DNA of 64,000 nucleotides from contig NZ_CDBO01000040.1 in the NCBI RefSeq assembly GCF_000819885.1, forward strand, positions 62,001-126,000, written 5' to 3'. This DNA comes from Aeromonas fluvialis (GTDB lineage: Bacteria > Pseudomonadota > Gammaproteobacteria > Enterobacterales > Aeromonadaceae). Below, one piece after another: positions 1 through 64,000 of this stretch (within the stretch, counting starts at the first letter, position 1; every line of letters starts with the position of its first letter). Below the pieces are notes generated by a model that was given only the letters and a program-made list of their open reading frames with translations, was not told the DNA's origin and did not search any database. A program made the translations under genes and the position numbers.

Positions 1-574
1 CCATCAGCGGGGCAATCCACCAGGCCGCCGCAATCATGGTGATATTGAGAAATACCGGCGTGAACGACGACACCGCAAAGCGACCGAAGGTGTTGAGAAT
101 GGCCCCCGCCATGGCGGTAAAAGTGATGAACCAGAGGTAGGGGAAAGTGATTTTGAGCATCAGACTGGCGAGCTCGAACTTCTCGGCCGCCGGCCCGCCG
201 TGCAGCCAGTCCCAGAACCAGCCCCAGCCAAACAGCGCGGTCAGTCCCCCTGATCCCAGCACCCCGAGCAGGGTAACCACGGTCACTATGCCCCCCAGGG
301 TTCCCGCCACAGCTGCCAGCAATTCGCGCACTTCACTCTCGTCACCGTTTTTTTTGTACTCCGTCATCACGGGAACAAAGGCCTGGTTGAAGGCACCTTC
401 GGCAAACAGGCGACGCAGAAAATTGGGGATGCGATTGGCAAAGAAGAAGACGTCTGCGGCCACCCCGGCACCGAGCAGATTGGCGATGACGATATCGCGA
501 ACCAAGCCCATAACGCGGGATGCCAGCGTCATTCCGGACACGATCATGCCGGATTTGATCAATTTCTTACTCAA
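1..574 (-). CDS. murJ: MurJ lipid II flippase, N-terminal part only
   Basis: MurJ (MviN) moves the peptidoglycan precursor lipid II across the inner membrane. The visible 191 residues match the N-terminal third of the MOP-family protein: a first membrane helix, the RVMGLVRD stretch, then FFFANRIPNFLRRLFAEGAFNQAF and KITFPYLWFITF in the family order. The gene runs off the left edge, where roughly two thirds of a ~510-residue protein should follow. The start is a TTG at 572-574 preceded by AGAGG; no in-frame ATG lies just upstream. It is divergent from rpsT, the same pairing of genes as in many gammaproteobacteria. Identity is clear; only the rare start codon is inferred. Confidence 0.93.
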   Translation of the reverse strand, partial: MSKKLIKSGMIVSGMTLASRVMGLVRDIVIANLLGAGVAADVFFFANRIPNFLRRLFAEGAFNQAFVPVMTEYKKNGDESEVRELLAAVAGTLGGIVTVVTLLGVLGSGGLTALFGWGWFWDWLHGGPAAEKFELASLMLKITFPYLWFITFTAMAGAILNTFGRFAVSSFTPVFLNITMIAAAWWIAPLM

Positions 575-688
575 GACGAGGCCTCTGGAACTGTCAGAAT
601 GAAAAGAATGCTGCTAGAATCGGCCGACAGTTTAACCGTCTCCCTACTGACACACCACCGGGAGGCGGTGTTTATTTGCACAAATCAT

Positions 689-717
689 TTGACAATATGT
701 GGTTGGAAGGGCATATT
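689..717 (+). promoter_or_regulatory. Sigma-70 promoter of rpsT
   Basis: A perfect -35 hexamer TTGACA (689-694) is followed after 17 bases by CATATT (712-717) as the -10. It lies about 50 bases upstream of the rpsT start, on the correct strand. No other good promoter is visible in the murJ-rpsT spacer. Not experimentally supported here. Confidence 0.7.
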
Positions 718-765
718 TCCGGGCCTTTTCAATACACTCGCTAAGACAGTTTTAGGAGTTTTACC

Positions 766-1029
766 TTGGCTAACATCAAATCTGCTAAGAAGCGCGCTCT
801 TCAGTCAGAAAAACGCCGTCAGCACAACGCCAGCCGTCGTTCCATGACCCGTACCTACCTGAAGAAAGTCATTGCTGCTATCGCCTCTGGCGACAAAGCT
901 GCTGCGACTGCCGCTTTCGCTGTTGCTCAGCCGATCATGGATCGTATGGCGACCAAAGGCCTGATCCACAAGAACAAAGCTGCTCGTCACAAGAGCCGCC
1001 TGTCTGCCCAGATCAAAGCTATGGCTTAA
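766..1029 (+). CDS. rpsT: 30S ribosomal protein S20
   Basis: S20 is a small basic helical-hairpin protein of the 30S subunit that binds 16S rRNA. The 87-residue product begins [18 protein letters not shown] and is Lys/Arg/Ala-rich throughout, exactly the S20 pattern and length. Translation starts at TTG (766-768) behind TAGGAG; E. coli rpsT also uses a UUG start, which is tied to its autogenous translational control, so the same control is likely. The gene stands alone with its own promoter and a strong terminator. Confidence 0.98.
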
Positions 1030-1052
1030 TCAGCTTCTGCTGATCAAAGCTG

Positions 1053-1080
1053 AAAAAACCGGCCTTAGTGCCGGTTTTTT
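1053..1080. terminator. Bidirectional terminator between rpsT and hlyU
   Basis: An 11-bp perfect stem (AAAAAACCGGC at 1053-1063 with GCCGGTTTTTT at 1070-1080) around a six-base loop. The A/T-flanked stem gives a U-run on either strand, and the end overlaps the hlyU stop codon, so it can end both convergent transcripts. Confidence 0.9.
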
Positions 1081-1381
1081 ATTTATCTGTACTGCAATAA
1101 AGTCGATGCAGCAAACTAATCACTTCACGCACCTCATGGCTGCGCAGCGAATAGTAGACCGTCTGGGCCTCTTTGCGCGTCGTCACCAGCTCATCCCGCC
1201 GCAACAGCGCCAGATGCTGTGACAAGGCCGACTGACTCAATCCCAATCGCTCGTTGAGCTCCCCCACCGACAGCTCCCGCTCCAGCAACTGGCACAGAAT
1301 AAACAGCCGCCGTTCATTGGCCAGCGCCTTGAGCAAGGCCACCGCCCGACTCGCATTGGCTTCCATCTCTTCAAGTTGCAT
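1079..1381 (-). CDS. hlyU: HlyU-like ArsR-family transcriptional regulator
   Basis: This 100-residue winged-helix protein matches Vibrio HlyU: KALANERRLFILCQLL, then the recognition-helix region LGLSQSALSQHLALLRRD and the wing residues TTRKEAQTVYYSL, ending in LLHRLYC. HlyU activates haemolysin/RTX toxin genes in Vibrio by displacing H-NS and is thought to respond to redox state through cysteines; cysteines are present here near residue 30 and at the C-terminus. I chose the ATG at 1381 because GAGGAGAG sits just ahead; a GTG six codons upstream is possible but lacks a good ribosome site. Its targets in Aeromonas are inferred, not seen; no toxin gene is adjacent. Confidence 0.88.
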   Translation of the reverse strand: MQLEEMEANASRAVALLKALANERRLFILCQLLERELSVGELNERLGLSQSALSQHLALLRRDELVTTRKEAQTVYYSLRSHEVREVISLLHRLYCSTDK

Positions 1382-1431
1382 ACATCTCTCCTCTGCCACT
1401 CATCGCCGATGATACGTGGTGACGGGTCGTT

Positions 1432-2364
1432 TTAAAACGACAGGGTGGCCGGCTGGATGGCGGAGAAGTTCTCCTGGCCGGAAAAGAGAAAGGTAAAATC
1501 GCTCTCGCAGACCCGCTTCACCGCCGGATGCTGGATCATCCGCTCGGCGAAGATGACGTAATACTCCTCCATCAGATCCTGGGTTTCCCCGATCAGCATC
1601 ACCCCCTCCCCTTCGAGGATCTCCTCCCGATAGATAGTTGGGGCCATGAAAATCCCCTGATTGAAGAAACCAAACGCCTTCATCAAGGCGGCATCATCAA
1701 ACTCGCCAAGAATGCTGGGGGAGACACCTTGCTGTTCGAACCACTGGGTCAGCTGACGCCCCATGGCGGTACGGCGACCGGGGATCAGCAGCTTGCGCTC
1801 TTCCAGACAGGCTGGAAAGGGCTTTTCAGGCAACGGCGCCTTGCAGAAGAAGCTGACGCCACAGCCGCCCAATCGTTTGGAGAGCAGGCCCGCATGCTGG
1901 CTGGAGTCCACCGGACAGTCGGAGAGGATCATATCGAGCTTGTGCTCGCTCAGCTGCTCCAGCAGCAGTTCGTGGGTTGATTCAAAACAGCGCAGATGGA
2001 TGGAACCATCACTGGGGATGACGGAGAGCAGCACGCGGCTGGCAAGGCGCTTGGAGAGGGCATCGGCGATGCCGACGTCGAACAGGATCTTGCTCTCCTT
2101 GCGGTAGTTGACGATATCGAGCATCTCGTAGGAGAGGCTGAACATCTTGTCGGCATAGCGAAACACCAGCTGGCCCAGCTCTGTCGCCTCAAGGGAACGC
2201 CCCTTGCGCTTGAGTAGCTTGCCACCGAGGCGCTGCTCCAGCAGCTTGATCTGGCCGGTGACCGTCTGCGGGGTCAAAAAAAGGGCTTCCGCTGCCTGGG
2301 TAACGGAGCCCTTCTTCTGAGTCATCCAGAAATAGTAGAGATGGTTGTAGTTAAGGTGTGACAT
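1432..2364 (-). CDS. nhaR: NhaR, LysR-family activator of nhaA
   Basis: NhaR is a LysR-type activator that senses Na+ and switches on nhaA. The 310-residue product starts [13 protein letters not shown], as E. coli NhaR does, then has the LysR helix-turn-helix ([20 protein letters not shown], about residues 17-36), followed by the effector domain with [13 protein letters not shown] and [11 protein letters not shown]. An upstream in-frame extension reaching 2514 lies inside the neighbouring gene and is not protein-like for this family, so the start at 2364 is preferred. The start overlaps the 3' end of the preceding small gene by 14 bases, consistent with translational coupling in an nhaA-small gene-nhaR operon. 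Confidence 0.95.
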
Positions 2365-2758
2365 CCGATGGGGTTCCCGCTTGACGCGGACTCCGGTAGC
2401 AGCTGAGTTCAACCGCCAGAATGTCATACATGTCGCTGACCGAGTCAACCTTGTTCGCGCCAAACTGCGCCAGTAGTGTCTCCTTGAGAGTGGTTTTATC
2501 GGGCATACGCTCACCGCAATAACGCCGGTTGGAGTGCTTGACCATCTCGCCAGCCCGGCTGCTCAACGCCCGCTCGGAGAAGGTCTCGCCAAAGCGAGCC
2601 TTGACCTGCTTGTCCCCCAGCATCAGAGCACTCTCCACCACCCCGTTGAGATAAGCCGAACAGCTGGCGGAGGTTGCCTCCTGCCGACACGCTTCAAACC
2701 CGCCAGCCCACCCCATCGGGCTGACCAACAAGAGCACTAACCACGCCTGTTTTCTCAT
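2351..2758 (-). CDS. Small exported four-cysteine protein in the nhaA-nhaR operon
   Basis: A 135-residue protein of unknown function. Residues 1-18 form a signal peptide (basic start, a LVLLLV core and a probable cut after WAGG or just before). The mature part has four cysteines, in [18 protein letters not shown] and ELSCYR, which could form two disulphides in the periplasm. The spacing CSAYLNGVV ... [14 protein letters not shown] ... is loosely like the Rap1a/Tai immunity-protein fold, but this is a weak hand comparison and not a firm assignment. Its ATG overlaps the nhaA stop as ATGA, and its end overlaps nhaR, so it is translated as part of this sodium-stress operon. The E. coli nhaAR operon has no such gene. 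Confidence 0.8.
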
Positions 2759-3945
2759 AACCCCTCCGCATTCTGATCCCCATCACGCTTGGGGAGTGAC
2801 AATCGCAAGGCCAGATAGCCAGCCAGCGCAGCAATGCTCGATCCAACGAGGATCCCGAGGCGCGAGTAGCTGCCATAATCCAGCCCACCATGCTCAAAGG
2901 CGAGCGACGCGATAAACATCGACATAGTGAACCCGATACCACAGAGGATGCTGACCGCAAAAATCTGCTTGAAGTTAACACCGGGTGGCAGTTGGGCGAT
3001 GCCCAGCTTCACTGACAGCCAGCTGATAGTGAACACCCCGAACGGCTTGCCGACAAACAATCCCAGCATGATCCCCATCGGGACCGGGCTCATCAGCGCA
3101 GAGAGGCCAATGCCGTCTAGCGATACCCCAGCGTTGGCAAAGGCAAACAGCGGCAGGATCAGGTAGGCACTCCAGGGATGCAGCGAGTGCTCCAGCGACT
3201 TGAGCGGCGATTCATAACGCTTGCCCTTGAGCGGGATCATGAAGCCCACCACCACGCCAGCCAGGGTCGCGTGGACACCGGACTTGAGCACCGCCACCCA
3301 GAGCACCAGACCGGCCAGCATATAGAGGCCTATCCTGTCCTCACCGCGGCGATTCATCCAGAACAGGGCGAGGATCGCCAGCATGCCGACTGCCAGCGCC
3401 TGCAGTGACAGCTGCTGGGTGTAGAAAAGCGCAATGATGATGATGACGCCAAGGTCATCCATGATGGCCAGCGCCAGCAGGAATACCTTGAGACTCACCG
3501 GCACCCGCTTGCCGAGCAGCGCCATCACGCCGAGGGCAAAGGCGATATCGGTCGCGGCAGGGATAGCCCAACCGGCGCGCGCCACTTCATCCGAATAGTT
3601 GAAAAAGGCATAAATCAACGCCGGTGCCAGCATGCCGCCCACAGCAGCGATGGCCGGGAAGGTCGCCTGTACCCGGGAAGAGAGTGCGCCCTCCAGCATT
3701 TCACGTTTCACTTCCAGGCCAACCAGCAGGAAGAAGATCGCCATAAAGCCATCATTGATCCAGAGCAGTAGCGGCTTGTTGATGTCGAGAGCCGCGATGC
3801 GCACCTGCACCGGCGTGTCGAGAAACGCCTGATACCCGCCAGCCAGCGCGGTATTGGCTAAAATCATTGCCAGCATAGCAGCCATGATCAGAATAATTCC
3901 GGAGGCGGCCTCCAGCTTCAGGAACTTTTTGATTACGTCACTCAT
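2755..3945 (-). CDS. nhaA: Na+/H+ antiporter NhaA
   Basis: NhaA exchanges internal Na+ or Li+ for external protons across the inner membrane. The 396-residue, 12-helix protein keeps the transport aspartates in exactly the E. coli positions: Asp133 in ATDIAFALG, and Asp163/Asp164 in IMDDLGV. The start at 3945 ([10 protein letters not shown], preceded by GGTGG) fits family length; the reading frame is open further upstream to 4110 but that extension resembles nothing. It is followed with a 4-base ATGA overlap by the small exported protein and then nhaR. The 195 bases upstream to the thyA terminator are AT-rich and probably hold the promoter, but I could not pick a confident NhaR site. Confidence 0.96.
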
Positions 3946-4140
3946 GGTTAAATTTTCCACCGTATTGCTTTGGTTTGAGTCTATCTCCTGCAACAACCAA
4001 TGGAAAATCGTTTCTTGCTGCTCAATACAACGAAAAAACCGAAGGCAAAATAGAACATGCCTGCTATAAGCAGGTTTTTCCTCGTCTCTGGCTACCGTCT
4101 TATTAATCAATAAAATGAATTTTCAATTATTTAACTGCAT

Positions 4141-4164
4141 AAAAAAGGCGCCCTGAGGCGCCTT
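4141..4164 (-). terminator. thyA terminator
   Basis: Stem AAGGCGCC (4145-4152) pairs with GGCGCCTT (4157-4164) around CTGA, followed on the minus strand by six T residues. It lies four bases past the thyA stop codon and closes the rppH-ptsP-lgt-thyA transcript. Confidence 0.88.
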
Positions 4165-4168
4165 GTTA

Positions 4169-4963
4169 TCAGATGGCGACGGGCGCCTTGATGCCGGGGT
4201 GGGGGTCATAACCCAAGATCTCGAAATCCTCGAACTGGTAGTCGAAGATGGAGTCGGGTTTGCGCTTGATCACCAGGGTCGGCAGCGGGCGCGGCTCGCG
4301 GGAGAGCTGCAGCGCAGTCTGCTCCATGTGGTTGGAGTAGAGATGCACATCACCGCCAGTCCAGACGAAGTCACCCACTTCCAGATTGCACTGCTGGGCC
4401 ATCATGTGGGTCAGCAGGGCGTAGCTGGCGATGTTGAACGGCAGGCCGAGGAACACATCGCAGCTGCGCTGGTAGAGCTGGCAGGAGAGCTTGCCGTCCG
4501 CCACATAAAACTGGAAGAAAGCGTGGCAAGGGGCCAGCGCCATCTTGTCCAGCTCGCCCACGTTCCAGGCGGAGACGATGATGCGGCGCGAATCCGGGTT
4601 GTGCTTGATGTCATCCACCGCTTTCTGGATCTGGTCGATGATGGCACCATCAGCCGCCGGCCAGGAGCGCCACTGAGCACCGTAAACCGGCCCCAGATTG
4701 CCATGCTCGTCGGCCCACTCGTCCCAGATGCTGACACCGTGCTCTTTCAGATAGGCTGTGTTGGTGTCGCCGTTGAGGAACCAGAGCAGCTCATGAATGA
4801 TGGAGCGCAAGTGGCACTTCTTGGTGGTCACCAGCGGAAAGCCCTCCGCCAGATTGAAGCGCATCTGGTGGCCGAACAGGGAGACGGTACCGGTGCCGGT
4901 ACGATCGGACTTGACGGTGCCCTCATCGAGGATCTTCTGCATCAGGTCGAGATAAGCTCTCAT
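4169..4963 (-). CDS. thyA: Thymidylate synthase
   Basis: ThyA converts dUMP to dTMP using methylenetetrahydrofolate, in the cytosol. At 264 residues it has the bacterial length, and the catalytic cysteine falls at residue 146 ([12 protein letters not shown]), as in E. coli. The nucleotide-binding loop RTGTGT (21-26), the QRSCD segment and the [12 protein letters not shown] end are all present. Its ATG overlaps the lgt stop codon by one base (TAATG), so the two are translationally coupled, as in enterobacteria. Confidence 0.98.
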
Positions 4964-5787
4964 TACTTTGCCTCCCTTGCTGCGTTACCGAACAGCTGCG
5001 GACGCTGGTAGGCGGCCCAAATCATCAGGGCACCGGCGATAATCATCGGGGTGGAGAGGATCTGACCCATGCTGATCTCCTGGAAGTAGAGACCCAGCTG
5101 GCTGTCCGGCTGGCGCACAAACTCCACCAGGAAGCGGAACAGCCCGTAGAACAGCAGGAACATGCCGGAGATGGCCCCACGGGGCGGATGCTTGCGCCAG
5201 AACAGGTTGAGGATGATAAACAGCACCACCCCTTCCAGTGCGAACTGGTAGAGCTGGGAGGGATGACGCGGCTCTGGGCCGGCCTCCGGGAAGATGATGG
5301 CCCAGGGCGCATCGGTAACCCGACCCCACAACTCGCCGTTGAGGAAGTTGCCAATCCGGCCAACGCCGAGACCAAACGGAATGAGCGGTGCCACAAAATC
5401 GGCCACGGTGAAGAAGTGGCGCTTGGTCTTGTGGGCAAACCAGACCATGGCGGTGATGACCCCGATGAGGCCACCGTGGAACGACATGCCACCGGTCCAG
5501 ATCTTGAACAGGTAGGTGGGATCCGCCAGGAAGAGATCGAAGTTATAGAACAGCACGTAACCGACACGGCCACCGAGGATCACCCCGAGGAAACCGTAAA
5601 ACAGCAGATCCGACACCTCGTTGCGGGTCCAGCCGCTGTTCGGCGCATCGGCGCGACGGTTGGCAAGCCACATGGCAAATGCGAAACCAAACAAGTACAT
5701 GAGACCATACCAGCGTACCGATAGTGGTCCCAAACTGAATGCTACGGGATCAATCTGCGAGAAAACCCAATATCCATCGTGCTGCAT
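4963..5787 (-). CDS. lgt: Prolipoprotein diacylglyceryl transferase
   Basis: Lgt attaches diacylglycerol to the lipobox cysteine of prolipoproteins in the inner membrane. The 274-residue protein has seven membrane segments and the essential residues His104 (MSFHGGLIG) and Arg144 in the signature [16 protein letters not shown]. Length and N-terminus agree with the E. coli enzyme. It is third in the rppH-ptsP-lgt-thyA operon. Among its expected substrates in this window is the pullulanase lipoprotein. Confidence 0.97.
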
Positions 5788-5854
5788 ATGCGGCCCCAGT
5801 CAAAATAAAAGCCGCATTTTCCGATCATTCGTCAGCAGGGACAAGGCATGATTA

Positions 5855-8134
5855 TCAATCACTCTGTTTCGCTTTGTGACCGGCTCGCAGCAAACCGCCC
5901 AAACCATGCTCCTCCAGATAGCGGGCAAACAGGCCCCGCAACATGTGAGGATTGTCGTGCTTGAGGCCGTCCGCCAACAGGATGGTCAACTCATCCAGCC
6001 GGGACTGGCGCAGCACGTACTTGATCCGGGCGATGTTGTGGGTGTTCATACTGAAGCGACGATAGCCCATGGCCAGCAGCAGCAACACACCGACCGGATC
6101 ACCGGCCAGTTCGCCACAGACTGACACAGGCTTCTGGTAGCGGTGGGAGGCATCGACCAGTTGCTGCAGGGCACGGATCACCGCAGGATGAAAGGCGTCG
6201 TAGATGTTGGCAACCCGGGAGTTATTGCGATCTACCGCCAGCAGGTACTGGGTCAGGTCGTTACTACCCACCGACCAGAAGTCGATGAGCGGCGCCATCT
6301 CCGGCAAGATAAAGAGAGCAGAAGGCACCTCGATCATCACCCCGAGGCTGGGGTAGCGGATCACCGCATCGCGGCTAGCCGCCTCTTCCGACACCTCCCG
6401 CCACGCCTGATCCAGCAAACGACGAGAGGCTTTGATTTCGCTGACACTGCTGATCATCGGCAACATGACGGCGAGATTGTCCAGCCCTTCGCTGGCCCGC
6501 AGCATCGCCTTGAGCTGCACCAGAAACAGTTCGGGGTGATCCAGGGTAAGCCGGATCCCTCGCCAACCAAGGAAGGGGTTTTCCTCAACGATGGGGAAAT
6601 AGGGCAACTGCTTGTCACCGCCCACGTCCAGCGTACGCATACAGACCGGCCGGTTGCGGTAGGTCTCGAGAATGCCGCGATAGCGGGCAGTCTGCTCCCA
6701 CTCCGAGGGGAAACTGTCCTGCAGCATGAAGGGGATCTCGGTGCGATAGAGCCCTACCCCATCCGCCAACTGGTTGAGGGAGATCTCGGTATCGGCACTG
6801 AGACCGGCGTTGAGCAGCAGGGAGACGGGGGTACCATCGGCGGTCTCGGATGGCAGGTTGTCGACGCTGCGCACCAAGGTATCGAGTGCCCGCTCTTCAC
6901 TCAGCAGCTGACGATACTCGGTCAGGATCACCTGATTGGGTTCGATGAAGAGATCGCCGCTGTAGCCATCGACGACCAGCATGCAACCACCTATGTCGCC
7001 CAGGGGCAGATCGACCCCCATGATAGCGGCCACCCCCATGGCGCGGGCCAGAATGGCCGCGTGGGAGTTGGTTCCCCCCTTGAGCGATACCACCCCGGTC
7101 AGGTACTCGCGGGGCACTTCCGCCAGAATAGTAGCGGTCACCTCGTCGGCAACCAGCACCACCGGCTCGCCGATGGAGATATGTTCCGGTTCATTCTGCA
7201 CCAGTCGACTGATCAGCCGCTGGGCAATATCCTTCACGTCGGTGGAGCGCTCCTGCAGGTAGGGATCCTTCATCCCCTTGAACTGCTCGATCAAGCGATC
7301 GCTGATGAGCTTGACCGCCGAGACCGCAGTCCAGTGCTCCTTGCTCACCTTGTTGCGAATGGGCTTGATGTAGCCGGGATCGTTCAGCAGATGGAGGTAA
7401 ATGTCGAAGATCGCCACCGAATCCTGGCTGTAGCTCTCGCGAAAACGCAGCGCCAGACTTTCCAGATCGTGACGAACCTCTTCCACCGCCAGCTCCAGCC
7501 GCGCCAGCTGACTGACATGGTCTTCATCCTTGCGCGGGGTGATGGACGAGAGCGCCTTGCGGGGTCGCCACACCCAGGCCTTGGCAATGGCGATACCACT
7601 GGCTCCGGCAATGCCGCGCAGCGGCTTGCTCCAGTCGGTCTTCTGCAACCACCCCTTGGCCTGTGCCTGTGCTATACGCGCCGCCAGTTGCGCCGCCAGG
7701 GTGACCATGAAGGACTCTTCCCCCTCATCGAAGCGGCGACTCTCCTTCTGCTGCACCACCAGAATACCGACCACCTGACGCTGGTGCATGATGGGGGCGC
7801 CGAGGAAAGAGCGGAACGACTCCTCGGCGACATCGGGCAGGAACTTGAAACTGGGGTGGGCGGGGGCATCGGCCAGGTTGATCAGCTCTTCCCGCTGGCC
7901 CACCAGACCGACGATGCCCTGCTCGTAGGGCAGGGTCACCTTGCCGACAGCGGAAGGCGCCAGCCCGTCGGTAGCAGCCAGCCGATAGCGACGCACCTCG
8001 GGTTCCGAGACATACACAGAGCAGCAGTCCACTGCCATGGCGTGCCGGGTCTGGCTCACCAATGCCTGCAAGGCCTGCTCGAGGGTATTGGCCTCGGCCA
8101 TGCTCTCGACGATACGTCTCAGTTCCGTTAACAA
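5855..8134 (-). CDS. ptsP: Enzyme I-Ntr, PEP phosphotransferase of the nitrogen PTS
   Basis: PtsP starts the regulatory nitrogen phosphotransferase chain by taking phosphate from PEP and passing it to NPr. The 759-residue product has an N-terminal GAF sensor domain (about 1-165, including INLADAPAHPSFKFLP), then the enzyme I domain with the phospho-histidine motif GGTNSHAAILARAMG near residue 355, and the PEP-binding barrel ending with the SVGSNDLTQY signature. Translation starts at TTG 8134 (LTELRRIVE, as in E. coli), with AAGGAG about ten bases ahead. It follows rppH after 20 bases, an arrangement shared with E. coli. Confidence 0.96.
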   Translation of the reverse strand: MLTELRRIVESMAEANTLEQALQALVSQTRHAMAVDCCSVYVSEPEVRRYRLAATDGLAPSAVGKVTLPYEQGIVGLVGQREELINLADAPAHPSFKFLPDVAEESFRSFLGAPIMHQRQVVGILVVQQKESRRFDEGEESFMVTLAAQLAARIAQAQAKGWLQKTDWSKPLRGIAGASGIAIAKAWVWRPRKALSSITPRKDEDHVSQLARLELAVEEVRHDLESLALRFRESYSQDSVAIFDIYLHLLNDPGYIKPIRNKVSKEHWTAVSAVKLISDRLIEQFKGMKDPYLQERSTDVKDIAQRLISRLVQNEPEHISIGEPVVLVADEVTATILAEVPREYLTGVVSLKGGTNSHAAILARAMGVAAIMGVDLPLGDIGGCMLVVDGYSGDLFIEPNQVILTEYRQLLSEERALDTLVRSVDNLPSETADGTPVSLLLNAGLSADTEISLNQLADGVGLYRTEIPFMLQDSFPSEWEQTARYRGILETYRNRPVCMRTLDVGGDKQLPYFPIVEENPFLGWRGIRLTLDHPELFLVQLKAMLRASEGLDNLAVMLPMISSVSEIKASRRLLDQAWREVSEEAASRDAVIRYPSLGVMIEVPSALFILPEMAPLIDFWSVGSNDLTQYLLAVDRNNSRVANIYDAFHPAVIRALQQLVDASHRYQKPVSVCGELAGDPVGVLLLLAMGYRRFSMNTHNIARIKYVLRQSRLDELTILLADGLKHDNPHMLRGLFARYLEEHGLGGLLRAGHKAKQSD

Positions 8135-8154
8135 CTAATCTGTGCTCCTTAGCG

Positions 8155-8682
8155 TTAGCGCGCGCGGTTGCGCCGCCCATCCTTTTTATTGACCTGTACT
8201 GCCGGCACTGGCATCGCCAGCGGGGCAAACTCTTTCATGACCCGGCGGTACACTTCCCGCTTGAACGAGACAACCTGACGCACCGGGTACCAGAAACTGA
8301 CCCAACGCCAATCATCAAATTCAGGGTGGCCATGACAACCGAACTGGATCCGCGACTCTCTACCCGGATTCAGCTGTAACAGGAACCATTTTTGTTTTTG
8401 GCCAATACAGACCGGTGAACTGTCCCAACGGACAAGGCGTTTGGGTAAACGATACTTTAGCCAGTTGCGACTGGTGGCCATGATGGTCACATCCTCGGGC
8501 TTGAGGCCAATCTCCTCATACAGCTCTCGATACATGGCCTGCTCTGGCGTTTCACCATCATCAACCCCCCCCTGCGGAAATTGCCAGGAGTGCTGCCCAT
8601 AGCGTTTAGCCCACAACACTTGTCCTTCACGGTTACAGATCACGATACCGACATTGGGACGAAATCCGTCACCATCAATCAC
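8155..8682 (-). CDS. rppH: RNA pyrophosphohydrolase RppH
   Basis: RppH removes pyrophosphate from the 5' end of mRNA, triggering RNase E decay. The 175-residue protein carries a full Nudix box, [22 protein letters not shown] (residues 38-59, with Glu53, Glu56 and Glu57 for metal binding). It starts at GTG 8682 behind AAGGTGAT; E. coli rppH also begins [17 protein letters not shown] at the equivalent place. It is the first gene of the rppH-ptsP-lgt-thyA operon; its promoter must lie in the DnaA-box-rich spacer to its right. Confidence 0.97.
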
Positions 8683-9415
8683 GTGATCACCTTATAAAGG
8701 CTGAATCTATAAGGAGATTGTTCCACATTCACCCCGTGGCAGCAAACAAGGAGTGAATCCCCTGTTTCATGAATAACTTTCAATTTCAAACATACTTATA
8801 AACAAATCCAAGGATCCGATCCCCCAAGTTGCCCACCCAGACTGTGCATAAAGCTGTTAGCAAACGGGTATATACAGTACTTTTTAACTGTGTGTGAAAA
8901 GTGCCCCTCCGCATCACCACGTAATATTAAATATTAAAAAGCCTTATTATACATAAGCTTGAATCGAAAAAACCAGATCTGGCTCCATGTCACCCCCAGC
9001 GCCAGATCCACGATTAAGATTGTGAACAAGTTTAACTGCTCAAAGATCCACCACGGTGAAATTATCCACAGGAGTGGCACAATATCTACCCCATTAACCC
9101 TGTAAAAATGGGGTGGCATTCACAATTTTTTGTAACATATCAGCGACTCCACTCACTTTCATCCACTTATCCAAGATTTCTGTGGATAACTGTGTGTAAC
9201 ATCATGCACAAACCCTTGGACAACTATTTCGAGGTCAAACCTGATCTGGCTTACTGCTCGATAAAACAGATAAAGTACTTTAAAATCATAATGATGAACA
9301 TCTAGCACTCAAATTATCCATGTTTGATCTTATCCGTTCAGGATCGGTTATAAAAACAACGATCCTGCGCGGGATCCTCCCCTGTTAGAATATGGCGAGC
9401 AAGATGGAGCCAAAC
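8683..9415. promoter_or_regulatory. Non-coding rppH-mutH spacer with DnaA-box cluster (candidate DARS2-type locus)
   Basis: No convincing gene in these 733 AT-rich bases, the largest gap in the window. Three exact TTATNCACA DnaA boxes occur: TGTGCATAA (8843-8851, reverse), TTATCCACA (9062-9070, forward) and TGTGGATAA (9181-9189, reverse). One-mismatch boxes lie at 8945-8953, 9021-9029, 9191-9199 and 9202-9210. About 0.02 exact boxes would be expected by chance with equal base use. Eleven GATC sites are also present. From memory, the E. coli DnaA-reactivating sequence DARS2 lies beside mutH, so this is probably its counterpart. It also has to contain the divergent promoters of rppH and mutH. 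Confidence 0.6.
9326..9376. promoter_or_regulatory. Four closely spaced GATC sites at the mutH promoter
   Basis: GATC starts at 9326, 9342, 9361 and 9373, that is four Dam sites within 51 bases, with spacings of 16, 19 and 12. Such spacing suits cooperative SeqA binding to hemimethylated DNA. The cluster ends 40 bases before the mutH start, and MutH itself cuts at hemimethylated GATC. Functional control is inferred only. Confidence 0.5.
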
Positions 9416-10090
9416 ATGCCAAGCAATCCCCAATCCGAACAGGAATTATTAAGCCGCGCCTACGCCATGGCAGGCTTCACCTTGGCGCAACTGGCTGCCG
9501 AGGCCGGTGTGCCAGTCCCCAACGATCTGCGGCGGGACAAGGGGTGGGTCGGTCAGCTGATCGAACTGCAACTGGGGGCCAGTGCTGGCAGCAAACCTGA
9601 GCAAGACTTCCCGGATCTGGGCATTGAGCTCAAGACGATCCCCATCGATCCTCAAGGCAAGCCACTGGAGACCACCTTCGTCTGCGTTGCCCCGTTGATC
9701 GGCGTCAGCGGCCAGCGCTGGGAGGAGTCGAACGTGCGCAACAAATTGTCACGGGTACTCTGGATCCCGGTGGAAGGCAGCCGCGAGATCCCGGTTGGCG
9801 AGCGGCGGGTAGGTATGCCATTGATGTGGAGCCCGAATGAAGAGGAAGACCGGCTACTACGTCAGGACTGGGAAGAACTGATGGACATGATAGTGCTGGG
9901 GGAAGTGGAGCAGATCAGCGCACGCCACGGCCAGGTGATGCAACTGCGGCCCAAGGCAGCCAACAACAAGGCGCTGACTCGTGCCATCGGCCGCGATGGT
10001 CAACCCATCATGACCCTGCCCCGCGGCTTCTATCTCAAGATCGATTTCACCCACAGCCTGCTGCAACGCTATTTTGCCTTGCCGGCTTGA
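9416..10090 (+). CDS. mutH: DNA mismatch repair endonuclease MutH
   Basis: MutH nicks the unmethylated strand at hemimethylated GATC during mismatch repair, under MutL control. The catalytic D-x6-E-x-K motif is Asp64, Glu71 and Lys73 in [13 protein letters not shown], and the [21 protein letters not shown] block is typical. I place the start at ATG 9416 (224 residues) because GGAG sits six bases ahead and the length matches the family; an ATG at 9392 is in frame but has no ribosome site. Its presence implies a Dam-methylating organism. rppH and mutH are neighbours in E. coli also. Confidence 0.96.
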
Positions 10091-10170
10091 TCTGCCTTAT
10101 CAACATCTTTGTCATATGGTGATATAAAAATAGGCAGGAGCCATTTTTAACTCACAGATAGGGAGGCGTC

Positions 10171-10494
10171 ATGCCACTGACCAAGCAATTTCTGAAATCC
10201 AGACCCGAGGTCAAGGTGACCTTTGCCGTAGAGAAAGAGGCGGCCGCAGGTGCGCAGCAGGTGATGCTGATAGGCGAGTTCAGTCAATGGCAGCCGGTCG
10301 AGCTGAAACGGATGAAAAGCGGCGAGTTCAAGGCCACCCTCAATCTGCCGACCGATGGGCCGGGTTACTTCGAATACTGCTACCAACTCATTACTTCGGC
10401 AGGAGAAACGCGCTACGAGAATGACTGGGAAGCGGACGACTATGTGCCAGGGCCCTTCGGGCGCGACAATTCGGTAGTGCGAGTCATCCAATAG
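10171..10494 (+). CDS. Stand-alone CBM48 (isoamylase N-terminal type) glycogen-binding protein
   Basis: A 107-residue protein consisting of little more than one early-set beta-sandwich domain. The segment VKVTFAVEKEAAAGAQQVMLIGEFSQW followed by RMKSGEFKATLNLP and YFEYCYQL is the CBM48/AMPK-beta pattern, with the sugar-stacking tryptophan in FSQWQP. There is no signal peptide and no catalytic domain, so it probably binds glycogen or a maltodextrin in the cytosol, or tethers another protein to it; the partner is unknown. A GGGAGG ribosome site precedes the ATG at 10171. It is convergent with rplS and shares its terminator. Confidence 0.85.
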   Translation: MPLTKQFLKSRPEVKVTFAVEKEAAAGAQQVMLIGEFSQWQPVELKRMKSGEFKATLNLPTDGPGYFEYCYQLITSAGETRYENDWEADDYVPGPFGRDNSVVRVIQ

Positions 10495-10516
10495 AGCCCC
10501 CCCGAAAAATAGACAC

Positions 10517-10546
10517 AAAAAAGGCTCGCCATTGGCGAGCCTTTTC
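10517..10546. terminator. Shared terminator of the CBM48 gene and rplS
   Basis: A 12-bp stem AAAAGGCTCGCC (10519-10530) with GGCGAGCCTTTT (10534-10545) around a three-base loop. A- and T-rich arms make it effective from both sides, between convergent genes. Confidence 0.9.
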
Positions 10547-10595
10547 ACTACCTGTCGAGCTATTTGCCGACGTGTCGGCACCAATTCGAATCGAA

Positions 10596-10943
10596 TTAGT
10601 TGAGCTTCTCTTTGATACGGGCAGCTTTACCGGACAGGTTGCGCAGGTAGTACAGTTTGGCGCGGCGAACATCACCACGACGCTTCAGTTCTACACTGTG
10701 GATCAGCGGAGAGTGAGTCTGGAATACACGCTCAACACCTTCGCCGTTGGAGATCTTGCGAACGGTGAAAGCAGAGTGCAGACCGCGGTTACGCTTGGCA
10801 ATAACGATGCCTTCGAAAGCCTGCAGACGCTCTTTGCCACCTTCTTTAACACGAACTTGAACACGTACAGTGTCGCCCTGGGCAAAAGCCGGGATGTCGG
10901 TACGCAGTTGCTCTTGTTCAAGCTGTTGAATAATCTTGCTCAT
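10596..10943 (-). CDS. rplS: 50S ribosomal protein L19
   Basis: L19 lies at the subunit interface of the large subunit. The 115-residue product has the standard sequence [16 protein letters not shown], the [16 protein letters not shown] loop and the basic end. It is the last gene of the rpsP-rimM-trmD-rplS operon, with a good AAGGAA ribosome site ahead of the ATG at 10943 and 35 bases to trmD. Confidence 0.98.
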
Positions 10944-10978
10944 TGTCTTTCCTTACCTAGGATAAACTGAAAACTCTA

Positions 10979-11725
10979 CTAAACGCTGTCACGCACTTCG
11001 CGGACATACTCGGCAAGAAGTGATTCTTGCTCGTCAGTCAGAGCTAGGTTGTTAATAAGTTCCGGCCTTCTTTGCCAGGTTCGTCCGAGCGATTGCTTGA
11101 GACGCCAGCGCCGAATCACTTCGTGATTGCCGCTTGTCAGCGCCTCGGGCACCGCCAGCCCATCCAACACCTCCGGCCGAGTATAGTGGGGATGATCCAG
11201 CAGGCCATCCGTGAAGGAGTCCTGCTCGGCACTGGCCTGATCGCCCAAGACCCCCGGGACCAGACGCGAAACCGCATCGATCAGGGTCATGGCAGGCAAC
11301 TCGCCACCACTTAACACGTAATCCCCGATAGACCACTCTTCGTCGACTTCGGTTTGTATCACGCGTTCATCGATACCTTCGTATCGACCGGCTACCAGAA
11401 TCAGTTTCTGATTCGTCGCCAACTCGGTTACGCCCGCTTGAGTCAGCTTGCGTCCCTGAGGGGAGAGATAGATGACTTTCACCCCGTCTCCCGCTGCTTG
11501 CTTGGCTGCATGAATCGCGTCACGCAGCGGCTGAACCATCATTAACATGCCGGGCCCACCACCATAAGGACGATCATCGACCGTACGGTGTTTGTCGTGG
11601 GTAAAGTCCCGGGGGTTCCAGCACTCAATCTGCAGCAGGCCACTCTTGACGGCCCGACCCGTTACCCCGTGCTCGGTAATGGCTCGGAACATTTCAGGGA
11701 AGAGGCTAATCACCCCAATCCACAT
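10979..11725 (-). CDS. trmD: tRNA (guanine-N1-)-methyltransferase TrmD
   Basis: TrmD makes m1G37 next to the anticodon, which prevents +1 frameshifting. The 248-residue SPOUT enzyme shows the start [13 protein letters not shown], the AdoMet knot residues [23 protein letters not shown] and [13 protein letters not shown], and the C-terminal RRPELI. A GGAGG ribosome site precedes the ATG at 11725. It sits between rimM and rplS, the order conserved across gammaproteobacteria. Confidence 0.98.
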
Positions 11726-11759
11726 AAGAAACCTCCGGCACCCGTGTTAGCGCGGGAAA

Positions 11760-12281
11760 CTAGAAACCAGGATCCCAATCAACTTCGATTGTTCGAGCAG
11801 TCAGATCAATATGCTTGATCACCTGCTCTTCCAGAAACGGAATCAACCGCTCCTTTGCACCAAAGGCATCTTTTACATTGGCCTCAACCACCAACACATC
11901 GTTGGAGCCGGTTTCCATCAATTCGGTCACCTTGCCCAAGTCGTATCCCTTGGTGGTCATCACGGAGCAACCAATCAGGTCACGCCAGTAGAACTCACCT
12001 TCAGGCAACGCAGGCAACAGATCGGCGGGTACGCCAATCTCGACATTGGTCAATGCCAGGGCATCCTCACGCACATCGATACCATCGAGTTTGCAGATCA
12101 GACCCTTGTTGTGACGCTTCCAGGCCGAAACCTTGAGTTCACGCCACACCCCGTTTTGCTGAATCAGCCAGGGGTTGTAATCGAAAATCGCTTCGGCAAC
12201 ATCGGTGAAGGAGTTCACTTTAAGCCAGCCCTTGATGCCGTAAACGGTACCCAGGGTGCCCAGAACTACAGGTTTTTCCAC
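11760..12281 (-). CDS. rimM: 16S rRNA processing protein RimM
   Basis: RimM helps fold and process the 3' domain of 16S rRNA and binds S19. The 173-residue product has an N-terminal RimM barrel ([18 protein letters not shown]) and a C-terminal PRC-barrel ([11 protein letters not shown], then [19 protein letters not shown] at the end). Translation starts at GTG 12281 with AAGGAG just ahead. Second gene of the trmD operon. Confidence 0.97.
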
Positions 12282-12305
12282 CTTAACTCCTTACCGTTTG
12301 GCTGA

Positions 12306-12554
12306 TTAAGCAGCTTTTTTAGCGTCTTTGATCAGCTTGGCAACGCGGTCAGAAACAGCGGCACCAGTAGCAACCCAATGCTCGATACGAGCCAGGTCCA
12401 GGTTCAGCTTTTCGGCAGAACCAGAAGCAACCGGGTTGAAGAAACCAACGCGCTCGATGAAGCGACCGTCACGGGCGCAACGGCTGTCAGAAACTACTAC
12501 CTGGTAGAACGGACGCTTTTTCGCGCCACCACGTTGTAAACGAATGGTTACCAT
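12306..12554 (-). CDS. rpsP: 30S ribosomal protein S16
   Basis: S16 is an early-assembly small-subunit protein. The 82 residues begin [17 protein letters not shown] and contain [18 protein letters not shown], both S16 hallmarks. GAGGACG lies just ahead of the ATG at 12554. First gene of rpsP-rimM-trmD-rplS; the promoter is in the ffh-rpsP spacer. Confidence 0.98.
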
Positions 12555-12624
12555 ATCGTCCTCATTAACATCTAATGAACAAGGCCCGCAAACACGCGGA
12601 CCCTAGCTTAAAATAAGCCGCATA

Positions 12625-12652
12625 ATTCTACTTGGATTCGTAATAATTGCAA
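12625..12652 (-). promoter_or_regulatory. Probable sigma-70 promoter of the rpsP operon
   Basis: On the minus strand TTGCAA (12647-12652) is followed after 16 bases by TAGAAT (12625-12630). It lies about 70 bases upstream of rpsP and just downstream of the ffh terminator. It is the best match in the spacer, but not a perfect one. Confidence 0.5.
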
Positions 12653-12686
12653 CCAAGGCAGCCATTTTTTGCGCAGGGCAGCAATG

Positions 12687-12711
12687 AAAAGGGTCTGCCC
12701 ATGGCAGACCC
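12687..12711 (-). terminator. ffh terminator
   Basis: A nine-base-pair stem GGGTCTGCC/GGCAGACCC (12691-12699 with 12703-12711) and a CAT loop, followed on the minus strand by TTTTC. It lies 20 bases beyond the ffh stop codon. Confidence 0.82.
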
Positions 12712-12731
12712 TGATAGACAAGACAATCTCG

Positions 12732-14108
12732 TCAGAAGGGACCACGTCCGCCACCGAAACCGGGGGGCATCATATTCTTCATCTGGCTCATCATCTTGCG
12801 CATCCCGCCCTTGCCGGACATCTTCTTCATCATGCGCTGCATCTCGGTGAACTGTTTGAGCAACTTGTTCACGTCCTGCACCTGCATGCCGGAGCCTGCG
12901 GCGATACGGCGTTTGCGCGATCCCTTGATGAGGTCGGGATGGGCACGCTCCTTGGGCGTCATGGAGCTGATGATGGCCTCCATCCGCACGGTGAGCTTGT
13001 CATCCATCTGATCTTTGACGTTATCCGGCAGACCGGACATGCCGGGCAGCTTGTCGAGCATCCCCATCATGCCGCCCATGTTGCGCATCTGGGCCAGCTG
13101 CTCGCGGAAGTCCTCCAGATCGAAGCCCTTGCCACTCTTGACCTTGCTGGCCAGCTTGGCAGCCTTCTCTTTGTCGACGTTGCGCTCGACCTCCTCGATC
13201 AGGGAGAGCACATCGCCCATGCCGAGGATACGGGAGGCGAGGCGATCCGGGTGGAAGGGCTCCAGCGCATCGGTCTTCTCGCCCATACCGATAAACTTGA
13301 CCGGCTTGCCGGTGATATGGCGCACCGAGAGGGCGGCACCACCGCGCGCGTCACCGTCCGCCTTGGTGAGGATCACACCGGTAAGCGGCAGCGCCTCGTT
13401 GAACGCCTTGGCGGTGTTGGCGGCATCCTGACCGGTCATGGCATCGACCACGAACAGGGTCTCGACCGGCTTGATGGTGGCATGCAGATGCTGGATCTCG
13501 GCCATCATGTCGCTGTCGACGTGCAGGCGACCGGCGGTATCGACGATCACCACGTCATAGAATTTCTTGCGCGCCTGATCGATGGCGGCGGTGGCGATGT
13601 CGACCGGTTTCTGGCTGGCATCGCTCGGGAAGAAGTCTACGCCGATATCGCAGGCCAGGGTCTCCAGCTGCTTGATCGCCGCGGGGCGATAGACGTCGGC
13701 ACTGACGACCAGCACCTTCTTCTTGCTGCGCTCCTTGAGCAACTTGGCCAGTTTGCCGACGGTGGTAGTCTTACCGGCCCCCTGCAGACCGGCCATCAGG
13801 ATGATGGCGGGCGGCTGGGCAGCCAGATTGAGCTGTTCGTTGGCCTCCCCCATCACGGTGACCAGTTCACCGTGAACAATCTTGATGAATGCCTGACCCG
13901 GGCTCAGGGACTTGGCCACTTCCTGGCCGACGGCACGCTCTTTGACACGCGCAACGAAATCACGCACCACCGGCAGGGCGACATCCGCCTCGAGCAGCGC
14001 CATGCGGACTTCGCGCAGGGTTTCCTTGATGTTCTCTTCAGTCAGGCGACCGCGGCCACTGACATTGCGCAAGGTGCGCGAGAGTCGTTCAGTCAAATTC
14101 TCAAACAT
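12732..14108 (-). CDS. ffh: Signal recognition particle protein Ffh
   Basis: Ffh binds 4.5S RNA and signal sequences of nascent inner-membrane proteins and, with FtsY, delivers them to SecYEG. The 458-residue protein has the N domain, the GTPase G domain with P-loop GLQGAGKTT (about 107-115), DTAGR and TKADGDARGG, and the methionine-rich M domain, ending in a Met/Gly-rich tail (MRKMMSQMKNMMPPGFGGG). Divergent from ypjD, as ffh and ypjD are neighbours in E. coli too. Confidence 0.98.
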   Translation of the reverse strand: MFENLTERLSRTLRNVSGRGRLTEENIKETLREVRMALLEADVALPVVRDFVARVKERAVGQEVAKSLSPGQAFIKIVHGELVTVMGEANEQLNLAAQPPAIILMAGLQGAGKTTTVGKLAKLLKERSKKKVLVVSADVYRPAAIKQLETLACDIGVDFFPSDASQKPVDIATAAIDQARKKFYDVVIVDTAGRLHVDSDMMAEIQHLHATIKPVETLFVVDAMTGQDAANTAKAFNEALPLTGVILTKADGDARGGAALSVRHITGKPVKFIGMGEKTDALEPFHPDRLASRILGMGDVLSLIEEVERNVDKEKAAKLASKVKSGKGFDLEDFREQLAQMRNMGGMMGMLDKLPGMSGLPDNVKDQMDDKLTVRMEAIISSMTPKERAHPDLIKGSRKRRIAAGSGMQVQDVNKLLKQFTEMQRMMKKMSGKGGMRKMMSQMKNMMPPGFGGGRGPF

Positions 14109-14311
14109 GACGGATTCCGGTTCTTGGCGTAATAAATGGGGGCATTATAACCCAGAGCGGGCGCAAGGACGATTATTCACCGCACCGCCGCAATAAGTAC
14201 CTTCTCCCTATATATGGGCAGATCGGCGGCAGCACAACTGGCGAGCACATCTTGTGCAAGGTATACTGCCCCTCTTGTATCTCTAAATGCTTGTGTAACA
14301 ACGACCTGGTT

Positions 14312-15100
14312 ATGATCGTGATCTCTGTTCTGGCCCTGGCGTTCTATCTGCTGGCCATCATCGCCTCCCTGCATCTGTTACTGAGCGCCAAGCCGGTGGG
14401 ACAGCGCCCCCTGTTTGCCTGTATCGGACTGGCCCTGATCGCCCACGCCAGCGCACTCGGCTCGGAGGTATTGCAGAGTTCCGGCCAGAACCTGAGCATG
14501 CTCAACGTCGCCTCGCTGGTCAGCCTGATCATCAGTTGCTTCATGAGCTGCGCCACCCGCCGCTTCAACGGCTGGATCCTGCTGCCGGTGGTCTACAGCT
14601 TCTCGGCCCTGCTGCTAGCGGCCAGTGCCCTCATTCCCGGCCGCTATATCACCCATCTTGAGGCTCATCCCCAGCTGTTGCTGCACATCGGCCTCGCCCT
14701 GATGGCCTACTCGGTATTGATGATCGCCTGCCTGTTTGCCCTGCAACTCGCCTGTCTGGCCAAGCAGCTTAAATCGAGAAAAATCAGCAACCTGCCAGCC
14801 ATGCCACCCTTAATGACCGTGGAGAGACGGCTGTTCCAGCTCATCTCTGTCGGCGTATTGTTGCTGACCCTCTCCATCGCCTCCGGCCTCTTCTTCCTCG
14901 AAGATATGTTTGCCCAGGGCAAATCCCACAAGGCGGTACTCTCCATCCTGGCCTGGTGTGTCTATGTACTGCTCTTATGGGGCCATCACACCTATGGCTG
15001 GCGCGGCCGCAAAGTCATCACACTGAGTCTGATCGGCAGCGTCATCCTGACCCTTGCCTACTTTGGCAGCCGCTTTGTCAAAGAAGTGCTGCTGAGCTGA
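14312..15100 (+). CDS. ypjD: Inner membrane protein YpjD, CcsA/HemX-like
   Basis: A 262-residue membrane protein of the cytochrome c assembly (CcsA/CcmC-like) superfamily with about eight hydrophobic helices. It aligns with E. coli YpjD throughout: HASALGSEVL, QNLSMLNVASLVSLII, GRYITHLEAHPQLLLHIGLALMAYS, MTVERRLF and the end VILTLAYFGSRFV. The conserved WGHHTYGWRGRK near the C-terminus is a WGHY-type motif. Exact biochemical role is unknown. The ATG at 14312 fits the homologue; an in-frame GTG 20 codons upstream adds a Cys-rich stretch absent from relatives. No strong ribosome site is visible at either. Confidence 0.9.
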   Translation: MIVISVLALAFYLLAIIASLHLLLSAKPVGQRPLFACIGLALIAHASALGSEVLQSSGQNLSMLNVASLVSLIISCFMSCATRRFNGWILLPVVYSFSALLLAASALIPGRYITHLEAHPQLLLHIGLALMAYSVLMIACLFALQLACLAKQLKSRKISNLPAMPPLMTVERRLFQLISVGVLLLTLSIASGLFFLEDMFAQGKSHKAVLSILAWCVYVLLLWGHHTYGWRGRKVITLSLIGSVILTLAYFGSRFVKEVLLS

Positions 15101-15143
15101 CCCTTAACGTAATTTTCACCACACCATCCAACAGGAGCCCTTT

Positions 15144-16424
15144 TTGGACAGCATCGCAACGAGCACATTACTGATTGTTCTCGTTATCTTGATCCTTTTA
15201 TCCGCCTTTTTCTCCAGTTCCGAAACTGGCCTGATGTCCATCAACCGCTATAAGCTGCGGCATCTGGCACAAACAAAACACAAAGCTGCACGCCGGGTAG
15301 AACAGATGCTCTCTCGACCGGATCGACTGCTGGGCCTCATCCTGATCGGCAATAATCTGGTCAATATCCTCGCCTCCGCCATCGCTACCATCGTCTGTAT
15401 CCGCTTGTTCGGTGATCTCGGCGTCGCCATCGCGACCTTTGGCCTGACCATCATAGTGCTGATTTTTGGTGAGGTGACACCCAAGACGCTGGCCGCCATG
15501 TACCCGGAAAAGATTGCCTATCCGGCCTCCTGGATCCTCAAGGGGCTCATGGTGCCACTCTCGCCCTTCGTCTGGCTGATCAATGGCATCACCAGCGGCC
15601 TGCTCAAGCTGCTGAAGATCAATCCCAACAAGGATGACTCCCTCAACACCGAGGAGCTGCGAACCATCGTCAACGAGGCGGGTAACCTGATCCCCCAACG
15701 CCATCAGGAGATGCTGCTCAGCATTCTGGATCTCGACAAGATGCTGGTCGAGGACATCATGGTGCCGCGCAGCGATATCTACGCCATCGACATCAACGAT
15801 GACTGGAAGAGCATTCAGCGCCAGCTTGCCCACTGCGCCCACACCAAGATCCTGCTCTATCGCGACAACATCGACGACGTTGTCGGTTTTCTGCATGCCC
15901 GCGATGCCCTGCGACTCATCGCCAAGGATCAGTTCAACAAATCGAGCCTGTTGCGAGCAGCAGACGAGATCTACTTCATCCCGGAGGGGACCCCGCTCAA
16001 CGTACAGCTGGCCAAATTCCAACGTAACAAGGAGCGGATCGGTCTGATTGTCGATGAGTATGGCGATATTCAGGGGCTGATCACCCTGGACGATATTCTG
16101 GAAGAGATAGTAGGCGACTTCACCACCTCCATGACGCCAGCACCGAGCGACGAGATCCATCCCCAGCCAGACGGCTCGTTTCTGGTGGAAGGCTCGGCCA
16201 GCGTGCGCGAACTGAACAAGGAGATGAACTGGCATCTGCCCATCGACGGTCCACGCACCCTCAACGGCCTGATCCTCGAGTATCTGGAGGAGATCCCCCA
16301 ACCCAATATCGGGATCCGGCTGGCCGGTTATCCCATCGAAATCCTCGATGTGGAGAACAACATGGTAAAAATGGCAAGGATCATGCCGGCATCGTATCAG
16401 GCGGAGTCGGATCCGCAAGATTGA
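15144..16424 (+). CDS. CNNM/CorC-type membrane protein with CBS pair (YfjD family)
   Basis: A 426-residue protein: an N-terminal DUF21/CNNM membrane domain (about residues 1-150, LSAFFSSSETGLMSINRYKLR and GEVTPKTLAA), two CBS domains (about 200-320, MVPRSDIYAID ... IVDEYGDIQGLITLDDILEEIVGD) and a C-terminal CorC_HlyC domain. Relatives are linked to Mg2+ or Co2+ efflux and haemolysin-annotated proteins, but are not pore-forming toxins. In E. coli the homologue yfjD also follows ypjD and ffh. Start is TTG 15144 with AGGAG ten bases ahead. Transport substrate is inferred from the family only. Confidence 0.9.
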   Translation: MDSIATSTLLIVLVILILLSAFFSSSETGLMSINRYKLRHLAQTKHKAARRVEQMLSRPDRLLGLILIGNNLVNILASAIATIVCIRLFGDLGVAIATFGLTIIVLIFGEVTPKTLAAMYPEKIAYPASWILKGLMVPLSPFVWLINGITSGLLKLLKINPNKDDSLNTEELRTIVNEAGNLIPQRHQEMLLSILDLDKMLVEDIMVPRSDIYAIDINDDWKSIQRQLAHCAHTKILLYRDNIDDVVGFLHARDALRLIAKDQFNKSSLLRAADEIYFIPEGTPLNVQLAKFQRNKERIGLIVDEYGDIQGLITLDDILEEIVGDFTTSMTPAPSDEIHPQPDGSFLVEGSASVRELNKEMNWHLPIDGPRTLNGLILEYLEEIPQPNIGIRLAGYPIEILDVENNMVKMARIMPASYQAESDPQD

Positions 16425-16452
16425 AAAAGGGCTGCCAGTGGCAGCCCTTTTC
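16424..16452. terminator. Shared terminator between the CNNM gene and nsrR
   Basis: A 12-bp stem AAAAGGGCTGCC (16425-16436) with GGCAGCCCTTTT (16440-16451) around AGT, beginning at the upstream gene's stop codon and 13 bases short of the nsrR stop. Suited to ending both transcripts. Confidence 0.88.
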
Positions 16453-16464
16453 TATTGCTCATCG

Positions 16465-16935
16465 TCACTGTTCATCTTCATCATCCGGCTCCAGCACCAG
16501 CGTCGGGATCAACTCGCCAAACACCCTCTGTAGCTCGTCACGGTTGGCCAGCAGGTCTTGCAGCGTATAGCTGTCCATCACCGCCAGAAACGCATCCATC
16601 GCCTCTTTCAGCGCACTCTTGAGCAGACAGACAGAGACGATGTGGCAAGCGGGCGAGCCGCAGTCAATGCCATCCAGATTGCCTTCCAGCGCCCTGATCA
16701 CCTGCCCGATATTGATGGTGGCGGGATCGCAAGCCATGCGAATACCGCCATTCTTGCCACGCTGGGATTGCAGATAGCCCAGCTTCACCAGCTGATTGAC
16801 CACCTTCACCATGTGGTTGCGGGAAACGCCATACAGGGCCGATACCTTGGCAACGCTCGACAACTCCCCTGCCGGCAGGGTGGCAAGATAGAGCAGGGCT
16901 CTCAATCCAAAATCTGTATAACTGGTTAGTCTCAT
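16465..16935 (-). CDS. nsrR: Nitric-oxide-sensing repressor NsrR
   Basis: An Rrf2-family repressor whose iron-sulphur cluster is destroyed by NO. The 156-residue protein starts MRLTSYTDFGLRALLYLA, has the winged-helix residues GVSRNHMVKVVNQL and RGKNGGIRM, and three cluster cysteines Cys92, Cys97 and Cys103 with the C-x4-C-x5-C spacing of E. coli NsrR. It faces hmp across 111 bases, so it very likely represses hmp. The C-terminus (DDEDEQ) is longer than in E. coli. Confidence 0.94.
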   Translation of the reverse strand: MRLTSYTDFGLRALLYLATLPAGELSSVAKVSALYGVSRNHMVKVVNQLVKLGYLQSQRGKNGGIRMACDPATINIGQVIRALEGNLDGIDCGSPACHIVSVCLLKSALKEAMDAFLAVMDSYTLQDLLANRDELQRVFGELIPTLVLEPDDEDEQ

Positions 16936-17008
16936 AAAACCTGATTAGCGCGATGCGAAAAGTGGAGTATTGATTCAAATCAAATAAACATCTAGGATGC
17001 CACTTATT

Positions 17009-17032
17009 AAATGACATTTTATATGTTCAATT
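17009..17032. promoter_or_regulatory. Candidate NsrR operator in the nsrR-hmp spacer
   Basis: AAATGACATTTTATATGTTCAATT is written here only by position and key parts: two ATG-containing half-sites (AAATGACATTT and ATATGTTCAATT) about 11 bases apart, resembling the enterobacterial NsrR dyad. It lies 15 bases upstream of the hmp start. The match is imperfect. Confidence 0.4.
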
Positions 17033-17046
17033 AGAACGAGGCCCCT

Positions 17047-18240
17047 ATGCTAGATCAAACCACCGTTGCCGTCATCAAAAGCACTATTCCGCTGCTCGAA
17101 TCGGCAGGCCCTGCCCTCACCCAGCATTTCTACCAGCGGATGTTCAGCCATAACCCGGAGCTGAAAGATATCTTCAACCTGGCCCACCAACGCAGTGGCG
17201 GCCAGCCGCTGGCCCTGTTCAATGCAGTCGCCGCGTATGCAAAGAATATCGACAATCTGGGAGCGCTCGCCGGTGCGGTCGAGCGGATTGCGCACAAACA
17301 TACCGGATTCCTAATCCAGCCGGAACAATATCACATTGTAGGTAGTCATCTCTTGGCCACGCTCAAAGAATTGGGCGGAAGTGCGGTCACCGACGAGGTG
17401 CTGGAGGCATGGGGCAAGGCGTATGGCGTGCTGGCAGACATCTTCATCGGCCGCGAACGGGAGATCTATCAAGAGAAGGCCAGTCAGGATGGCGGCTGGC
17501 AAGGAACCCGCACCTTCATCATCAAGGAGAAGCGGGCCGAGAGCGCCCTCATCACCTCCTTCCTGCTGACGCCGGAAGATGGCAAGCCGGTACTGACCTT
17601 CAAACCGGGCCAATACCTCAGCATCAAGCTGGTTCACCCCGAGCTGGAATATCAGGAGATCCGCCAATACTCCCTCTCCGATGCCCCCAACGGGCAGGAT
17701 TACCGCATCAGCGTCAAGCGTGAGCCGCAGGGTCAGGTCTCCAACCTGCTGCACGATCACCTGCAGGTGAGTGACAAGATCGAGGTGATGCCCCCTACCG
17801 GCGATTTCTACCTGAAAGCCGACAGCCATACCCCGGTTGTACTGCTCTCAGCCGGTGTCGGCGTGACGCCGATGATGAGCATGCTCAACCAGCTGCTGGC
17901 GAGCGGCCATCAGGCCGAGATCACCTGGCTGCACGCCTGCGAACAGGGCGCTGTACACGCCTTCCGGGAGGATATTCAGCACAAGTCCCGCCAGCATCCC
18001 AACTTACTGAGCCGGGTCTGGTATCGGGAACCGGAGGCCAATGACGTGCAGGGTCAAGATTACGACCTGGCCGGCACACTGGAGCTGAATGCAGTGCAGG
18101 AGCGCATCACGCCAGAGGCTCACTACTACTTCTGTGGCCCCGTCGGCTTCATGCAAGAGATCAAGCGGCAGTTGCTGGCGGCTGGAGTGCCAGCCGGGCA
18201 GCTCCATTACGAAGTTTTTGGCCCCCACCAAGATCTCTAG
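17047..18240 (+). CDS. hmp: Flavohaemoprotein Hmp, NO dioxygenase
   Basis: Hmp oxidises NO to nitrate with O2, using haem, FAD and NAD(P)H, in the cytosol. The 397-residue protein has a globin domain (1-140) with proximal His85 (IAHKHTG) and Tyr29, then the FAD domain (RQYSLSDAPN) and NAD domain (LLSAGVGVTPMMSML, HYYFCGPVGFM). Length equals E. coli Hmp. Divergently placed next to nsrR, consistent with NO induction. Confidence 0.97.
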   Translation: MLDQTTVAVIKSTIPLLESAGPALTQHFYQRMFSHNPELKDIFNLAHQRSGGQPLALFNAVAAYAKNIDNLGALAGAVERIAHKHTGFLIQPEQYHIVGSHLLATLKELGGSAVTDEVLEAWGKAYGVLADIFIGREREIYQEKASQDGGWQGTRTFIIKEKRAESALITSFLLTPEDGKPVLTFKPGQYLSIKLVHPELEYQEIRQYSLSDAPNGQDYRISVKREPQGQVSNLLHDHLQVSDKIEVMPPTGDFYLKADSHTPVVLLSAGVGVTPMMSMLNQLLASGHQAEITWLHACEQGAVHAFREDIQHKSRQHPNLLSRVWYREPEANDVQGQDYDLAGTLELNAVQERITPEAHYYFCGPVGFMQEIKRQLLAAGVPAGQLHYEVFGPHQDL

Positions 18241-18303
18241 GGCACGGGCAGCCATATAACAGAGGGAGGTTCCGGCCTGTCATGGCACGGCGGCTGGAAC
18301 CGG

Positions 18304-18337
18304 ACCCACAGGTGCAGATCTGTGGGTCACTTTTTTT
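18304..18337 (+). terminator. hmp terminator
   Basis: Stem ACCCACAG (18304-18311) with CTGTGGGT (18320-18327), then CAC and seven T residues on the plus strand, 64 bases past the hmp stop. The minus strand lacks a T-run, so it serves hmp rather than motX. Confidence 0.75.
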
Positions 18338-18340
18338 GGC

Positions 18341-19204
18341 TCAGTGCATCGCCTTGGCGCGAGCCACCACGTTGGCCGGCATCCGGTTGCCAAGACGGCT
18401 GAGCAGACTCGCCGCCTTCTGGTGCAGCGCCTTGTCACCGATGACGGAGCCGTGGAGCCAGCGGTAGGCATCCTCATAATCGAGCGGGCTGCCCATCCCC
18501 TGCAGCAGCATCTCGACCCACTCAATGCGGGCCCGTAGGAAACCGAGGCTGGCCGCCTCGCGCATCAGGGTCTCGGCTCGCCCCAGATCCTTCTGCACCA
18601 GGGTTCCCTTCCAGTAGTAGCGGCCCAGCTGCTCCAGCGCAGGAGCCAACCCCTGATTGGCCGCCTCCCACATATATTGCACCCCGAGCTCGGCATTGGG
18701 TTTGGTACAGACACCCCACGCCAGCATATCCCCCCAGAGGAATTGATAGGCCGGGATCTTCATCACCGAAGCTCGCGCTTCGATATCCTGAGTCAGCTGA
18801 CAGCGATCCTGCTTCACCTGAGTGAGGTGGCGCCCCTGCTCAATCCAGTTGAGCAGTTCATCTTGCCGATAGAGCGGCACCGCCTGCAACTCGCCAGCGG
18901 CCAGTGACACGGGAGGCGCAACCACAGCGGCTGGCTCCGCCGGTTTTGGCAGCGGCGCGGCCCCCTCGCCACTGCTGGCGACCGGCGTGACCGGCTCGGC
19001 CGGGAGCAAGACGGGGGCTGCCTCAGAGGGCGTAGGCGTAGCAGCAGAGACAGGCGCCGTTGCCACCGCAGCACTGCTTGCGGTCGGTGTCGATGCACTA
19101 ACCGCTGGCGCATCGCTCGATACAGCAGCCGATACTGCCTCGACACCATAGAGGGGCGCGCTGAATGCACCGACAAGAACGAGAAGGGTAAGGGGTTTCA
19201 TCAT
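18341..19204 (-). CDS. motX: MotX, sodium-type flagellar motor accessory protein
   Basis: MotX is a periplasmic protein which, with MotY, forms the T ring under the polar flagellar basal body and stabilises PomA/PomB stators. The 287-residue protein has a signal peptide (about 1-20), then an Ala/Pro/Ser/Thr-rich segment of roughly 70 residues, then the MotX core with Sel1-like repeats: AYQFLWGDMLAWGVC, ALEQLGRYYWKGTLVQKD, GSPLDYEDAYRWL and the end RMPANVVARAKAMH, which match Vibrio MotX closely. The start at 19204 has AGGAG six bases ahead; the open frame further upstream is antisense to mdh and spurious. The low-complexity insert is absent in Vibrio MotX as I remember it. Confidence 0.9.
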   Translation of the reverse strand: MMKPLTLLVLVGAFSAPLYGVEAVSAAVSSDAPAVSASTPTASSAAVATAPVSAATPTPSEAAPVLLPAEPVTPVASSGEGAAPLPKPAEPAAVVAPPVSLAAGELQAVPLYRQDELLNWIEQGRHLTQVKQDRCQLTQDIEARASVMKIPAYQFLWGDMLAWGVCTKPNAELGVQYMWEAANQGLAPALEQLGRYYWKGTLVQKDLGRAETLMREAASLGFLRARIEWVEMLLQGMGSPLDYEDAYRWLHGSVIGDKALHQKAASLLSRLGNRMPANVVARAKAMH

Positions 19205-19279
19205 AAGGATCTCCTGCTGCACTCTGTTATCGGCACCAACCCCCATCCCCTTAGCCTGCCGGGCGGATCTCATCAATAC

Positions 19280-19301
19280 AAAAGGGAGCCGAAGCTCCCT
19301 T
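19280..19301 (-). terminator. mdh terminator
   Basis: On the minus strand AAGGGAGC-TTCG-GCTCCCTT followed by TT: an eight-base-pair stem capped by a UUCG tetraloop, 19 bases past the mdh stop codon. It separates mdh from motX. Confidence 0.85.
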
Positions 19302-19320
19302 GTTGGCACGGTTGACCCGC

Positions 19321-20256
19321 TTACTTGACGAAATCGACACCCAGCTGAATATCGGCTTTCAGGGTAGCCAGCATGCCTTCCATCGCGTCTTGCTCGAAGG
19401 CACTCAGCTTGCCATAGTCCAGCACGGTCTCGACACCGTTCTTGCCCAGCAGCACCGGCTGTGCGAAGAAAGTGGCGTGCTCGCCATTGCCTTCCACGTA
19501 GGCGCACTCGATGACGTTGGCTTCGCCCTTCAGACCCTTGATGAGCGACAGACCGAAACGGCAAGCAGCCTGACCCATCGAGAGGGTTGCGGAGCCGCCA
19601 CCAGCCTTGGCTTCAACCACTTCGGTGCCGGCATTCTGGATGCGCTTGGTCATGGCAGCCACTTCCTCGACAGTGAAGGAAGCCCCTTCAACCTGGGAGA
19701 GCAGCGGCAGAATGGTCACGCCGCTGTGGCCACCGATCACGTTGACACGCACGTTGTCGACATTCAGGCCCTTGGCGGCGGCCACGAAGGTCTCGGCACG
19801 GATCACGTCCAGGGTGGTGACACCGAACAGGCGACGCTTGTCATAGACACCGGCTTTTTTCAGCACTTCGGCGGCGATAGCAACCGTGGTGTTGACCGGG
19901 TTGGTGATGATGCCGATCAAGGCTTTCGGACAAGTCGCCGCACACTTCTCTACCAGGTTCTTGACGATACCGGCGTTGATATTGAACAGGTCGGAGCGAT
20001 CCATCCCCGGCTTGCGTGCCACACCGGCGGAGATCAGCACCACATCGGCCCCAACCAGCGCAGGAGTCGGATCTTCACCGCAGAAGCCCTTGATGGCGAC
20101 ATCGGTAGGAATATGACTGAGGTCAACGGCCACACCCGGGGTGACCGGGGCGATGTCATACAGGCTTAGCTCGGAGCCAGCCGGCAGGCGGTTTTTCAAC
20201 AGCAGAGCGAGGGCTTGACCGATGCCACCAGCGGCACCCAGAACGGCAACTTTCAT
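19321..20256 (-). CDS. mdh: Malate dehydrogenase
   Basis: Mdh interconverts malate and oxaloacetate with NAD in the TCA cycle. The 311-residue enzyme has the Rossmann motif [11 protein letters not shown] (7-17), the substrate arginines in [17 protein letters not shown], and the catalytic histidine in [15 protein letters not shown]. The start at 20256 has GGAG seven bases ahead; upstream open frame to 20310 is not part of the family. A hairpin formed by AAGGTTG/CAACCTT (20285-20314) lies in the leader. Confidence 0.98.
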
Positions 20257-20477
20257 GATCAACTCCATGTTTAAGCGTAGGTTTAAGGTTGTTCGTTGTT
20301 GTGCGCCCAACCTTAATGGATCCCCCCATAAAAAACAATCTGATAACAGTTGCAGTCACGGGTTATGTGAGCCACGAAACACGCGGGAGCAAAAATTGGA
20401 GGGAAATACAAAAAGTTGGAGGAGAAGCACAGTTTTTCTGCACTTCCCCCTACCATAAAGAGGTGGTTGTGAGGGGT

Positions 20478-21140
20478 TCAGGATTGAAATGCCAGCGCCC
20501 GTTTTTCACACCAGCGAAAACCAATTGTTAACAATCCGTTCATCACCAGATAAAGCCCGCCTGCCACCCCGAACACCGCCAGGGTATCGTAGGTCTGGGC
20601 ATTCAGCCCCTGCGCCAACCCCATGATGTCCATGATGGTGATGGTACTGGCCAGCGAACTCCCCTTGAGCACCAGGATCACTTCGTTGGAGTAGGCAGGC
20701 ACCAGATGACGGGCGGCGTGGCGTACCTTCATCCAGAGGGTTTGGCGGCCGTTAAAACCAAGCGCACGACACGCCTCTACCTCACCGGCCGGGATGGCAT
20801 CGAGCGCCCCCTTGAACAACCGGGTGGAGTAGGCCGCCGTATTGAGCCCCAGCGCCAGCACGGCGCAGAACCAGGGCTGCTTGAGCAGCGGCCAGAGCGG
20901 GCTGGCTTTCAGCCACTCGAACTGACCCGGCCCGTAGTAAATCAGGAAGATCTGAATGAGCAGCGGCGTACCGGTAAAGAGCAGCACCCACAGCTGCACC
21001 AGCTGGGTCGCAACCGGCAGGCGCAGCTCCAGCACCCAGGTCATCAGGGCCGCCAGCACAATCCCCAGCAGCAGGCTGAACAGGGTCAGCTCCAGCGTGG
21101 TGACAAGACCGCCCAGCAACGTAACGAGATACTCTTGCAT
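20478..21140 (-). CDS. artM: Arginine ABC transporter permease ArtM
   Basis: One of two membrane subunits of the Art arginine importer. The 220-residue protein has five helices and the permease loop ALGFNGRQTLWMKVRHA that contacts the ATPase, plus TGTPLLIQIFLIYYGPGQF as in E. coli ArtM. It lies three bases from artQ and is the last gene of artPIQM. Confidence 0.93.
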   Translation of the reverse strand: MQEYLVTLLGGLVTTLELTLFSLLLGIVLAALMTWVLELRLPVATQLVQLWVLLFTGTPLLIQIFLIYYGPGQFEWLKASPLWPLLKQPWFCAVLALGLNTAAYSTRLFKGALDAIPAGEVEACRALGFNGRQTLWMKVRHAARHLVPAYSNEVILVLKGSSLASTITIMDIMGLAQGLNAQTYDTLAVFGVAGGLYLVMNGLLTIGFRWCEKRALAFQS

Positions 21141-21143
21141 CAG

Positions 21144-21794
21144 TTAGCCTCCGTAGCGGCGGGTGTAGCGGGCAGCCAGCCCGAGGCCATATTCACTCAC
21201 CAGACTGATGGCCAGATAGATGAGGGCCGCGGCGGCATACCAGGTGAACGGCTCATAGGTACTGGCCGAGGCCATCTGCGCCTGACGCATCATCTCGTTC
21301 ACCCCGATAAGCGACACCAGCGCGGTGTCTTTCAGCAATACCAGCCACTGGTTGCCGAGGCCCGGCAGGGCATGACGCCACGCCTGCGGCAACACGATGC
21401 GAAAGAAGATGTGGCTCTTGCTCAATCCCAGCGCCAGTGCTGCTAATCGTTGCCCGGCAGGCACCGCATTGAGCGCCGCCCGCAGGGTCTGGGTCGCATA
21501 GCTGGCGAACAGCAGGGAGAGCGCCAGCACGCCACAGGCAAACGGGCTGAACTCCACATACTCGCCGGTGATGAGGAACAGCACCTGGGTCGAGCCGAAG
21601 TAGATGAACAGCACCACCAGCAACTCGGGCAGGCCACGGATCAGCGTAGTCAGGGTAGCCACCGGCCACACCAATGCACGCTGCTTGCTGAGCTCGGCGG
21701 CACTGAACGCCAGTGCCAATACCATGCCCCCGACCAGTGATGCCAAGGCCAGCCCGAGGGTCATCCAGGCTGCATCCAACAACAGGCTCAACAT
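21144..21794 (-). CDS. artQ: Arginine ABC transporter permease ArtQ
   Basis: The 216-residue partner permease of ArtM. It has the HisMQ-type layout: [15 protein letters not shown], the [25 protein letters not shown] coupling loop and [13 protein letters not shown] near the end. Packed tightly between artI (3 bases) and artM (3 bases). Which permease carries which substrate contact cannot be read from sequence. Confidence 0.93.
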
Positions 21795-21797
21795 GGC

Positions 21798-22535
21798 TTA
21801 CTGCGCGAAGTATTTGTCGAAGATTTTCTGATAGGTGCCGTTGGCCTTGATCTCGGCCAGTCCCTTGTTCAGCTGGGTCAGCAGCTCCTGATTGCCCTTG
21901 GCGACCGCGATGCCAAAGCCGGTACCGAAGTACTTGGCATCAGTCACCGGTGCCCCCACCACCGCATACTCCTTGTGCTGCTTCAGCCAGTCGGCAGCAA
22001 CGGCGGTATCGGCAAACACGCCATCAATACGGCCGTTCATCATGTCGAGGAAGGCACTCTGGTAGCTGGCATAAGGCACGGTCAACAGACCCTTGTTCAC
22101 CCAGTTATCCACCAGATAGGACTGGTGAGAGGTACCATTCTGCACGCCGACTGTCTTGTCGACCAGCTCTTCCGGCCCCTTGAAAGCATCATTCTTGGCG
22201 ACGAATACTGCCGAGTTTTCGTAGTAGATATCGGAAAAATCGACCTGCACGGAGCGCTCCGGGGTCACGTCCATGGCGGCGATGGCAGCATCATAGCGAC
22301 GGAATTTCAGGCTGGGGATCAAGCTGTCAAAGGCCTGATTGTGGAAGCTGCACTCCAACTTGGCCTGCTCGCAGATGGCACGGGCCAGATCGATATCGAA
22401 CCCTTGAAACTCGTTCTTGTCGTCCAGGTATTCGAACGGCGCGTAGGTGGCCTCGGTGGCGAACTTGATCTCTTTGGCCATGATGGAGGTACTCAACAGG
22501 CCCATGGCAGCAACCAACAACAGACTCTTTTTCAT
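21798..22535 (-). CDS. artI: Periplasmic arginine-binding protein of the Art transporter
   Basis: A 245-residue family-3 solute-binding protein: signal peptide about 1-20, then FATEATYAPFEYLDDKNEFQGFDIDLA and the DAAIAAMDVTPERSVQVDFS and YENSAVFVAK segments that define amino-acid binding proteins. A single binding protein is encoded here, unlike E. coli which has artI and artJ; the I/J choice is nominal. AAGGAAG precedes the ATG. Confidence 0.88.
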   Translation of the reverse strand: MKKSLLLVAAMGLLSTSIMAKEIKFATEATYAPFEYLDDKNEFQGFDIDLARAICEQAKLECSFHNQAFDSLIPSLKFRRYDAAIAAMDVTPERSVQVDFSDIYYENSAVFVAKNDAFKGPEELVDKTVGVQNGTSHQSYLVDNWVNKGLLTVPYASYQSAFLDMMNGRIDGVFADTAVAADWLKQHKEYAVVGAPVTDAKYFGTGFGIAVAKGNQELLTQLNKGLAEIKANGTYQKIFDKYFAQ

Positions 22536-22559
22536 GACAGCTTCCTTATGGATTCAATA

Positions 22560-23300
22560 TCAATGCATCAAGAATTCGGCAAACCGGCTGGTTTGCGGGG
22601 ATTGAAAAATGGCGGCGGTGCCGGATTCGATGATCCGCCCCTTCTCCAGATAAATCACCTGACTGGCCACCTTGCGGGCAAAGTCGACCTCGTGGGTCAC
22701 CACCACCTGGGTAATGCCGGTCTGGCTCAGGTTGCGGATGATCTCGGCCACCTCCTTGGTGATCTCGGGATCGAGGGCGGCAGTCGGCTCGTCAAACAGC
22801 AGCACTTCCGGGTCCATCATCAGAGTACGGGCAATGGCCACCCGCTGCTGCTGACCGCCAGAGAGACGGGCGGGCCAGGCATCGCGCTTGTCGGCCAGTT
22901 GCAGCTGGGCCAGCAGATAGGCCCCCTTCTCCATGGCCGCGGCCTTGCTCATGCCGAGCACCTTGACCGGCGCTTCAATCAGATTCTCCATCACAGTGAG
23001 ATGTGGCCAGAGATTGTACTGCTGGAACACCATGCCCACCTTGCGACGCAGCAGTTGGGACTGGCGGTTGAATTCGGCAGCAGAGAGGGAGTTCGGGAAA
23101 GAAAATTCACTTTCACCAATCCGCAGAACACCCGCATCCGGGGTATCCAGCAGGTTCATCATCCGTAGCAGGGAACTCTTGCCAGCACCGCTCTGGCCCA
23201 GCAACACCAAGGTTTCACCGGGGGATGTCCGAAAGCTGACCTGTTGCAGAACCGGCACCTTGTGCCAGGACTTCTCGATACCTATTAATTCAATACCCAT
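22560..23300 (-). CDS. artP: Arginine ABC transporter ATPase ArtP
   Basis: The 246-residue ATPase of the Art system. Walker A GQSGAGKSSLL, Q-loop VGMVFQQYNLWPH, signature LSGGQQQRVAIART, Walker B EVLLFDEPTAALDPE and the switch HEVDFARK are all present. ATG 23300 is preferred as it aligns with E. coli ArtP (MSIQLNGI); a TTG three codons upstream is also open. First gene of artPIQM, divergent from argR with ARG boxes in between, so ArgR repression is expected. Confidence 0.94.
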   Translation of the reverse strand: MGIELIGIEKSWHKVPVLQQVSFRTSPGETLVLLGQSGAGKSSLLRMMNLLDTPDAGVLRIGESEFSFPNSLSAAEFNRQSQLLRRKVGMVFQQYNLWPHLTVMENLIEAPVKVLGMSKAAAMEKGAYLLAQLQLADKRDAWPARLSGGQQQRVAIARTLMMDPEVLLFDEPTAALDPEITKEVAEIIRNLSQTGITQVVVTHEVDFARKVASQVIYLEKGRIIESGTAAIFQSPQTSRFAEFLMH

Positions 23301-23308
23301 ACAGCCCA

Positions 23309-23326
23309 ATTGAATAAGTTTTCAAA
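23309..23326. promoter_or_regulatory. ARG box 1 (ArgR operator) next to artP
   Basis: The 18 bases from 23309 have TGAAT and TTCA half-sites and match 16 of 18 positions of the ARG box WNTGAATWWWWATTCANW. They sit immediately upstream of the artP start, where bound ArgR would block expression. Confidence 0.62.
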
Positions 23327-23371
23327 ATTTCATCCCAATTCTATCCCTAATAAAGGTTGATGCAAGCCATT

Positions 23372-23389
23372 TTTGAATCAATATGCAGA
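23372..23389. promoter_or_regulatory. ARG box 2 (ArgR operator) in the artP-argR spacer
   Basis: A second 16-of-18 match (TTGAATCAATATGCAG core) 63 bases from the first. ArgR hexamers usually bind paired boxes 3 bases apart; here the boxes are about 45 bases apart, so one may serve artP and the other argR autoregulation. Confidence 0.5.
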
Positions 23390-23501
23390 ACAAGCGCCGC
23401 TTCCTTGCAAAAAACGGCATATGAATGCAAAATGGCCCCGCTGTTCGTATCTGCCGCCTGTATCGCACAGGCCGCCACACCTCCTCATTCGTGAGACCAA
23501 G

Positions 23502-23972
23502 ATGAAACACAACGACAAGCAAGAAAAACTGGCCAAGGCCTTTAAAGCCTTGCTGAAAGAAGAGCGCTTTGGCTCCCAGGCAGAAATCGTCACCGCCCTG
23601 CAAGAGCTGGGCTTCGAGAACATCAACCAGTCCAAGGTATCGCGCATGCTGAGCCGCTTCGGCGCCGTTCGCACTCGTAATGCCAAGATGGAGATGGTCT
23701 ACTGCCTGCCGGTGGAACTGGGCGTGCCCACCACCTCCAGCCCGCTCAAGAATCTGGTACTGGACGTCGATCACAACGGCGCACTGGTGGTGATCCACAC
23801 CAGCCCGGGCGCAGCCCAGCTGATCGCCCGCCTGCTCGACTCCCTCGGCAAGGCAGAGGGGATCCTCGGCACCATCGCCGGTGATGACACCATCTTCATC
23901 ACCCCGACCAGCGATACCGATATCGAAGAGCTCTACCTCTCCGCCCTCGAGCTGTTCGAACAGACGCCGTAA
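23502..23972 (+). CDS. argR: Arginine repressor ArgR
   Basis: ArgR is the hexameric, arginine-dependent repressor of arginine biosynthesis and uptake. The 156-residue protein has the N-terminal winged helix ([32 protein letters not shown]) and the arginine-binding C-terminal domain with [15 protein letters not shown] and [11 protein letters not shown]. The ATG at 23502 aligns with homologues; the frame is open upstream but through the promoter. In many gammaproteobacteria argR neighbours mdh; here the art genes sit between them. Confidence 0.97.
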
Positions 23973-24008
23973 TGGCCGCTACCGCGTCATCGCGGTCACG
24001 CCAGAACG

Positions 24009-24036
24009 AAAAATCCCGGCCAAGGCCGGGATTTTT
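24009..24036. terminator. Shared terminator of argR and the DyP peroxidase gene
   Basis: A 13-bp stem AAAAATCCCGGCC (24009-24021) with GGCCGGGATTTTT (24024-24036). It stands between convergent genes and has a T-run on both strands. Confidence 0.92.
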
Positions 24037-24062
24037 GTTTTCTGCAGCTTCGTTAGGCGGGC

Positions 24063-24968
24063 TTATTTGCCCTGCGCCATCAGAAAACCCTCCGATGGGG
24101 CGAAGAAAGCGGCGCCGGTCACCGCCTTGGTGAAGCGCAGCAGGTGGTCGAAGTGACTGCCCTCCCCCTTGTACATGCTGGCCAGCATGGCGTTGAAGTG
24201 CTGCGGAGTGCGGCAGCAGGAGATGAAGTAGAGCCCCTGCTCGGTCATAGTGCCCCAGGGCATGCTCTGGCGCAGGATCTCCATGGACTCCCCTTTCGGC
24301 GTCTTGAGGTTGACCCGCTTGATGTGGGCGGTCAGCGGTTTGGCGGCAGACTCATACTCGATGTTGTCGGGCTTGGTACGACCGATAATGTCTTCCTGCT
24401 CTTTCTGCGCCAGCTTCTCCCAGTCGCTCATGGCGTGTACCCAGCGCTGGACATGAATGTAGGAGCCACCGGCAAACTCGCCATCGGCCACCAGCGCCAC
24501 TTCGGCACGGTGTTCATCCTGCGGATTCTCGGTGCCATCGACGAAACCGGTCAGGTCACGGCAATCCAGGTTGCGGAAACCGCGCACCTCTTCGGCCAGT
24601 TCGACCAGTCCGGCCAGCAGCGCCATCACGCGGTGACCGGCGTGGTGCAGCACATCCACCCGATCGGCGCGCAGCTGAATAAAGAGATCAAACGGGGTGT
24701 TGGGAGCTTCCTGACCGTTGGCGGATTGCGCCATAAAGCTGCGGAACTGGGGCGGACGGGCGGCAGGGTAGAGACCATCCCAGGCATCGGCGCCAACGGC
24801 AACCAGACCGCTGAAACCGGCATCGGGGAAATCGGCGGCGACCGCCTGCCACAGGGCGGGCAGTTTGGCCAAACGGCCGACCAGTTCGGCGGCATCGCCG
24901 GTGCGATTGAACATCAGATAGAGGGCGTGCAGATTCGGCTCTGCGCAGATCCCGGCTTGGGCTTTCAT
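24063..24968 (-). CDS. yfeX: DyP-type haem peroxidase, YfeX-like
   Basis: A 301-residue dye-decolourising peroxidase. The distal-side motif GFVDGTENP with its catalytic aspartate (about residue 143), the GGSYIHVQRWVH block with the proximal haem histidine region, and FISCCRTPQHFNAMLASM are conserved with E. coli YfeX. No signal peptide, so cytosolic. YfeX has been discussed both as a porphyrinogen oxidase and as a haem deferrochelatase; the latter is disputed. It lies 103 bases downstream of fbpC in the same direction, so it may be co-expressed with ferric-iron uptake. Confidence 0.93.
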   Translation of the reverse strand: MKAQAGICAEPNLHALYLMFNRTGDAAELVGRLAKLPALWQAVAADFPDAGFSGLVAVGADAWDGLYPAARPPQFRSFMAQSANGQEAPNTPFDLFIQLRADRVDVLHHAGHRVMALLAGLVELAEEVRGFRNLDCRDLTGFVDGTENPQDEHRAEVALVADGEFAGGSYIHVQRWVHAMSDWEKLAQKEQEDIIGRTKPDNIEYESAAKPLTAHIKRVNLKTPKGESMEILRQSMPWGTMTEQGLYFISCCRTPQHFNAMLASMYKGEGSHFDHLLRFTKAVTGAAFFAPSEGFLMAQGK

Positions 24969-25071
24969 ATATCTCTCCCCTGAGTAGGCGTTAGCGTTAC
25001 GGGCTATTTGCGTTGCGCGATTATAAACCAGAGTGGATCCAGTTCTTTGATTTCACGACGATATCACGCGT

Positions 25072-26106
25072 TCAGGGCAAAGGGTCAAACAACACCAGCC
25101 CATGGGGGGCAACCTTGATCCGTGCCCGCATCCCATCAAGGGGCTCGCCAATGCTAGCCTCCAGCTGCAGCTCGCCACACTCGAACAGCACCCGGCAGTG
25201 GTGGCCGAGGAACTGCTGCTCCACCACCTTGAGCTCGCCATCTGCGGCGCTCTCCAGCAGCAGTTGCTGAGGGCGGAGCATCAGCTGTAACTGCTCACCC
25301 ACCGCGCGGCCATGAGGCTCGCTGCCACAAATGACCCCGAGCGCCGTCTGCACGCAGTGGCTGTCCACCACCTCGGCAGCCAGATAGTTGACCCCGCCGA
25401 GAAACTCCGCCACGAAGCGGTTTTGCGGGCGGCGATAGAGCTGCTCAGGCTGGCCCACCTGCTCGATGTGACCGGCGCGAAACAGCGCCAGCCGATCGGC
25501 GAAGGCGAACGCCTCCTCCTTGCTGTGGCTGACGAAGATGGCGCCGATCCCCTGCTGCTTGAGCAAGGCGCGGATCTCGAGGATCAGCTTCATCCGTACC
25601 TGGGTATCGATGTTGGAGAAGGGCTCATCCAGCAGCATCAATCGCGGCTTGCACACTAGCGCCCGGGCGATGGCCACCCGCTGCTGCTGACCACCGGAGA
25701 GCTGGTGCGGATAGCGATCCCCCAGCCCCTGCAGATTGACCAGCGCCAGCGCCTCGTCCACCTGCTGCTGGCGGGCGCGGCGATCGAGTTTGGTCAGGCC
25801 AAAGCCAACATTGTCGGCCACCGTCAGGTGGGGAAAGAGGGCGTAATCCTGAAAGATCATCCCGATATTGCGCGCCTCGGGCGGCACGCTGGCACCCGGC
25901 CCGTCGAGCAGGGTATCGCCGAGGCGAATCGAGCCCTCAGACAACGGCAGCAGCCCTGCGATGGCCTTGAGCAGCGTGGTTTTGCCGCAACCGCTCGCCC
26001 CCAACAGGCAGACGATCTCGTTGTCTGCCACCGTCAGGGAAAGCTGCTCCAGCACATTGCGGCCGTTGTAACGGCAGTTGACATTTTCAACCTGCAAACA
26101 GGACAA
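25072..26106 (-). CDS. fbpC: Ferric iron ABC transporter ATPase FbpC
   Basis: The 344-residue ATPase that powers Fe3+ import through FbpB. Walker A GASGCGKTTLL, signature LSGGQQQRVAIARAL, Walker B RLMLLDEPFSNID and a C-terminal TOBE-like regulatory domain (about 240-344) place it in the FbpC/iron subgroup. Start is TTG 26106 (MSCLQVENV) with GAGGAAG seven bases ahead. Third gene of fbpABC. Confidence 0.9.
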   Translation of the reverse strand: MSCLQVENVNCRYNGRNVLEQLSLTVADNEIVCLLGASGCGKTTLLKAIAGLLPLSEGSIRLGDTLLDGPGASVPPEARNIGMIFQDYALFPHLTVADNVGFGLTKLDRRARQQQVDEALALVNLQGLGDRYPHQLSGGQQQRVAIARALVCKPRLMLLDEPFSNIDTQVRMKLILEIRALLKQQGIGAIFVSHSKEEAFAFADRLALFRAGHIEQVGQPEQLYRRPQNRFVAEFLGGVNYLAAEVVDSHCVQTALGVICGSEPHGRAVGEQLQLMLRPQQLLLESAADGELKVVEQQFLGHHCRVLFECGELQLEASIGEPLDGMRARIKVAPHGLVLFDPLP

Positions 26107-26188
26107 GGCTGACTTCCTCTCGTTTCTGGCGGCGCGCTGCGTTTCGGTTCAGCACACCGCATGCAATTTCATTGACCGACGCGGCGAC

Positions 26189-27814
26189 TCAGTGGCCCGG
26201 AGTGTCCAGACTACGGTTGACCCAGATCAGCGGCAACAGCCCCACCAGCACGATGACGATGGCGCCGAGGGCCCCCCGTTCCAGCATCTCGTCCGAGACG
26301 AACTGGTAGACATGGGTCGCCAGGGTATCGAAGTTGAACGGCCGCAGCAGCAGGGCGGCAGGCAACTCCTTCATGGATTCGATAAAGACCAGCATGGCAC
26401 CAGCAAACAGGCCGCGGCGCACCAGCGGCAAATGCACCCTGCGCAGCATGCCGCCATCCCCCTGCCCCAAGGATCGGGCCGCCATGTCGAGGCTGGGGGA
26501 GATCTTGCCCATGCTGCTCTCCACCGAGCCGATGGCGATGGCCACGAAACGCACCAGATAACCGAACACGATGGCGGTGAGGGTGCCGGTCAGCAGCAGG
26601 CCCGGGCCCTGATGGCCGAGCCACTCGGCCAGATCGTTGATACCAAAATCGAGGGCCGTCAGCGGCACCAGCACCCCGATAGCCAGCACTGTGCCCGGCA
26701 TGGCGTAGCCCATGGCGGCGATGCGCAGGGGCAGCAGGCTTTTAACTCCACCGTCGAGGCGGCGGAAGAAGCCCAGCAGCAGGGCGATCCCCATGGCCAG
26801 CAGGGCAGTCAGCACCGAGATGAGCAGACTGTTGCCGGCGAAGCGGACAAACTCCGGCGTCCAGGAGAGTTCGAAGTAGCGCACTCCATAATCCAGCAGG
26901 ATGACGAAAGGCAGGCCGAAACCGGCCAGCACCAGCCCCCAGCACCAGATCGCGGCCAGCCAACGCCGCGCCCCCTTGAGCGGGTAGCGCAGCGGCTGCT
27001 CGTGACCCATCGACTTCTGGAACACCTGCTGGCGCAGGCGGGAGCGACGCTCCAGCGCGATCAGCAGCACTACCGCCAGCAGCATCAGGCAGGAGAGCTT
27101 TGCGGCGGTGGCCAAACTGCCGTAGCCGAGCCAGGTGTCGTAGACCGCCGTGGTCAGGGTGTTGATGGCAAAGAAGTGGACGGTGGCAAAATCGGCCAGC
27201 GTCTCCATGGCCACCAGGGATACCGCCACCATGATGGCCGGGCGCGCCAGCGGCAGGCTGAGACGGCGAAAACTCTGCCAGGGGGTACAACCCAGCAGAC
27301 GGCTGGAGTGAATGAGGCTGACCGACTGCTCCAGAAAAGAGGCGCGAGTCAGCAGATAGACGTAGGGAAACAGCACCAGTGCCAGCACCCAGGCGGCACC
27401 ACCGAGCGAGCGAATGGCCGGAAACCAGTAATCGGCGGGGGATTGCCAGTCAAACAGGACGCGCAGCCCCGCCTGCAGCGGGCCCGAGTAGTCGAGCAGA
27501 TCCGTGTAGACATAAGCCACAATGTAGGAGGGCATAGCCATGGGCAGCATCAGCGCCCACTGCAGGGCACGCCGCCCCGGCACCTGACACATGGCCACCA
27601 GCCAGGCGGTGGGCACGCCGAACAGCAGGCTGAGCAGCACCACCCCGATAACCAGCCACAGAGTATTGCCAAGATAAGCGGGAAGCACCGTATCGGCGAG
27701 ATGGCGAAACAGATCTCCGTCAGCCGAAAAGGCAGAGAAGACGAGGGCAAGCACCGGCAAAGCCAGCAGCAGGGCGGTGGTCCAGCTGCCGGTAATCCAT
27801 CCAAAATTTTTCAT
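26189..27814 (-). CDS. fbpB: Ferric iron ABC transporter permease FbpB
   Basis: A 541-residue membrane protein formed of two fused permease halves with about 12 helices. Each half has a coupling loop: SSRLLGCTPWQSFRRLSLPLARPA in the first, and MAARSLGQGDGGMLRRVHLPLVRRG in the second. This duplicated layout is typical of FbpB/SfuB iron permeases. Lies between fbpA and fbpC. Confidence 0.9.
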   Translation of the reverse strand: MKNFGWITGSWTTALLLALPVLALVFSAFSADGDLFRHLADTVLPAYLGNTLWLVIGVVLLSLLFGVPTAWLVAMCQVPGRRALQWALMLPMAMPSYIVAYVYTDLLDYSGPLQAGLRVLFDWQSPADYWFPAIRSLGGAAWVLALVLFPYVYLLTRASFLEQSVSLIHSSRLLGCTPWQSFRRLSLPLARPAIMVAVSLVAMETLADFATVHFFAINTLTTAVYDTWLGYGSLATAAKLSCLMLLAVVLLIALERRSRLRQQVFQKSMGHEQPLRYPLKGARRWLAAIWCWGLVLAGFGLPFVILLDYGVRYFELSWTPEFVRFAGNSLLISVLTALLAMGIALLLGFFRRLDGGVKSLLPLRIAAMGYAMPGTVLAIGVLVPLTALDFGINDLAEWLGHQGPGLLLTGTLTAIVFGYLVRFVAIAIGSVESSMGKISPSLDMAARSLGQGDGGMLRRVHLPLVRRGLFAGAMLVFIESMKELPAALLLRPFNFDTLATHVYQFVSDEMLERGALGAIVIVLVGLLPLIWVNRSLDTPGH

Positions 27815-27853
27815 GTGTCCACAGATATTGATGGGGCCGTCGGCCCCATCTGA

Positions 27854-28864
27854 TTACAAGTCGAATTTCACTTCATCCAGCAGTTGCAAGGCATCCTTGC
27901 GGTGCTTGGCGTAATCGCTGACCGGTAGCGCGTCAGACTTGAAACTGCCCCAGGACTTGACCATGGCGGAAGGCTCGACCCCGGCCTTGACCGGATACTC
28001 GGCATTCACGTCAGCATACATATGCTGGGCGGTATCGCTGGCCAGGAACTCCATCAGCTTCTGGGCGGCCTCTTTGTTCTTGGCATACTTGGTCATGGCC
28101 ACGCCGCTCACGTTGACGTGGGCACCGCGATCCCCCTGGTTCGGGAAGTTGATATAGACAGCATCAGCCCAAGACTTCTGCGCCGGATCCTTCAGCATGG
28201 CGCCCAGGTAGTAGCTGTTGCCCAGGGAGACATCACAGATACCATCCTTGATCGCCTTGACCTGATCCCGGTCGTTGCCCTGCGGCTTGCGAGCCAGGTT
28301 GGCCTTGACCCCTTCCAGCCAGGTTTTTGCATCCGCCATGCCGTGATGAGCGATCATGGCGGAGACCAGGGCCACATTGTACTCATGCTTGCCGCTGCGA
28401 GTACAAATTTTCCCTTTGAATTCAGGTTTTGCCAGATCTTCGTAGCTGATGGAGCCCAGCTTGCCGAGGCGCTCCTTGCTGGAATAGATGGCGCGCACGC
28501 GAGTGGTCAGGGCGAACCAGCGGTTCTCTGGATCACGATAGATGGAGGGGATGTTCTCCTGCAGGATCTTGCTCTCTACCGGCTGCACTAGGCCCTTGTC
28601 CACCAGCTCGGTCAACCGGCTGATGTCGACGGTCAGCATCAGATCCGCCGGGGAGAGCTTGCCTTCCCGTTCCAGACGCTCGTTCAACCCCTCTTTGGCG
28701 AACACCACATTGACCTTGATACCCGACTCTTGCTCGAATTGCTGGATGATGGGCTTGATCAGCTCATCCTGGCGGTTGGAGTAGACATTCACTTCCCCGG
28801 CTGCAAAAGCCGATTGAGCCGCCAATGCAGAGAAAGCCAGTGCCAACATCTTCATTTTCATCAT
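27854..28864 (-). CDS. fbpA: Periplasmic ferric-iron-binding protein FbpA
   Basis: A 336-residue solute-binding protein of the bacterial transferrin type. Signal peptide about 1-22 (LALAFSALAAQSAFA), then VNVYSNRQDELIKPI and KICTRSGKHEYNVALV. The paired tyrosines that grip Fe3+ are in SLGNSYYLGAML. Start chosen at ATG 28864 (MMKMKML), with AAGGA just upstream; 28861 is equally possible. First gene of fbpABC. It would deliver iron stripped from carriers or released in the periplasm. Confidence 0.93.
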   Translation of the reverse strand: MMKMKMLALAFSALAAQSAFAAGEVNVYSNRQDELIKPIIQQFEQESGIKVNVVFAKEGLNERLEREGKLSPADLMLTVDISRLTELVDKGLVQPVESKILQENIPSIYRDPENRWFALTTRVRAIYSSKERLGKLGSISYEDLAKPEFKGKICTRSGKHEYNVALVSAMIAHHGMADAKTWLEGVKANLARKPQGNDRDQVKAIKDGICDVSLGNSYYLGAMLKDPAQKSWADAVYINFPNQGDRGAHVNVSGVAMTKYAKNKEAAQKLMEFLASDTAQHMYADVNAEYPVKAGVEPSAMVKSWGSFKSDALPVSDYAKHRKDALQLLDEVKFDL

Positions 28865-28888
28865 CCATTCCTTGATTAGATATATAGA

Positions 28889-28908
28889 GTGATAACGATT
28901 TCTGTTTG
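28889..28908. promoter_or_regulatory. Weak candidate Fur box upstream of fbpA
   Basis: TGATAACGATT resembles the left part of the Fur consensus, but the right half matches poorly (about 11 of 19 positions). It lies 25 bases upstream of fbpA, a sensible place for iron repression. Confidence 0.3.
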
Positions 28909-28982
28909 CATTCTGCATATATTTTATGAGTGGATCAAGCAAGCTCGTTATCACCACATCACATATTTACTCCCCCATAAAT

Positions 28983-29019
28983 GAAAAGGGCCGAATGGGA
29001 TCCCATTCAGCCTCTTTTG
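28983..29019. terminator. Terminator downstream of the P-II gene
   Basis: An extended hairpin with inner stem GAATGGGA/TCCCATTC and outer AAAAGG/CCTCTTTT arms. T-rich on the minus strand, it can end the P-II transcript about 100 bases past its stop and separate it from fbpA. Confidence 0.7.
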
Positions 29020-29119
29020 ACCACTAGGTTATGTTAACAAGGCTTCAATGAGCGCTCATTTCATCAGGACTCCCCGTGATCGGGAGGTCAGCTGATCTGT
29101 ACATCAAGGAGACGGCTCA

Positions 29120-29458
29120 TCACAGCGCTTCATCGTCACTCTCGCCAGTACGGATGCGCACCGCTTGCAACAAGTCGTAGACAAAAATCTTGCCGTCGCC
29201 GATCTTGCCGGTGTAGGCCGCCTTGCTGATCGCCTCGATCACCCCTTCCACGTTATCATCGGCGGTGGCAATCTCCAGCTTCACTTTGGGCAGGAAGTCG
29301 ACCTGATACTCGGCTCCCCGGTATAATTCTGTGTGTCCCTTCTGGCGGCCAAATCCCTTGACCTCGGACACGGTCAGACCTTCCACCCCCAGGTTGGCAA
29401 TAGCCTCGCGGACATCGTCCAACTTGAACGGTTTGATAATCGCACTAATCAGCTTCAT
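29120..29458 (-). CDS. P-II family nitrogen regulatory protein
   Basis: A 112-residue P-II trimer-forming signal protein. Uridylylation Tyr51 (ELYRGAEYQVDF), the T-loop, and the TGKIGDGKIFV ATP/2-oxoglutarate-binding segment are all intact. Asp54 after the T-loop tyrosine is GlnB-like, while the ESDDEAL end and MKLISAIIKPF start resemble GlnK, so I do not choose between them. No amtB lies beside it, which argues a little for GlnB. It signals nitrogen status to adenylyltransferase, NtrB or AmtB. Confidence 0.92.
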   Translation of the reverse strand: MKLISAIIKPFKLDDVREAIANLGVEGLTVSEVKGFGRQKGHTELYRGAEYQVDFLPKVKLEIATADDNVEGVIEAISKAAYTGKIGDGKIFVYDLLQAVRIRTGESDDEAL

Positions 29459-29659
29459 CTGGTTGCTCCCAATCCATGGTGTGTCATGAATCGGGAATCA
29501 ATTCTTATGCCAAGTATTTTTATTGTTTTATTTCATATGGATAGATGTTAACGCCGGCACCGTTGGTCAGGCACTTCCCCAGAACAGGCCAGCGCGCCCC
29601 ATAATGAGGCACCATGCCGCAGCGACCAGCGGGTATGCACCAAACAAGAGCAAAGCAGC

Positions 29660-30076
29660 ATGTTAGTTATCTCCAACTGCATCACAATTCCCTGGCATGA
29701 GCTGCAATTCCAGACCATGCGGGCACAGGGCAACGGCGGACAACACGTCAACAAGACCGACTCCGCAGTCTGGTTGCGCTTCGATTACCGCAACTCTCCC
29801 AGCCTGACGCCCCTCTACAAGGAGGGTCTTGACAGGTTGAGCGACAGCCGGGTACACGATGGCTTTATCCTGATCCGGGTCGAGAGCCATCGCAGTCAGG
29901 ATATGAACCGCAAGGAGGCGATGAGCCGTCTGCTGGAGTTGCTGAAGAAGGCAGCCTGGCGCCCCAAGGCCCGCCATGCGACCAAACCGACCCGCAGCTC
30001 CCAGCGCAAACGGGTCGATGCCAAGAAACGCAAGGGGGATATCAAATCCGCCCGAGGCAAACCGCAACTGGATTGA
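29660..30076 (+). CDS. arfB: Peptidyl-tRNA hydrolase ArfB (YaeJ), ribosome rescue
   Basis: ArfB rescues ribosomes stalled without a stop codon by hydrolysing peptidyl-tRNA. The 138-residue protein has the catalytic GGQ (Gly26, Gly27, Gln28 in RAQGNGGQHVNKTDSAV) and the ESHRSQDMNR segment, then a basic C-terminal tail (RKRVDAKKRKGDIKSARGK) which enters the empty mRNA channel. It is 16 bases ahead of ogt, so the two are probably co-transcribed. Confidence 0.95.
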   Translation: MLVISNCITIPWHELQFQTMRAQGNGGQHVNKTDSAVWLRFDYRNSPSLTPLYKEGLDRLSDSRVHDGFILIRVESHRSQDMNRKEAMSRLLELLKKAAWRPKARHATKPTRSSQRKRVDAKKRKGDIKSARGKPQLD

Positions 30077-30091
30077 ACAAGGGCAGAGCCG

Positions 30092-30601
30092 ATGAACAGC
30101 AACATGAAATACGACTTCTGTGAGACAACCCGCGGCCCCCTGTTGGTCGCCATCGATCAGGATGGACTGCGCCACGTGGAGTTCATGCAAGGGGAGCGGC
30201 CCATCACGCCGCACGTTGACTGGCAACGGGACAACAAGGCGCTGGCCCCCTATCTTGCGCAGTTCAGCGCCTATTTCGCCGGCAAGCTGCAACGGTTCGA
30301 CCTGCCCATGGCGGCCCGAGGCACCCCGTTTCAGCAGTCGGTGTGGGGCGCGCTGTGCGACATTCCCTATGGCGAAACCGTCAGCTATCTCGAGATTGCC
30401 CAGACCATCGGCAATCCCAAAGCAGTGCGGGCCGTGGGTGCCGCCAATGGCCGCAATCCGCTGAGCATCATAGTACCCTGCCATCGGGTGATCGGACGCA
30501 GCGGCGATCTGACCGGCTATGCCGGCGGCATTCCCATCAAGCGCTGGTTGCTGGCACTGGAACAAACACGGCGAACATTCAAATTAACCCCTCAAGTCTG
30601 A
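30092..30601 (+). CDS. ogt: Methylated-DNA-[protein]-cysteine S-methyltransferase
   Basis: A 169-residue suicide enzyme that takes methyl from O6-methylguanine onto its own cysteine, Cys130 in SIIVPCHRVIG. The helix-turn-helix region AIGNPKAVRAVGAANGRNP type sequence (here QTIGNPKAVRAVGAANGRN) precedes it. No Ada-type zinc domain, so Ogt type. Follows arfB closely. Confidence 0.94.
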   Translation: MNSNMKYDFCETTRGPLLVAIDQDGLRHVEFMQGERPITPHVDWQRDNKALAPYLAQFSAYFAGKLQRFDLPMAARGTPFQQSVWGALCDIPYGETVSYLEIAQTIGNPKAVRAVGAANGRNPLSIIVPCHRVIGRSGDLTGYAGGIPIKRWLLALEQTRRTFKLTPQV

Positions 30602-30756
30602 TCGCCGGGATTGCTGACAAGATGAACAGAAAATGAAGAATAGCCTCAGAACAACTTCAGATAGAGCCAGGCATCATGTTCCCATACTTGAGTGGTCCAG
30701 CTCATTTACCGCTCCAAGTAGCACCCATGTGACGCTTCCAATCTGTTTTTTTCCCC
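30602..30756 (+). other. Non-coding stretch ending in a terminator, possible small RNA
   Basis: The 155 bases after ogt hold no believable gene, but contain an imperfect hairpin (CTTGAGTGG with CCGCTCCAAG, about 30687-30718) and a T-run, and lead into a strong terminator at 30757. Either a long ogt 3' untranslated region or a small RNA. No promoter stands out. Confidence 0.3.
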
Positions 30757-30781
30757 GCGCCTCCTCCGAGGCGCTTTTTTT
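30757..30781 (+). terminator. Plus-strand terminator downstream of ogt
   Basis: Stem GCGCCTC (30757-30763) with GAGGCGC (30768-30774) and a four-base loop, then seven T residues. It lies 155 bases past the ogt stop. Confidence 0.85.
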
Positions 30782-30854
30782 GTGCCAACGCAACAGCCCC
30801 CCCCTCCGGCTGAGTGACCTGAGCGCGATCCCCTTGGTACTAGCGTAAAAACAA

Positions 30855-30881
30855 AGAGGCGAAGGATCCCCCTTCGCCTCT
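30855..30881 (-). terminator. Terminator of the 141-residue hypothetical gene
   Basis: An 11-bp perfect stem AGAGGCGAAGG/CCTTCGCCTCT with loop ATCCC. On the minus strand it is followed by TTTGTTTTTA. Fifteen bases past the stop of the gene at 30896-31321. Confidence 0.85.
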
Positions 30882-30895
30882 GACGTGACCGCTGG

Positions 30896-31321
30896 CTACT
30901 CGCTCTGGGGCAGGAACTGCAGCTCCGGCGCCGAGGAGGTCAGCACATCGGCACAGTAATCCCAGGTTGAGATGCGATAGTGCTGCAAGTCTTCATCCAA
31001 ATGCAGGCCGTCTGACTCCTGATGAAACCAGCTGGCAAAGCGGGAGGGAGTTATGAGCTGGATCTGCTCTTCGATGGCGTGACTATCCTTCCCCTCAGCC
31101 AGATCGCAATCCTCAATGACCCGCAGGGCATAAATATGGCGAAAATGCACCCGGCAGAGGATTTGCGGGGGCAGGTCGATGCTGCGCGCACGCCCCAGCA
31201 TGATGGTCAGGGAGTCGCTCCAGAGATTTTGGTGCAGCTCTGCCACAACCAGACCGGGCGGTAGTTGACGGGATGGGGCCCAAGGGACGGCAACCTGCCG
31301 AATGGCATTTTTCTGTTCCAT
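30896..31321 (-). CDS. Hypothetical protein
   Basis: I do not recognise this 141-residue protein. It starts MEQKNAIRQVAVPWAPSRQ, has no signal peptide or membrane segment, and is acidic overall, with HFRHIYALRVIEDCDLAEGKD in the middle and a C-terminus rich in Asp/Glu. A strong GAGGTGA ribosome site sets the start at 31321, and the gene has its own terminator, so it is a real single-gene unit. Codon use looks like that of its neighbours. Cytosolic; function unknown. Confidence 0.8.
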   Translation of the reverse strand: MEQKNAIRQVAVPWAPSRQLPPGLVVAELHQNLWSDSLTIMLGRARSIDLPPQILCRVHFRHIYALRVIEDCDLAEGKDSHAIEEQIQLITPSRFASWFHQESDGLHLDEDLQHYRISTWDYCADVLTSSAPELQFLPQSE

Positions 31322-31413
31322 ATTCACCTCGCGACGACTCACTCCCTGTCTTGAGTTTATCTGAACCACATAGTCCCGGCGAAGGCAATCGGTGGACAAT
31401 AAAAACGAACAAT

Positions 31414-31441
31414 AAAAAAGCCGACGTATCAAACGTCGGCG
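31414..31441 (-). terminator. yaaA terminator
   Basis: Stem GCCGACGT (31420-31427) with ACGTCGGC (31433-31440); on the minus strand six T residues follow. About 75 bases past the yaaA stop. Confidence 0.82.
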
Positions 31442-31516
31442 AATAAAAAGTGCTTACAACAGAGGATTCACATATTCAGACCCGCGGGTCGCAAGATTGG
31501 TTCCCTCTTTTTGCAA

Positions 31517-32290
31517 TTAATTTTCGGCGCGTTTAAACATCAGGGTATTGGCGTCCGACTCTTCCGGCACGAAGTTGTAGCCCTCAGCGTTGAAACCGGT
31601 CAGCTGCTCCACCTCGGTCAGACGGTGCTTGATGATGTGACGGGCCATCATGCCGCGCGCCTTCTTGGCGTAGAAGCTGATGATCTTGAACTGGCCATTC
31701 TTCTCATCCTTGAATACCGGCGTGACGATCCGTCCTTTCAGGCTCTTGGGGCGCACCGACTTGAAATACTCGTCGGAGGCCAGATTGATCAGCTCCTCAT
31801 CCCCCTGCGCGGCCAACGCGTCGTTGAGATGGTGCGTGATCACCTCGCCCCAGAACTGGTAGAGATCCTTGCCGCGACGGTTGTCGAGCTTGGTCCCCAT
31901 CTCCAGCCGGTAGGGCATCATCAGGTCGAGGGGGCGCAACACGCCGTAGAGGCCGGAGAGCATCCGCAAGTGTGCCTGAGCGAAGTCAAAATCGGCCTCG
32001 CTGAAATCCTCCACTGCCAATCCGGTGTAGACATCCCCCTTGAAGGCCAGCAGCGCCTGACGGGCGTTGGCGGGGGTGAAATCTGGCTGCCACTGCGCAA
32101 ATCTGGCGGCGTTGAAACCGGCCAGCTTGTCGCTGATCTTCATCAGGGTGGCGATCTGGTCCGGGCTCAGTTGACGGGCCCGGTTAATCAGCTCTGCGGA
32201 GTGATCCAGCAGCTCGGGTTGGGTGAAACGGGGGGTCACCAGCGGTGACTCGTAATCCAGCGTCTTGGCCGGGGAAACCACAATCAGCAT
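31517..32290 (-). CDS. yaaA: Peroxide stress protein YaaA
   Basis: YaaA (DUF328) lowers free iron during H2O2 stress and binds DNA in E. coli. The 257-residue product has the family start [16 protein letters not shown] and the blocks [44 protein letters not shown] and [23 protein letters not shown] precedes the ATG. It lies 47 bases downstream of pilU in the same direction but probably has its own promoter. Confidence 0.96.
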
Positions 32291-32337
32291 AATGTTCCTT
32301 TATAGCGAGGGGCCGAACGGCAGAGCGGCCCCAAGAT

Positions 32338-33450
32338 TCATTCATCCAGCGTCACATTCTCCAGCGCACCGGATCCAAACTGCTCGCGACCGGAGAGCTT
32401 GATAAGCAACCGCAGGTCGTTGGCGGAGTCGGCGTGGGCAAGGGCCTCACTGTAGCCAATCAGGCCGGCGCAGAACAGGGCGAACAGCGCCTGATCAAAG
32501 GTTTGCATGCCCAGCTCGGCAGATTTGGTCATCACCTCCTTGAGGCGGTGCATCTCTCCCTTGCGAATGATGTCGGTGATGAGCGGGGTATTGAGCAGGA
32601 TCTCGAATGCCGCACTGCGCCGCAAACCATCGACACTCGGCACCAGTTGCTGGGCAACGATGGCCCTGAGGTTGAAGGAGAGATCGAACAGAAACTGGCG
32701 ATGTTTCTCCTGCGGTACCAGATGGAGAATGCGGTCCAGCGCCTGGTTGGCATTGTTGGCGTGGAGAGTAGCGAGACAAAGGTGGCCGGTCTCGGCGAAC
32801 TGCAGGGCAAACTCCATGGTCTCCTGACTTCGGATCTCGCCGATCAGGATCACGTCCGGCGCCTGACGCAGCGAGCTTTTCAGCGCCACGTCGAACGATT
32901 CGGTGTCTATCCCCACCTCACGCTGGGTCACCAGACTGCGGCCATGTTGATGGACGAACTCCACCGGGTCTTCCACCGTCAGGATATGGCCATCGGCATG
33001 CTGATTGCGATAACCGATCATGGCCGCCTGGGTAGTTGACTTGCCCGCCCCCGTGGCCCCGACGAACAGCACCAGCCCTCGCTTGGCCATCGCCACCTCC
33101 TGCAGGATCCTGGGTAGCTGCAGATCTTCAAAGGTGGGTATGCGGGTCTCGATGCGGCGCAGCACCATGCCAGGCAGCTCCTGCTGCCAGAAAGCGCTGA
33201 CCCGAAAACGGCCCAGCTCCTCGCGATGGATGGCGTAGTTGGCCTCCTTGGTGCGGATGTAACGCTCGAAATGATCCGAGCTGAGGGTCTCCCTGACCAG
33301 CGTCAGCGCCCCCTTCTTGTCGAGCGGCTCTCCCCCGAGCGACACCAGATGGCCGTTCACCTTGAGAATGGGCGGCGAGCCCACCGTCACAAACAGATCC
33401 GATCCCTTTCGCTCTACCAACTGTCTTAGCAGATCATCCAGATTCATCAT
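32338..33450 (-). CDS. pilU: Type IV pilus accessory retraction ATPase PilU
   Basis: PilU helps PilT retract type IV pili. The 370-residue ATPase has Walker A GATGAGKSTT, the Asp box EDPVEFVHQ, Walker B ILIGEIRSQET and the His box CLATLHANNANQALDRI. Its longer C-terminus and position after pilT separate it from PilT. A GGAGGG ribosome site lies before the ATG; 25 bases separate it from pilT, so one operon. Confidence 0.95.
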   Translation of the reverse strand: MMNLDDLLRQLVERKGSDLFVTVGSPPILKVNGHLVSLGGEPLDKKGALTLVRETLSSDHFERYIRTKEANYAIHREELGRFRVSAFWQQELPGMVLRRIETRIPTFEDLQLPRILQEVAMAKRGLVLFVGATGAGKSTTQAAMIGYRNQHADGHILTVEDPVEFVHQHGRSLVTQREVGIDTESFDVALKSSLRQAPDVILIGEIRSQETMEFALQFAETGHLCLATLHANNANQALDRILHLVPQEKHRQFLFDLSFNLRAIVAQQLVPSVDGLRRSAAFEILLNTPLITDIIRKGEMHRLKEVMTKSAELGMQTFDQALFALFCAGLIGYSEALAHADSANDLRLLIKLSGREQFGSGALENVTLDE

Positions 33451-33475
33451 TTATCCCTCCCTGGGATCCAGTCCC

Positions 33476-34510
33476 TTAGACGCTGTTGGGATCGACGGCC
33501 TTGGCCTTGGCATCGAGAGAGGCCACCACGCCGCGACTGACCAGCTGTTTGAGGCTCTGATCCATGGTCTGCATGCCGTGGGTCATCCCGGTCTGGATCA
33601 CCGAGTAGAGCTGGGCGATCTTATCCTCCCGGATCAGGTTACGCACCGCCGGAATGCCCATCATGATCTCGTGGGCCGCCACCCGGCCACCACCAATGCG
33701 CTTGAGCAGGGTCTGGGAGATAACTGCCCGCAGAGATTCGGAGAGCATGGAGCGCACCATGTCTTTCTCCGCACCGGGAAAGACGTCGATGATACGGTCG
33801 ATGGTCTTGGCCGCCGACGAGGTGTGCAGGGTGCCAAACACCAGATGGCCGGTTTCGGCGGCGGTCATGGCCAGGCGAATGGTCTCCAGATCGCGCATCT
33901 CACCCACCAAAATGATGTCCGGGTCTTCCCGCAAGGCCGAGCGCAGGGCATTGCTGAAGCTCTTGGTATCCCGGTGTACTTCCCGCTGGTTCACCAGACA
34001 ACGCTTGTTCTCGTGGACGAATTCGATGGGGTCTTCGATGGTGAGAATGTGGTGATGGAAGTTCTCGTTGATGTAGTTGACCATAGCCGCCAGGGTAGTC
34101 GACTTACCGGAGCCGGTCGGGCCGGTTACCAGCACCAGACCCCGCGGGAACTCGGAAATCTTGCGGAAGATCTCGGGGGCATCCAGATCCTCGAGGCTCA
34201 GCACCGTGCTGGGGATGGTACGAAATACCGCACCCGAGCCACGCGCCTGCTGGAAGGCGTTGACCCGGAAACGGGCCAGATTGGGCACCTCGAACGAGAA
34301 GTCGACCTCGAAGTTCTCCTCCAGCTCCTTGCGCTGATGGTCGTTCATGATGTCGTAAATGAGGGCATGCACTTCCCGGTGTTCCAGGGCGGGTAAATTG
34401 ATCTTGCGAACCTCGCCATCAACCCTGATCATCGGAGGGACCCCGGCCGAGAGGTGTAGATCCGAGGCTTTATGCTTTACACTGAAAGCCAATAACTCTG
34501 TGATATCCAT
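33476..34510 (-). CDS. pilT: Type IV pilus retraction ATPase PilT
   Basis: PilT is the hexameric motor that depolymerises type IV pili, driving twitching and DNA uptake. The 344-residue protein has Walker A GPTGSGKSTTLAAMV, Walker B ILVGEMRDLETI, the AIRNLIRE signature as AVRNLIREDKIAQ, and VFGTLHTSSAAKTIDRI. Divergent from yggS, which is the usual pilT/yggS pairing in gammaproteobacteria. Confidence 0.97.
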   Translation of the reverse strand: MDITELLAFSVKHKASDLHLSAGVPPMIRVDGEVRKINLPALEHREVHALIYDIMNDHQRKELEENFEVDFSFEVPNLARFRVNAFQQARGSGAVFRTIPSTVLSLEDLDAPEIFRKISEFPRGLVLVTGPTGSGKSTTLAAMVNYINENFHHHILTIEDPIEFVHENKRCLVNQREVHRDTKSFSNALRSALREDPDIILVGEMRDLETIRLAMTAAETGHLVFGTLHTSSAAKTIDRIIDVFPGAEKDMVRSMLSESLRAVISQTLLKRIGGGRVAAHEIMMGIPAVRNLIREDKIAQLYSVIQTGMTHGMQTMDQSLKQLVSRGVVASLDAKAKAVDPNSV

Positions 34511-34549
34511 AGACTTGTCATTCTCCCATCACAAGATCACTAACGAAAT

Positions 34550-35251
34550 ATGAACCAGATTGCCCAGCACCTGTTTCAGGTAAAGGAACGTATTGCCCAG
34601 GCCGCCGAACGGGCGAGCCGCAACCTGCAGCAGATCCGCCTGCTGGCCGTGAGCAAGACCAAGCCGGTCGAGGCCATCATGGTTGCCCATGCCGCAGGTC
34701 AGCGCTGCTTTGGCGAATCCTACGCTCAGGAAGCAGCGGCCAAGATCGATACCTTGCGCCAACAGTCGAAATATAGCGACATAGAGTGGCACTTTATCGG
34801 CCCTTTGCAATCGAACAAGTCCAAACTGGTCGCCGAACGGTTTGACTGGGTGCAAAGCGTGGATCGGGACAAGCTGATCGACCGCCTCAACAACCAGCGC
34901 CCAACTACAATGGCACCGCTAAATGTTTGTCTGCAAATCAATATTAGCGGAGAGAGCAGCAAATCCGGAACGTCGGAACAAGAGATTTTCCGCCTTGCCG
35001 AGCTGGTCTCCCAAAGTGAGCGACTGGTGCTGCGGGGGCTGATGGCCATTCCCGAGCACACCAGTGACGAGAGCGTACTGGCCGCCCAAATGACCCGCAT
35101 GCAGACTCTGTTCACCGAGCTTGCGCGACAATACCCCACGGTGGATACCCTCTCGATGGGGATGACCGAAGATCTCGAACTGGCCATCGCCCATGGCAGC
35201 ACCATGGTGCGAGTCGGTACCGCCATCTTCGGTGCCCGTGACTACTCATAG
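34550..35251 (+). CDS. yggS: PLP homeostasis protein YggS
   Basis: YggS (PLPBP/PROSC) binds pyridoxal phosphate and keeps its level in balance. The 233-residue barrel protein has the PLP lysine Lys36 in RLLAVSKTKPVEAI, and EWHFIGPLQSNK, LSMGMTEDLELAIAHGSTMVRVG near the end. It heads yggS-proC-yggT-yggU, a conserved cluster. Confidence 0.96.
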   Translation: MNQIAQHLFQVKERIAQAAERASRNLQQIRLLAVSKTKPVEAIMVAHAAGQRCFGESYAQEAAAKIDTLRQQSKYSDIEWHFIGPLQSNKSKLVAERFDWVQSVDRDKLIDRLNNQRPTTMAPLNVCLQINISGESSKSGTSEQEIFRLAELVSQSERLVLRGLMAIPEHTSDESVLAAQMTRMQTLFTELARQYPTVDTLSMGMTEDLELAIAHGSTMVRVGTAIFGARDYS

Positions 35252-35313
35252 GCAGGCTGGCGGATAACTCAGACGTCCGCCTCTTGCCGCGAATTCATCA
35301 ACAGGAGCGTTTG

Positions 35314-35403
35314 ATGGAACACCGAATTCTGGCGTCTGGTGGTGCAGGCAGCGCCAACCCCGCCACGACCCCATGTGCAACAGGAGCATCTGATGCAGCA
35401 TAG
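35314..35403 (+). repeat. Duplicated proC start: 29-codon upstream ORF
   Basis: The 79 bases 35299-35377 are a diverged tandem copy of 35378-35456, the proC ribosome site and start. Copy one reads CAACAGGAGCGTTTGATG, copy two CAACAGGAGCATCTGATG. The first ATG opens a 29-codon frame (MEHRILASGGAGS..., compare ProC MQHRTLAFIGAGN) that runs through the real proC start and stops at TAG 35401-35403, so it overlaps proC by 11 bases. It may be translated and couple to proC, or be a harmless relic. Confidence 0.6.
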
Positions 35404-36217
35404 AACGCTGGCCTTTATCGGCGCGGGCAACATGAGCCGCAGCATCATCGCCGGATTGGTCAAGGCGGGTTATCCCGCCGGGCAGATCACAGCCGCCAAC
35501 CCCAGTCTGCCCAAGCTGGAGGCGCTGGCGAGCGAACATGGCATTCGCATCACCCAGAGTAATGCCGAGGCGGCCCGCGACGCCGAAGTGATCGTGCTGG
35601 CGGTCAAGCCGCAGTTGATGGCCGGCATGCTGGCAGCGCTTGTTGCCGAGCTGGGCTCCCTTGAGGGCAAGCTGCTCATCTCCATCGCGGCCGGTATCAA
35701 GGTGGTGCGCCTTGGCGAGATGGCCGGTGGCCATGACCGCATCATCCGCACCATGCCCAATACCCCGGCCCTGCTGGGTCTGGGGATGACCGGTCTCTAC
35801 GCGCCCGAGCATATTGCCGCCGCGGATCGCGACTTTGCCGAGCAGATGATGCAGGCGGTCGGCAAGACCCTCTGGGTGGAGCAGGAGTCCGGCATCAACG
35901 GCGTCATCGCCGCGGCGGGCAGTGCCCCGGCCTACTTCTTCCTCTTTATGCAGGCGATTGCCGAAGAGGCAGAGGCACTGGGCTTCTCGCCCGAACAGGC
36001 ACGCCTGCTGGTGCAGCAGACCGCGCTGGGCGCAGCCGCCATGGTGGAGCGAAACCCCGAGCTGGCGCTACAAACCCTGCGTGATCAGGTCACCAGCAAG
36101 GGTGGCACCACAGCCGAAGCCATCAAGACATTCCAGCAACAGGGGCTGATGCCGCTGACTGCGCAAGCCATGCAGGCGGCCGTTGCTCGCGCCACCGAAA
36201 TGGAAACCCTCTTCTAA
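35393..36217 (+). CDS. proC: Pyrroline-5-carboxylate reductase
   Basis: ProC makes proline from pyrroline-5-carboxylate with NAD(P)H. The 274-residue enzyme has the Rossmann start FIGAGNMSRSII, the PNTPALLGLGMTGLYA block and the family signature GSAPAYFFLFMQAIAEEAEALG ... DQVTSKGGTTAEAI. The ATG at 35393 has CAGGAG upstream. A duplicated copy of this start lies directly ahead. Confidence 0.97.
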   Translation: MQHRTLAFIGAGNMSRSIIAGLVKAGYPAGQITAANPSLPKLEALASEHGIRITQSNAEAARDAEVIVLAVKPQLMAGMLAALVAELGSLEGKLLISIAAGIKVVRLGEMAGGHDRIIRTMPNTPALLGLGMTGLYAPEHIAAADRDFAEQMMQAVGKTLWVEQESGINGVIAAAGSAPAYFFLFMQAIAEEAEALGFSPEQARLLVQQTALGAAAMVERNPELALQTLRDQVTSKGGTTAEAIKTFQQQGLMPLTAQAMQAAVARATEMETLF

Positions 36218-36228
36218 CAGGAGCCCAG

Positions 36229-36780
36229 ATGAACACTGCTTACTTTCTGATTAACACCGTTTTCGATCTCTACCTGATGGTGATCCTGCTGCGCGTCTGG
36301 CTGCAGTGGGCCCGCGCCGACTTCTACAACCCGATGAGCCAGATGGTGGTCAAGCTGACCAATCCACTGGTGATCCCGCTGCGCCGCGTTATCCCGGGCT
36401 TTGGCGGCATCGATCTCGCCTCCGTGGTGCTGGCACTGGTCATCGCCTTCGCCAAGCTGGCCCTGCTCAAGAGCATGAACGTGCTGCTGGCGGATTGGCT
36501 CAGCATCAGCCTGTTTGCCGCGCTGACCGTGCTGAAGAAAGCGGGTTCGATGATCTTCTGGGTACTGCTGATCCGCGCCATCCTGAGCTGGGTCAGCCAG
36601 GGCCGCAACCCCATCGAATACGTGATGCATCAGCTGACCGAGCCGTTCCTCGCCCCTATCCGCCGCGTACTGCCGGCACTGGGCGGGCTGGATCTCTCGG
36701 TGCTGGTCGCCTTTATCGGCCTGCAAGCCATCAACTACCTGCTGGGTGACCTGTTTGGCCAGCTGTGGTGGATGATTTGA
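36229..36780 (+). CDS. yggT: YggT family inner membrane protein
   Basis: A 183-residue membrane protein made of two tandem YggT repeats (about 1-90 and 95-183), each a pair of helices with [17 protein letters not shown] and [17 protein letters not shown] as matching positions, and [14 protein letters not shown] / [14 protein letters not shown] as the repeated tail. Homologues are linked to osmotic shock resistance or cofactor insertion, without a proven reaction. GGAG precedes the ATG. Confidence 0.93.
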
Positions 36781-37082
36781 TGCCAGCCGTCCTGCAACAA
36801 GGGGATGAACTGGTACTGCATCTGGTGATCCAGCCCAAGGCGAGTCGGGATCAGATCATCGGACTGCACGGCGAAGAGCTGAAAGTGGCCATCACGGCGC
36901 CGCCCGTCGATGGCCAGGCCAACAGCCATCTGACCAAGTTTCTGGCCAAGCAGTTCAAGGTGGCCAAGGGACAGGTCACCATAGTGCGGGGCGAGCTGGG
37001 ACGGCACAAAACCGTCGCCATCGACAGCCCCAAACAGTTGCCGCAAGAAGTGAGTGCACTGCTGAATGACACGCAAGGCTGA
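36780..37082 (+). CDS. yggU: YggU family protein (DUF167)
   Basis: A 100-residue small alpha/beta protein matching E. coli Ygg[47 protein letters not shown]. Function unknown. Its ATG overlaps the yggT stop (TGATG), so the two are coupled; a GTG five codons earlier is less likely. Confidence 0.94.
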
Positions 37083-37125
37083 ATGAATCGGCCTGCGCCC
37101 ACCGTAGAGATGAGAGGGATGACAG

Positions 37126-37545
37126 ATGAAAACAGCCTGGATGAGTGGCCTGCTGGCACTGCTAATGACCCTGCCGCTCAAGGCAGAACAGATGAAGGAG
37201 CTGGGGCCTTGGCTGGTGCACTACAACGCCTTCAACGCCAGCTTCCTCACCCCCGAGGTCGCCAAGGCGTATGGACTGGAGCGCAGCCGCTACAACGCCA
37301 TCATCAATATCGCGGTACAGGACAAGCAGAAAGTGGCGCAAGCCGTGGGGATCACCGGTGAGGCCAAGAACCTGACCGGCACCCTCCGCACCCTGAACTT
37401 TCAGGAGGTAAAAGAGGGGGATGCCATCTACTATCTGGCGACCCTCCCCTACCGCAACGAAGATACCTATCAGTTCACCCTGAAGATCATGGGCGGCGGG
37501 CAGCAGCAGACCCTCACCTTCCAGCAGACCTTCTACGTCGACTGA
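37126..37545 (+). CDS. Exported DUF4426 protein
   Basis: A 139-residue protein with a signal peptide (about 1-20, SGLLALLMTLPLKA). The mature domain (LGPWLVHYNAFNASFLTPEVAKAYGL, then NIAVQDK and YQFTLKI) is DUF4426, found in the same yggS-proC-yggT-yggU cluster of Vibrio and Aeromonas. No known function; probably periplasmic beta-sandwich. Confidence 0.88.
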   Translation: MKTAWMSGLLALLMTLPLKAEQMKELGPWLVHYNAFNASFLTPEVAKAYGLERSRYNAIINIAVQDKQKVAQAVGITGEAKNLTGTLRTLNFQEVKEGDAIYYLATLPYRNEDTYQFTLKIMGGGQQQTLTFQQTFYVD

Positions 37546-37558
37546 GCAGCAACAGGAG

Positions 37559-37586
37559 GCCCCGACCAAGGTCGGGGCTTCATTTT
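37559..37586 (+). terminator. Terminator of the yggS-DUF4426 operon
   Basis: A nine-base-pair stem GCCCCGACC (37559-37567) with GGTCGGGGC (37570-37578), then TTCATTTT. Thirteen bases past the stop. Confidence 0.85.
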
Positions 37587-37595
37587 ATCCATATG

Positions 37596-37622
37596 ACAAG
37601 GGCGCCATCAGGGCGCCCTTGT
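37596..37622. repeat. Perfect 11-bp hairpin after the operon terminator
   Basis: ACAAGGGCGCC (37596-37606) pairs fully with GGCGCCCTTGT (37612-37622) around ATCAG. Neither strand has a T-run after it, so it is not a standard terminator. It may be a transcript-stabilising or protein-binding palindrome. Confidence 0.6.
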
Positions 37623-37692
37623 TACATCTATTCCGTACCGCTGCCCTTACAGAGCGAGGAACAGACCGGCCAGACTGCGCCAAGAGGTAGGG

Positions 37693-38229
37693 TCAGAGTC
37701 CCAGCGCCCGGGTGATCTGCAGTTTGAGGGGATCATCCGCCGGATTCTGGTTGGCGCCGTAGCTGGCGATCAGCTTGCCATCGCGCCCCACCAAATACTT
37801 GTGGAAGTTCCAGTTCGGCGCATCCCCGTCAGCGGCAGCTGCCAGCCCCTTGAACAGCGGCACCGCATCGGAGCCCCGCACCGCAACCCGATTGAACATG
37901 GGGAAGGTGACGCCGTAGTCGCGGCGGCACACCTCGGCAGTCTTGGTCTCGTTGCCCGCCTCCTGCCAGAAGTCGTTGGAGGGGAACCCCAAAATAATCA
38001 GTCCTTTGTCCTTGTAGCTCTGGTAGAGCGTCTCCAGATCGCGGAACTGGCCGCTGTAGCCACAGTAAGAGGCTGTATTGACCACCAGCACAACCTTGCC
38101 CTCGGTCAGCTGACAGAGGTTGTGGCGCTGGGTGCTGTTGAGCTCCCGCATCTCCACATTGAAGTAATCGGGGCAGGCCGCAGAAGCCGCACCAGCCCCC
38201 AATAGCAGTAACAGAGTTAACCATTTCAT
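37693..38229 (-). CDS. Exported glutathione peroxidase family protein
   Basis: A 178-residue thiol peroxidase with signal peptide (about 1-18, LLLLLGAGAASAA). The catalytic cysteine is Cys56 in NTASYCGYSGQF, with FPSNDFWQEAG and WNFHKYLVGRDG holding the tetrad Gln/Asn and Trp positions. The family's usual FPCNQF is FPSNDF, so the second cysteine is replaced. Periplasmic location suggests thioredoxin-fold or other thiol donors rather than cytosolic glutathione. AAGGAG before the ATG at 38229 sets the start. Confidence 0.9.
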   Translation of the reverse strand: MKWLTLLLLLGAGAASAACPDYFNVEMRELNSTQRHNLCQLTEGKVVLVVNTASYCGYSGQFRDLETLYQSYKDKGLIILGFPSNDFWQEAGNETKTAEVCRRDYGVTFPMFNRVAVRGSDAVPLFKGLAAAADGDAPNWNFHKYLVGRDGKLIASYGANQNPADDPLKLQITRALGL

Positions 38230-38287
38230 CGCCAAGACTCCTTTTGTTTTGTCCATCATACGCGGTTACGACAGTTGCAGTTCACGC

Positions 38288-38851
38288 TCAATGCAGGGGA
38301 ATGCCGGTCAGCCAGCCGTGGCCCCAGAAAACCAGCAGCGCGGTGGCCGCCAATCCGGCCCCGACGTTGATGCCGGTAGCGGTCCAGTTGGCTGCCGGGC
38401 GCGGTGCTTTTTGCCACTCCCGCACCGAAATCCAGATCATGCTCACCAACGCCCACAGCCCGATGCCACCAAACAGCACCAAGGATCGCGCCTCACTGTT
38501 GACCAGCAGATGGGCCACCGCCCACAGCAGGGTGCCGAGCAATTGGGGATGCACCAACCAACGGCGCAGATGGTTGGGCCCTTGGCCGGAGAAAAAGAGG
38601 ATCAGCGCAAAGGGCATCATCACCGTCATGGTCATCGGCCCCCAATCCGGCAGGAAGTAGAGCGGCAGCGAGCTGGCCGACCGCCAACCGGCAATGATGC
38701 AGGCGATAGCGACAAACACCAGCAGGGAGAAGAGCCCCTTGTAGCGATTTTCACCCAGCCGCTCGCGCAGCTGCGCCCGATGGGCCACCGCAAAACAGGG
38801 GTAGAGATGGATCAGGATAAACAGCGCAACCCCCAGCGTCAGCAGGAACAT
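38288..38851 (-). CDS. NnrU family membrane protein
   Basis: A 187-residue membrane protein with about five helices. The pattern HLYPCFAVAHRAQLRERLGENRYKGLFSL, then HLRRWLVHPQLLGTLLWAVAHLLVN, is NnrU/isoprenylcysteine methyltransferase-like. NnrU proteins are linked to nitrite/NO respiration in other bacteria, and to methyltransferase folds; the role here is unknown. Upstream of the peroxidase gene by 58 bases on the same strand, possibly one transcript. Confidence 0.85.
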   Translation of the reverse strand: MFLLTLGVALFILIHLYPCFAVAHRAQLRERLGENRYKGLFSLLVFVAIACIIAGWRSASSLPLYFLPDWGPMTMTVMMPFALILFFSGQGPNHLRRWLVHPQLLGTLLWAVAHLLVNSEARSLVLFGGIGLWALVSMIWISVREWQKAPRPAANWTATGINVGAGLAATALLVFWGHGWLTGIPLH

Positions 38852-38963
38852 GCGTCTCTCCTTCTATTTGGTACGACCACTATGCCGTAAAGGGAGAGAT
38901 GTGCCTATCAAAACCGCGCAGCCCCATGGGGTCAAAGGTGTGGCAAGGCAAAGGCACCGAAAG

Positions 38964-38989
38964 AAAAAAGCCGATCACAGAGGATCGGC
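38964..38989 (-). terminator. Terminator of the glycerate kinase transcript
   Basis: Stem GCCGATC (38970-38976) with GATCGGC (38983-38989), followed on the minus strand by six T residues. About 95 bases past the kinase stop. Confidence 0.78.
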
Positions 38990-39083
38990 GAAAAGTGCTA
39001 AGGGCTGCCAGACATCTCGCAGGATGGGAGATGCCCCAAACGGGGATATTGAGTAGCCGATAACGCGCATTGGCCCAACAGGA

Positions 39084-40217
39084 TCAGCCCTTGAGCTGAT
39101 AGAGTGCCGCCACGTTGCGCGCAGTGAGCTGAATATTGGTGCTGGCCGTCTCCAGCGCCTCCGGCAGGGACATGGCGCGGTTGACCACGGCGAACACCGC
39201 ATCCAGCCCGTGCTCATGGACCACACCACAGTCATCGGTCAGGCAACCCGAAATACCGATCACCGGCTTGCCGAACTGCTTGGCACAGCGTGCGACACCG
39301 ATGGGGGTCTTGCCGTGAATGGTCTGGCTGTCGATGCGGCCCTCACCGGTGATGACCAGGTCCGCATCGGCCACTTCCTCAGCCAGCTTCAGGGCTTCAA
39401 TCACGATCTGGATGCCGGGCTTGAGCTCGGCACCGAGCAGGCCAACCAGCGCGGCGCCCATGCCACCGGCAGCGCCCGCCCCCGGAATATCCTTCACCTG
39501 CTTGCCGAGGGCCTGCTCGATGCAGTCGGCATAGCGGGAGAGGTTGGCATCGAGCTGCGCTACCATCGTCGGGGTCGCCCCCTTTTGCGGGCCAAACACT
39601 GCCGAGGCGCCTTTCGGGCCACACAGCGGGTTGTCCACATCGCACGCTACCTCGATAACCAAATCGCTCAAGCGCGGATCCAGACCGCTCAGATCGATGG
39701 TCGTCAGCTCACCGAGACCTCGACCGCCCAACGCGATGGCAGAGCCATCGGCTGTGAGCAACTTGCCGCCGAGCGCCTGGATCATGCCGGCACCGCCATC
39801 ATTGGTGGCACTGCCGCCGATACCGAGGATGAGGTGTTTCACCCCCATCTCCAGCGCAGCCAGGATCAGCTCGCCGGTGCCGACGCTGGAGGTGTTCAGC
39901 GGATTGCGCAGTTCCGGCGCCACCAGATGGATGCCGGAGGCGGCGGCCATCTCGATGACGGCGCGCTCGCCATCCCCTAGCAAACCGACGAAGCCCTGAA
40001 CCTTATTGCCGAGCGGGGCGGTCACCTCGACCGGCAGGATGCGGCCACCGGTGGCATCCACCAGGGATTGCACCGTGCCTTCGCCGCCATCGGCCATCGG
40101 CAATTTGACGTAGGTGGCACTCGGCAACACCTGCTTGAAACCGGCCTCGATGGCATCGGCCACCGCCATGGCGCTGAGGCTCTCCTTGAATGAATCGGGG
40201 GCGATCACAATTTTCAT
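39084..40217 (-). CDS. Glycerate 2-kinase (GarK/GlxK family)
   Basis: Phosphorylates D-glycerate to 2-phosphoglycerate, feeding glyoxylate or sugar-acid carbon to glycolysis. The 377-residue protein starts MKIVIAPDSFKESLSAMAVA and has ADGGEGTVQSLV, LGIGGSATNDGGAGMIQALG and VITGEGRIDSQTIHGKTPIGVA, all signatures of the class I kinase. AAGGAATT precedes the ATG. It lies 9 bases after the GntP-type permease gene, with the CdaR regulator next, so a glycerate or glucarate uptake operon. GarK or GlxK cannot be chosen. Confidence 0.94.
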   Translation of the reverse strand: MKIVIAPDSFKESLSAMAVADAIEAGFKQVLPSATYVKLPMADGGEGTVQSLVDATGGRILPVEVTAPLGNKVQGFVGLLGDGERAVIEMAAASGIHLVAPELRNPLNTSSVGTGELILAALEMGVKHLILGIGGSATNDGGAGMIQALGGKLLTADGSAIALGGRGLGELTTIDLSGLDPRLSDLVIEVACDVDNPLCGPKGASAVFGPQKGATPTMVAQLDANLSRYADCIEQALGKQVKDIPGAGAAGGMGAALVGLLGAELKPGIQIVIEALKLAEEVADADLVITGEGRIDSQTIHGKTPIGVARCAKQFGKPVIGISGCLTDDCGVVHEHGLDAVFAVVNRAMSLPEALETASTNIQLTARNVAALYQLKG

Positions 40218-40226
40218 AGCAATTCC

Positions 40227-41489
40227 TTAGGCGAGGCCAAACACGCCAAACATCAGGGTGGAGACGGTAGCAATGGTCAGACCGACCGCCGTCTCGTAGG
40301 GGATCAGCTTGAGACGCTCGCCCACTCCCATGTGGACGCTGCCACCGGTCGCATGAAAGAAGGAGCCGTGCGGCATGTGGTCAAACACGGTGGCACCGGC
40401 GTGGATCATGGCGGCGCCTGCCAGACCGCTGACACCCAGTTCAAGCAGGGTGGAGCTGAAGACGTTGGAGGCCACCACGGTACCGGCAGTAGTCGAGGCG
40501 GTTGCCAGCGACATCAGGGCACCGGAGATGGGGGCCAGCAGGTAGGAGGGCAGACCGGAGGCGGTCAGGCCGCTGATCAGCACATCCTTCAGGCCGGAGT
40601 TGGCGATGATGCCGGCCAGGGTACCTGTACCCAGCAGCATGATGGCAACCGGTGCCATGCGGGCCAGACCCGAGACCGCAAACTGGTTCACCTTGGTGAA
40701 CTTGCCCATCATCAGGGCGCCGACCAGGCCACCGAGGGGCAGCGCGATGAGCGGATCCACCACGATACCGGCAACCGGGCGCAGGGCCAGCAGCAGGATG
40801 GCGACCAGCGGTGCACTAATGGCAGCGGCAAAGCCAGGCAACTTGCCCCCCTTGAAGCTCACCACCTCGTCGGCTCCGACCTTGCTGCCCCTATTATTGA
40901 GGCGCTTGGCCAGCCAATAGGCCATCACCAGACCGAACAGACCCGGGATGATGCCCGCCGCCATCACCGACGTGAGGGGCAGATGGAAGGCGTCGGCCGC
41001 CGCAATGGCGTTGGGGTTGGGGGACATGACGTTACCCGCCTTGCCGCCACCGACCATTGCCAGCAGGATCGCCGCCTTGGAGAGGTCGGCACGACGGGCG
41101 ATGGCCAAGGCAATCGGGGCAACCGTGATGACGGCCACGTCCACGAACACGCCGACCGCGGTCAGGATCAGGGTGGCCAGTGCCAGCGCAAGCAGGGCAC
41201 GGGTTTCACCGAGCTTCTTGACGATGGTTTCGGCGATGGTGGTGGCCGCGCCCGATTCAATCAGCACGCCCGCCAGCACACCGGCCGCCAGAATCCGCAT
41301 CACGGCGGTAGTGATCCCCTGGGCGCCGCCGATCATCAGGGCGACGGTCTGGGTCAGGTCGGCACCGCCAATCAGACCACCGGCCAGGGCACCGACGATC
41401 ATGCCGTAAGCGGGCGGCACCTTCTTCAGAATGAGGATGATGGCGATGGAGAGCGCAGCGATGGCGCCAAGGGCTGTAACCGGGATCAT
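40227..41489 (-). CDS. GntP-family permease, probably for glycerate
   Basis: A 420-residue transporter with 12 or so helices from the gluconate:H+ symporter family: AGVLAGVLIESGAA, GVFVDVAVITVAPIALAIA, GNVMSPNPNAIAAADAF and LMSLATASTTAGTVVAS. Being directly upstream of glycerate kinase and next to cdaR, D-glycerate is the likely substrate. ATG 41489 has AAGGTG six bases ahead; a GTG three codons earlier is open but has no ribosome site. Confidence 0.88.
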   Translation of the reverse strand: MIPVTALGAIAALSIAIILILKKVPPAYGMIVGALAGGLIGGADLTQTVALMIGGAQGITTAVMRILAAGVLAGVLIESGAATTIAETIVKKLGETRALLALALATLILTAVGVFVDVAVITVAPIALAIARRADLSKAAILLAMVGGGKAGNVMSPNPNAIAAADAFHLPLTSVMAAGIIPGLFGLVMAYWLAKRLNNRGSKVGADEVVSFKGGKLPGFAAAISAPLVAILLLALRPVAGIVVDPLIALPLGGLVGALMMGKFTKVNQFAVSGLARMAPVAIMLLGTGTLAGIIANSGLKDVLISGLTASGLPSYLLAPISGALMSLATASTTAGTVVASNVFSSTLLELGVSGLAGAAMIHAGATVFDHMPHGSFFHATGGSVHMGVGERLKLIPYETAVGLTIATVSTLMFGVFGLA

Positions 41490-41548
41490 GACGGACACCT
41501 TGAATGGGAGTGAATGGCCCCCATTATGGCGATCCGCAATCAGAATTC

Positions 41549-41566
41549 TTTGGTCAAATAACCAAA
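41549..41566. promoter_or_regulatory. Perfect inverted repeat upstream of the permease, candidate CdaR operator
   Basis: TTTGGT (41549-41554) and ACCAAA (41561-41566) with six A/T-rich bases between. It is 60 bases upstream of the permease and 40 bases past the cdaR stop, in the only spacer between regulator and target. Confidence 0.5.
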
Positions 41567-41607
41567 TATTGCGTCACAAAAAAGACGTAATTTGTTTATT
41601 TGTACAA

Positions 41608-42723
41608 TCACAAATCGAGATTGAGGCCGAGATAGAGCAAGAATTTGTCATCTAACTTATTGAAATTCAAACCGGTTATCTGCTCGATCCGGCTTAGTCG
41701 ATAACGCAGGGTATTAGGGTGGATAAACAGGGCGTCGGCACAGCGATGCAGATCACAATCCTGCAAGAAATAGTGGCGCAGCGTTTTCAGTAGCGTTCCC
41801 TTTGCATCCTCTCGCGCCAGCTTCTGCAGCGGGGTGCGCAGCTGATCCGCCTGCCAGGAATCCGCCAGACTCCCCAGTAACACCGGCAGCCGATAATCCT
41901 CGAAGAAGTAGACCTGCTTGCGCGGAGCCTGGCGCATGCCACGACGCAAGGTATCCCGCGCGGTCTGGTAGGAGCGCGCCAGCCCGTCGGTGCCGGCGAA
42001 GTAATCGCCCACCGCAATATGCACCTTGAAGTGGGGAATACGGGCCAGCAACTGCTTGATGCGGCTGCGTTCCTGCGCCGATTGCCAGAGGCCATCGCTG
42101 AGCTGAGCGGGCTTGAGCACCACGATTTCGTCCAGCCCGTTGATGGCCACCAGATTGTCCCGCTCCGGATTTTCCAGCTGATGGACCAGCTCCCGCAGGC
42201 GAGCGGGATCGGCCTCCTCCAGCGCCAGCACCGCCACCACCCGTGGCTGGGCCAGATCCAGCCCGAGAAAGCGGGCCGCCTGCAGCAACTGATCGCCCCG
42301 CCCCTCGCCACGAATAAGCTGCAGTACCAGCTCCTCCTTGTGGCGCTTGTCCCACTGCAACTGCTCGGTGAGCGCTGCCTGCTCGAGGATCAGCTCGGCG
42401 GTCATCCGCACCAGCTCGGCATAAGCGCGCACAACGTCCGGCTCACCGGAGATGCCGATGACCCCGATCAGCGCCCCCTGATAGGTAATGGGCAGGTTGA
42501 TGCCGGGGCGCACCCCCTTGAGCTCGCGGGCGGTCGCTTCGCTGATCTCCACCACCCGGTTCTCGGTGAGCGCCAGCACAGCCCCCTCATGACGCTGGTG
42601 GAGCCGCTCCGGATTGCCGGACGCAATGATAAGACCGCGCTCATCCATCACGTTGACCGAGAACGACAGGATCTTCATCGCTCTGCTGACAATCTGCTGC
42701 GCGAGTGTGTCATTTAGCTGCAT
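41608..42723 (-). CDS. cdaR: CdaR, sugar-diacid/glycerate-responsive activator
   Basis: CdaR switches on glucarate, galactarate and glycerate genes. The 371-residue protein has the sugar-diacid recognition domain (MKILSFSVNVMDERGLIIASGNPERLHQRHEG, then GVRPGINLPITYQGALIGVIGISGEP) and a C-terminal PucR-type helix-turn-helix (LHRCADALFIHPNTLRYRLSRIEQITG). The ATG at 42723 has GGAG just ahead. It lies upstream of the permease and kinase genes on the same strand, which are its likely targets. Confidence 0.93.
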   Translation of the reverse strand: MQLNDTLAQQIVSRAMKILSFSVNVMDERGLIIASGNPERLHQRHEGAVLALTENRVVEISEATARELKGVRPGINLPITYQGALIGVIGISGEPDVVRAYAELVRMTAELILEQAALTEQLQWDKRHKEELVLQLIRGEGRGDQLLQAARFLGLDLAQPRVVAVLALEEADPARLRELVHQLENPERDNLVAINGLDEIVVLKPAQLSDGLWQSAQERSRIKQLLARIPHFKVHIAVGDYFAGTDGLARSYQTARDTLRRGMRQAPRKQVYFFEDYRLPVLLGSLADSWQADQLRTPLQKLAREDAKGTLLKTLRHYFLQDCDLHRCADALFIHPNTLRYRLSRIEQITGLNFNKLDDKFLLYLGLNLDL

Positions 42724-42920
42724 AACATCTCCGGACAAGGGACGACTGGTGGCCCGCCAACCCGCAGCGGGAAGGCAAAGATGCCACATCATCAAGACAA
42801 GCGAGAAGGGGATCGCTAGAATAGGCCACTTTACCCGATGTGTGCCCCGCCATGGAGCAGGAACTTGGTGCTGTCACCTCTGCCCGGGCAGGCCCATCCC
42901 TCCGAAATATGGACTCTGCT

Positions 42921-43295
42921 ATGGATTATGAATTTCGCCGCGACCCGTTCGGTGGCTATCGCGCCCGGTTCTCCATGGGCCACGAGGCCATCGGTCAGTG
43001 GTTGATCGACGAAGTGGGCAAGGATGAAGAGAAGATCGACGAACTTTTCACCATCATCGATCAGCTCTCCAACCGCACCCGCACTGAGTACCGGCTGCTT
43101 GGTGGCGATTACTCACTGCTGCTAACCCACGAAGAGGCGGAGGTGAAGGCCAACGCCCTTAATATCGAGCTGGACGAGGATCTCGACGATCTCGCCTACT
43201 ACGATGATGAACAGCTGGCCATGTGCGGGCTGGAAGACTTTGCCCAGGTGCTCACCTCCTGGCGCGCCTTTATCCGTAACGAGGATATGGGCTGA
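42921..43295 (+). CDS. yacL: YacL family protein (UPF0231)
   Basis: A 124-residue acidic cytosolic protein matching E. coli YacL at MDYEFRRDPFGGY, RFSMGHEAIGQWL and YYDDEQLAMCGLEDFAQVL. Function unknown. The ATG at 42921 aligns with relatives, though no good ribosome site is seen; the frame is open upstream to 42840. Confidence 0.9.
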   Translation: MDYEFRRDPFGGYRARFSMGHEAIGQWLIDEVGKDEEKIDELFTIIDQLSNRTRTEYRLLGGDYSLLLTHEEAEVKANALNIELDEDLDDLAYYDDEQLAMCGLEDFAQVLTSWRAFIRNEDMG

Positions 43296-43360
43296 TTGAC
43301 CCCGTTTTGCCAATTCAGGCCGACCGCCATGGTCGGCCTTACCAACCAACAGGATTGACT

Positions 43361-43657
43361 ATGTCTATTTACGATTTTGATGACGAACTGCCGGAAGACG
43401 AAGAACAGGAATCCACCAAGAAAGTCGCTGCGCCTGCCAAGAAGAAAGGCAAGCAGGTGATGAACACCCAGGTCAACCTGAGCCCGCGCGATGCCAGCCG
43501 CCTCAACGGCATGCACGTTGAAGCCATCACCACCCTGGACGACGTCAGCCTGCCGAAGAACGTCATCTTCAAGGCTGGCCTGATCGCCCTGGGTGAGCTG
43601 GAAGCCAGCAAGCGCGCCGATATCATCGCCCGCGTGATCGCCGAATCCGGCCGCTAA
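43361..43657 (+). CDS. Small hypothetical protein with acidic/basic N-terminus
   Basis: A 98-residue protein I cannot name. Residues 1-17 are strongly acidic (DFDDELPEDEEQE), 18-32 are Lys-rich (KKVAAPAKKKGKQ), and the rest (VNLSPRDASRLNGM ... LPKNVIFKAGLIALGELEASKRAD) reads like a compact helical domain with some ribbon-helix-helix flavour. CAGGA precedes the ATG. Follows yacL by 65 bases and has a strong terminator, so likely the second gene of that unit. Confidence 0.82.
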   Translation: MSIYDFDDELPEDEEQESTKKVAAPAKKKGKQVMNTQVNLSPRDASRLNGMHVEAITTLDDVSLPKNVIFKAGLIALGELEASKRADIIARVIAESGR

Positions 43658-43716
43658 ATCGCCCGGAGAATGGACGCGCCAGCGAATTGTCCATTCCGCC
43701 CCATCTCCGCTGGCAC

Positions 43717-43756
43717 AACATAAAAAGCCGGAGCCACTGCTCCGGCTTTTTATGTT
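43717..43756. terminator. Shared long-stem terminator between the small gene and the helicase gene
   Basis: A 17-bp perfect stem from AACATAAAAAGCCGGAG (43717-43733) and its complement (43740-43756) with a six-base loop. T-runs on both strands between convergent genes. Confidence 0.92.
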
Positions 43757-43791
43757 GCACGGTTACCCATCCGCAGGCCAGCGCCTGACGG

Positions 43792-45021
43792 TCAGTTGCG
43801 CGGCGTCTTGCCCTTGAACTGCTTGACGCTGCGCTTGGCCTGGGTACGGCGATTGGCCTGCTTGTCGCGGGGCGGGCGCTTGCCCGCGCCACTCGAAGGC
43901 TGGTCCGTCACCGGGAAGCCAGCCAGCTCGCTTACCGGCAATTCACGGCCGGTCAGGGCACGGATCGCGCTCAGCATCTCGGCTTCAGCGTGACAAGTGA
44001 GCGAGAGGGCCAGACCGCTTCGCCCGGCCCGGGCGGTACGGCCGATGCGGTGCACATAAACGGGGGCACTGGCCGGCAAGTCCAGATTGATCACCACCGG
44101 CAGCGCCTCCACATGGATGCCGCGCGCCATCAGGTCGGTGGCCACCAGCACCCGAACCTTGCCCTCTTTGAAGTCACCAAGCGCCTGCTCGCGCACCGCC
44201 TGCTCCTTCTCACCGTGCAGGGCCGCCACAGCAATCCCCGCCTTGGCCAGCTTGCGGGCCACCCCGTCGGCATCGTCCCTCGCACTGATAAAGACCAGCA
44301 CCTGTGGCCACTCGTGGGCCTTGATCAGGCTGATGAGCGTCGGCACCTTGCTGCTCTTGTTGACCAGATAGAGCTGCTCCTCGATATCATCGGCCACGCT
44401 GTTGCGGGGATCCGCTTCGACTCGCAGTGGATCCGTCAACAGACCTGCCGCCACCTCATCCAGCTCGGCTGGCAGGGTGGCAGAGAAGAGCAGGGTCTGA
44501 CGCCTGGTGGGCATGGCCTTGATCAGCCACTGGATATCGGGCCAAAAGCCCATCTCCAGCAGGCGATCCGCCTCGTCCAGTACGAGGGCTCGCACTCCGG
44601 CAAGGGTCAACCGCTGCTGACCCAGCAGATCCCGCAGTCGCCCCGGGGTCGCCACCAGCAGTTGCGGCCCCTGTGCCAGCTCGGCCTGTTGCTGCTCCTG
44701 CGCCACTCCACCGCACAGGGTCACCAGTCGCATCCCCAACGCTTCGGCAAGACCTTGCAGCACCCCGCTCACCTGAGCGGCCAGCTCGCGGGTCGGCACC
44801 AGCACCACACCCTGTACCTCTGAGATGGCGGGATCCAGCCGCTGCAACAGCGGCAGGCCAAACGCCAGGGTTTTACCACTGCCGGTGCGGGCCAACGCCA
44901 GCAGATCCCGCTCAGCCAGCGCGGCAGGGATCGCCAGTTGCTGCACCCGGGTCGGGTGCTTGAGGTCAGTTGGCAAGGCCGCCAGCAGGGCAGGCGCGAG
45001 GGCGAGTTCGTTAAAGGTCAT
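43792..45021 (-). CDS. DEAD-box ATP-dependent RNA helicase
   Basis: A 409-residue RNA helicase with all family motifs: ARTGSGKT, PTRELAAQV, TPGRL, VLDEAD, SAT, and HRIGRTARAGRSG. A short basic C-terminal tail (KRPPRDKQANRRTQAKRSVKQFKGK) should bind RNA. Closest in feel to RhlE-type helicases, but I do not assign a name. ATG 45021 gives the family start MTFNELALAPALL; the frame is open a further 55 codons upstream without similarity. Confidence 0.92.
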   Translation of the reverse strand: MTFNELALAPALLAALPTDLKHPTRVQQLAIPAALAERDLLALARTGSGKTLAFGLPLLQRLDPAISEVQGVVLVPTRELAAQVSGVLQGLAEALGMRLVTLCGGVAQEQQQAELAQGPQLLVATPGRLRDLLGQQRLTLAGVRALVLDEADRLLEMGFWPDIQWLIKAMPTRRQTLLFSATLPAELDEVAAGLLTDPLRVEADPRNSVADDIEEQLYLVNKSSKVPTLISLIKAHEWPQVLVFISARDDADGVARKLAKAGIAVAALHGEKEQAVREQALGDFKEGKVRVLVATDLMARGIHVEALPVVINLDLPASAPVYVHRIGRTARAGRSGLALSLTCHAEAEMLSAIRALTGRELPVSELAGFPVTDQPSSGAGKRPPRDKQANRRTQAKRSVKQFKGKTPRN

Positions 45022-45222
45022 GGCGTTACGCAGATATCGGCAGAGTGAAGAGGTGGAGGCGAAGTCTAGTGAGCGGGGAGAGAGAAGTAAAACCCAATCC
45101 ATCATGACCTGCGCAGAGAGAGGGAGGACGACACCAGTTCTGACACCTGGCGAAGAGAGAGCTGTCATGATCGGACACATCACCATACTGCTGCTGATAA
45201 TCGCGCAGCGTGGCGAGCAACA

Positions 45223-45378
45223 ATGCCGCCGAACAGGCCAAACCGGAGCGAATTGTTAATCCTCATCCCGGTGAACGGCCGGGCCGCTCAATACCGACAA
45301 GAGGGGACCATTCATGATGTGGTGCGCGCCATCGAGCAACTTGCCGCGACCGGCACAAGCCCACTGGCAGAACCATAA
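45223..45378 (+). CDS. Possible small protein, 51 residues
   Basis: An open frame in an otherwise empty 396-base spacer. From ATG 45223 it reads MPPNRPNRSELLILIPVNGR and goes on with AQYRQEGTIHDVVRAIEQLAATG, ending exactly where the 45377 terminator begins. A TTG at 45253 behind GGAG would give 41 residues starting MLILIPVNGR. The amphipathic DVVRAIEQL helix and the terminator at its stop favour a real gene; the weak ribosome site for the ATG and lack of recognition argue against certainty. Confidence 0.45.
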   Translation: MPPNRPNRSELLILIPVNGRAAQYRQEGTIHDVVRAIEQLAATGTSPLAEP

Positions 45379-45402
45379 AAATCCCGCCGAAGCGGGATTT
45401 TT
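45377..45402. terminator. Terminator for tpx and the upstream small ORF
   Basis: Stem AAAAATCCCGC (45377-45387) with GCGGGATTTTT (45392-45402) around CGAA. Effective from both sides; 16 bases past the tpx stop. Confidence 0.92.
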
Positions 45403-45417
45403 GTCGACCTGACGCGA

Positions 45418-45918
45418 TTACAGCACGGCCAGCGCCGCGGCGTAGTTCGGCTCGTCGGCCACTTCGGCGACCAGCTCGCTGTGCAGCACCTTGTCATGCT
45501 CATCCAGCACCACGATGGCGCGAGCGGTCAGCCCGACCAGCGGACCGGAGGAGAAGGCAACCCCGTAATCCTCCATGAAAGCCGCACCACGCAGGGTGGA
45601 GAGGGTCACCACCTTGTCCAGCCCTTCGGCGCCGCAGAAACGGGACTGGGCGAACGGCAGATCGGCGGAGATGCAGAGCACGACTGTGTTATCCAGCGCG
45701 CTGGCCTGCTCGTTGAACTTGCGCACAGAGGTCGCGCAGGTAGGGGTATCAACGCTCGGGAAGATGTTCAGGATTTTGCGCTGACCGGCAAAGCTTGCCA
45801 GGGTCACGTCGGAGAGATCCTTGGCCACCAGGGAGAAGGGCTTGGCTTGCTCACCGGCGACCGGGAAGTGACCAGCGACGGAAACCGGGTTGCCTTGCAG
45901 AGTGACTGAGTTGCTCAT
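45418..45918 (-). CDS. tpx: Thiol peroxidase Tpx
   Basis: Tpx reduces lipid and other peroxides with thioredoxin. The 166-residue enzyme has peroxidatic Cys61 ([14 protein letters not shown]) and resolving Cys95 (QSRFCGAEG), both at E. coli numbering. No signal peptide. Divergent from zntA over 184 bases. Confidence 0.97.
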
Positions 45919-46015
45919 GTGTTATGTCCTTTATTGGTGTAGTAAAAATCCGGGTGATCAGTATAGGGGCGGCGGGACCAGAGAAACACCCGCGAAGACA
46001 AGGGATATAAAGGGG

Positions 46016-46047
46016 TTGACCTTGGACTTAACACCAAGGTTTAGACT
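46016..46047 (+). promoter_or_regulatory. MerR-family (ZntR-type) promoter of zntA
   Basis: -35 TTGACC (46016-46021) and -10 TAGACT (46042-46047) are 20 bases apart, too far for normal sigma-70 use. The spacer holds the dyad ACCTTGG (46019-46025) / CCAAGGT (46034-46040), a seven-base perfect repeat around eight bases. This over-long spacer plus dyad is the mark of MerR-type activators such as ZntR, which untwist the promoter when metal binds. No zntR gene is present in the window. Confidence 0.75.
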
Positions 46048-46102
46048 CCTTCTCGGTAATCAGGGATCTCGCAGGGGCGGGATCCATCAAGAGGGACTCA
46101 TC

Positions 46103-48562
46103 ATGAGCAAATCCTGCTGCAATCATCAGCACGCCGCCCCCATCAAGGCCGTCAGCAAGGCGGCCCCCGGCCAGAGTGAACATCACCACGATAGCCACTG
46201 CTGCGACAACACCACGCCCGTCAGTTGCTGTTCAACCCCGACGCCTCATGAGCACGCATCCCGTGACGGCAATGAATCACCTGGGGATGAAGAGCCTCCC
46301 CGAGGAAGTTACCACGATAAAGCGTGCTGCAGTGCCCCCTTATCGCCGGCTCACGATCATAAGCATGAGCATGAGCATGAGCATGAGCACGATATGCCCC
46401 CTGCCGACCCGCTGGTTGCGCCGGAGCAAGGCAACAGCCGCCATAGCTGGCAGGTGATGGGAATGGATTGCCCCAGCTGCGCCCGCAAGATCGAGACCGC
46501 CGTCAGCCGGGTGAGCGGCGTGCAGCAGGCGCGCGTGCTGTTTGCCACCGAGAAGCTGGTGGTGGATCTGGCCCCCGGCCTCTCCCCCGATCCCGTCACC
46601 GCCGCCGTGCTGGCCGCAGGTTTCCAGCTCAAGGGGGAAAGTGCTGACAAGCAGGCAGCTGGCCGTAAGCAAGCTTCACAACAGCCCCTGCAAGGCAATC
46701 TATTCGGTAACTTTTTGGGCAAATATTGGCAGCCCCTGTCACTGGCCGGCCTGATGTTGGTCGCCGCCCTGCTGCCGAAAGAGCTCGGTCAGCCACTCTT
46801 TACCCTGGCGACCCTCTGGGGTCTGTGGCCTATCTCCCGCAAGGCGTGGGCGCTGACCAAAAGCGGCTCCCCCTTTGCCATCGAGACCCTGATGACGGTC
46901 GCCGCCGTGGGGGCCCTGTTCCTCGGCGAAACCGCCGAAGCGGCCATGGTGCTGCTGCTCTTTATGCTGGGTGAACATCTGGAGGCCTACGCCGCCGGGC
47001 GCGCTCGGGCCGGGGTCACAGCCCTGATGGCGCTGGTGCCTGACAAGGCGCTGCGGATCCGTACCACTGCCGAGGGCGAGATGCGGGAAGAGGTAGCTGC
47101 CGATGAGCTGCGTCCCGGCGATATCATCGAAATCGCCCCGGGTGCCCGTCTACCTGCCGACGCCCGCCTGCTCGACGCCCTCGGTGCATTTGACGAAAGC
47201 GCCCTGACCGGTGAGTCTATTCCGGTGGAACGCCGTCAGGGTGACAAAGTGCCGGCCGGCAGTCTGGCTGCCGATCGAGTGCTGCGCCTTGAAGTCGTCT
47301 CCGAGCCCGGCAACAACGCCATCGACCGCATTCTGCACCTCATCGAGGAGGCCGAAAGCCAGCGCGCGCCCATCGAGCGCTTTATCGACCGCTTCAGCCG
47401 CTGGTATACCCCGGCCATGATGCTGGTCGCCCTGCTGGTGGTGCTGGTGCCGCCCCTTGCCTTCGGCCAGAGCTGGGACGAGTGGATCTATCGCGGACTG
47501 GCGCTGCTGCTGATCGGCTGTCCCTGCGCGCTGGTCATCTCCACCCCGGCAGCGGTCACCTCGGCGCTGGCCGCGGCAACCCGTCAGGGGGCGCTGATCA
47601 AAGGGGGGGCCGCACTGGAACGACTGGCCCATATCGACACCGTAGCCTTTGACAAGACCGGCACCCTGACCCTGGGCAAGCCGCAACTGACCGAGCTGGT
47701 GAGCCTCAATGGCCAACCGGAGACCGAGTTGCTGGCACTGGCGGCTGCCATCGAGCAGGGCTCCCACCACCCGCTGGCCCGCGCCGTGGTCGCCAACGCG
47801 ACCGAACAGGGGCTGACGCTGGCGGAGGCCCGCGACCTGCGAGCCCTACCGGGCATGGGCGTTGAGGGACGCATCAACGGCGAACTGTGGCAACTGCTGG
47901 CACCGAGCCGGGTGGCGGCCCTGAATATGGAACAGCAAACCCGGATTGCTTCGCTGGAGCGGCAGGGCAAGACCGTTGTGGTGCTCTGCCAGAGCAGCGA
48001 TGCTCAGGCGTTGCCAGTCGCCCTGCTGGCGCTGCGGGATCAGATCCGGCCGGAGGCGGCGGCTGCGCTGCAAGAACTCCATCAGCTCGGGCTCAACAGC
48101 ATCATGTTAACCGGGGATAACCCCCGTGCCGCCGAGGCGATCGCCACCGAGCTGGGCATGGGCTGGCGTGCCGGTCTGCTGCCGGAGAACAAGGTAGAAG
48201 AGATCGCCAAGCTGGCCAGCACCCGGAAGGTTGCCATGATCGGCGATGGCATCAACGATGCCCCCGCCATGAAACGGGCCAGTATCGGCATCGCCATGGG
48301 GGGCGGCACCGATGTGGCGCTGGAGACCGCCGATGCGGCGCTGACCCACAACCAGCTCGGCGGCATCGCCGCCATGATCCGGCTGTCGCGGGCCGCGCTG
48401 GCCAACATCCACCAGAATATCGCGCTGGCACTGGGACTGAAGGCCCTCTTCCTGGTCACCAGTCTGCTCGGCATCACCGGCCTGTGGATTGCTGTGTTGG
48501 CCGACACCGGCGCCACCGCGCTGGTCACTGCCAACGCCCTGCGGCTGTTGCGCAAGCGCTGA
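46103..48562 (+). CDS. zntA: Zn2+/Cd2+/Pb2+-exporting P-type ATPase
   Basis: ZntA pumps Zn2+, Cd2+ and Pb2+ out of the cytosol. The 819-residue P1B ATPase has an N-terminal metal-rich tail (1-110), an HMA domain with GMDCPSC (Cys123, Cys126), eight helices with the CPC motif in LIGCPCALVIS, phosphorylation DKTGTLTLGK, TGDNPRAA and GDGINDAPA. The tail has four Cys-Cys pairs (residues 5-6, 33-34, 42-43, 75-76) and an alternating HEHEHEHEHD run (about 89-97), much more elaborate than in E. coli. GAGGGA precedes the ATG. Probably induced via the upstream MerR-type promoter. Confidence 0.95.
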   Translation: MSKSCCNHQHAAPIKAVSKAAPGQSEHHHDSHCCDNTTPVSCCSTPTPHEHASRDGNESPGDEEPPRGSYHDKACCSAPLSPAHDHKHEHEHEHEHDMPPADPLVAPEQGNSRHSWQVMGMDCPSCARKIETAVSRVSGVQQARVLFATEKLVVDLAPGLSPDPVTAAVLAAGFQLKGESADKQAAGRKQASQQPLQGNLFGNFLGKYWQPLSLAGLMLVAALLPKELGQPLFTLATLWGLWPISRKAWALTKSGSPFAIETLMTVAAVGALFLGETAEAAMVLLLFMLGEHLEAYAAGRARAGVTALMALVPDKALRIRTTAEGEMREEVAADELRPGDIIEIAPGARLPADARLLDALGAFDESALTGESIPVERRQGDKVPAGSLAADRVLRLEVVSEPGNNAIDRILHLIEEAESQRAPIERFIDRFSRWYTPAMMLVALLVVLVPPLAFGQSWDEWIYRGLALLLIGCPCALVISTPAAVTSALAAATRQGALIKGGAALERLAHIDTVAFDKTGTLTLGKPQLTELVSLNGQPETELLALAAAIEQGSHHPLARAVVANATEQGLTLAEARDLRALPGMGVEGRINGELWQLLAPSRVAALNMEQQTRIASLERQGKTVVVLCQSSDAQALPVALLALRDQIRPEAAAALQELHQLGLNSIMLTGDNPRAAEAIATELGMGWRAGLLPENKVEEIAKLASTRKVAMIGDGINDAPAMKRASIGIAMGGGTDVALETADAALTHNQLGGIAAMIRLSRAALANIHQNIALALGLKALFLVTSLLGITGLWIAVLADTGATALVTANALRLLRKR

Positions 48563-48595
48563 TCCCGCACAGCCAGAAACCGTGAAATAACCAAT

Positions 48596-48620
48596 GCCGC
48601 CCCACCGGGGCGGCTTTTTT
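48596..48620 (+). terminator. zntA terminator
   Basis: Stem GCCGCCCC (48596-48603) with GGGGCGGC (48607-48614), loop ACC, then six T residues. Thirty-four bases past zntA. Confidence 0.9.
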
Positions 48621-48640
48621 GCAGCCGGTGGCGGAAAATA

Positions 48641-48674
48641 AAAAGCGCGCCTGCCGGTCGGCAGTCGCGCTTTG
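48641..48674 (-). terminator. pulA terminator
   Basis: A long hairpin: outer AAAGCGCG/CGCGCTTT (48642-48649 with 48666-48673) and inner CTGCC/GGCAG. On the minus strand it ends in TTTTTATTTT. It is about 87 bases past the pulA stop. Confidence 0.78.
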
Positions 48675-48760
48675 CTTACTCTCTCGGAGTTATCCCACCC
48701 TTGGCAAGGTGGAAATCAACCCGGGGACGCCGAGCCAGCCCCCAGGCTCAATGGGATTGC

Positions 48761-52801
<4,041 letters not shown>

Positions 52802-53063
52802 ATTTTTATAATTCCCGCTGTAGTTAGTCTCGATAGTCGAGCACCTGGTCATTGCCAGGCGGTGTCATATTAATCAGCGGCAATCGATTCAAATGTGAGC
52901 GGAAGGGCAAAAAAACCATCCTGTTTCAGCAAGATAACGTTTTCAGGCTGAAACTTCGATCCGGCTCACAGACCTCGCGGTCATTTGGCCTCATATCTGG
53001 AAAACGGCAGTCACAGGGTCAGAAAAGCAATGTCTGATCCAGTGGATAGACAAGGAGTTAGCG
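52802..53063. promoter_or_regulatory. Divergent spacer between pulA and the 137-residue gene
   Basis: These 262 bases must hold the pulA promoter. I see no clear MalT or CRP site; only single GGATG-like cores occur. No coding signal. Confidence 0.4.
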
Positions 53064-53477
53064 ATGAAACGGATTGAAGAGCAGGCAAGACGACTCGATC
53101 AGGAGTATCAGGCGATCGGGCAACTGTTCGACCAGTTCTGCCAGCAGGCTGGTGCCCTGGCCGAACAGTATCACTTCTTCAACTGGCCCGATTATGAAGA
53201 CTCGCCCCCGTTGAGCCGCGCCTTCACCCTGCTCGGGGAACCCCGCGAGCTGCGGCTGCGCTGTCAGCCCGGTGAGCGCTCCGCCCTCAATGGCCTGATC
53301 CAGGTGGTCTCGGAGGATGGCGCTATCGATGCCAGCCTCGGGTTTCGCGCCGATGGCCAGTTGCTGCTGGAGTCCGGCAAGCTGCTGGACAACCCGCCAG
53401 GACTGCTGCTCAAGCTGATGCTCGGCGCGATCTGGCAACAGAAACCGCAGGCCGATCTCGCACAACAGGAGCACTAG
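53064..53477 (+). CDS. Hypothetical protein with N-terminal coiled-coil
   Basis: A 137-residue protein I do not recognise. Residues 1-38 (MKRIEEQARRLDQEYQAIGQLFDQF onward) look like a helix or coiled coil; the rest forms beta-rich sequence (RELRLRCQPGERSALNGLIQVVSEDGAID) and ends LLLKLMLGAIWQQKP. No export signal. AAGGAG precedes the ATG. Single gene divergent from pulA and convergent with the channel gene. Confidence 0.75.
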   Translation: MKRIEEQARRLDQEYQAIGQLFDQFCQQAGALAEQYHFFNWPDYEDSPPLSRAFTLLGEPRELRLRCQPGERSALNGLIQVVSEDGAIDASLGFRADGQLLLESGKLLDNPPGLLLKLMLGAIWQQKPQADLAQQEH

Positions 53478-53627
53478 CAGCAGGGCCAATTGTTAACTCG
53501 CTCGGGCCATAACGAAAGCAGGAAGCATCCATAATAGTCTGCATCTGTTCAATGCTGGAGTGATGGGATGACGCCAGAGCATCATGCCTCGCTACGCCCA
53601 GTCTGCTCGGCAGCAGATGCTTTGCTG

Positions 53628-54140
53628 CTATTCCGGCTGCAACGGATCCGCCACCTTCCCCTCCAGCCGCCTGACCGGTTTTTGCAGGATCAGGTTGGCC
53701 GGATAGGTGACCAGATCGCCGTTGTCATCGCGCACCCGCACGTAGAAGAGACCAATCTCTGTGATGACGCCGGTGACCGAATCATCCTTGTCAAGGATGC
53801 GGATCCGATCGCCAATTCGGTAGGGAAAGGCGAAGAAGATGGTAATGCTGGCGGTGATATTGGAGAGGATCGACCACTGGGCCACCATGGCGACCCCCAG
53901 CACCGCGAAGAAGGACGACGCGAGCACCACCAGTCGAGAAAAGTCCAGTCCCCACAGACCGACCAGCACCAGCAAGGTGGCGCATCCGAGCAGAAAGTGG
54001 AAAACATGTTCCACATAGATGACCCGGCTTTCACTTACCTGCTTGCTCTGACCGAGCGTCATCAAGCTCTTGTGGATCAGCCGCCGGATCAGGGTATGTC
54101 CCAGCAACAGCAGTAGTGTGAACCCTATTGATTGCCACAT
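53628..54140 (-). CDS. Small MscS-type mechanosensitive channel family protein
   Basis: A 170-residue inner membrane protein: two or three helices (1-90), the pore-lining segment with ASSFFAVLGVAMVAQWSILSNI, and the MscS beta domain with FAFPYRIGDRIRIL and GLFYVRVRDDNGDLVTYPANLILQKP. Shorter than MscS (286 residues in E. coli) because the C-terminal cage domain is missing. Likely opens under osmotic downshift. It ends 10 bases from zntB's end region on the same strand, suggesting co-transcription behind zntB. Confidence 0.9.
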   Translation of the reverse strand: MWQSIGFTLLLLLGHTLIRRLIHKSLMTLGQSKQVSESRVIYVEHVFHFLLGCATLLVLVGLWGLDFSRLVVLASSFFAVLGVAMVAQWSILSNITASITIFFAFPYRIGDRIRILDKDDSVTGVITEIGLFYVRVRDDNGDLVTYPANLILQKPVRRLEGKVADPLQPE

Positions 54141-54150
54141 GTTACGCCCC

Positions 54151-55116
54151 CTACCACCAGCGTCTGTACTTGAGCCAGATAGCCAGACCGATCGCCAGCG
54201 TCACCAGCCAACCACAGAAGACCCAGAAAGCGATCGAACTCTCGGCCCCGGGCATCCCGCCGAGGTTGATGCCAAACAGGCCGGTCAGGAAACTGGCAGG
54301 CAAAAACAGCAACGCCATCACTGACATCTGGTAAGCCCGGCTGTTGGTCGCCTCCGTCATCAGATTATTGATCTCGTCTGCCAGTACCGCAGTGCGCGCC
54401 ACCCCGGCATCAAGATCATCGAGCCAGCGCCGCAGCCGGTCGGCGATATCGAGCAGACGGCGGCGATCATCCTCATCCAGCCAGCTGATCTTCTCATTGG
54501 CCAGGCGGGCCACCAGATCTCGCTGGGGAGAGAGATAACGGCGGATAATGATGAGCTGTTTGCGGATCAGCGCCAGCTGGCCATTGGCGGGCAGGTCGCG
54601 TACCAACACCATCTCTTCCAGATCGAGGATCTTGTCATGCAGCTCCTCAACAAACTCTCCCGCCCGATCCGTGAGGGCATCGCACATTTCCACCAGCCAG
54701 TCGCCCGGCGAGTCGGCACCGCCCCCCAGTTCGAGCTGGTTGAACACATCGAGCTCTGAGAGCAGTGGACGACGACGGCTGCTGATGATGAGATCCGGGG
54801 TAATGAAGATGCGCAACGCCACCATCTCTTCGGGCCTGTGCTCCCTGTTGTGGTTGATGCCACGCAAGACCAGCAGCACTGTATCCCCCATTCGTACCAG
54901 TTTGGGGCGACTGCTCTGACCGAGCAGCGACTCTTTAGCCGCCTCGCTGAGCAAGGGGCTCTGCAGCAGCCAGCGGGCAGCCTCAGGGTTGCCATAATCC
55001 AGATGCAGCCAGCCGGGGTGTGCCGCCGGGACCTCGCTTCCTGCTGCGAGCGGCGCCATGCCCCCCTTGCCATCCAGGGTCAGGGCATAAATTACATCAG
55101 TGGGCACCCGATCCAT
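54151..55116 (-). CDS. zntB: Zinc transporter ZntB
   Basis: ZntB is a CorA-family pentameric zinc transporter of the inner membrane; described first as an exporter and later as a proton-coupled importer. The 321-residue protein has a long cytosolic funnel, coiled region (LDLEEMVLVRDLP..RRYLSPQRDLVARLA) and two C-terminal helices with the GxN motif in TGLFGINLGGMPG. The ATG at 55116 has AAGGAG five bases ahead and matches relatives; ATG 55137 is weaker. zntA lies 6 kb away but under separate control. Confidence 0.94.
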   Translation of the reverse strand: MDRVPTDVIYALTLDGKGGMAPLAAGSEVPAAHPGWLHLDYGNPEAARWLLQSPLLSEAAKESLLGQSSRPKLVRMGDTVLLVLRGINHNREHRPEEMVALRIFITPDLIISSRRRPLLSELDVFNQLELGGGADSPGDWLVEMCDALTDRAGEFVEELHDKILDLEEMVLVRDLPANGQLALIRKQLIIIRRYLSPQRDLVARLANEKISWLDEDDRRRLLDIADRLRRWLDDLDAGVARTAVLADEINNLMTEATNSRAYQMSVMALLFLPASFLTGLFGINLGGMPGAESSIAFWVFCGWLVTLAIGLAIWLKYRRWW

Positions 55117-55256
55117 CTCGTCTCCTTCTCGTTGCATGTGCTGGGCCCAGCTTACACCAAAGGCGGGGCGGACTCAGCCCCGCGCCGGACGGAAGATAGC
55201 TGTGTTAACATGCCCACTCCCGTTTTTTGCCCGCTTTAACTACAGGAAACCATGCC

Positions 55257-55706
55257 ATGCCCATCTGGGTTGATGCCGATGCCTGCCCCATTCCGGTCAA
55301 GGAGATCCTCTACCGCGCCGCCCACCGCGCCCAGGTCGTCACCACCCTGGTGGCCAATCAGGGGTTGCGGGTGCCGCCCTCACCCTTTATCAAGACCCAG
55401 CAGGTGGAGAAGGGATTCGATGTGGCAGATCATGTCATTGCCCAGCAGGTTAAGCCCGGCGATCTGGTGATCACCGGCGATATTCCCCTCGCCGCCTGGG
55501 TCATCGATGCCGGTGGTCAGGCGCTCAACCCTCGCGGCGAGATCTACACCCGCGAGACCATCAAGGCGCGGCTCGGCATGCGCAACTTTATGGAAGAGCT
55601 GCGCTCAGCCGGCGTGCAGACCGGCGGCCCGGCCCCCTTCAACGCCGCCGACAAGCAGCGATTCGCCAACGCCCTCGACAAGTGGCTGGTCAAAGGCAAG
55701 CTGTAA
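55257..55706 (+). CDS. yaiI: YaiI family protein (UPF0178, PIN-like)
   Basis: A 149-residue protein starting [22 protein letters not shown], with the Asp residues of a PIN/NYN-like nuclease fold, and [19 protein letters not shown] plus [11 protein letters not shown]. Function unproven. AGGAAA nine bases before the ATG. A single gene with its own terminator. Confidence 0.94.
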
Positions 55707-55715
55707 AGAGACCCT

Positions 55716-55741
55716 AAAGGCGCCCTTGCTGGGCGCTTTTT
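55716..55741 (+). terminator. yaiI terminator
   Basis: AAAGGCGCCC pairs with GGGCGCTTTT (one G-T wobble) around TTGCT, ten bases past the stop, ending in a T-run. Confidence 0.8.
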
Positions 55742-55831
55742 AGCCGTAACATCCTGATTTTTAAAATAACAGCTGACCACAACCATCAGGCTGGTAAGAT
55801 GCGCCGCCATCTTGTCCACACCGTAATCATC

Positions 55832-56338
55832 ATGACCGCTCAAGGGCACCTGCTCTTCTCCGTTACCTGCACCCTGATCGCCCACAAACTGCAGCTCACT
55901 CCGGCCCTGGCCGATGCCAGCCTGTGGCAGACCATACCCGCCGCCCTGGCCAGCGCCCTGTTGCCCGACCTCGATCACCCCAGATCCGTGCTGGGACAGC
56001 GACTGCCGTGGATCGCCAAACCCCTGTCACGGCTGCTTGGTCATCGCGGCTTCACCCACAGCCTGCTGGCCGTCGCCGCCGCCATTTGGGGGCTCAATCA
56101 AAGCCTGCCACCGGGCACCCTGTCGATGGGGATCAAGGATGCCCTGATCGTCGGTTATCTCAGTCATCTGCTGGGGGACTGGCTCACCCCGGCAGGCATT
56201 CCGCTCTTCTGGCCCATCAAGCGCCGCTTCCGGCTGCCGGGCTGGCCACTGCGCAGTGGCGGCGCCATCGAAACCGGCTTTTGCACCCTCACCCTGCTGG
56301 TTGCCAGTTGGTGGACCAGCGGTCTCCCCTTGCACTAG
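55832..56338 (+). CDS. ydjM: Membrane-bound metal-dependent hydrolase YdjM family
   Basis: A 168-residue membrane protein of the YdjM/YbcI (DUF457) family. It matches E. coli YdjM at MTAQGHLLFSVTCTLIAH, LLPDLDHPRSVLGQRL, HRGFTHSLLAV and GYLSHLLGDWLTPAGIPLFWP; the Asp and His residues in these blocks are the presumed metal ligands. Linked to LexA-regulated stress in E. coli. The start at 55832 lacks a clear ribosome site; an in-frame ATG 11 codons upstream is possible. Confidence 0.88.
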   Translation: MTAQGHLLFSVTCTLIAHKLQLTPALADASLWQTIPAALASALLPDLDHPRSVLGQRLPWIAKPLSRLLGHRGFTHSLLAVAAAIWGLNQSLPPGTLSMGIKDALIVGYLSHLLGDWLTPAGIPLFWPIKRRFRLPGWPLRSGGAIETGFCTLTLLVASWWTSGLPLH

Positions 56339-56461
56339 CACAGGATGGTAAGAGGGAGGCGGGGGGCGTTCAAATTTCCGCCACATCCGGTGCCACATTC
56401 TGGTATGATGCGCGGCCTTAGCGCTCGCGCATCCCCGTTTTCTCCGATATAGAGTCCTTTT

Positions 56462-57841
56462 GTGAACAACAGCGAATTTAGCAGCCTCAATCTCTCCCCC
56501 GCCCTGCAAGAGAACCTCACCAGCCTGGGTTACCTGCAGATGACCCCGATCCAGGCCCAGAGCCTGCCCCTGGTGCTCGATGGCAAAGACCTGATCGCCA
56601 AGGCAAAAACCGGCAGCGGCAAGACTGCCGCCTTCGGCCTCGGCCTGCTGGCCAAGCTCAACGTCAACCGCCTCGAAGTGCAGGCGCTGGTGCTCTGCCC
56701 GACCCGCGAACTGGCGGATCAGGTGGCTCAGGAGATCCGTCGTCTGGCGCGCGCCCTGCCCAACGTCAAGCTGGTCACCCTGTGCGGCGGCACCCCGACC
56801 GCACCTCAGTCCGCCACCCTGAGCTTTGGTGCCCACATTGCCGTCGGCACCCCGGGTCGTATTCTCAAGCATCTGGAGCAAGGCACGCTGGAGCTATCCG
56901 GCCTCAAGACGCTGGTGCTGGACGAAGCGGATCGCATGCTGGACATGGGCTTTGGCGAAGATATCAACCGGGTCATCAGCTATGCCCCCGAGCGCCGTCA
57001 GACCCTGCTCTTCTCCGCCACCTATCCGGAAGGGATCGCCCAGATGAGCCGTGGCGTGCAGCGCAATCCGGTCGAGGTGAGCGTGGAGTCCCTGCACGAA
57101 GGCAGCGCCATCGAACAGAAGCTCTACGAAGTGCCTGCCGGTCAGCGCCTCGATGCCCTCACCTGGCTGCTGAGCCACTACCAGCCGAGCTCCTGCGTGG
57201 TGTTCTGCAACACCAAGCGCGCCTGTAACGACGTGGCCGACCATCTGGCTGCCAAGGGCTTCTCGGCGCTGGCATTGAACGGCGATCTGGAACAGCGCGA
57301 GCGGGATCAGGTGCTGGTGCGCTTTGCCAACGGCAGCGCCACCATTCTGGTGGCCACCGACGTGGCGGCCCGTGGTCTCGACATCAAGGAGCTGGGCGCC
57401 GTCATCAACTACGAGCTGACCTATGATCCGGAAGTGCACGTGCATCGCATCGGCCGTACCGGTCGTGCCGGCCAGCAGGGTCTGGCTCTGAGCCTCTATC
57501 AGCCGAACGAGGCCCAGCGCGTCAACTTCATCGAAGAGTACCAGCAGGCCCCGATGCCGCTGGGTGATCTCGACAGCATCGGCCGCGATATCAAGCCGAT
57601 CGCCCCGCAGATGGTGACCCTCTCCATCGATGCGGGTCGCAAGACCAAGGTGCGGGCCGGTGACATTCTAGGCGCCCTGACTGGCGAAGGCGGCATTGCC
57701 GGCGCCGATGTCGGCAAGATCCAGATCGCCGAGCAGTACTCCTACGTCGCGGTGAAGCGCAGCGTAGGGAGCGCCGCCCTCAAGCGGTTGCAGGAAGGCA
57801 AGATCAAGGGTCGCAGCTACCGCGCCCGCAAACTGGGCTAA
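56462..57841 (+). CDS. dbpA: ATP-dependent RNA helicase DbpA
   Basis: DbpA helps large-subunit assembly by acting at hairpin 92 of 23S rRNA. The 459-residue protein has AKTGSGKTAAFGLGLL, PTRELADQV, TPGRIL, VLDEADRMLDMGF, SAT, HRIGRTGRAGQQG and the C-terminal RNA-recognition domain (RPGDILGALTGEGGIAGADVGKIQI type, here VRAGDILGALTGEGG) that confers rRNA specificity. Starts at GTG 56462. Confidence 0.96.
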   Translation: MNNSEFSSLNLSPALQENLTSLGYLQMTPIQAQSLPLVLDGKDLIAKAKTGSGKTAAFGLGLLAKLNVNRLEVQALVLCPTRELADQVAQEIRRLARALPNVKLVTLCGGTPTAPQSATLSFGAHIAVGTPGRILKHLEQGTLELSGLKTLVLDEADRMLDMGFGEDINRVISYAPERRQTLLFSATYPEGIAQMSRGVQRNPVEVSVESLHEGSAIEQKLYEVPAGQRLDALTWLLSHYQPSSCVVFCNTKRACNDVADHLAAKGFSALALNGDLEQRERDQVLVRFANGSATILVATDVAARGLDIKELGAVINYELTYDPEVHVHRIGRTGRAGQQGLALSLYQPNEAQRVNFIEEYQQAPMPLGDLDSIGRDIKPIAPQMVTLSIDAGRKTKVRAGDILGALTGEGGIAGADVGKIQIAEQYSYVAVKRSVGSAALKRLQEGKIKGRSYRARKLG

Positions 57842-57869
57842 GGTTCTTTGCAAGCCGTTAGCCAGACCA

Positions 57870-57893
57870 CAGGCGCCTGACAGGCGCCTGTTT
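57870..57893 (+). terminator. Probable dbpA terminator
   Basis: Two copies of the palindrome CAGGCGCCTG (57870-57879 and 57881-57890) one base apart, then TTTC. They can fold together as a long stem. T-run is short. Confidence 0.6.
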
Positions 57894-57930
57894 CATATCT
57901 CCGATGCCGCCATGCGGCAAGACAGGCACC

Positions 57931-58221
57931 ATGACCCAAGCAATCCAAACCGATGTGAGCTGCCAGAACTGCGAAGCCTGCTGCTGCCGCCTCGAAGTGA
58001 TGCTCTTTACCGATACCGGCGTGCCGGACCGTTATGTACTGGAAAGGGAAGGCGAGATACCGGTTATGCGCCGGCTGGACGATGGCTGGTGCGCTGCCCT
58101 CGACCGCAACACCATGATGTGCCGTATCTACGAGGTGCGGCCGCTGATCTGCCGCGAATTCGAAATGGGTGAGCCCGACTGCGTTGACGAGCGGGACAAG
58201 TGGTTTATCACCCTGAAGTGA
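57931..58221 (+). CDS. YkgJ family cysteine-cluster protein
   Basis: A 96-residue protein with the YkgJ zinc/iron-chelating cluster: SCQNCEACCCRLEV at residues 10-23, a further Cys in DDGWCAAL, CRIYEVRPLICREFEMG and EPDC. The pattern C-x2-C-x2-CCC is typical of the family; metal bound is not proved. Start ATG 57931 by comparison with relatives. Its last 40 codons have a degenerate tandem copy immediately downstream. Confidence 0.9.
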   Translation: MTQAIQTDVSCQNCEACCCRLEVMLFTDTGVPDRYVLEREGEIPVMRRLDDGWCAALDRNTMMCRIYEVRPLICREFEMGEPDCVDERDKWFITLK

Positions 58222-58239
58222 CCCGGACGCTCGACCGCA

Positions 58240-58368
58240 CTCTCGACCACACTACCCGCGATGATGTGCCACATCCATGAGATGCGGCCGCTGACCTGCC
58301 GTGAAATCGAAATGGGCGAGCCCGATTGCGTCGACGAACGGGACAAGTGGTTTATCAAGCTGGCGTAA
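58240..58368 (+). pseudogene. Partial tandem copy of the YkgJ-type gene 3' end
   Basis: From 58261 this reads MMCHIHEMRPLTCREIEMG and on to DERDKWFIKLA, against MMCRIYEVRPLICREFEMG ... DERDKWFITLK at the same place in the parent gene (parent copy 58114-58221). The copy is offset by 147 bases, has four extra bases just before its ATG-ATG that break the frame, and lacks the Cys-rich N-terminus. Differences are mostly third-position or conservative, so the duplication is old and was partly held by selection or conversion. Confidence 0.8.
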
Positions 58369-58375
58369 ATGGTGG

Positions 58376-58398
58376 AGAGGGCGTTCAAGGCCCTTTTG
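58376..58398 (+). terminator. Probable terminator after the YkgJ-type gene and its copy
   Basis: AGGGC (58378-58382) pairs with GCCCT (58390-58394) and is followed by TTTT. It lies between the partial copy and the menA stop. Confidence 0.5.
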
Positions 58399-58429
58399 AT
58401 TGTTGGCGTTGGCGACCGGTGGTGATCCG

Positions 58430-59335
58430 TCAGGAGAGCGCCAACCCGATGGAGAGCAGCAGGCTGAACAGAAAGGCGCTGATGGCTGTTTTCTTCAGGG
58501 CGCCGGTCAGCACCTCGCCATCGTAGCTTTCGCGCAAGGTACGGGCCGCATCGCTGAGAGGCTTCATGGCGGGCAGGAAGATCCACGGCCAGAAACTGGC
58601 GGGCTGAGTCAGGATAAAGGCGATGGTCGCCAGCAGCGCAGCCCCCAGCAGCACCCAGTGATAGGCGATGGCGCGGTTGCGGCCAAGGCGCACCGCCAGG
58701 GTGATCTTGCCGCTGGCGGCGTCGGTCTCGATGTCGCGCACATTGTTGATATTGAGCACGGCGGTGGCCAGCAAACCACAAGCGGTAGCGGGCAGCAGCA
58801 GATCCCACGCCAGACTCTTGGTAAAGAGGTAGTAGGAGCCGAGCACCCCCAGCAGACCGAAGAACAGAAACACCGAGATATCGCCAAACCCGCGATAACC
58901 GTAAGGGGTCTTGCCCACGGTGTAGGTCACCGCCGCGACGATGGCCGCACCACCTAACACCACAAATGCCAAAATCTGCAGCCACTGGCCGCCGAAGGCG
59001 CTGCCCAGCAACAGCAGGCCACTGGCCACCGCCGCCAGTGCAGTCAGCGCCATCGCCACGCACATCTGCTTTTGGGTAATAAGGCCGGAGACCACCGCCC
59101 GCTGTGGGCCGATCCGCTCACCGTTGTCGGCACCGGAGACCGCATCGCCGTAATCGTTGGCCAGGTTGGAGAGGATCTGCAGCAGGATGGCGGTCAGCAC
59201 GGAGAGCGCCATGATGGTGCCATCGAAGGCACCGCGGCTGGCAGCCAGCCCCGAGCCCAGCAGGATGGAAGAGCAGGCGAGCGGCAAGGTGCGCAAACGC
59301 GCCGCCAGCAACCAAACAGAGAAGGTATTTGTCAT
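58430..59335 (-). CDS. menA: 1,4-dihydroxy-2-naphthoate polyprenyltransferase MenA
   Basis: MenA prenylates dihydroxynaphthoate to demethylmenaquinone in the inner membrane. The 301-residue, nine-helix UbiA-family protein has the two Asp motifs NLANDYGDAVSGAD (about residues 55-68) and NNVRDIETDAASGK. ATG 59335 aligns with E. coli MenA (MTEQ...LWLESLRPKTLPLA type start, here MTNTFSVWLLAARLRTLPLA); the frame is open upstream without similarity. Divergent from the menF cluster, so the pathway's membrane step is local. Confidence 0.95.
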   Translation of the reverse strand: MTNTFSVWLLAARLRTLPLACSSILLGSGLAASRGAFDGTIMALSVLTAILLQILSNLANDYGDAVSGADNGERIGPQRAVVSGLITQKQMCVAMALTALAAVASGLLLLGSAFGGQWLQILAFVVLGGAAIVAAVTYTVGKTPYGYRGFGDISVFLFFGLLGVLGSYYLFTKSLAWDLLLPATACGLLATAVLNINNVRDIETDAASGKITLAVRLGRNRAIAYHWVLLGAALLATIAFILTQPASFWPWIFLPAMKPLSDAARTLRESYDGEVLTGALKKTAISAFLFSLLLSIGLALS

Positions 59336-59543
59336 ATTGTGATGGCCAAACAATCGGATTTTGATCGTGTTAAGGGTTATCGAACCGGATTTGGGTATAC
59401 TTGGCCCCGGAGAGTGAAGCTCCCGCGGGCGATTTACATGGACGAATGGGCAGATAATATATAGGAAATCCTCGCCCTTTGGCATAAACCTACGGCATCC
59501 TGCTACCGGATCGCTCGTTACTACCCGGCTCAGACAAGAATCC

Positions 59544-60866
59544 ATGTTGGCTCAGACCCATATCAAGCAACAACTGGACGCCCTGCGTCACAGCAACGTC
59601 AGCGGCTTCGTGCGGTTGCGAGTAGCGATCGAGACCCGCTCCTTTCTGGGCTGGCTCGCGGCGCAAACCCTCTATCCCCGCATCTACTGGCAGGCCCGTG
59701 GAGAGGATCGTCCCGAGTATGTTGCGCTGGGGGCCATCCATGAGCTGACCGAGCCGCACGCCATCAAGCGGGTGTGTGCCAACACGGCTAGCCAGCATCA
59801 TGACGACAGCCCCCGCTACTATGGCGGACTGGCGTTCGATCCGGCCCAATCCGGTTGGCAAGGGTTTGGCCCCTGCCGTTTCGTGCTGCCCCGCATCGAG
59901 CTGGTGCGCCGTGGCGAGTGCGTCAGCCTCTGCCTCAACCTCTGGCTGGATGACGACAATCTGGAGGCCGAACTGCAAGCGGCCGAAGCCGCCCTCGATG
60001 CCCTGCGCCCGGAAGCGCCGCTGCCCGCCCTGCAAAAGCAGCCCTGGCAGCGACAGGATTGCCCCGGCCCCGCCCAGTGGCAAACCCTGGTAGAGCGCGT
60101 TACCGCCCCCGATTTTCAGGCGCACACCCCCAAGGTGGTGCTATCGCGGGAGAGCGTGCTGACCAGTCCGAACCATGATGCAGATATCAATCCCTGGACC
60201 ATGCTCGACCAGTGGGCCCGCCACGCCCAGGACTGCTTCCACTTTGGTTTTCAATTCTCCCCCGAGCAGGCCTTTATCGCCTGCTCCCCCGAGCGGCTCT
60301 ACCGCCGGGAAGGGAGACACCTCTTTACCGAGGCGCTGGCGGGCACCATCCGCCGCTCCGGCGATGAAGAGGTGGATGCCCAACTGGCCGCCGAGCTGCT
60401 GGCCGACAGCAAGAACCGGCTGGAGAACCGGCTGGTGCACGCCGACATCCTCAACCGACTGGCGCCACTGACCCACGATGCCAGCCTGACCGAGCCGCGC
60501 ATTCTCAAACTCCGGCTGCTGCAACACCTCAAGTGCGATATCGAAGCCGAGCTCAAGCCCGGCGTCTGCGACTGGCAGTTGCTCGATACCCTCCACCCCA
60601 CACCGGCGGTCGGCGGCGCCCCGCGCGAGGCGGCGCTGGCCTTTATCCGCGAGTTCGAGCCCTACGATCGGGGCTGGTACGCCGGTGCCTGCGGCATGTT
60701 GAGTCGGGAGACTTCCGAGTTCTCGGTCGCCATTCGCAGCGCCCGCATTCAGCCGGGCAGCGTCACCCTGTTTGCCGGTGCCGGCATTGTCGCCGGTTCC
60801 GAGCCTGTCGCCGAGTGGGCCGAGCTCGACAACAAGATCGCCAATGTGCTCTCCCTGCTGGGATAG
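59544..60866 (+). CDS. menF: Isochorismate synthase MenF
   Basis: MenF turns chorismate into isochorismate for menaquinone. The 440-residue enzyme has the chorismate-binding fold with [52 protein letters not shown] and [19 protein letters not shown] and AVGG contain active-site residues of the MST family. First gene of menF-menD-menH-menB. Confidence 0.95.
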
Positions 60867-60898
60867 TCATTCACCCTTTTCACGCTACGAGAGCCCCT

Positions 60899-62656
60899 AT
60901 GCCCACCCGTAAAGAGCCTGCCAGCGAAGAGTTTGCCTGCCCCCCGTTTTCGAGCCAGCACGCCACCTTCAACCACGTCTGGTCCTCCCTCTTGCTGGAG
61001 GAGCTCTTTCGCCTCGGGGTGCGCGACATCGCGCTGGCCCCCGGCTCCCGCTCTGCGCCGCTGACCATGGCGGCTGCGGCGCATCAGGGCTTTCGTTGTC
61101 ACCTGCACTTTGACGAGCGCGGCCTCGGCTTTATGGCGCTGGGGCTGGCCAAGGGGAGCAACCGGCCGGTGGCGGTGATCATGACCTCGGGCACAGCCGT
61201 GGCCAACCTCTGGCCCGCCGTGGCAGAGGCCCAGCTCACCGGTGTGCCGCTGATTATTCTCTCCGCCGATCGTCCTCCTGAGCTTATCGACAACGGTGCC
61301 AATCAGGCGATCGACCAGCAGGGGATCTTCGGCCACTACCCCGTCTATCAGCAGAATCTGCCGAGCCCCACCCCGACCATTCCGGCCGCTTTCGTGCTGA
61401 GCTCGGTAGATCAGGCGCTGGCCAGACAGACGCTCACCCCCGGGGTGGTGCACTTCAACTGCATGTACCCCGAGCCCCTCTACCCGGGCGAGCACTATCA
61501 GGATTTCTCGGACTATCTGGCCCCCCTCGGTGACTGGCTCGGCTCGCGCAAGCCATGGAGCCCGTGGCAACAGAGCGAGGCCACCTGCCCCCCTCAGGCA
61601 CAGTGGGAAACCTTTCGGCAACAGCGCGGCATCGTTGTGGCTGGTCGCATTACCGACCCGAAGCAGGCACAGACCGCCGCCGCGCTGGCGGAGCAACTCG
61701 GCTGGCCGCTGCTGGCGGATCTGCAGAGCCAGATCCGCTTCGATAGCCGCAACCTCATCCATATGGATATGGCGCTCAACGACCCTGAATTCGTCGCCGA
61801 GCTGGGCCGGGCCGACGTGCTGTTGCAATTTGGCGCGCGGCTTGTCTCCAAGCGGCTTGGCCAGTTCATCAAACACCATTCATGGCAGGATTACTGGCTG
61901 GTGGATCCGCAACCGGCGCGGCTCGATCCCGACTACCGACTGCGCAACCGGCTGCTCTGCTGTGCCAGCGCCTTTGTCGCGGCCCATCCGGTCACCACCC
62001 GGGCCCCTTGGCACACATTGGCCGAGCTGCAACACAACGCCAGCCAGCAGATCGCCGCCGCCTGCAATCGCTTCTCGGAGCTCGGGGTCTGCCATCGCCT
62101 CAACCGCCTGATCGAAGGACAACTGTTTGTCGGCAACAGCATGCCGGCCCGACTGATGGATATGCTCGGTGAAACGGGCAAGGGGCCGAGCCGGGTGATG
62201 ACCAACCGCGGTGCCTCTGGCATCGATGGCCTGATCGCCACCGCCTACGGTTTTGCCCAATCGGCCCGGCCGGGCAGCGATGAGCCCACCACCCTGCTGC
62301 TTGGCGATCTGAGCGCCCTGCACGATCTCAACAGCCTAGCCCTGCTTGGCAAGGCGAGCCGACCGCTGGTGGTGATCCTGCTCAACAACGATGGTGGCAG
62401 CATCTTCCGTATGTTGCCGGTGCCCACCGAAGGGGAGCTGCTGGAGAGCTACTACCGGCTGCCCCACGGCCTCAGCTTTGAACATGCCGCCGCCATGTTT
62501 GGCCTCGCCTATCGCGCACCGACCACCCTGGCCGAGTTCGAACGCGATTACCGCGCCGCCCTCCAACATGGCGTTACCTTGATCGAGATCCGGGTACCGA
62601 GCGAGCAGGTAGCCGATGATCTCAAGGCGCTGGGAGCCGCCATCCGTGAGCGGTAA
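60899..62656 (+). CDS. menD: SEPHCHC synthase MenD
   Basis: A thiamine-diphosphate enzyme that joins isochorismate to 2-oxoglutarate. The 585-residue protein has the N-terminal ThDP half ([47 protein letters not shown]), and the C-terminal diphosphate-binding [17 protein letters not shown] with [11 protein letters not shown] 60899 aligns with relatives and has GAGAG ahead; an earlier open frame lies over menF. Followed by menH with an 11-base overlap. Confidence 0.96.
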
Positions 62657-63407
62657 CAACACACCGCTGGTGCTGCTGCACGGCCTGCTGGGGGATGGCG
62701 GCGACTGGCAACCGGTGATCGACCGGCTGCCCGCCATCCACTGCATTGCCCTCGATCTGCCGGGTCACGGCCAGCATAGCGCTCTCAACGTCAGCGACTT
62801 TGAGCAGAGCCACCAGTGGCTGGTCGCCGAGCTGGCCAGCCGCAACATTGAACGCTATCTGCTGGCGGGTTACTCGCTGGGGGGGCGACTGGCCCTCTAT
62901 CACGCCAGCCAAGAGCCCGCCGGGCTGCAGGGGCTGCTGCTGGAGAACTGCCACCCGGGGCTACCGGCCAGTGAACGGGCCGCCCGCATCCAGCATGATG
63001 AACAGTGGGCGCAGCGCTTCGAGCGCGAGCCGCTGGCCAACGTGCTGGGCGACTGGTACCGGCAAGGGGTGTTTGCCGACCTTGACGACGCGGCCCGGGC
63101 CCGCCAGATCGCCCGCCGCCTTGGCAACGACGGTCTGGGCATCGCCACCATGCTGCGCACCACCTCGCTCGGCAAGCAGCCGGATCTCGCCCCCTGGCTC
63201 ATGGCGTGCCAGCTGCCGGTCACCTGGGTGAGTGGCCAGCGGGATCACAAATTCCATCAGCTGGCTTGCCAGCTGGCGAACCAAGATCGCAGAATCAACC
63301 ACTTGGTGCTGGATGGCGGCCATAATCTGCACGCCCATCAGCCAGAATCCTTTGCCCGACTCCTCGCGGAGTGGGTCAACCAACAAGAAGAGACGAGTCA
63401 TGATTGA
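62646..63407 (+). CDS. menH: SHCHC synthase MenH
   Basis: MenH eliminates pyruvate from the MenD product. The 253-residue alpha/beta hydrolase has nucleophile Ser77 in [24 protein letters not shown] at the oxyanion hole, and the Asp and His of the triad in GQRDHKF and [12 protein letters not shown] 62646, inside the end of menD, has GGGAG ahead and gives the natural length. Its TGA lies inside ATGATTGA, shared with the start of the following 41-codon ORF. Confidence 0.93.
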
Positions 63408-63525
63408 AGCAATGACGGAAGCGGAACTGTACGCACCTGTTCAACATGCCGGGATTGCTCAACTCTATGTTCAACTCGGTGCTCAACTGCACTCGACCAG
63501 ATCAGAAGGAAAAAACCATGATTGA
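63400..63525 (+). repeat. Tandem copy of the menB start forming a 41-codon ORF
   Basis: The first 42 bases of menB (63518-63559) recur at 63400-63441 with one mismatch. From ATG 63400 a 41-codon frame ([18 protein letters not shown] ..., ending NHD) runs to TGA 63523-63525. Both its start and its end use the same ATGATTGA overlap: its start with the menH stop, its stop with the menB start. The unit is 118 bases, not a multiple of three. The near-identity shows a recent event, and the peptide has no enzyme domain. Confidence 0.85.
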
Positions 63526-64000
63526 AGCAATGACGGAAGCGGAACTGTACGCTCCTGTTGAGTGGCAGGATTGCTCCGCCGGTTACGAGGACATCCTCTA
63601 TCACAAGTCCAACGATGGCATTGCCAAGATCACCATCAACCGTCCCCAGGTACGCAACGCCTTCCGTCCCCGCACCGTCAAAGAGATGCTGCAGGCGCTG
63701 GCCGATGCCCGTTATGACGATCAGATCGGCACCATCATCCTGACCGGTTTTGGCGAGAAAGCCTTCTGCGCCGGCGGCGACCAGAAGATCCGTGGCGACT
63801 ACGGTGGATACCGCGATGATGAGGGAACTCACCACCTCAATGTGCTCGACTTCCAGCGCGACATCCGCACCTGTCCGAAACCTGTGGTTGCCATGGTGGC
63901 CGGTTACGCGGTCGGTGGCGGCCACGTGCTGCACATGATGTGTGACCTGACCATCGCCGCCGACAACGCCCAGTTTGGCCAGACCGGCCCGAAAGTGGGC
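63518..64000 (+). CDS. menB: 1,4-dihydroxy-2-naphthoyl-CoA synthase MenB, N-terminal part
   Basis: MenB closes the naphthoate ring from o-succinylbenzoyl-CoA. The 161 visible residues match E. coli Men[59 protein letters not shown] (CoA-site oxyanion loop), and [30 protein letters not shown] precedes the ATG at 63518. Runs off the right edge; about 125 residues are missing. menC and menE would be expected beyond. Confidence 0.95.

Follow-up and report, generated by a model that had tools for sequence, protein, structure and literature searches.

A candidate DARS2-type element in the spacer between rppH and mutH of Aeromonas

The DNA analyzed here is a 64-kb window that comprises positions 62001-126000 of contig C40 from a draft genome (G000; 3.9 Mb, 76 contigs) whose MutH has Aeromonas sobria as its closest named relative (99%). 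The gene order ptsP-rppH (reverse strand), spacer, and mutH (forward strand) was confirmed in the window and matches that of E. coli MG1655. In the window, the left neighbor is rppH (RNA pyrophosphohydrolase, NUDIX, 2.2e-25; 8155-8682, reverse) and the right neighbor is mutH (MutH, 5.1e-37; 9392-10090, forward), and both genes occupy these same places in MG1655. The original prediction for this locus had set the spacer at 8683-9415; if mutH starts at its first ATG (9392), the spacer is 8683-9391, and 9415 would imply use of the third ATG. On the basis of its box layout and conservation, this entire spacer (no strand assigned) is the candidate Aeromonas DARS2. Its GC content is 40% vs. 60% for the window. 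The five ORFs of at least 40 aa within it (44-65 aa) are open and in frame in just 8 to 15 of 37 Aeromonas spacers, and an Rfam search of 8600-9500 returned a single match (E = 0.66, 13.4 bits vs. a gathering score of 65); a spacer-encoded gene or RNA was rejected on these results, the lack of a believable gene having been anticipated. A terminator hairpin was likewise rejected, since the two terminator-like matches in the spacer both lie apart from the box triples described below. In all seven genomes checked, the distance between dnaA and the candidate element amounts to 12-15% of the chromosome, and E. coli DARS2 lies ~20.6% from oriC by map minutes (PMC5742627 and PMC4585315; here and below, published features are given as they stand in the accessible parts of the cited papers). 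The host also encodes DnaA, Fis, and IHF-alpha, the gene search having covered the alpha subunit of IHF. One other Aeromonas genome has two mutH copies with equal scores located 56 kb apart (G035:C1:505644 and 561462), and therefore it perhaps carries two DARS2 copies or else an assembly duplication.

All three of the exact TTATNCACA boxes originally reported in the spacer are present (8843-8851, reverse; 9062-9070, forward; 9181-9189, reverse), and these are the sole exact matches in the 64-kb window. The claim that such a cluster is far beyond chance was borne out, as none of 2,000 dinucleotide-preserving spacer shuffles reached three exact boxes (shuffle mean 0.05); the 0.02 boxes originally expected had assumed equal base use, and the spacer dinucleotide content raises this figure to 0.05. 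Using the TTWTNCACA pattern, three exact matches were observed against a shuffle mean of 0.12 (reached by 1 of 2,000 shuffles), while 12 matches with ≤1 mismatch were observed against a mean of 2.1 (0 of 2,000). When the whole window was shuffled, one of 100 shuffles also showed three exact boxes somewhere. Four additional one-mismatch boxes had been proposed, which is about right: a hand count against the stricter TTATNCACA gives five, and TTWTNCACA gives nine over 8683-9415 (8719, 8796, 8891, 8893, 8947, 9021, 9191, 9193, and 9202). Across the 3.9-Mb genome, the exact box occurs 62 times vs. 27 for the reversed pattern, or ~0.01 per spacer length. Three exact boxes fall within 750 bp at two places in the draft genome, whose contig ends could split further clusters: the rppH-mutH spacer and C69:70643-71370. 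The latter has two boxes between ORFs reading as mioC and mnmG and a third in front of the mioC-like ORF, with dnaA ~22 kb away, and it is very probably the oriC region.

A DARS core consists of boxes I-III, with box I opposed to boxes II and III and the same spacing shared by DARS1 and DARS2 (PMC5742627), and core box I is reported to be crucial in E. coli DARS2 (PMC4585315). The latter also contains the IHF sites IBS1-2, which are separated by 3 bp, a 21-mer that is crucial and carries the Fis sites FBS2-3 (PMC4245941), and a box V beside Fis sites (PMC8682772). The original prediction had placed E. coli DARS2 beside mutH, and our check agrees: rppH and mutH flank the MG1655 spacer and the published DARS2 core lies inside it. 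The published primers for replacement of boxes I-III (PMC4585315) fit the MG1655 spacer, one arm by search and the other by eye, and place the core near rppH. We scanned for the DARS geometry I-5-II-3-III, in which box I is opposed to II and III with gaps of 5 and 3 bp, and this recovered the E. coli cores of both DARS2 and DARS1, the latter between bioD and uvrB. At the same cut-off, the 64-kb window yields 9167-9201 alone, as TTATCCAAG-5-TGTGGATAA-3-TGTGTAACA, with a score reached by none of 1,000 spacer shuffles. A weaker triple at 8829-8863 scores under the cut-off and is placed where the E. coli core would fall. The DARS geometry occurs twice in the Aeromonas spacer with an exact box II in both cases. 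The assignment of the three exact boxes can accordingly be refined: the first is core 1 box II, the second is box V, and the third belongs as box II to another core-like triple (core 2). Searching the genome for the core pattern with ≤3 mismatches gave four matches vs. one in the reversed control, with core 2 the best (0 mismatches) and core 1 the weakest. Local alignment of the E. coli and Aeromonas spacers scored 52, whereas no score above 33 arose among 500 shuffles, and the best match was to the mutH-proximal triple, rather than core 1.

The same boxes could in principle form a datA-like site that titrates DnaA or drives ATP hydrolysis with no reactivation, which would fit with several strong boxes, a possible IHF site, and the rarity of exact-box triple clusters (one of just two in the genome). 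However, the head-to-head I-5-II-3-III arrangement, present twice, is the published mark of DARS (PMC5742627, PMC10380432), and the E. coli datA neighbors glyV-X-Y, yjeV, and queG (PMC10380432) are absent, whereas the DARS2 neighbors are present. We therefore consider a datA-like function to be very improbable.

In Aeromonas, core 1 (8829-8863) is followed in order by IHF-like sites, which are weak, then by a Fis-like motif and box V, and finally by the second core-like triple (9167-9201). In core 1, box I (TTGCCCACC; 8829-8837, forward) is weak with 3 mismatches, box II (TTATGCACA; 8843-8851, reverse) is exact, and box III (TTGCTAACA; 8855-8863, reverse) has 3 mismatches. Box V (TTATCCACA; 9062-9070, forward) is exact and is preceded by a reverse box with a single mismatch 41 bp upstream (TTGTTCACA; 9021-9029, V-41). 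Core 2 combines a box I with 2 mismatches (TTATCCAAG; 9167-9175, forward), an exact box II (TTATCCACA; 9181-9189, reverse), and a box III with 1 mismatch from the DARS-geometry scan (TGTTACACA; 9193-9201, reverse). Boxes I and III therefore have 3 and 3 mismatches in core 1 and 2 and 1 in core 2, with 1 each in E. coli DARS2. Directly after core 2, ACAAACCCTTGGACA (9208-9222) is 0.94 conserved in Aeromonas and was not seen at the counterpart place in E. coli. To the left of core 1, a pair comprised of a reverse TTATTCATG (8768-8776, box-like, 2 mismatches) and a forward TTATAAACA (8796-8804, 1 mismatch) is conserved across Aeromonas, each arm at 0.997 among the 37 genomes, and TTATAAACA also appears in 14 of 21 rows of an order-wide alignment, E. 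coli included.

Conservation was assessed in 37 Aeromonas genomes, which is everything that the genus search gave and includes the window's own genome. The boxes are indeed conserved among these: box V is identical in 37/37, both triples keep their spacing within 1 bp, and box V and both box II sites do so in every genome searched, even though single boxes of the triples are weaker in some genomes. The V-41 reverse box is identical in 37/37, core 2 box II in 36/37, and core 2 box I in 33/37. Core 1 box II fits TTWTNCACA in all 37. Core 1 box I reads TTGCCCACC in 30/37 and has 3 mismatches in 34/37 and 2 in the other three, while core 1 box III (mean 2.3 mismatches) is the most variable, with 8 forms and its starting TGT lost in three genomes. 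For comparison, the spacer alignment has a mean column conservation of 0.76 with 168 of 709 columns invariant. Among the weak boxes, conservation is high at 8719, 8796, and 9021 and intermediate at 8947 and 9191, while those at 8891, 8893, and 9202 show no conservation among the 37 spacers and are probably chance matches. The 20 named Aeromonas loci, largely the same genomes again, agree with this result. Nearer to mutH, ATCGGTTATAAAAAC (9343-9357) is 0.91 conserved and is perhaps part of the mutH promoter.

A divergent spacer with conserved stretches adjoining both genes and with core 2 located ~190 bp before mutH might also be expected if DnaA acted here as a transcription factor at the rppH and mutH promoters. 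Against this, the spacings of 118-119 and 218-219 bp are held while the intervening stretches drift, the nearer start codon is >140 bp from core 1 and >320 bp from box V, and the promoter-like matches in the spacer (4 vs. 2.0 in shuffles) include none near the start codon of rppH or mutH. We regard a promoter-regulating role as even less probable than a datA-like one.

If the spacer is a DARS2, sites for IHF and Fis would be expected between core 1 and box V. The interval separating core 1 box II from box V measures 218-219 bp in all 37 Aeromonas genomes, 196-199 bp in 47/47 enteric spacers, and 197 bp in E. coli. The E. coli IHF consensus matches fall at V-118 and V-102, 3 bp apart as published, which supports the site register used here. 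The best average IHF offset is V-113 in Aeromonas and V-102 in enterics. In the latter, it is 4.5 sd out, and in Aeromonas V-113 is a weak match with a mean of 2.95 mismatches, which is 2.9 sd under the average for 340 offset-strand pairs, and with V-41 next (3.11). In the window, the corresponding IHF-like stretch (8949-8964, no strand assigned) has 2 mismatches at V-110 and 3 at V-113 by hand and is suggestive only. The core-to-box V distance is thus 22 bp longer and the IHF offset shifts from V-102 to V-113, which lengthens both intervals by 11 bp, or about one helical turn. When the IHF sites of E. coli are moved toward the Fis sites, a shift of 10 bp is better tolerated than one of 5 bp, whereas shifts of 5 or 10 bp toward the core both leave only partial activity (PMC4245941). 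Because the Aeromonas IHF assignment is weak, a one-turn lengthening on either side of the IHF position is a hint only, albeit one that would offer a natural test for the bending model. As for Fis, a Fis-like motif with an internal GATC (GCTCAAAGATCCACC; 9038-9052, forward) lies at V-24 and corresponds to the AAAGATCAACCA stretch that precedes box V in E. coli. There, GGCGAAAGATCAACC at V-25 is the equivalent of GCTCAAAGATCCACC, and the sequence directly before box V is CAAAGATCCACCA in Aeromonas and GAAAGATCAACCA in E. coli. Our placement of FBS2-3 is deduced from the Fis consensus and the 21-bp length given in PMC4245941. Within the V-24 motif, AAAGA is found in 37/37 and GATC in 35/37 Aeromonas genomes, and the motif departs from the Fis consensus by 1.84 mismatches on average. 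Among the 37 genomes, two other Fis offsets, V+15 and V-7, both fit better than V-24, and V+15 (GCACAATATCTACCC; 9077-9091, forward) is the best tested with a mean of 0.38 mismatches.

A DARS1-like core, TTACCCACA-5-TGTGGATAA-3-TGTTTATGA, is also present upstream of uvrB (L187:1501-1535; G000:C55:30324 onward). Its pattern recurs in 36/37 Aeromonas genomes, with uvrB adjoining in the 20 loci examined, and its box I shares with that of core 1 a C at position 4. By hand, it was placed ~43-47% of the chromosome from dnaA in seven Aeromonas genomes. A third core-like site, CTATCCACA-5-TGTGGAAAA, lies between ORFs reading as ilvH and pta in one genome (G023, L221:1616-1645) and other Aeromonas, with G000 not among the matches listed; as the ilvH-like and pta-like genes converge, it may be just a terminator hairpin. 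Of all the alternatives, the least probable is a decayed DARS2 in which ancestral sites remain and reactivation has moved to DARS1 or elsewhere, as the off-consensus core 1 box I in all 37 Aeromonas and the DARS1-like core in 36/37 would allow, given that box V and the V-41 reverse box are identical in 37/37 and core 2 box II in 36/37 vs. the spacer mean of 0.76.

We also compared the two cores across other gamma-proteobacteria. Out of 172 upstream regions, 157 had an rppH-mutH spacer, the 15 without a divergent rppH within 1.5 kb being dropped, and 139 of these were used, having an exact box V and an exact reverse box 112-131 bp on; the 18 without these or too short before box V were left out, as was L179, which has a different offset. 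This set counts a number of Aeromonas genomes twice, and one Aeromonas spacer in the 37-genome conservation counts (L070, core 2 box II of TGTGGACAA) falls outside of it. The commonest distance from box V to core 2 box II across the 139 spacers was 119 bp; the 47 enteric spacers had been selected for a distance of exactly 119 bp, and their own 119 therefore reflects that choice. Mean mismatches for boxes I, II, and III were 1.0, 1.15, and 0.94 in core 1 and 2.81, 0, and 2.34 in core 2 of the enterics; 1.0, 0.1, and 0.7 vs. 3.9, 0, and 4.5 in the 10 Vibrio-like spacers; 2.92, 0, and 2.3 vs. 2.08, 0.03, and 1.08 in the 37 Aeromonas; and 2.0, 0, and 1.2 vs. 2.0, 0, and 1.8 in a group of five made up of Zobellella and four spacers that we take to be of its family. 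Compared with the enterics, Vibrio-like, and Zobellella groups, Aeromonas stands out for a core 1 box I that is the weakest and a core 2 box III that is the best. Among the matches listed for the three spacers of family f13, core 2 box I is better (1 to 2 mismatches) and box III has 3. The pattern across groups hints at an element with two cores. Raw correlations between the cores (rho of -0.87 for 139 spacers, -0.69 for 30 representatives, and -0.84 for 10 hand-made groups) might suggest compensation, a weak core 1 being paired with a strong core 2, but this was not supported by independent contrasts on an RppH tree (-0.06), with 27 of 53 joint changes opposite in direction. The apparent trade-off stems from a few deep splits, and therefore compensation is not claimed. 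Box I of one core showed no relation to box I of the other (0.01), in a set with core 2 mis-picked in Aeromonas and one relative.

The right half of E. coli DARS2 together with boxes IV-VI is reported to be dispensable for stimulation of initiation from a plasmid (PMC4245941). The published 455-bp E. coli fragment may not reach the mutH-proximal triple. No mention of a second core-like triple was found in the accessible parts of the open-access DARS2 literature, nor any paper pairing DARS2 with 'DnaA box VI'. The conserved mutH-proximal triple is the more interesting point here: despite the reported dispensability of the right half, it gives the best local match between E. coli and Aeromonas. 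A tentative reading, which we consider unlikely, is that DARS2 has two cores: the mutH-proximal triple, whose distance to box V stays at ~119 bp in Aeromonas and enterics alike, would be a real core that has been reduced to one box in Vibrio and weakened in E. coli, and in Aeromonas, where core 1 box I is off consensus, it would perform most of the ADP release.

Taken together, the shared E. coli neighborhood, the ordered sites, and the conservation of the boxes in Aeromonas support the DARS2-type interpretation, and judged from sequence the Aeromonas spacer is most likely an orthologue of E. coli DARS2 that very probably helps to time DNA replication. The site arrangement, its conservation, and the gene neighborhood are direct observations, and from them we infer each of the following binding and exchange steps using the E. 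coli system as a guide. ADP-DnaA would bind the head-to-head core boxes I and II with III behind, while IHF would bend the DNA that separates the core from box V, and Fis would occupy its site directly ahead of box V. This bending together with Fis would push the DnaA pair into ADP release, and the resulting apo-DnaA would take up ATP to serve the next replication round. Accumulated ATP-DnaA could then displace Fis via box V and nearby sites to shut off the element. The prediction also held the element to be undescribed in Aeromonas, and we found no open-access paper linking DARS2 with Aeromonas; judged by titles and the openings of abstracts, the open-access literature on the DnaA box and Aeromonas replication initiation likewise yielded none on this subject. 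DARS-like sequences are stated to occur in many proteobacteria (PMC10380432, PMC4245941), and DARS2 relatives have been shown in Vibrio cholerae and Shewanella denitrificans (PMC8682772, Fig. 8 legend). As relatives of DARS2 are already published in gamma-proteobacteria, Aeromonas extends a known family, and the DnaA recharging switch of E. coli would now extend to this genus with exact coordinates.

Among the known systems, the V. cholerae and S. denitrificans loci are reported to have a homologous DARS2 core, FBS2-3, and box V region (PMC8682772). The 10 Vibrio-like spacers (four from Vibrio/Photobacterium and six of one family) similarly have a core and the 118-120 bp spacing, but their core 1 is strong and their core 2 keeps box II alone, and direct alignment of the Aeromonas spacer with a Vibrio spacer gives a score that hardly exceeds those of shuffles, being reached by 2 of 500. 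E. coli DARS1 has the same three-box geometry and shares TTATCCA, 7 bp, TGTGGATAA, 3 bp, TGTGTA with Aeromonas core 2; however, its locus is bioD-uvrB, and a separate DARS1-like core is present in Aeromonas upstream of uvrB. That core is nearer to the terminus than E. coli DARS1, which lies ~33% from oriC by map minutes (PMC5742627, PMC4585315). E. coli DARS2 resembles the Aeromonas element in its rppH-mutH location, the I-5-II-3-III core geometry, an AAAGATC motif ahead of an exact TTATCCACA box V, and a reverse TTATCCACA placed 119 bp beyond box V (118-119 bp in Aeromonas). The two differ in that Aeromonas core 1 is 22 bp farther from box V and has a weak box I, the Aeromonas IHF match is weaker, and boxes I and III of core 2 are nearer to consensus in Aeromonas (2 and 1 mismatches) than in E. 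coli (3 and 2).
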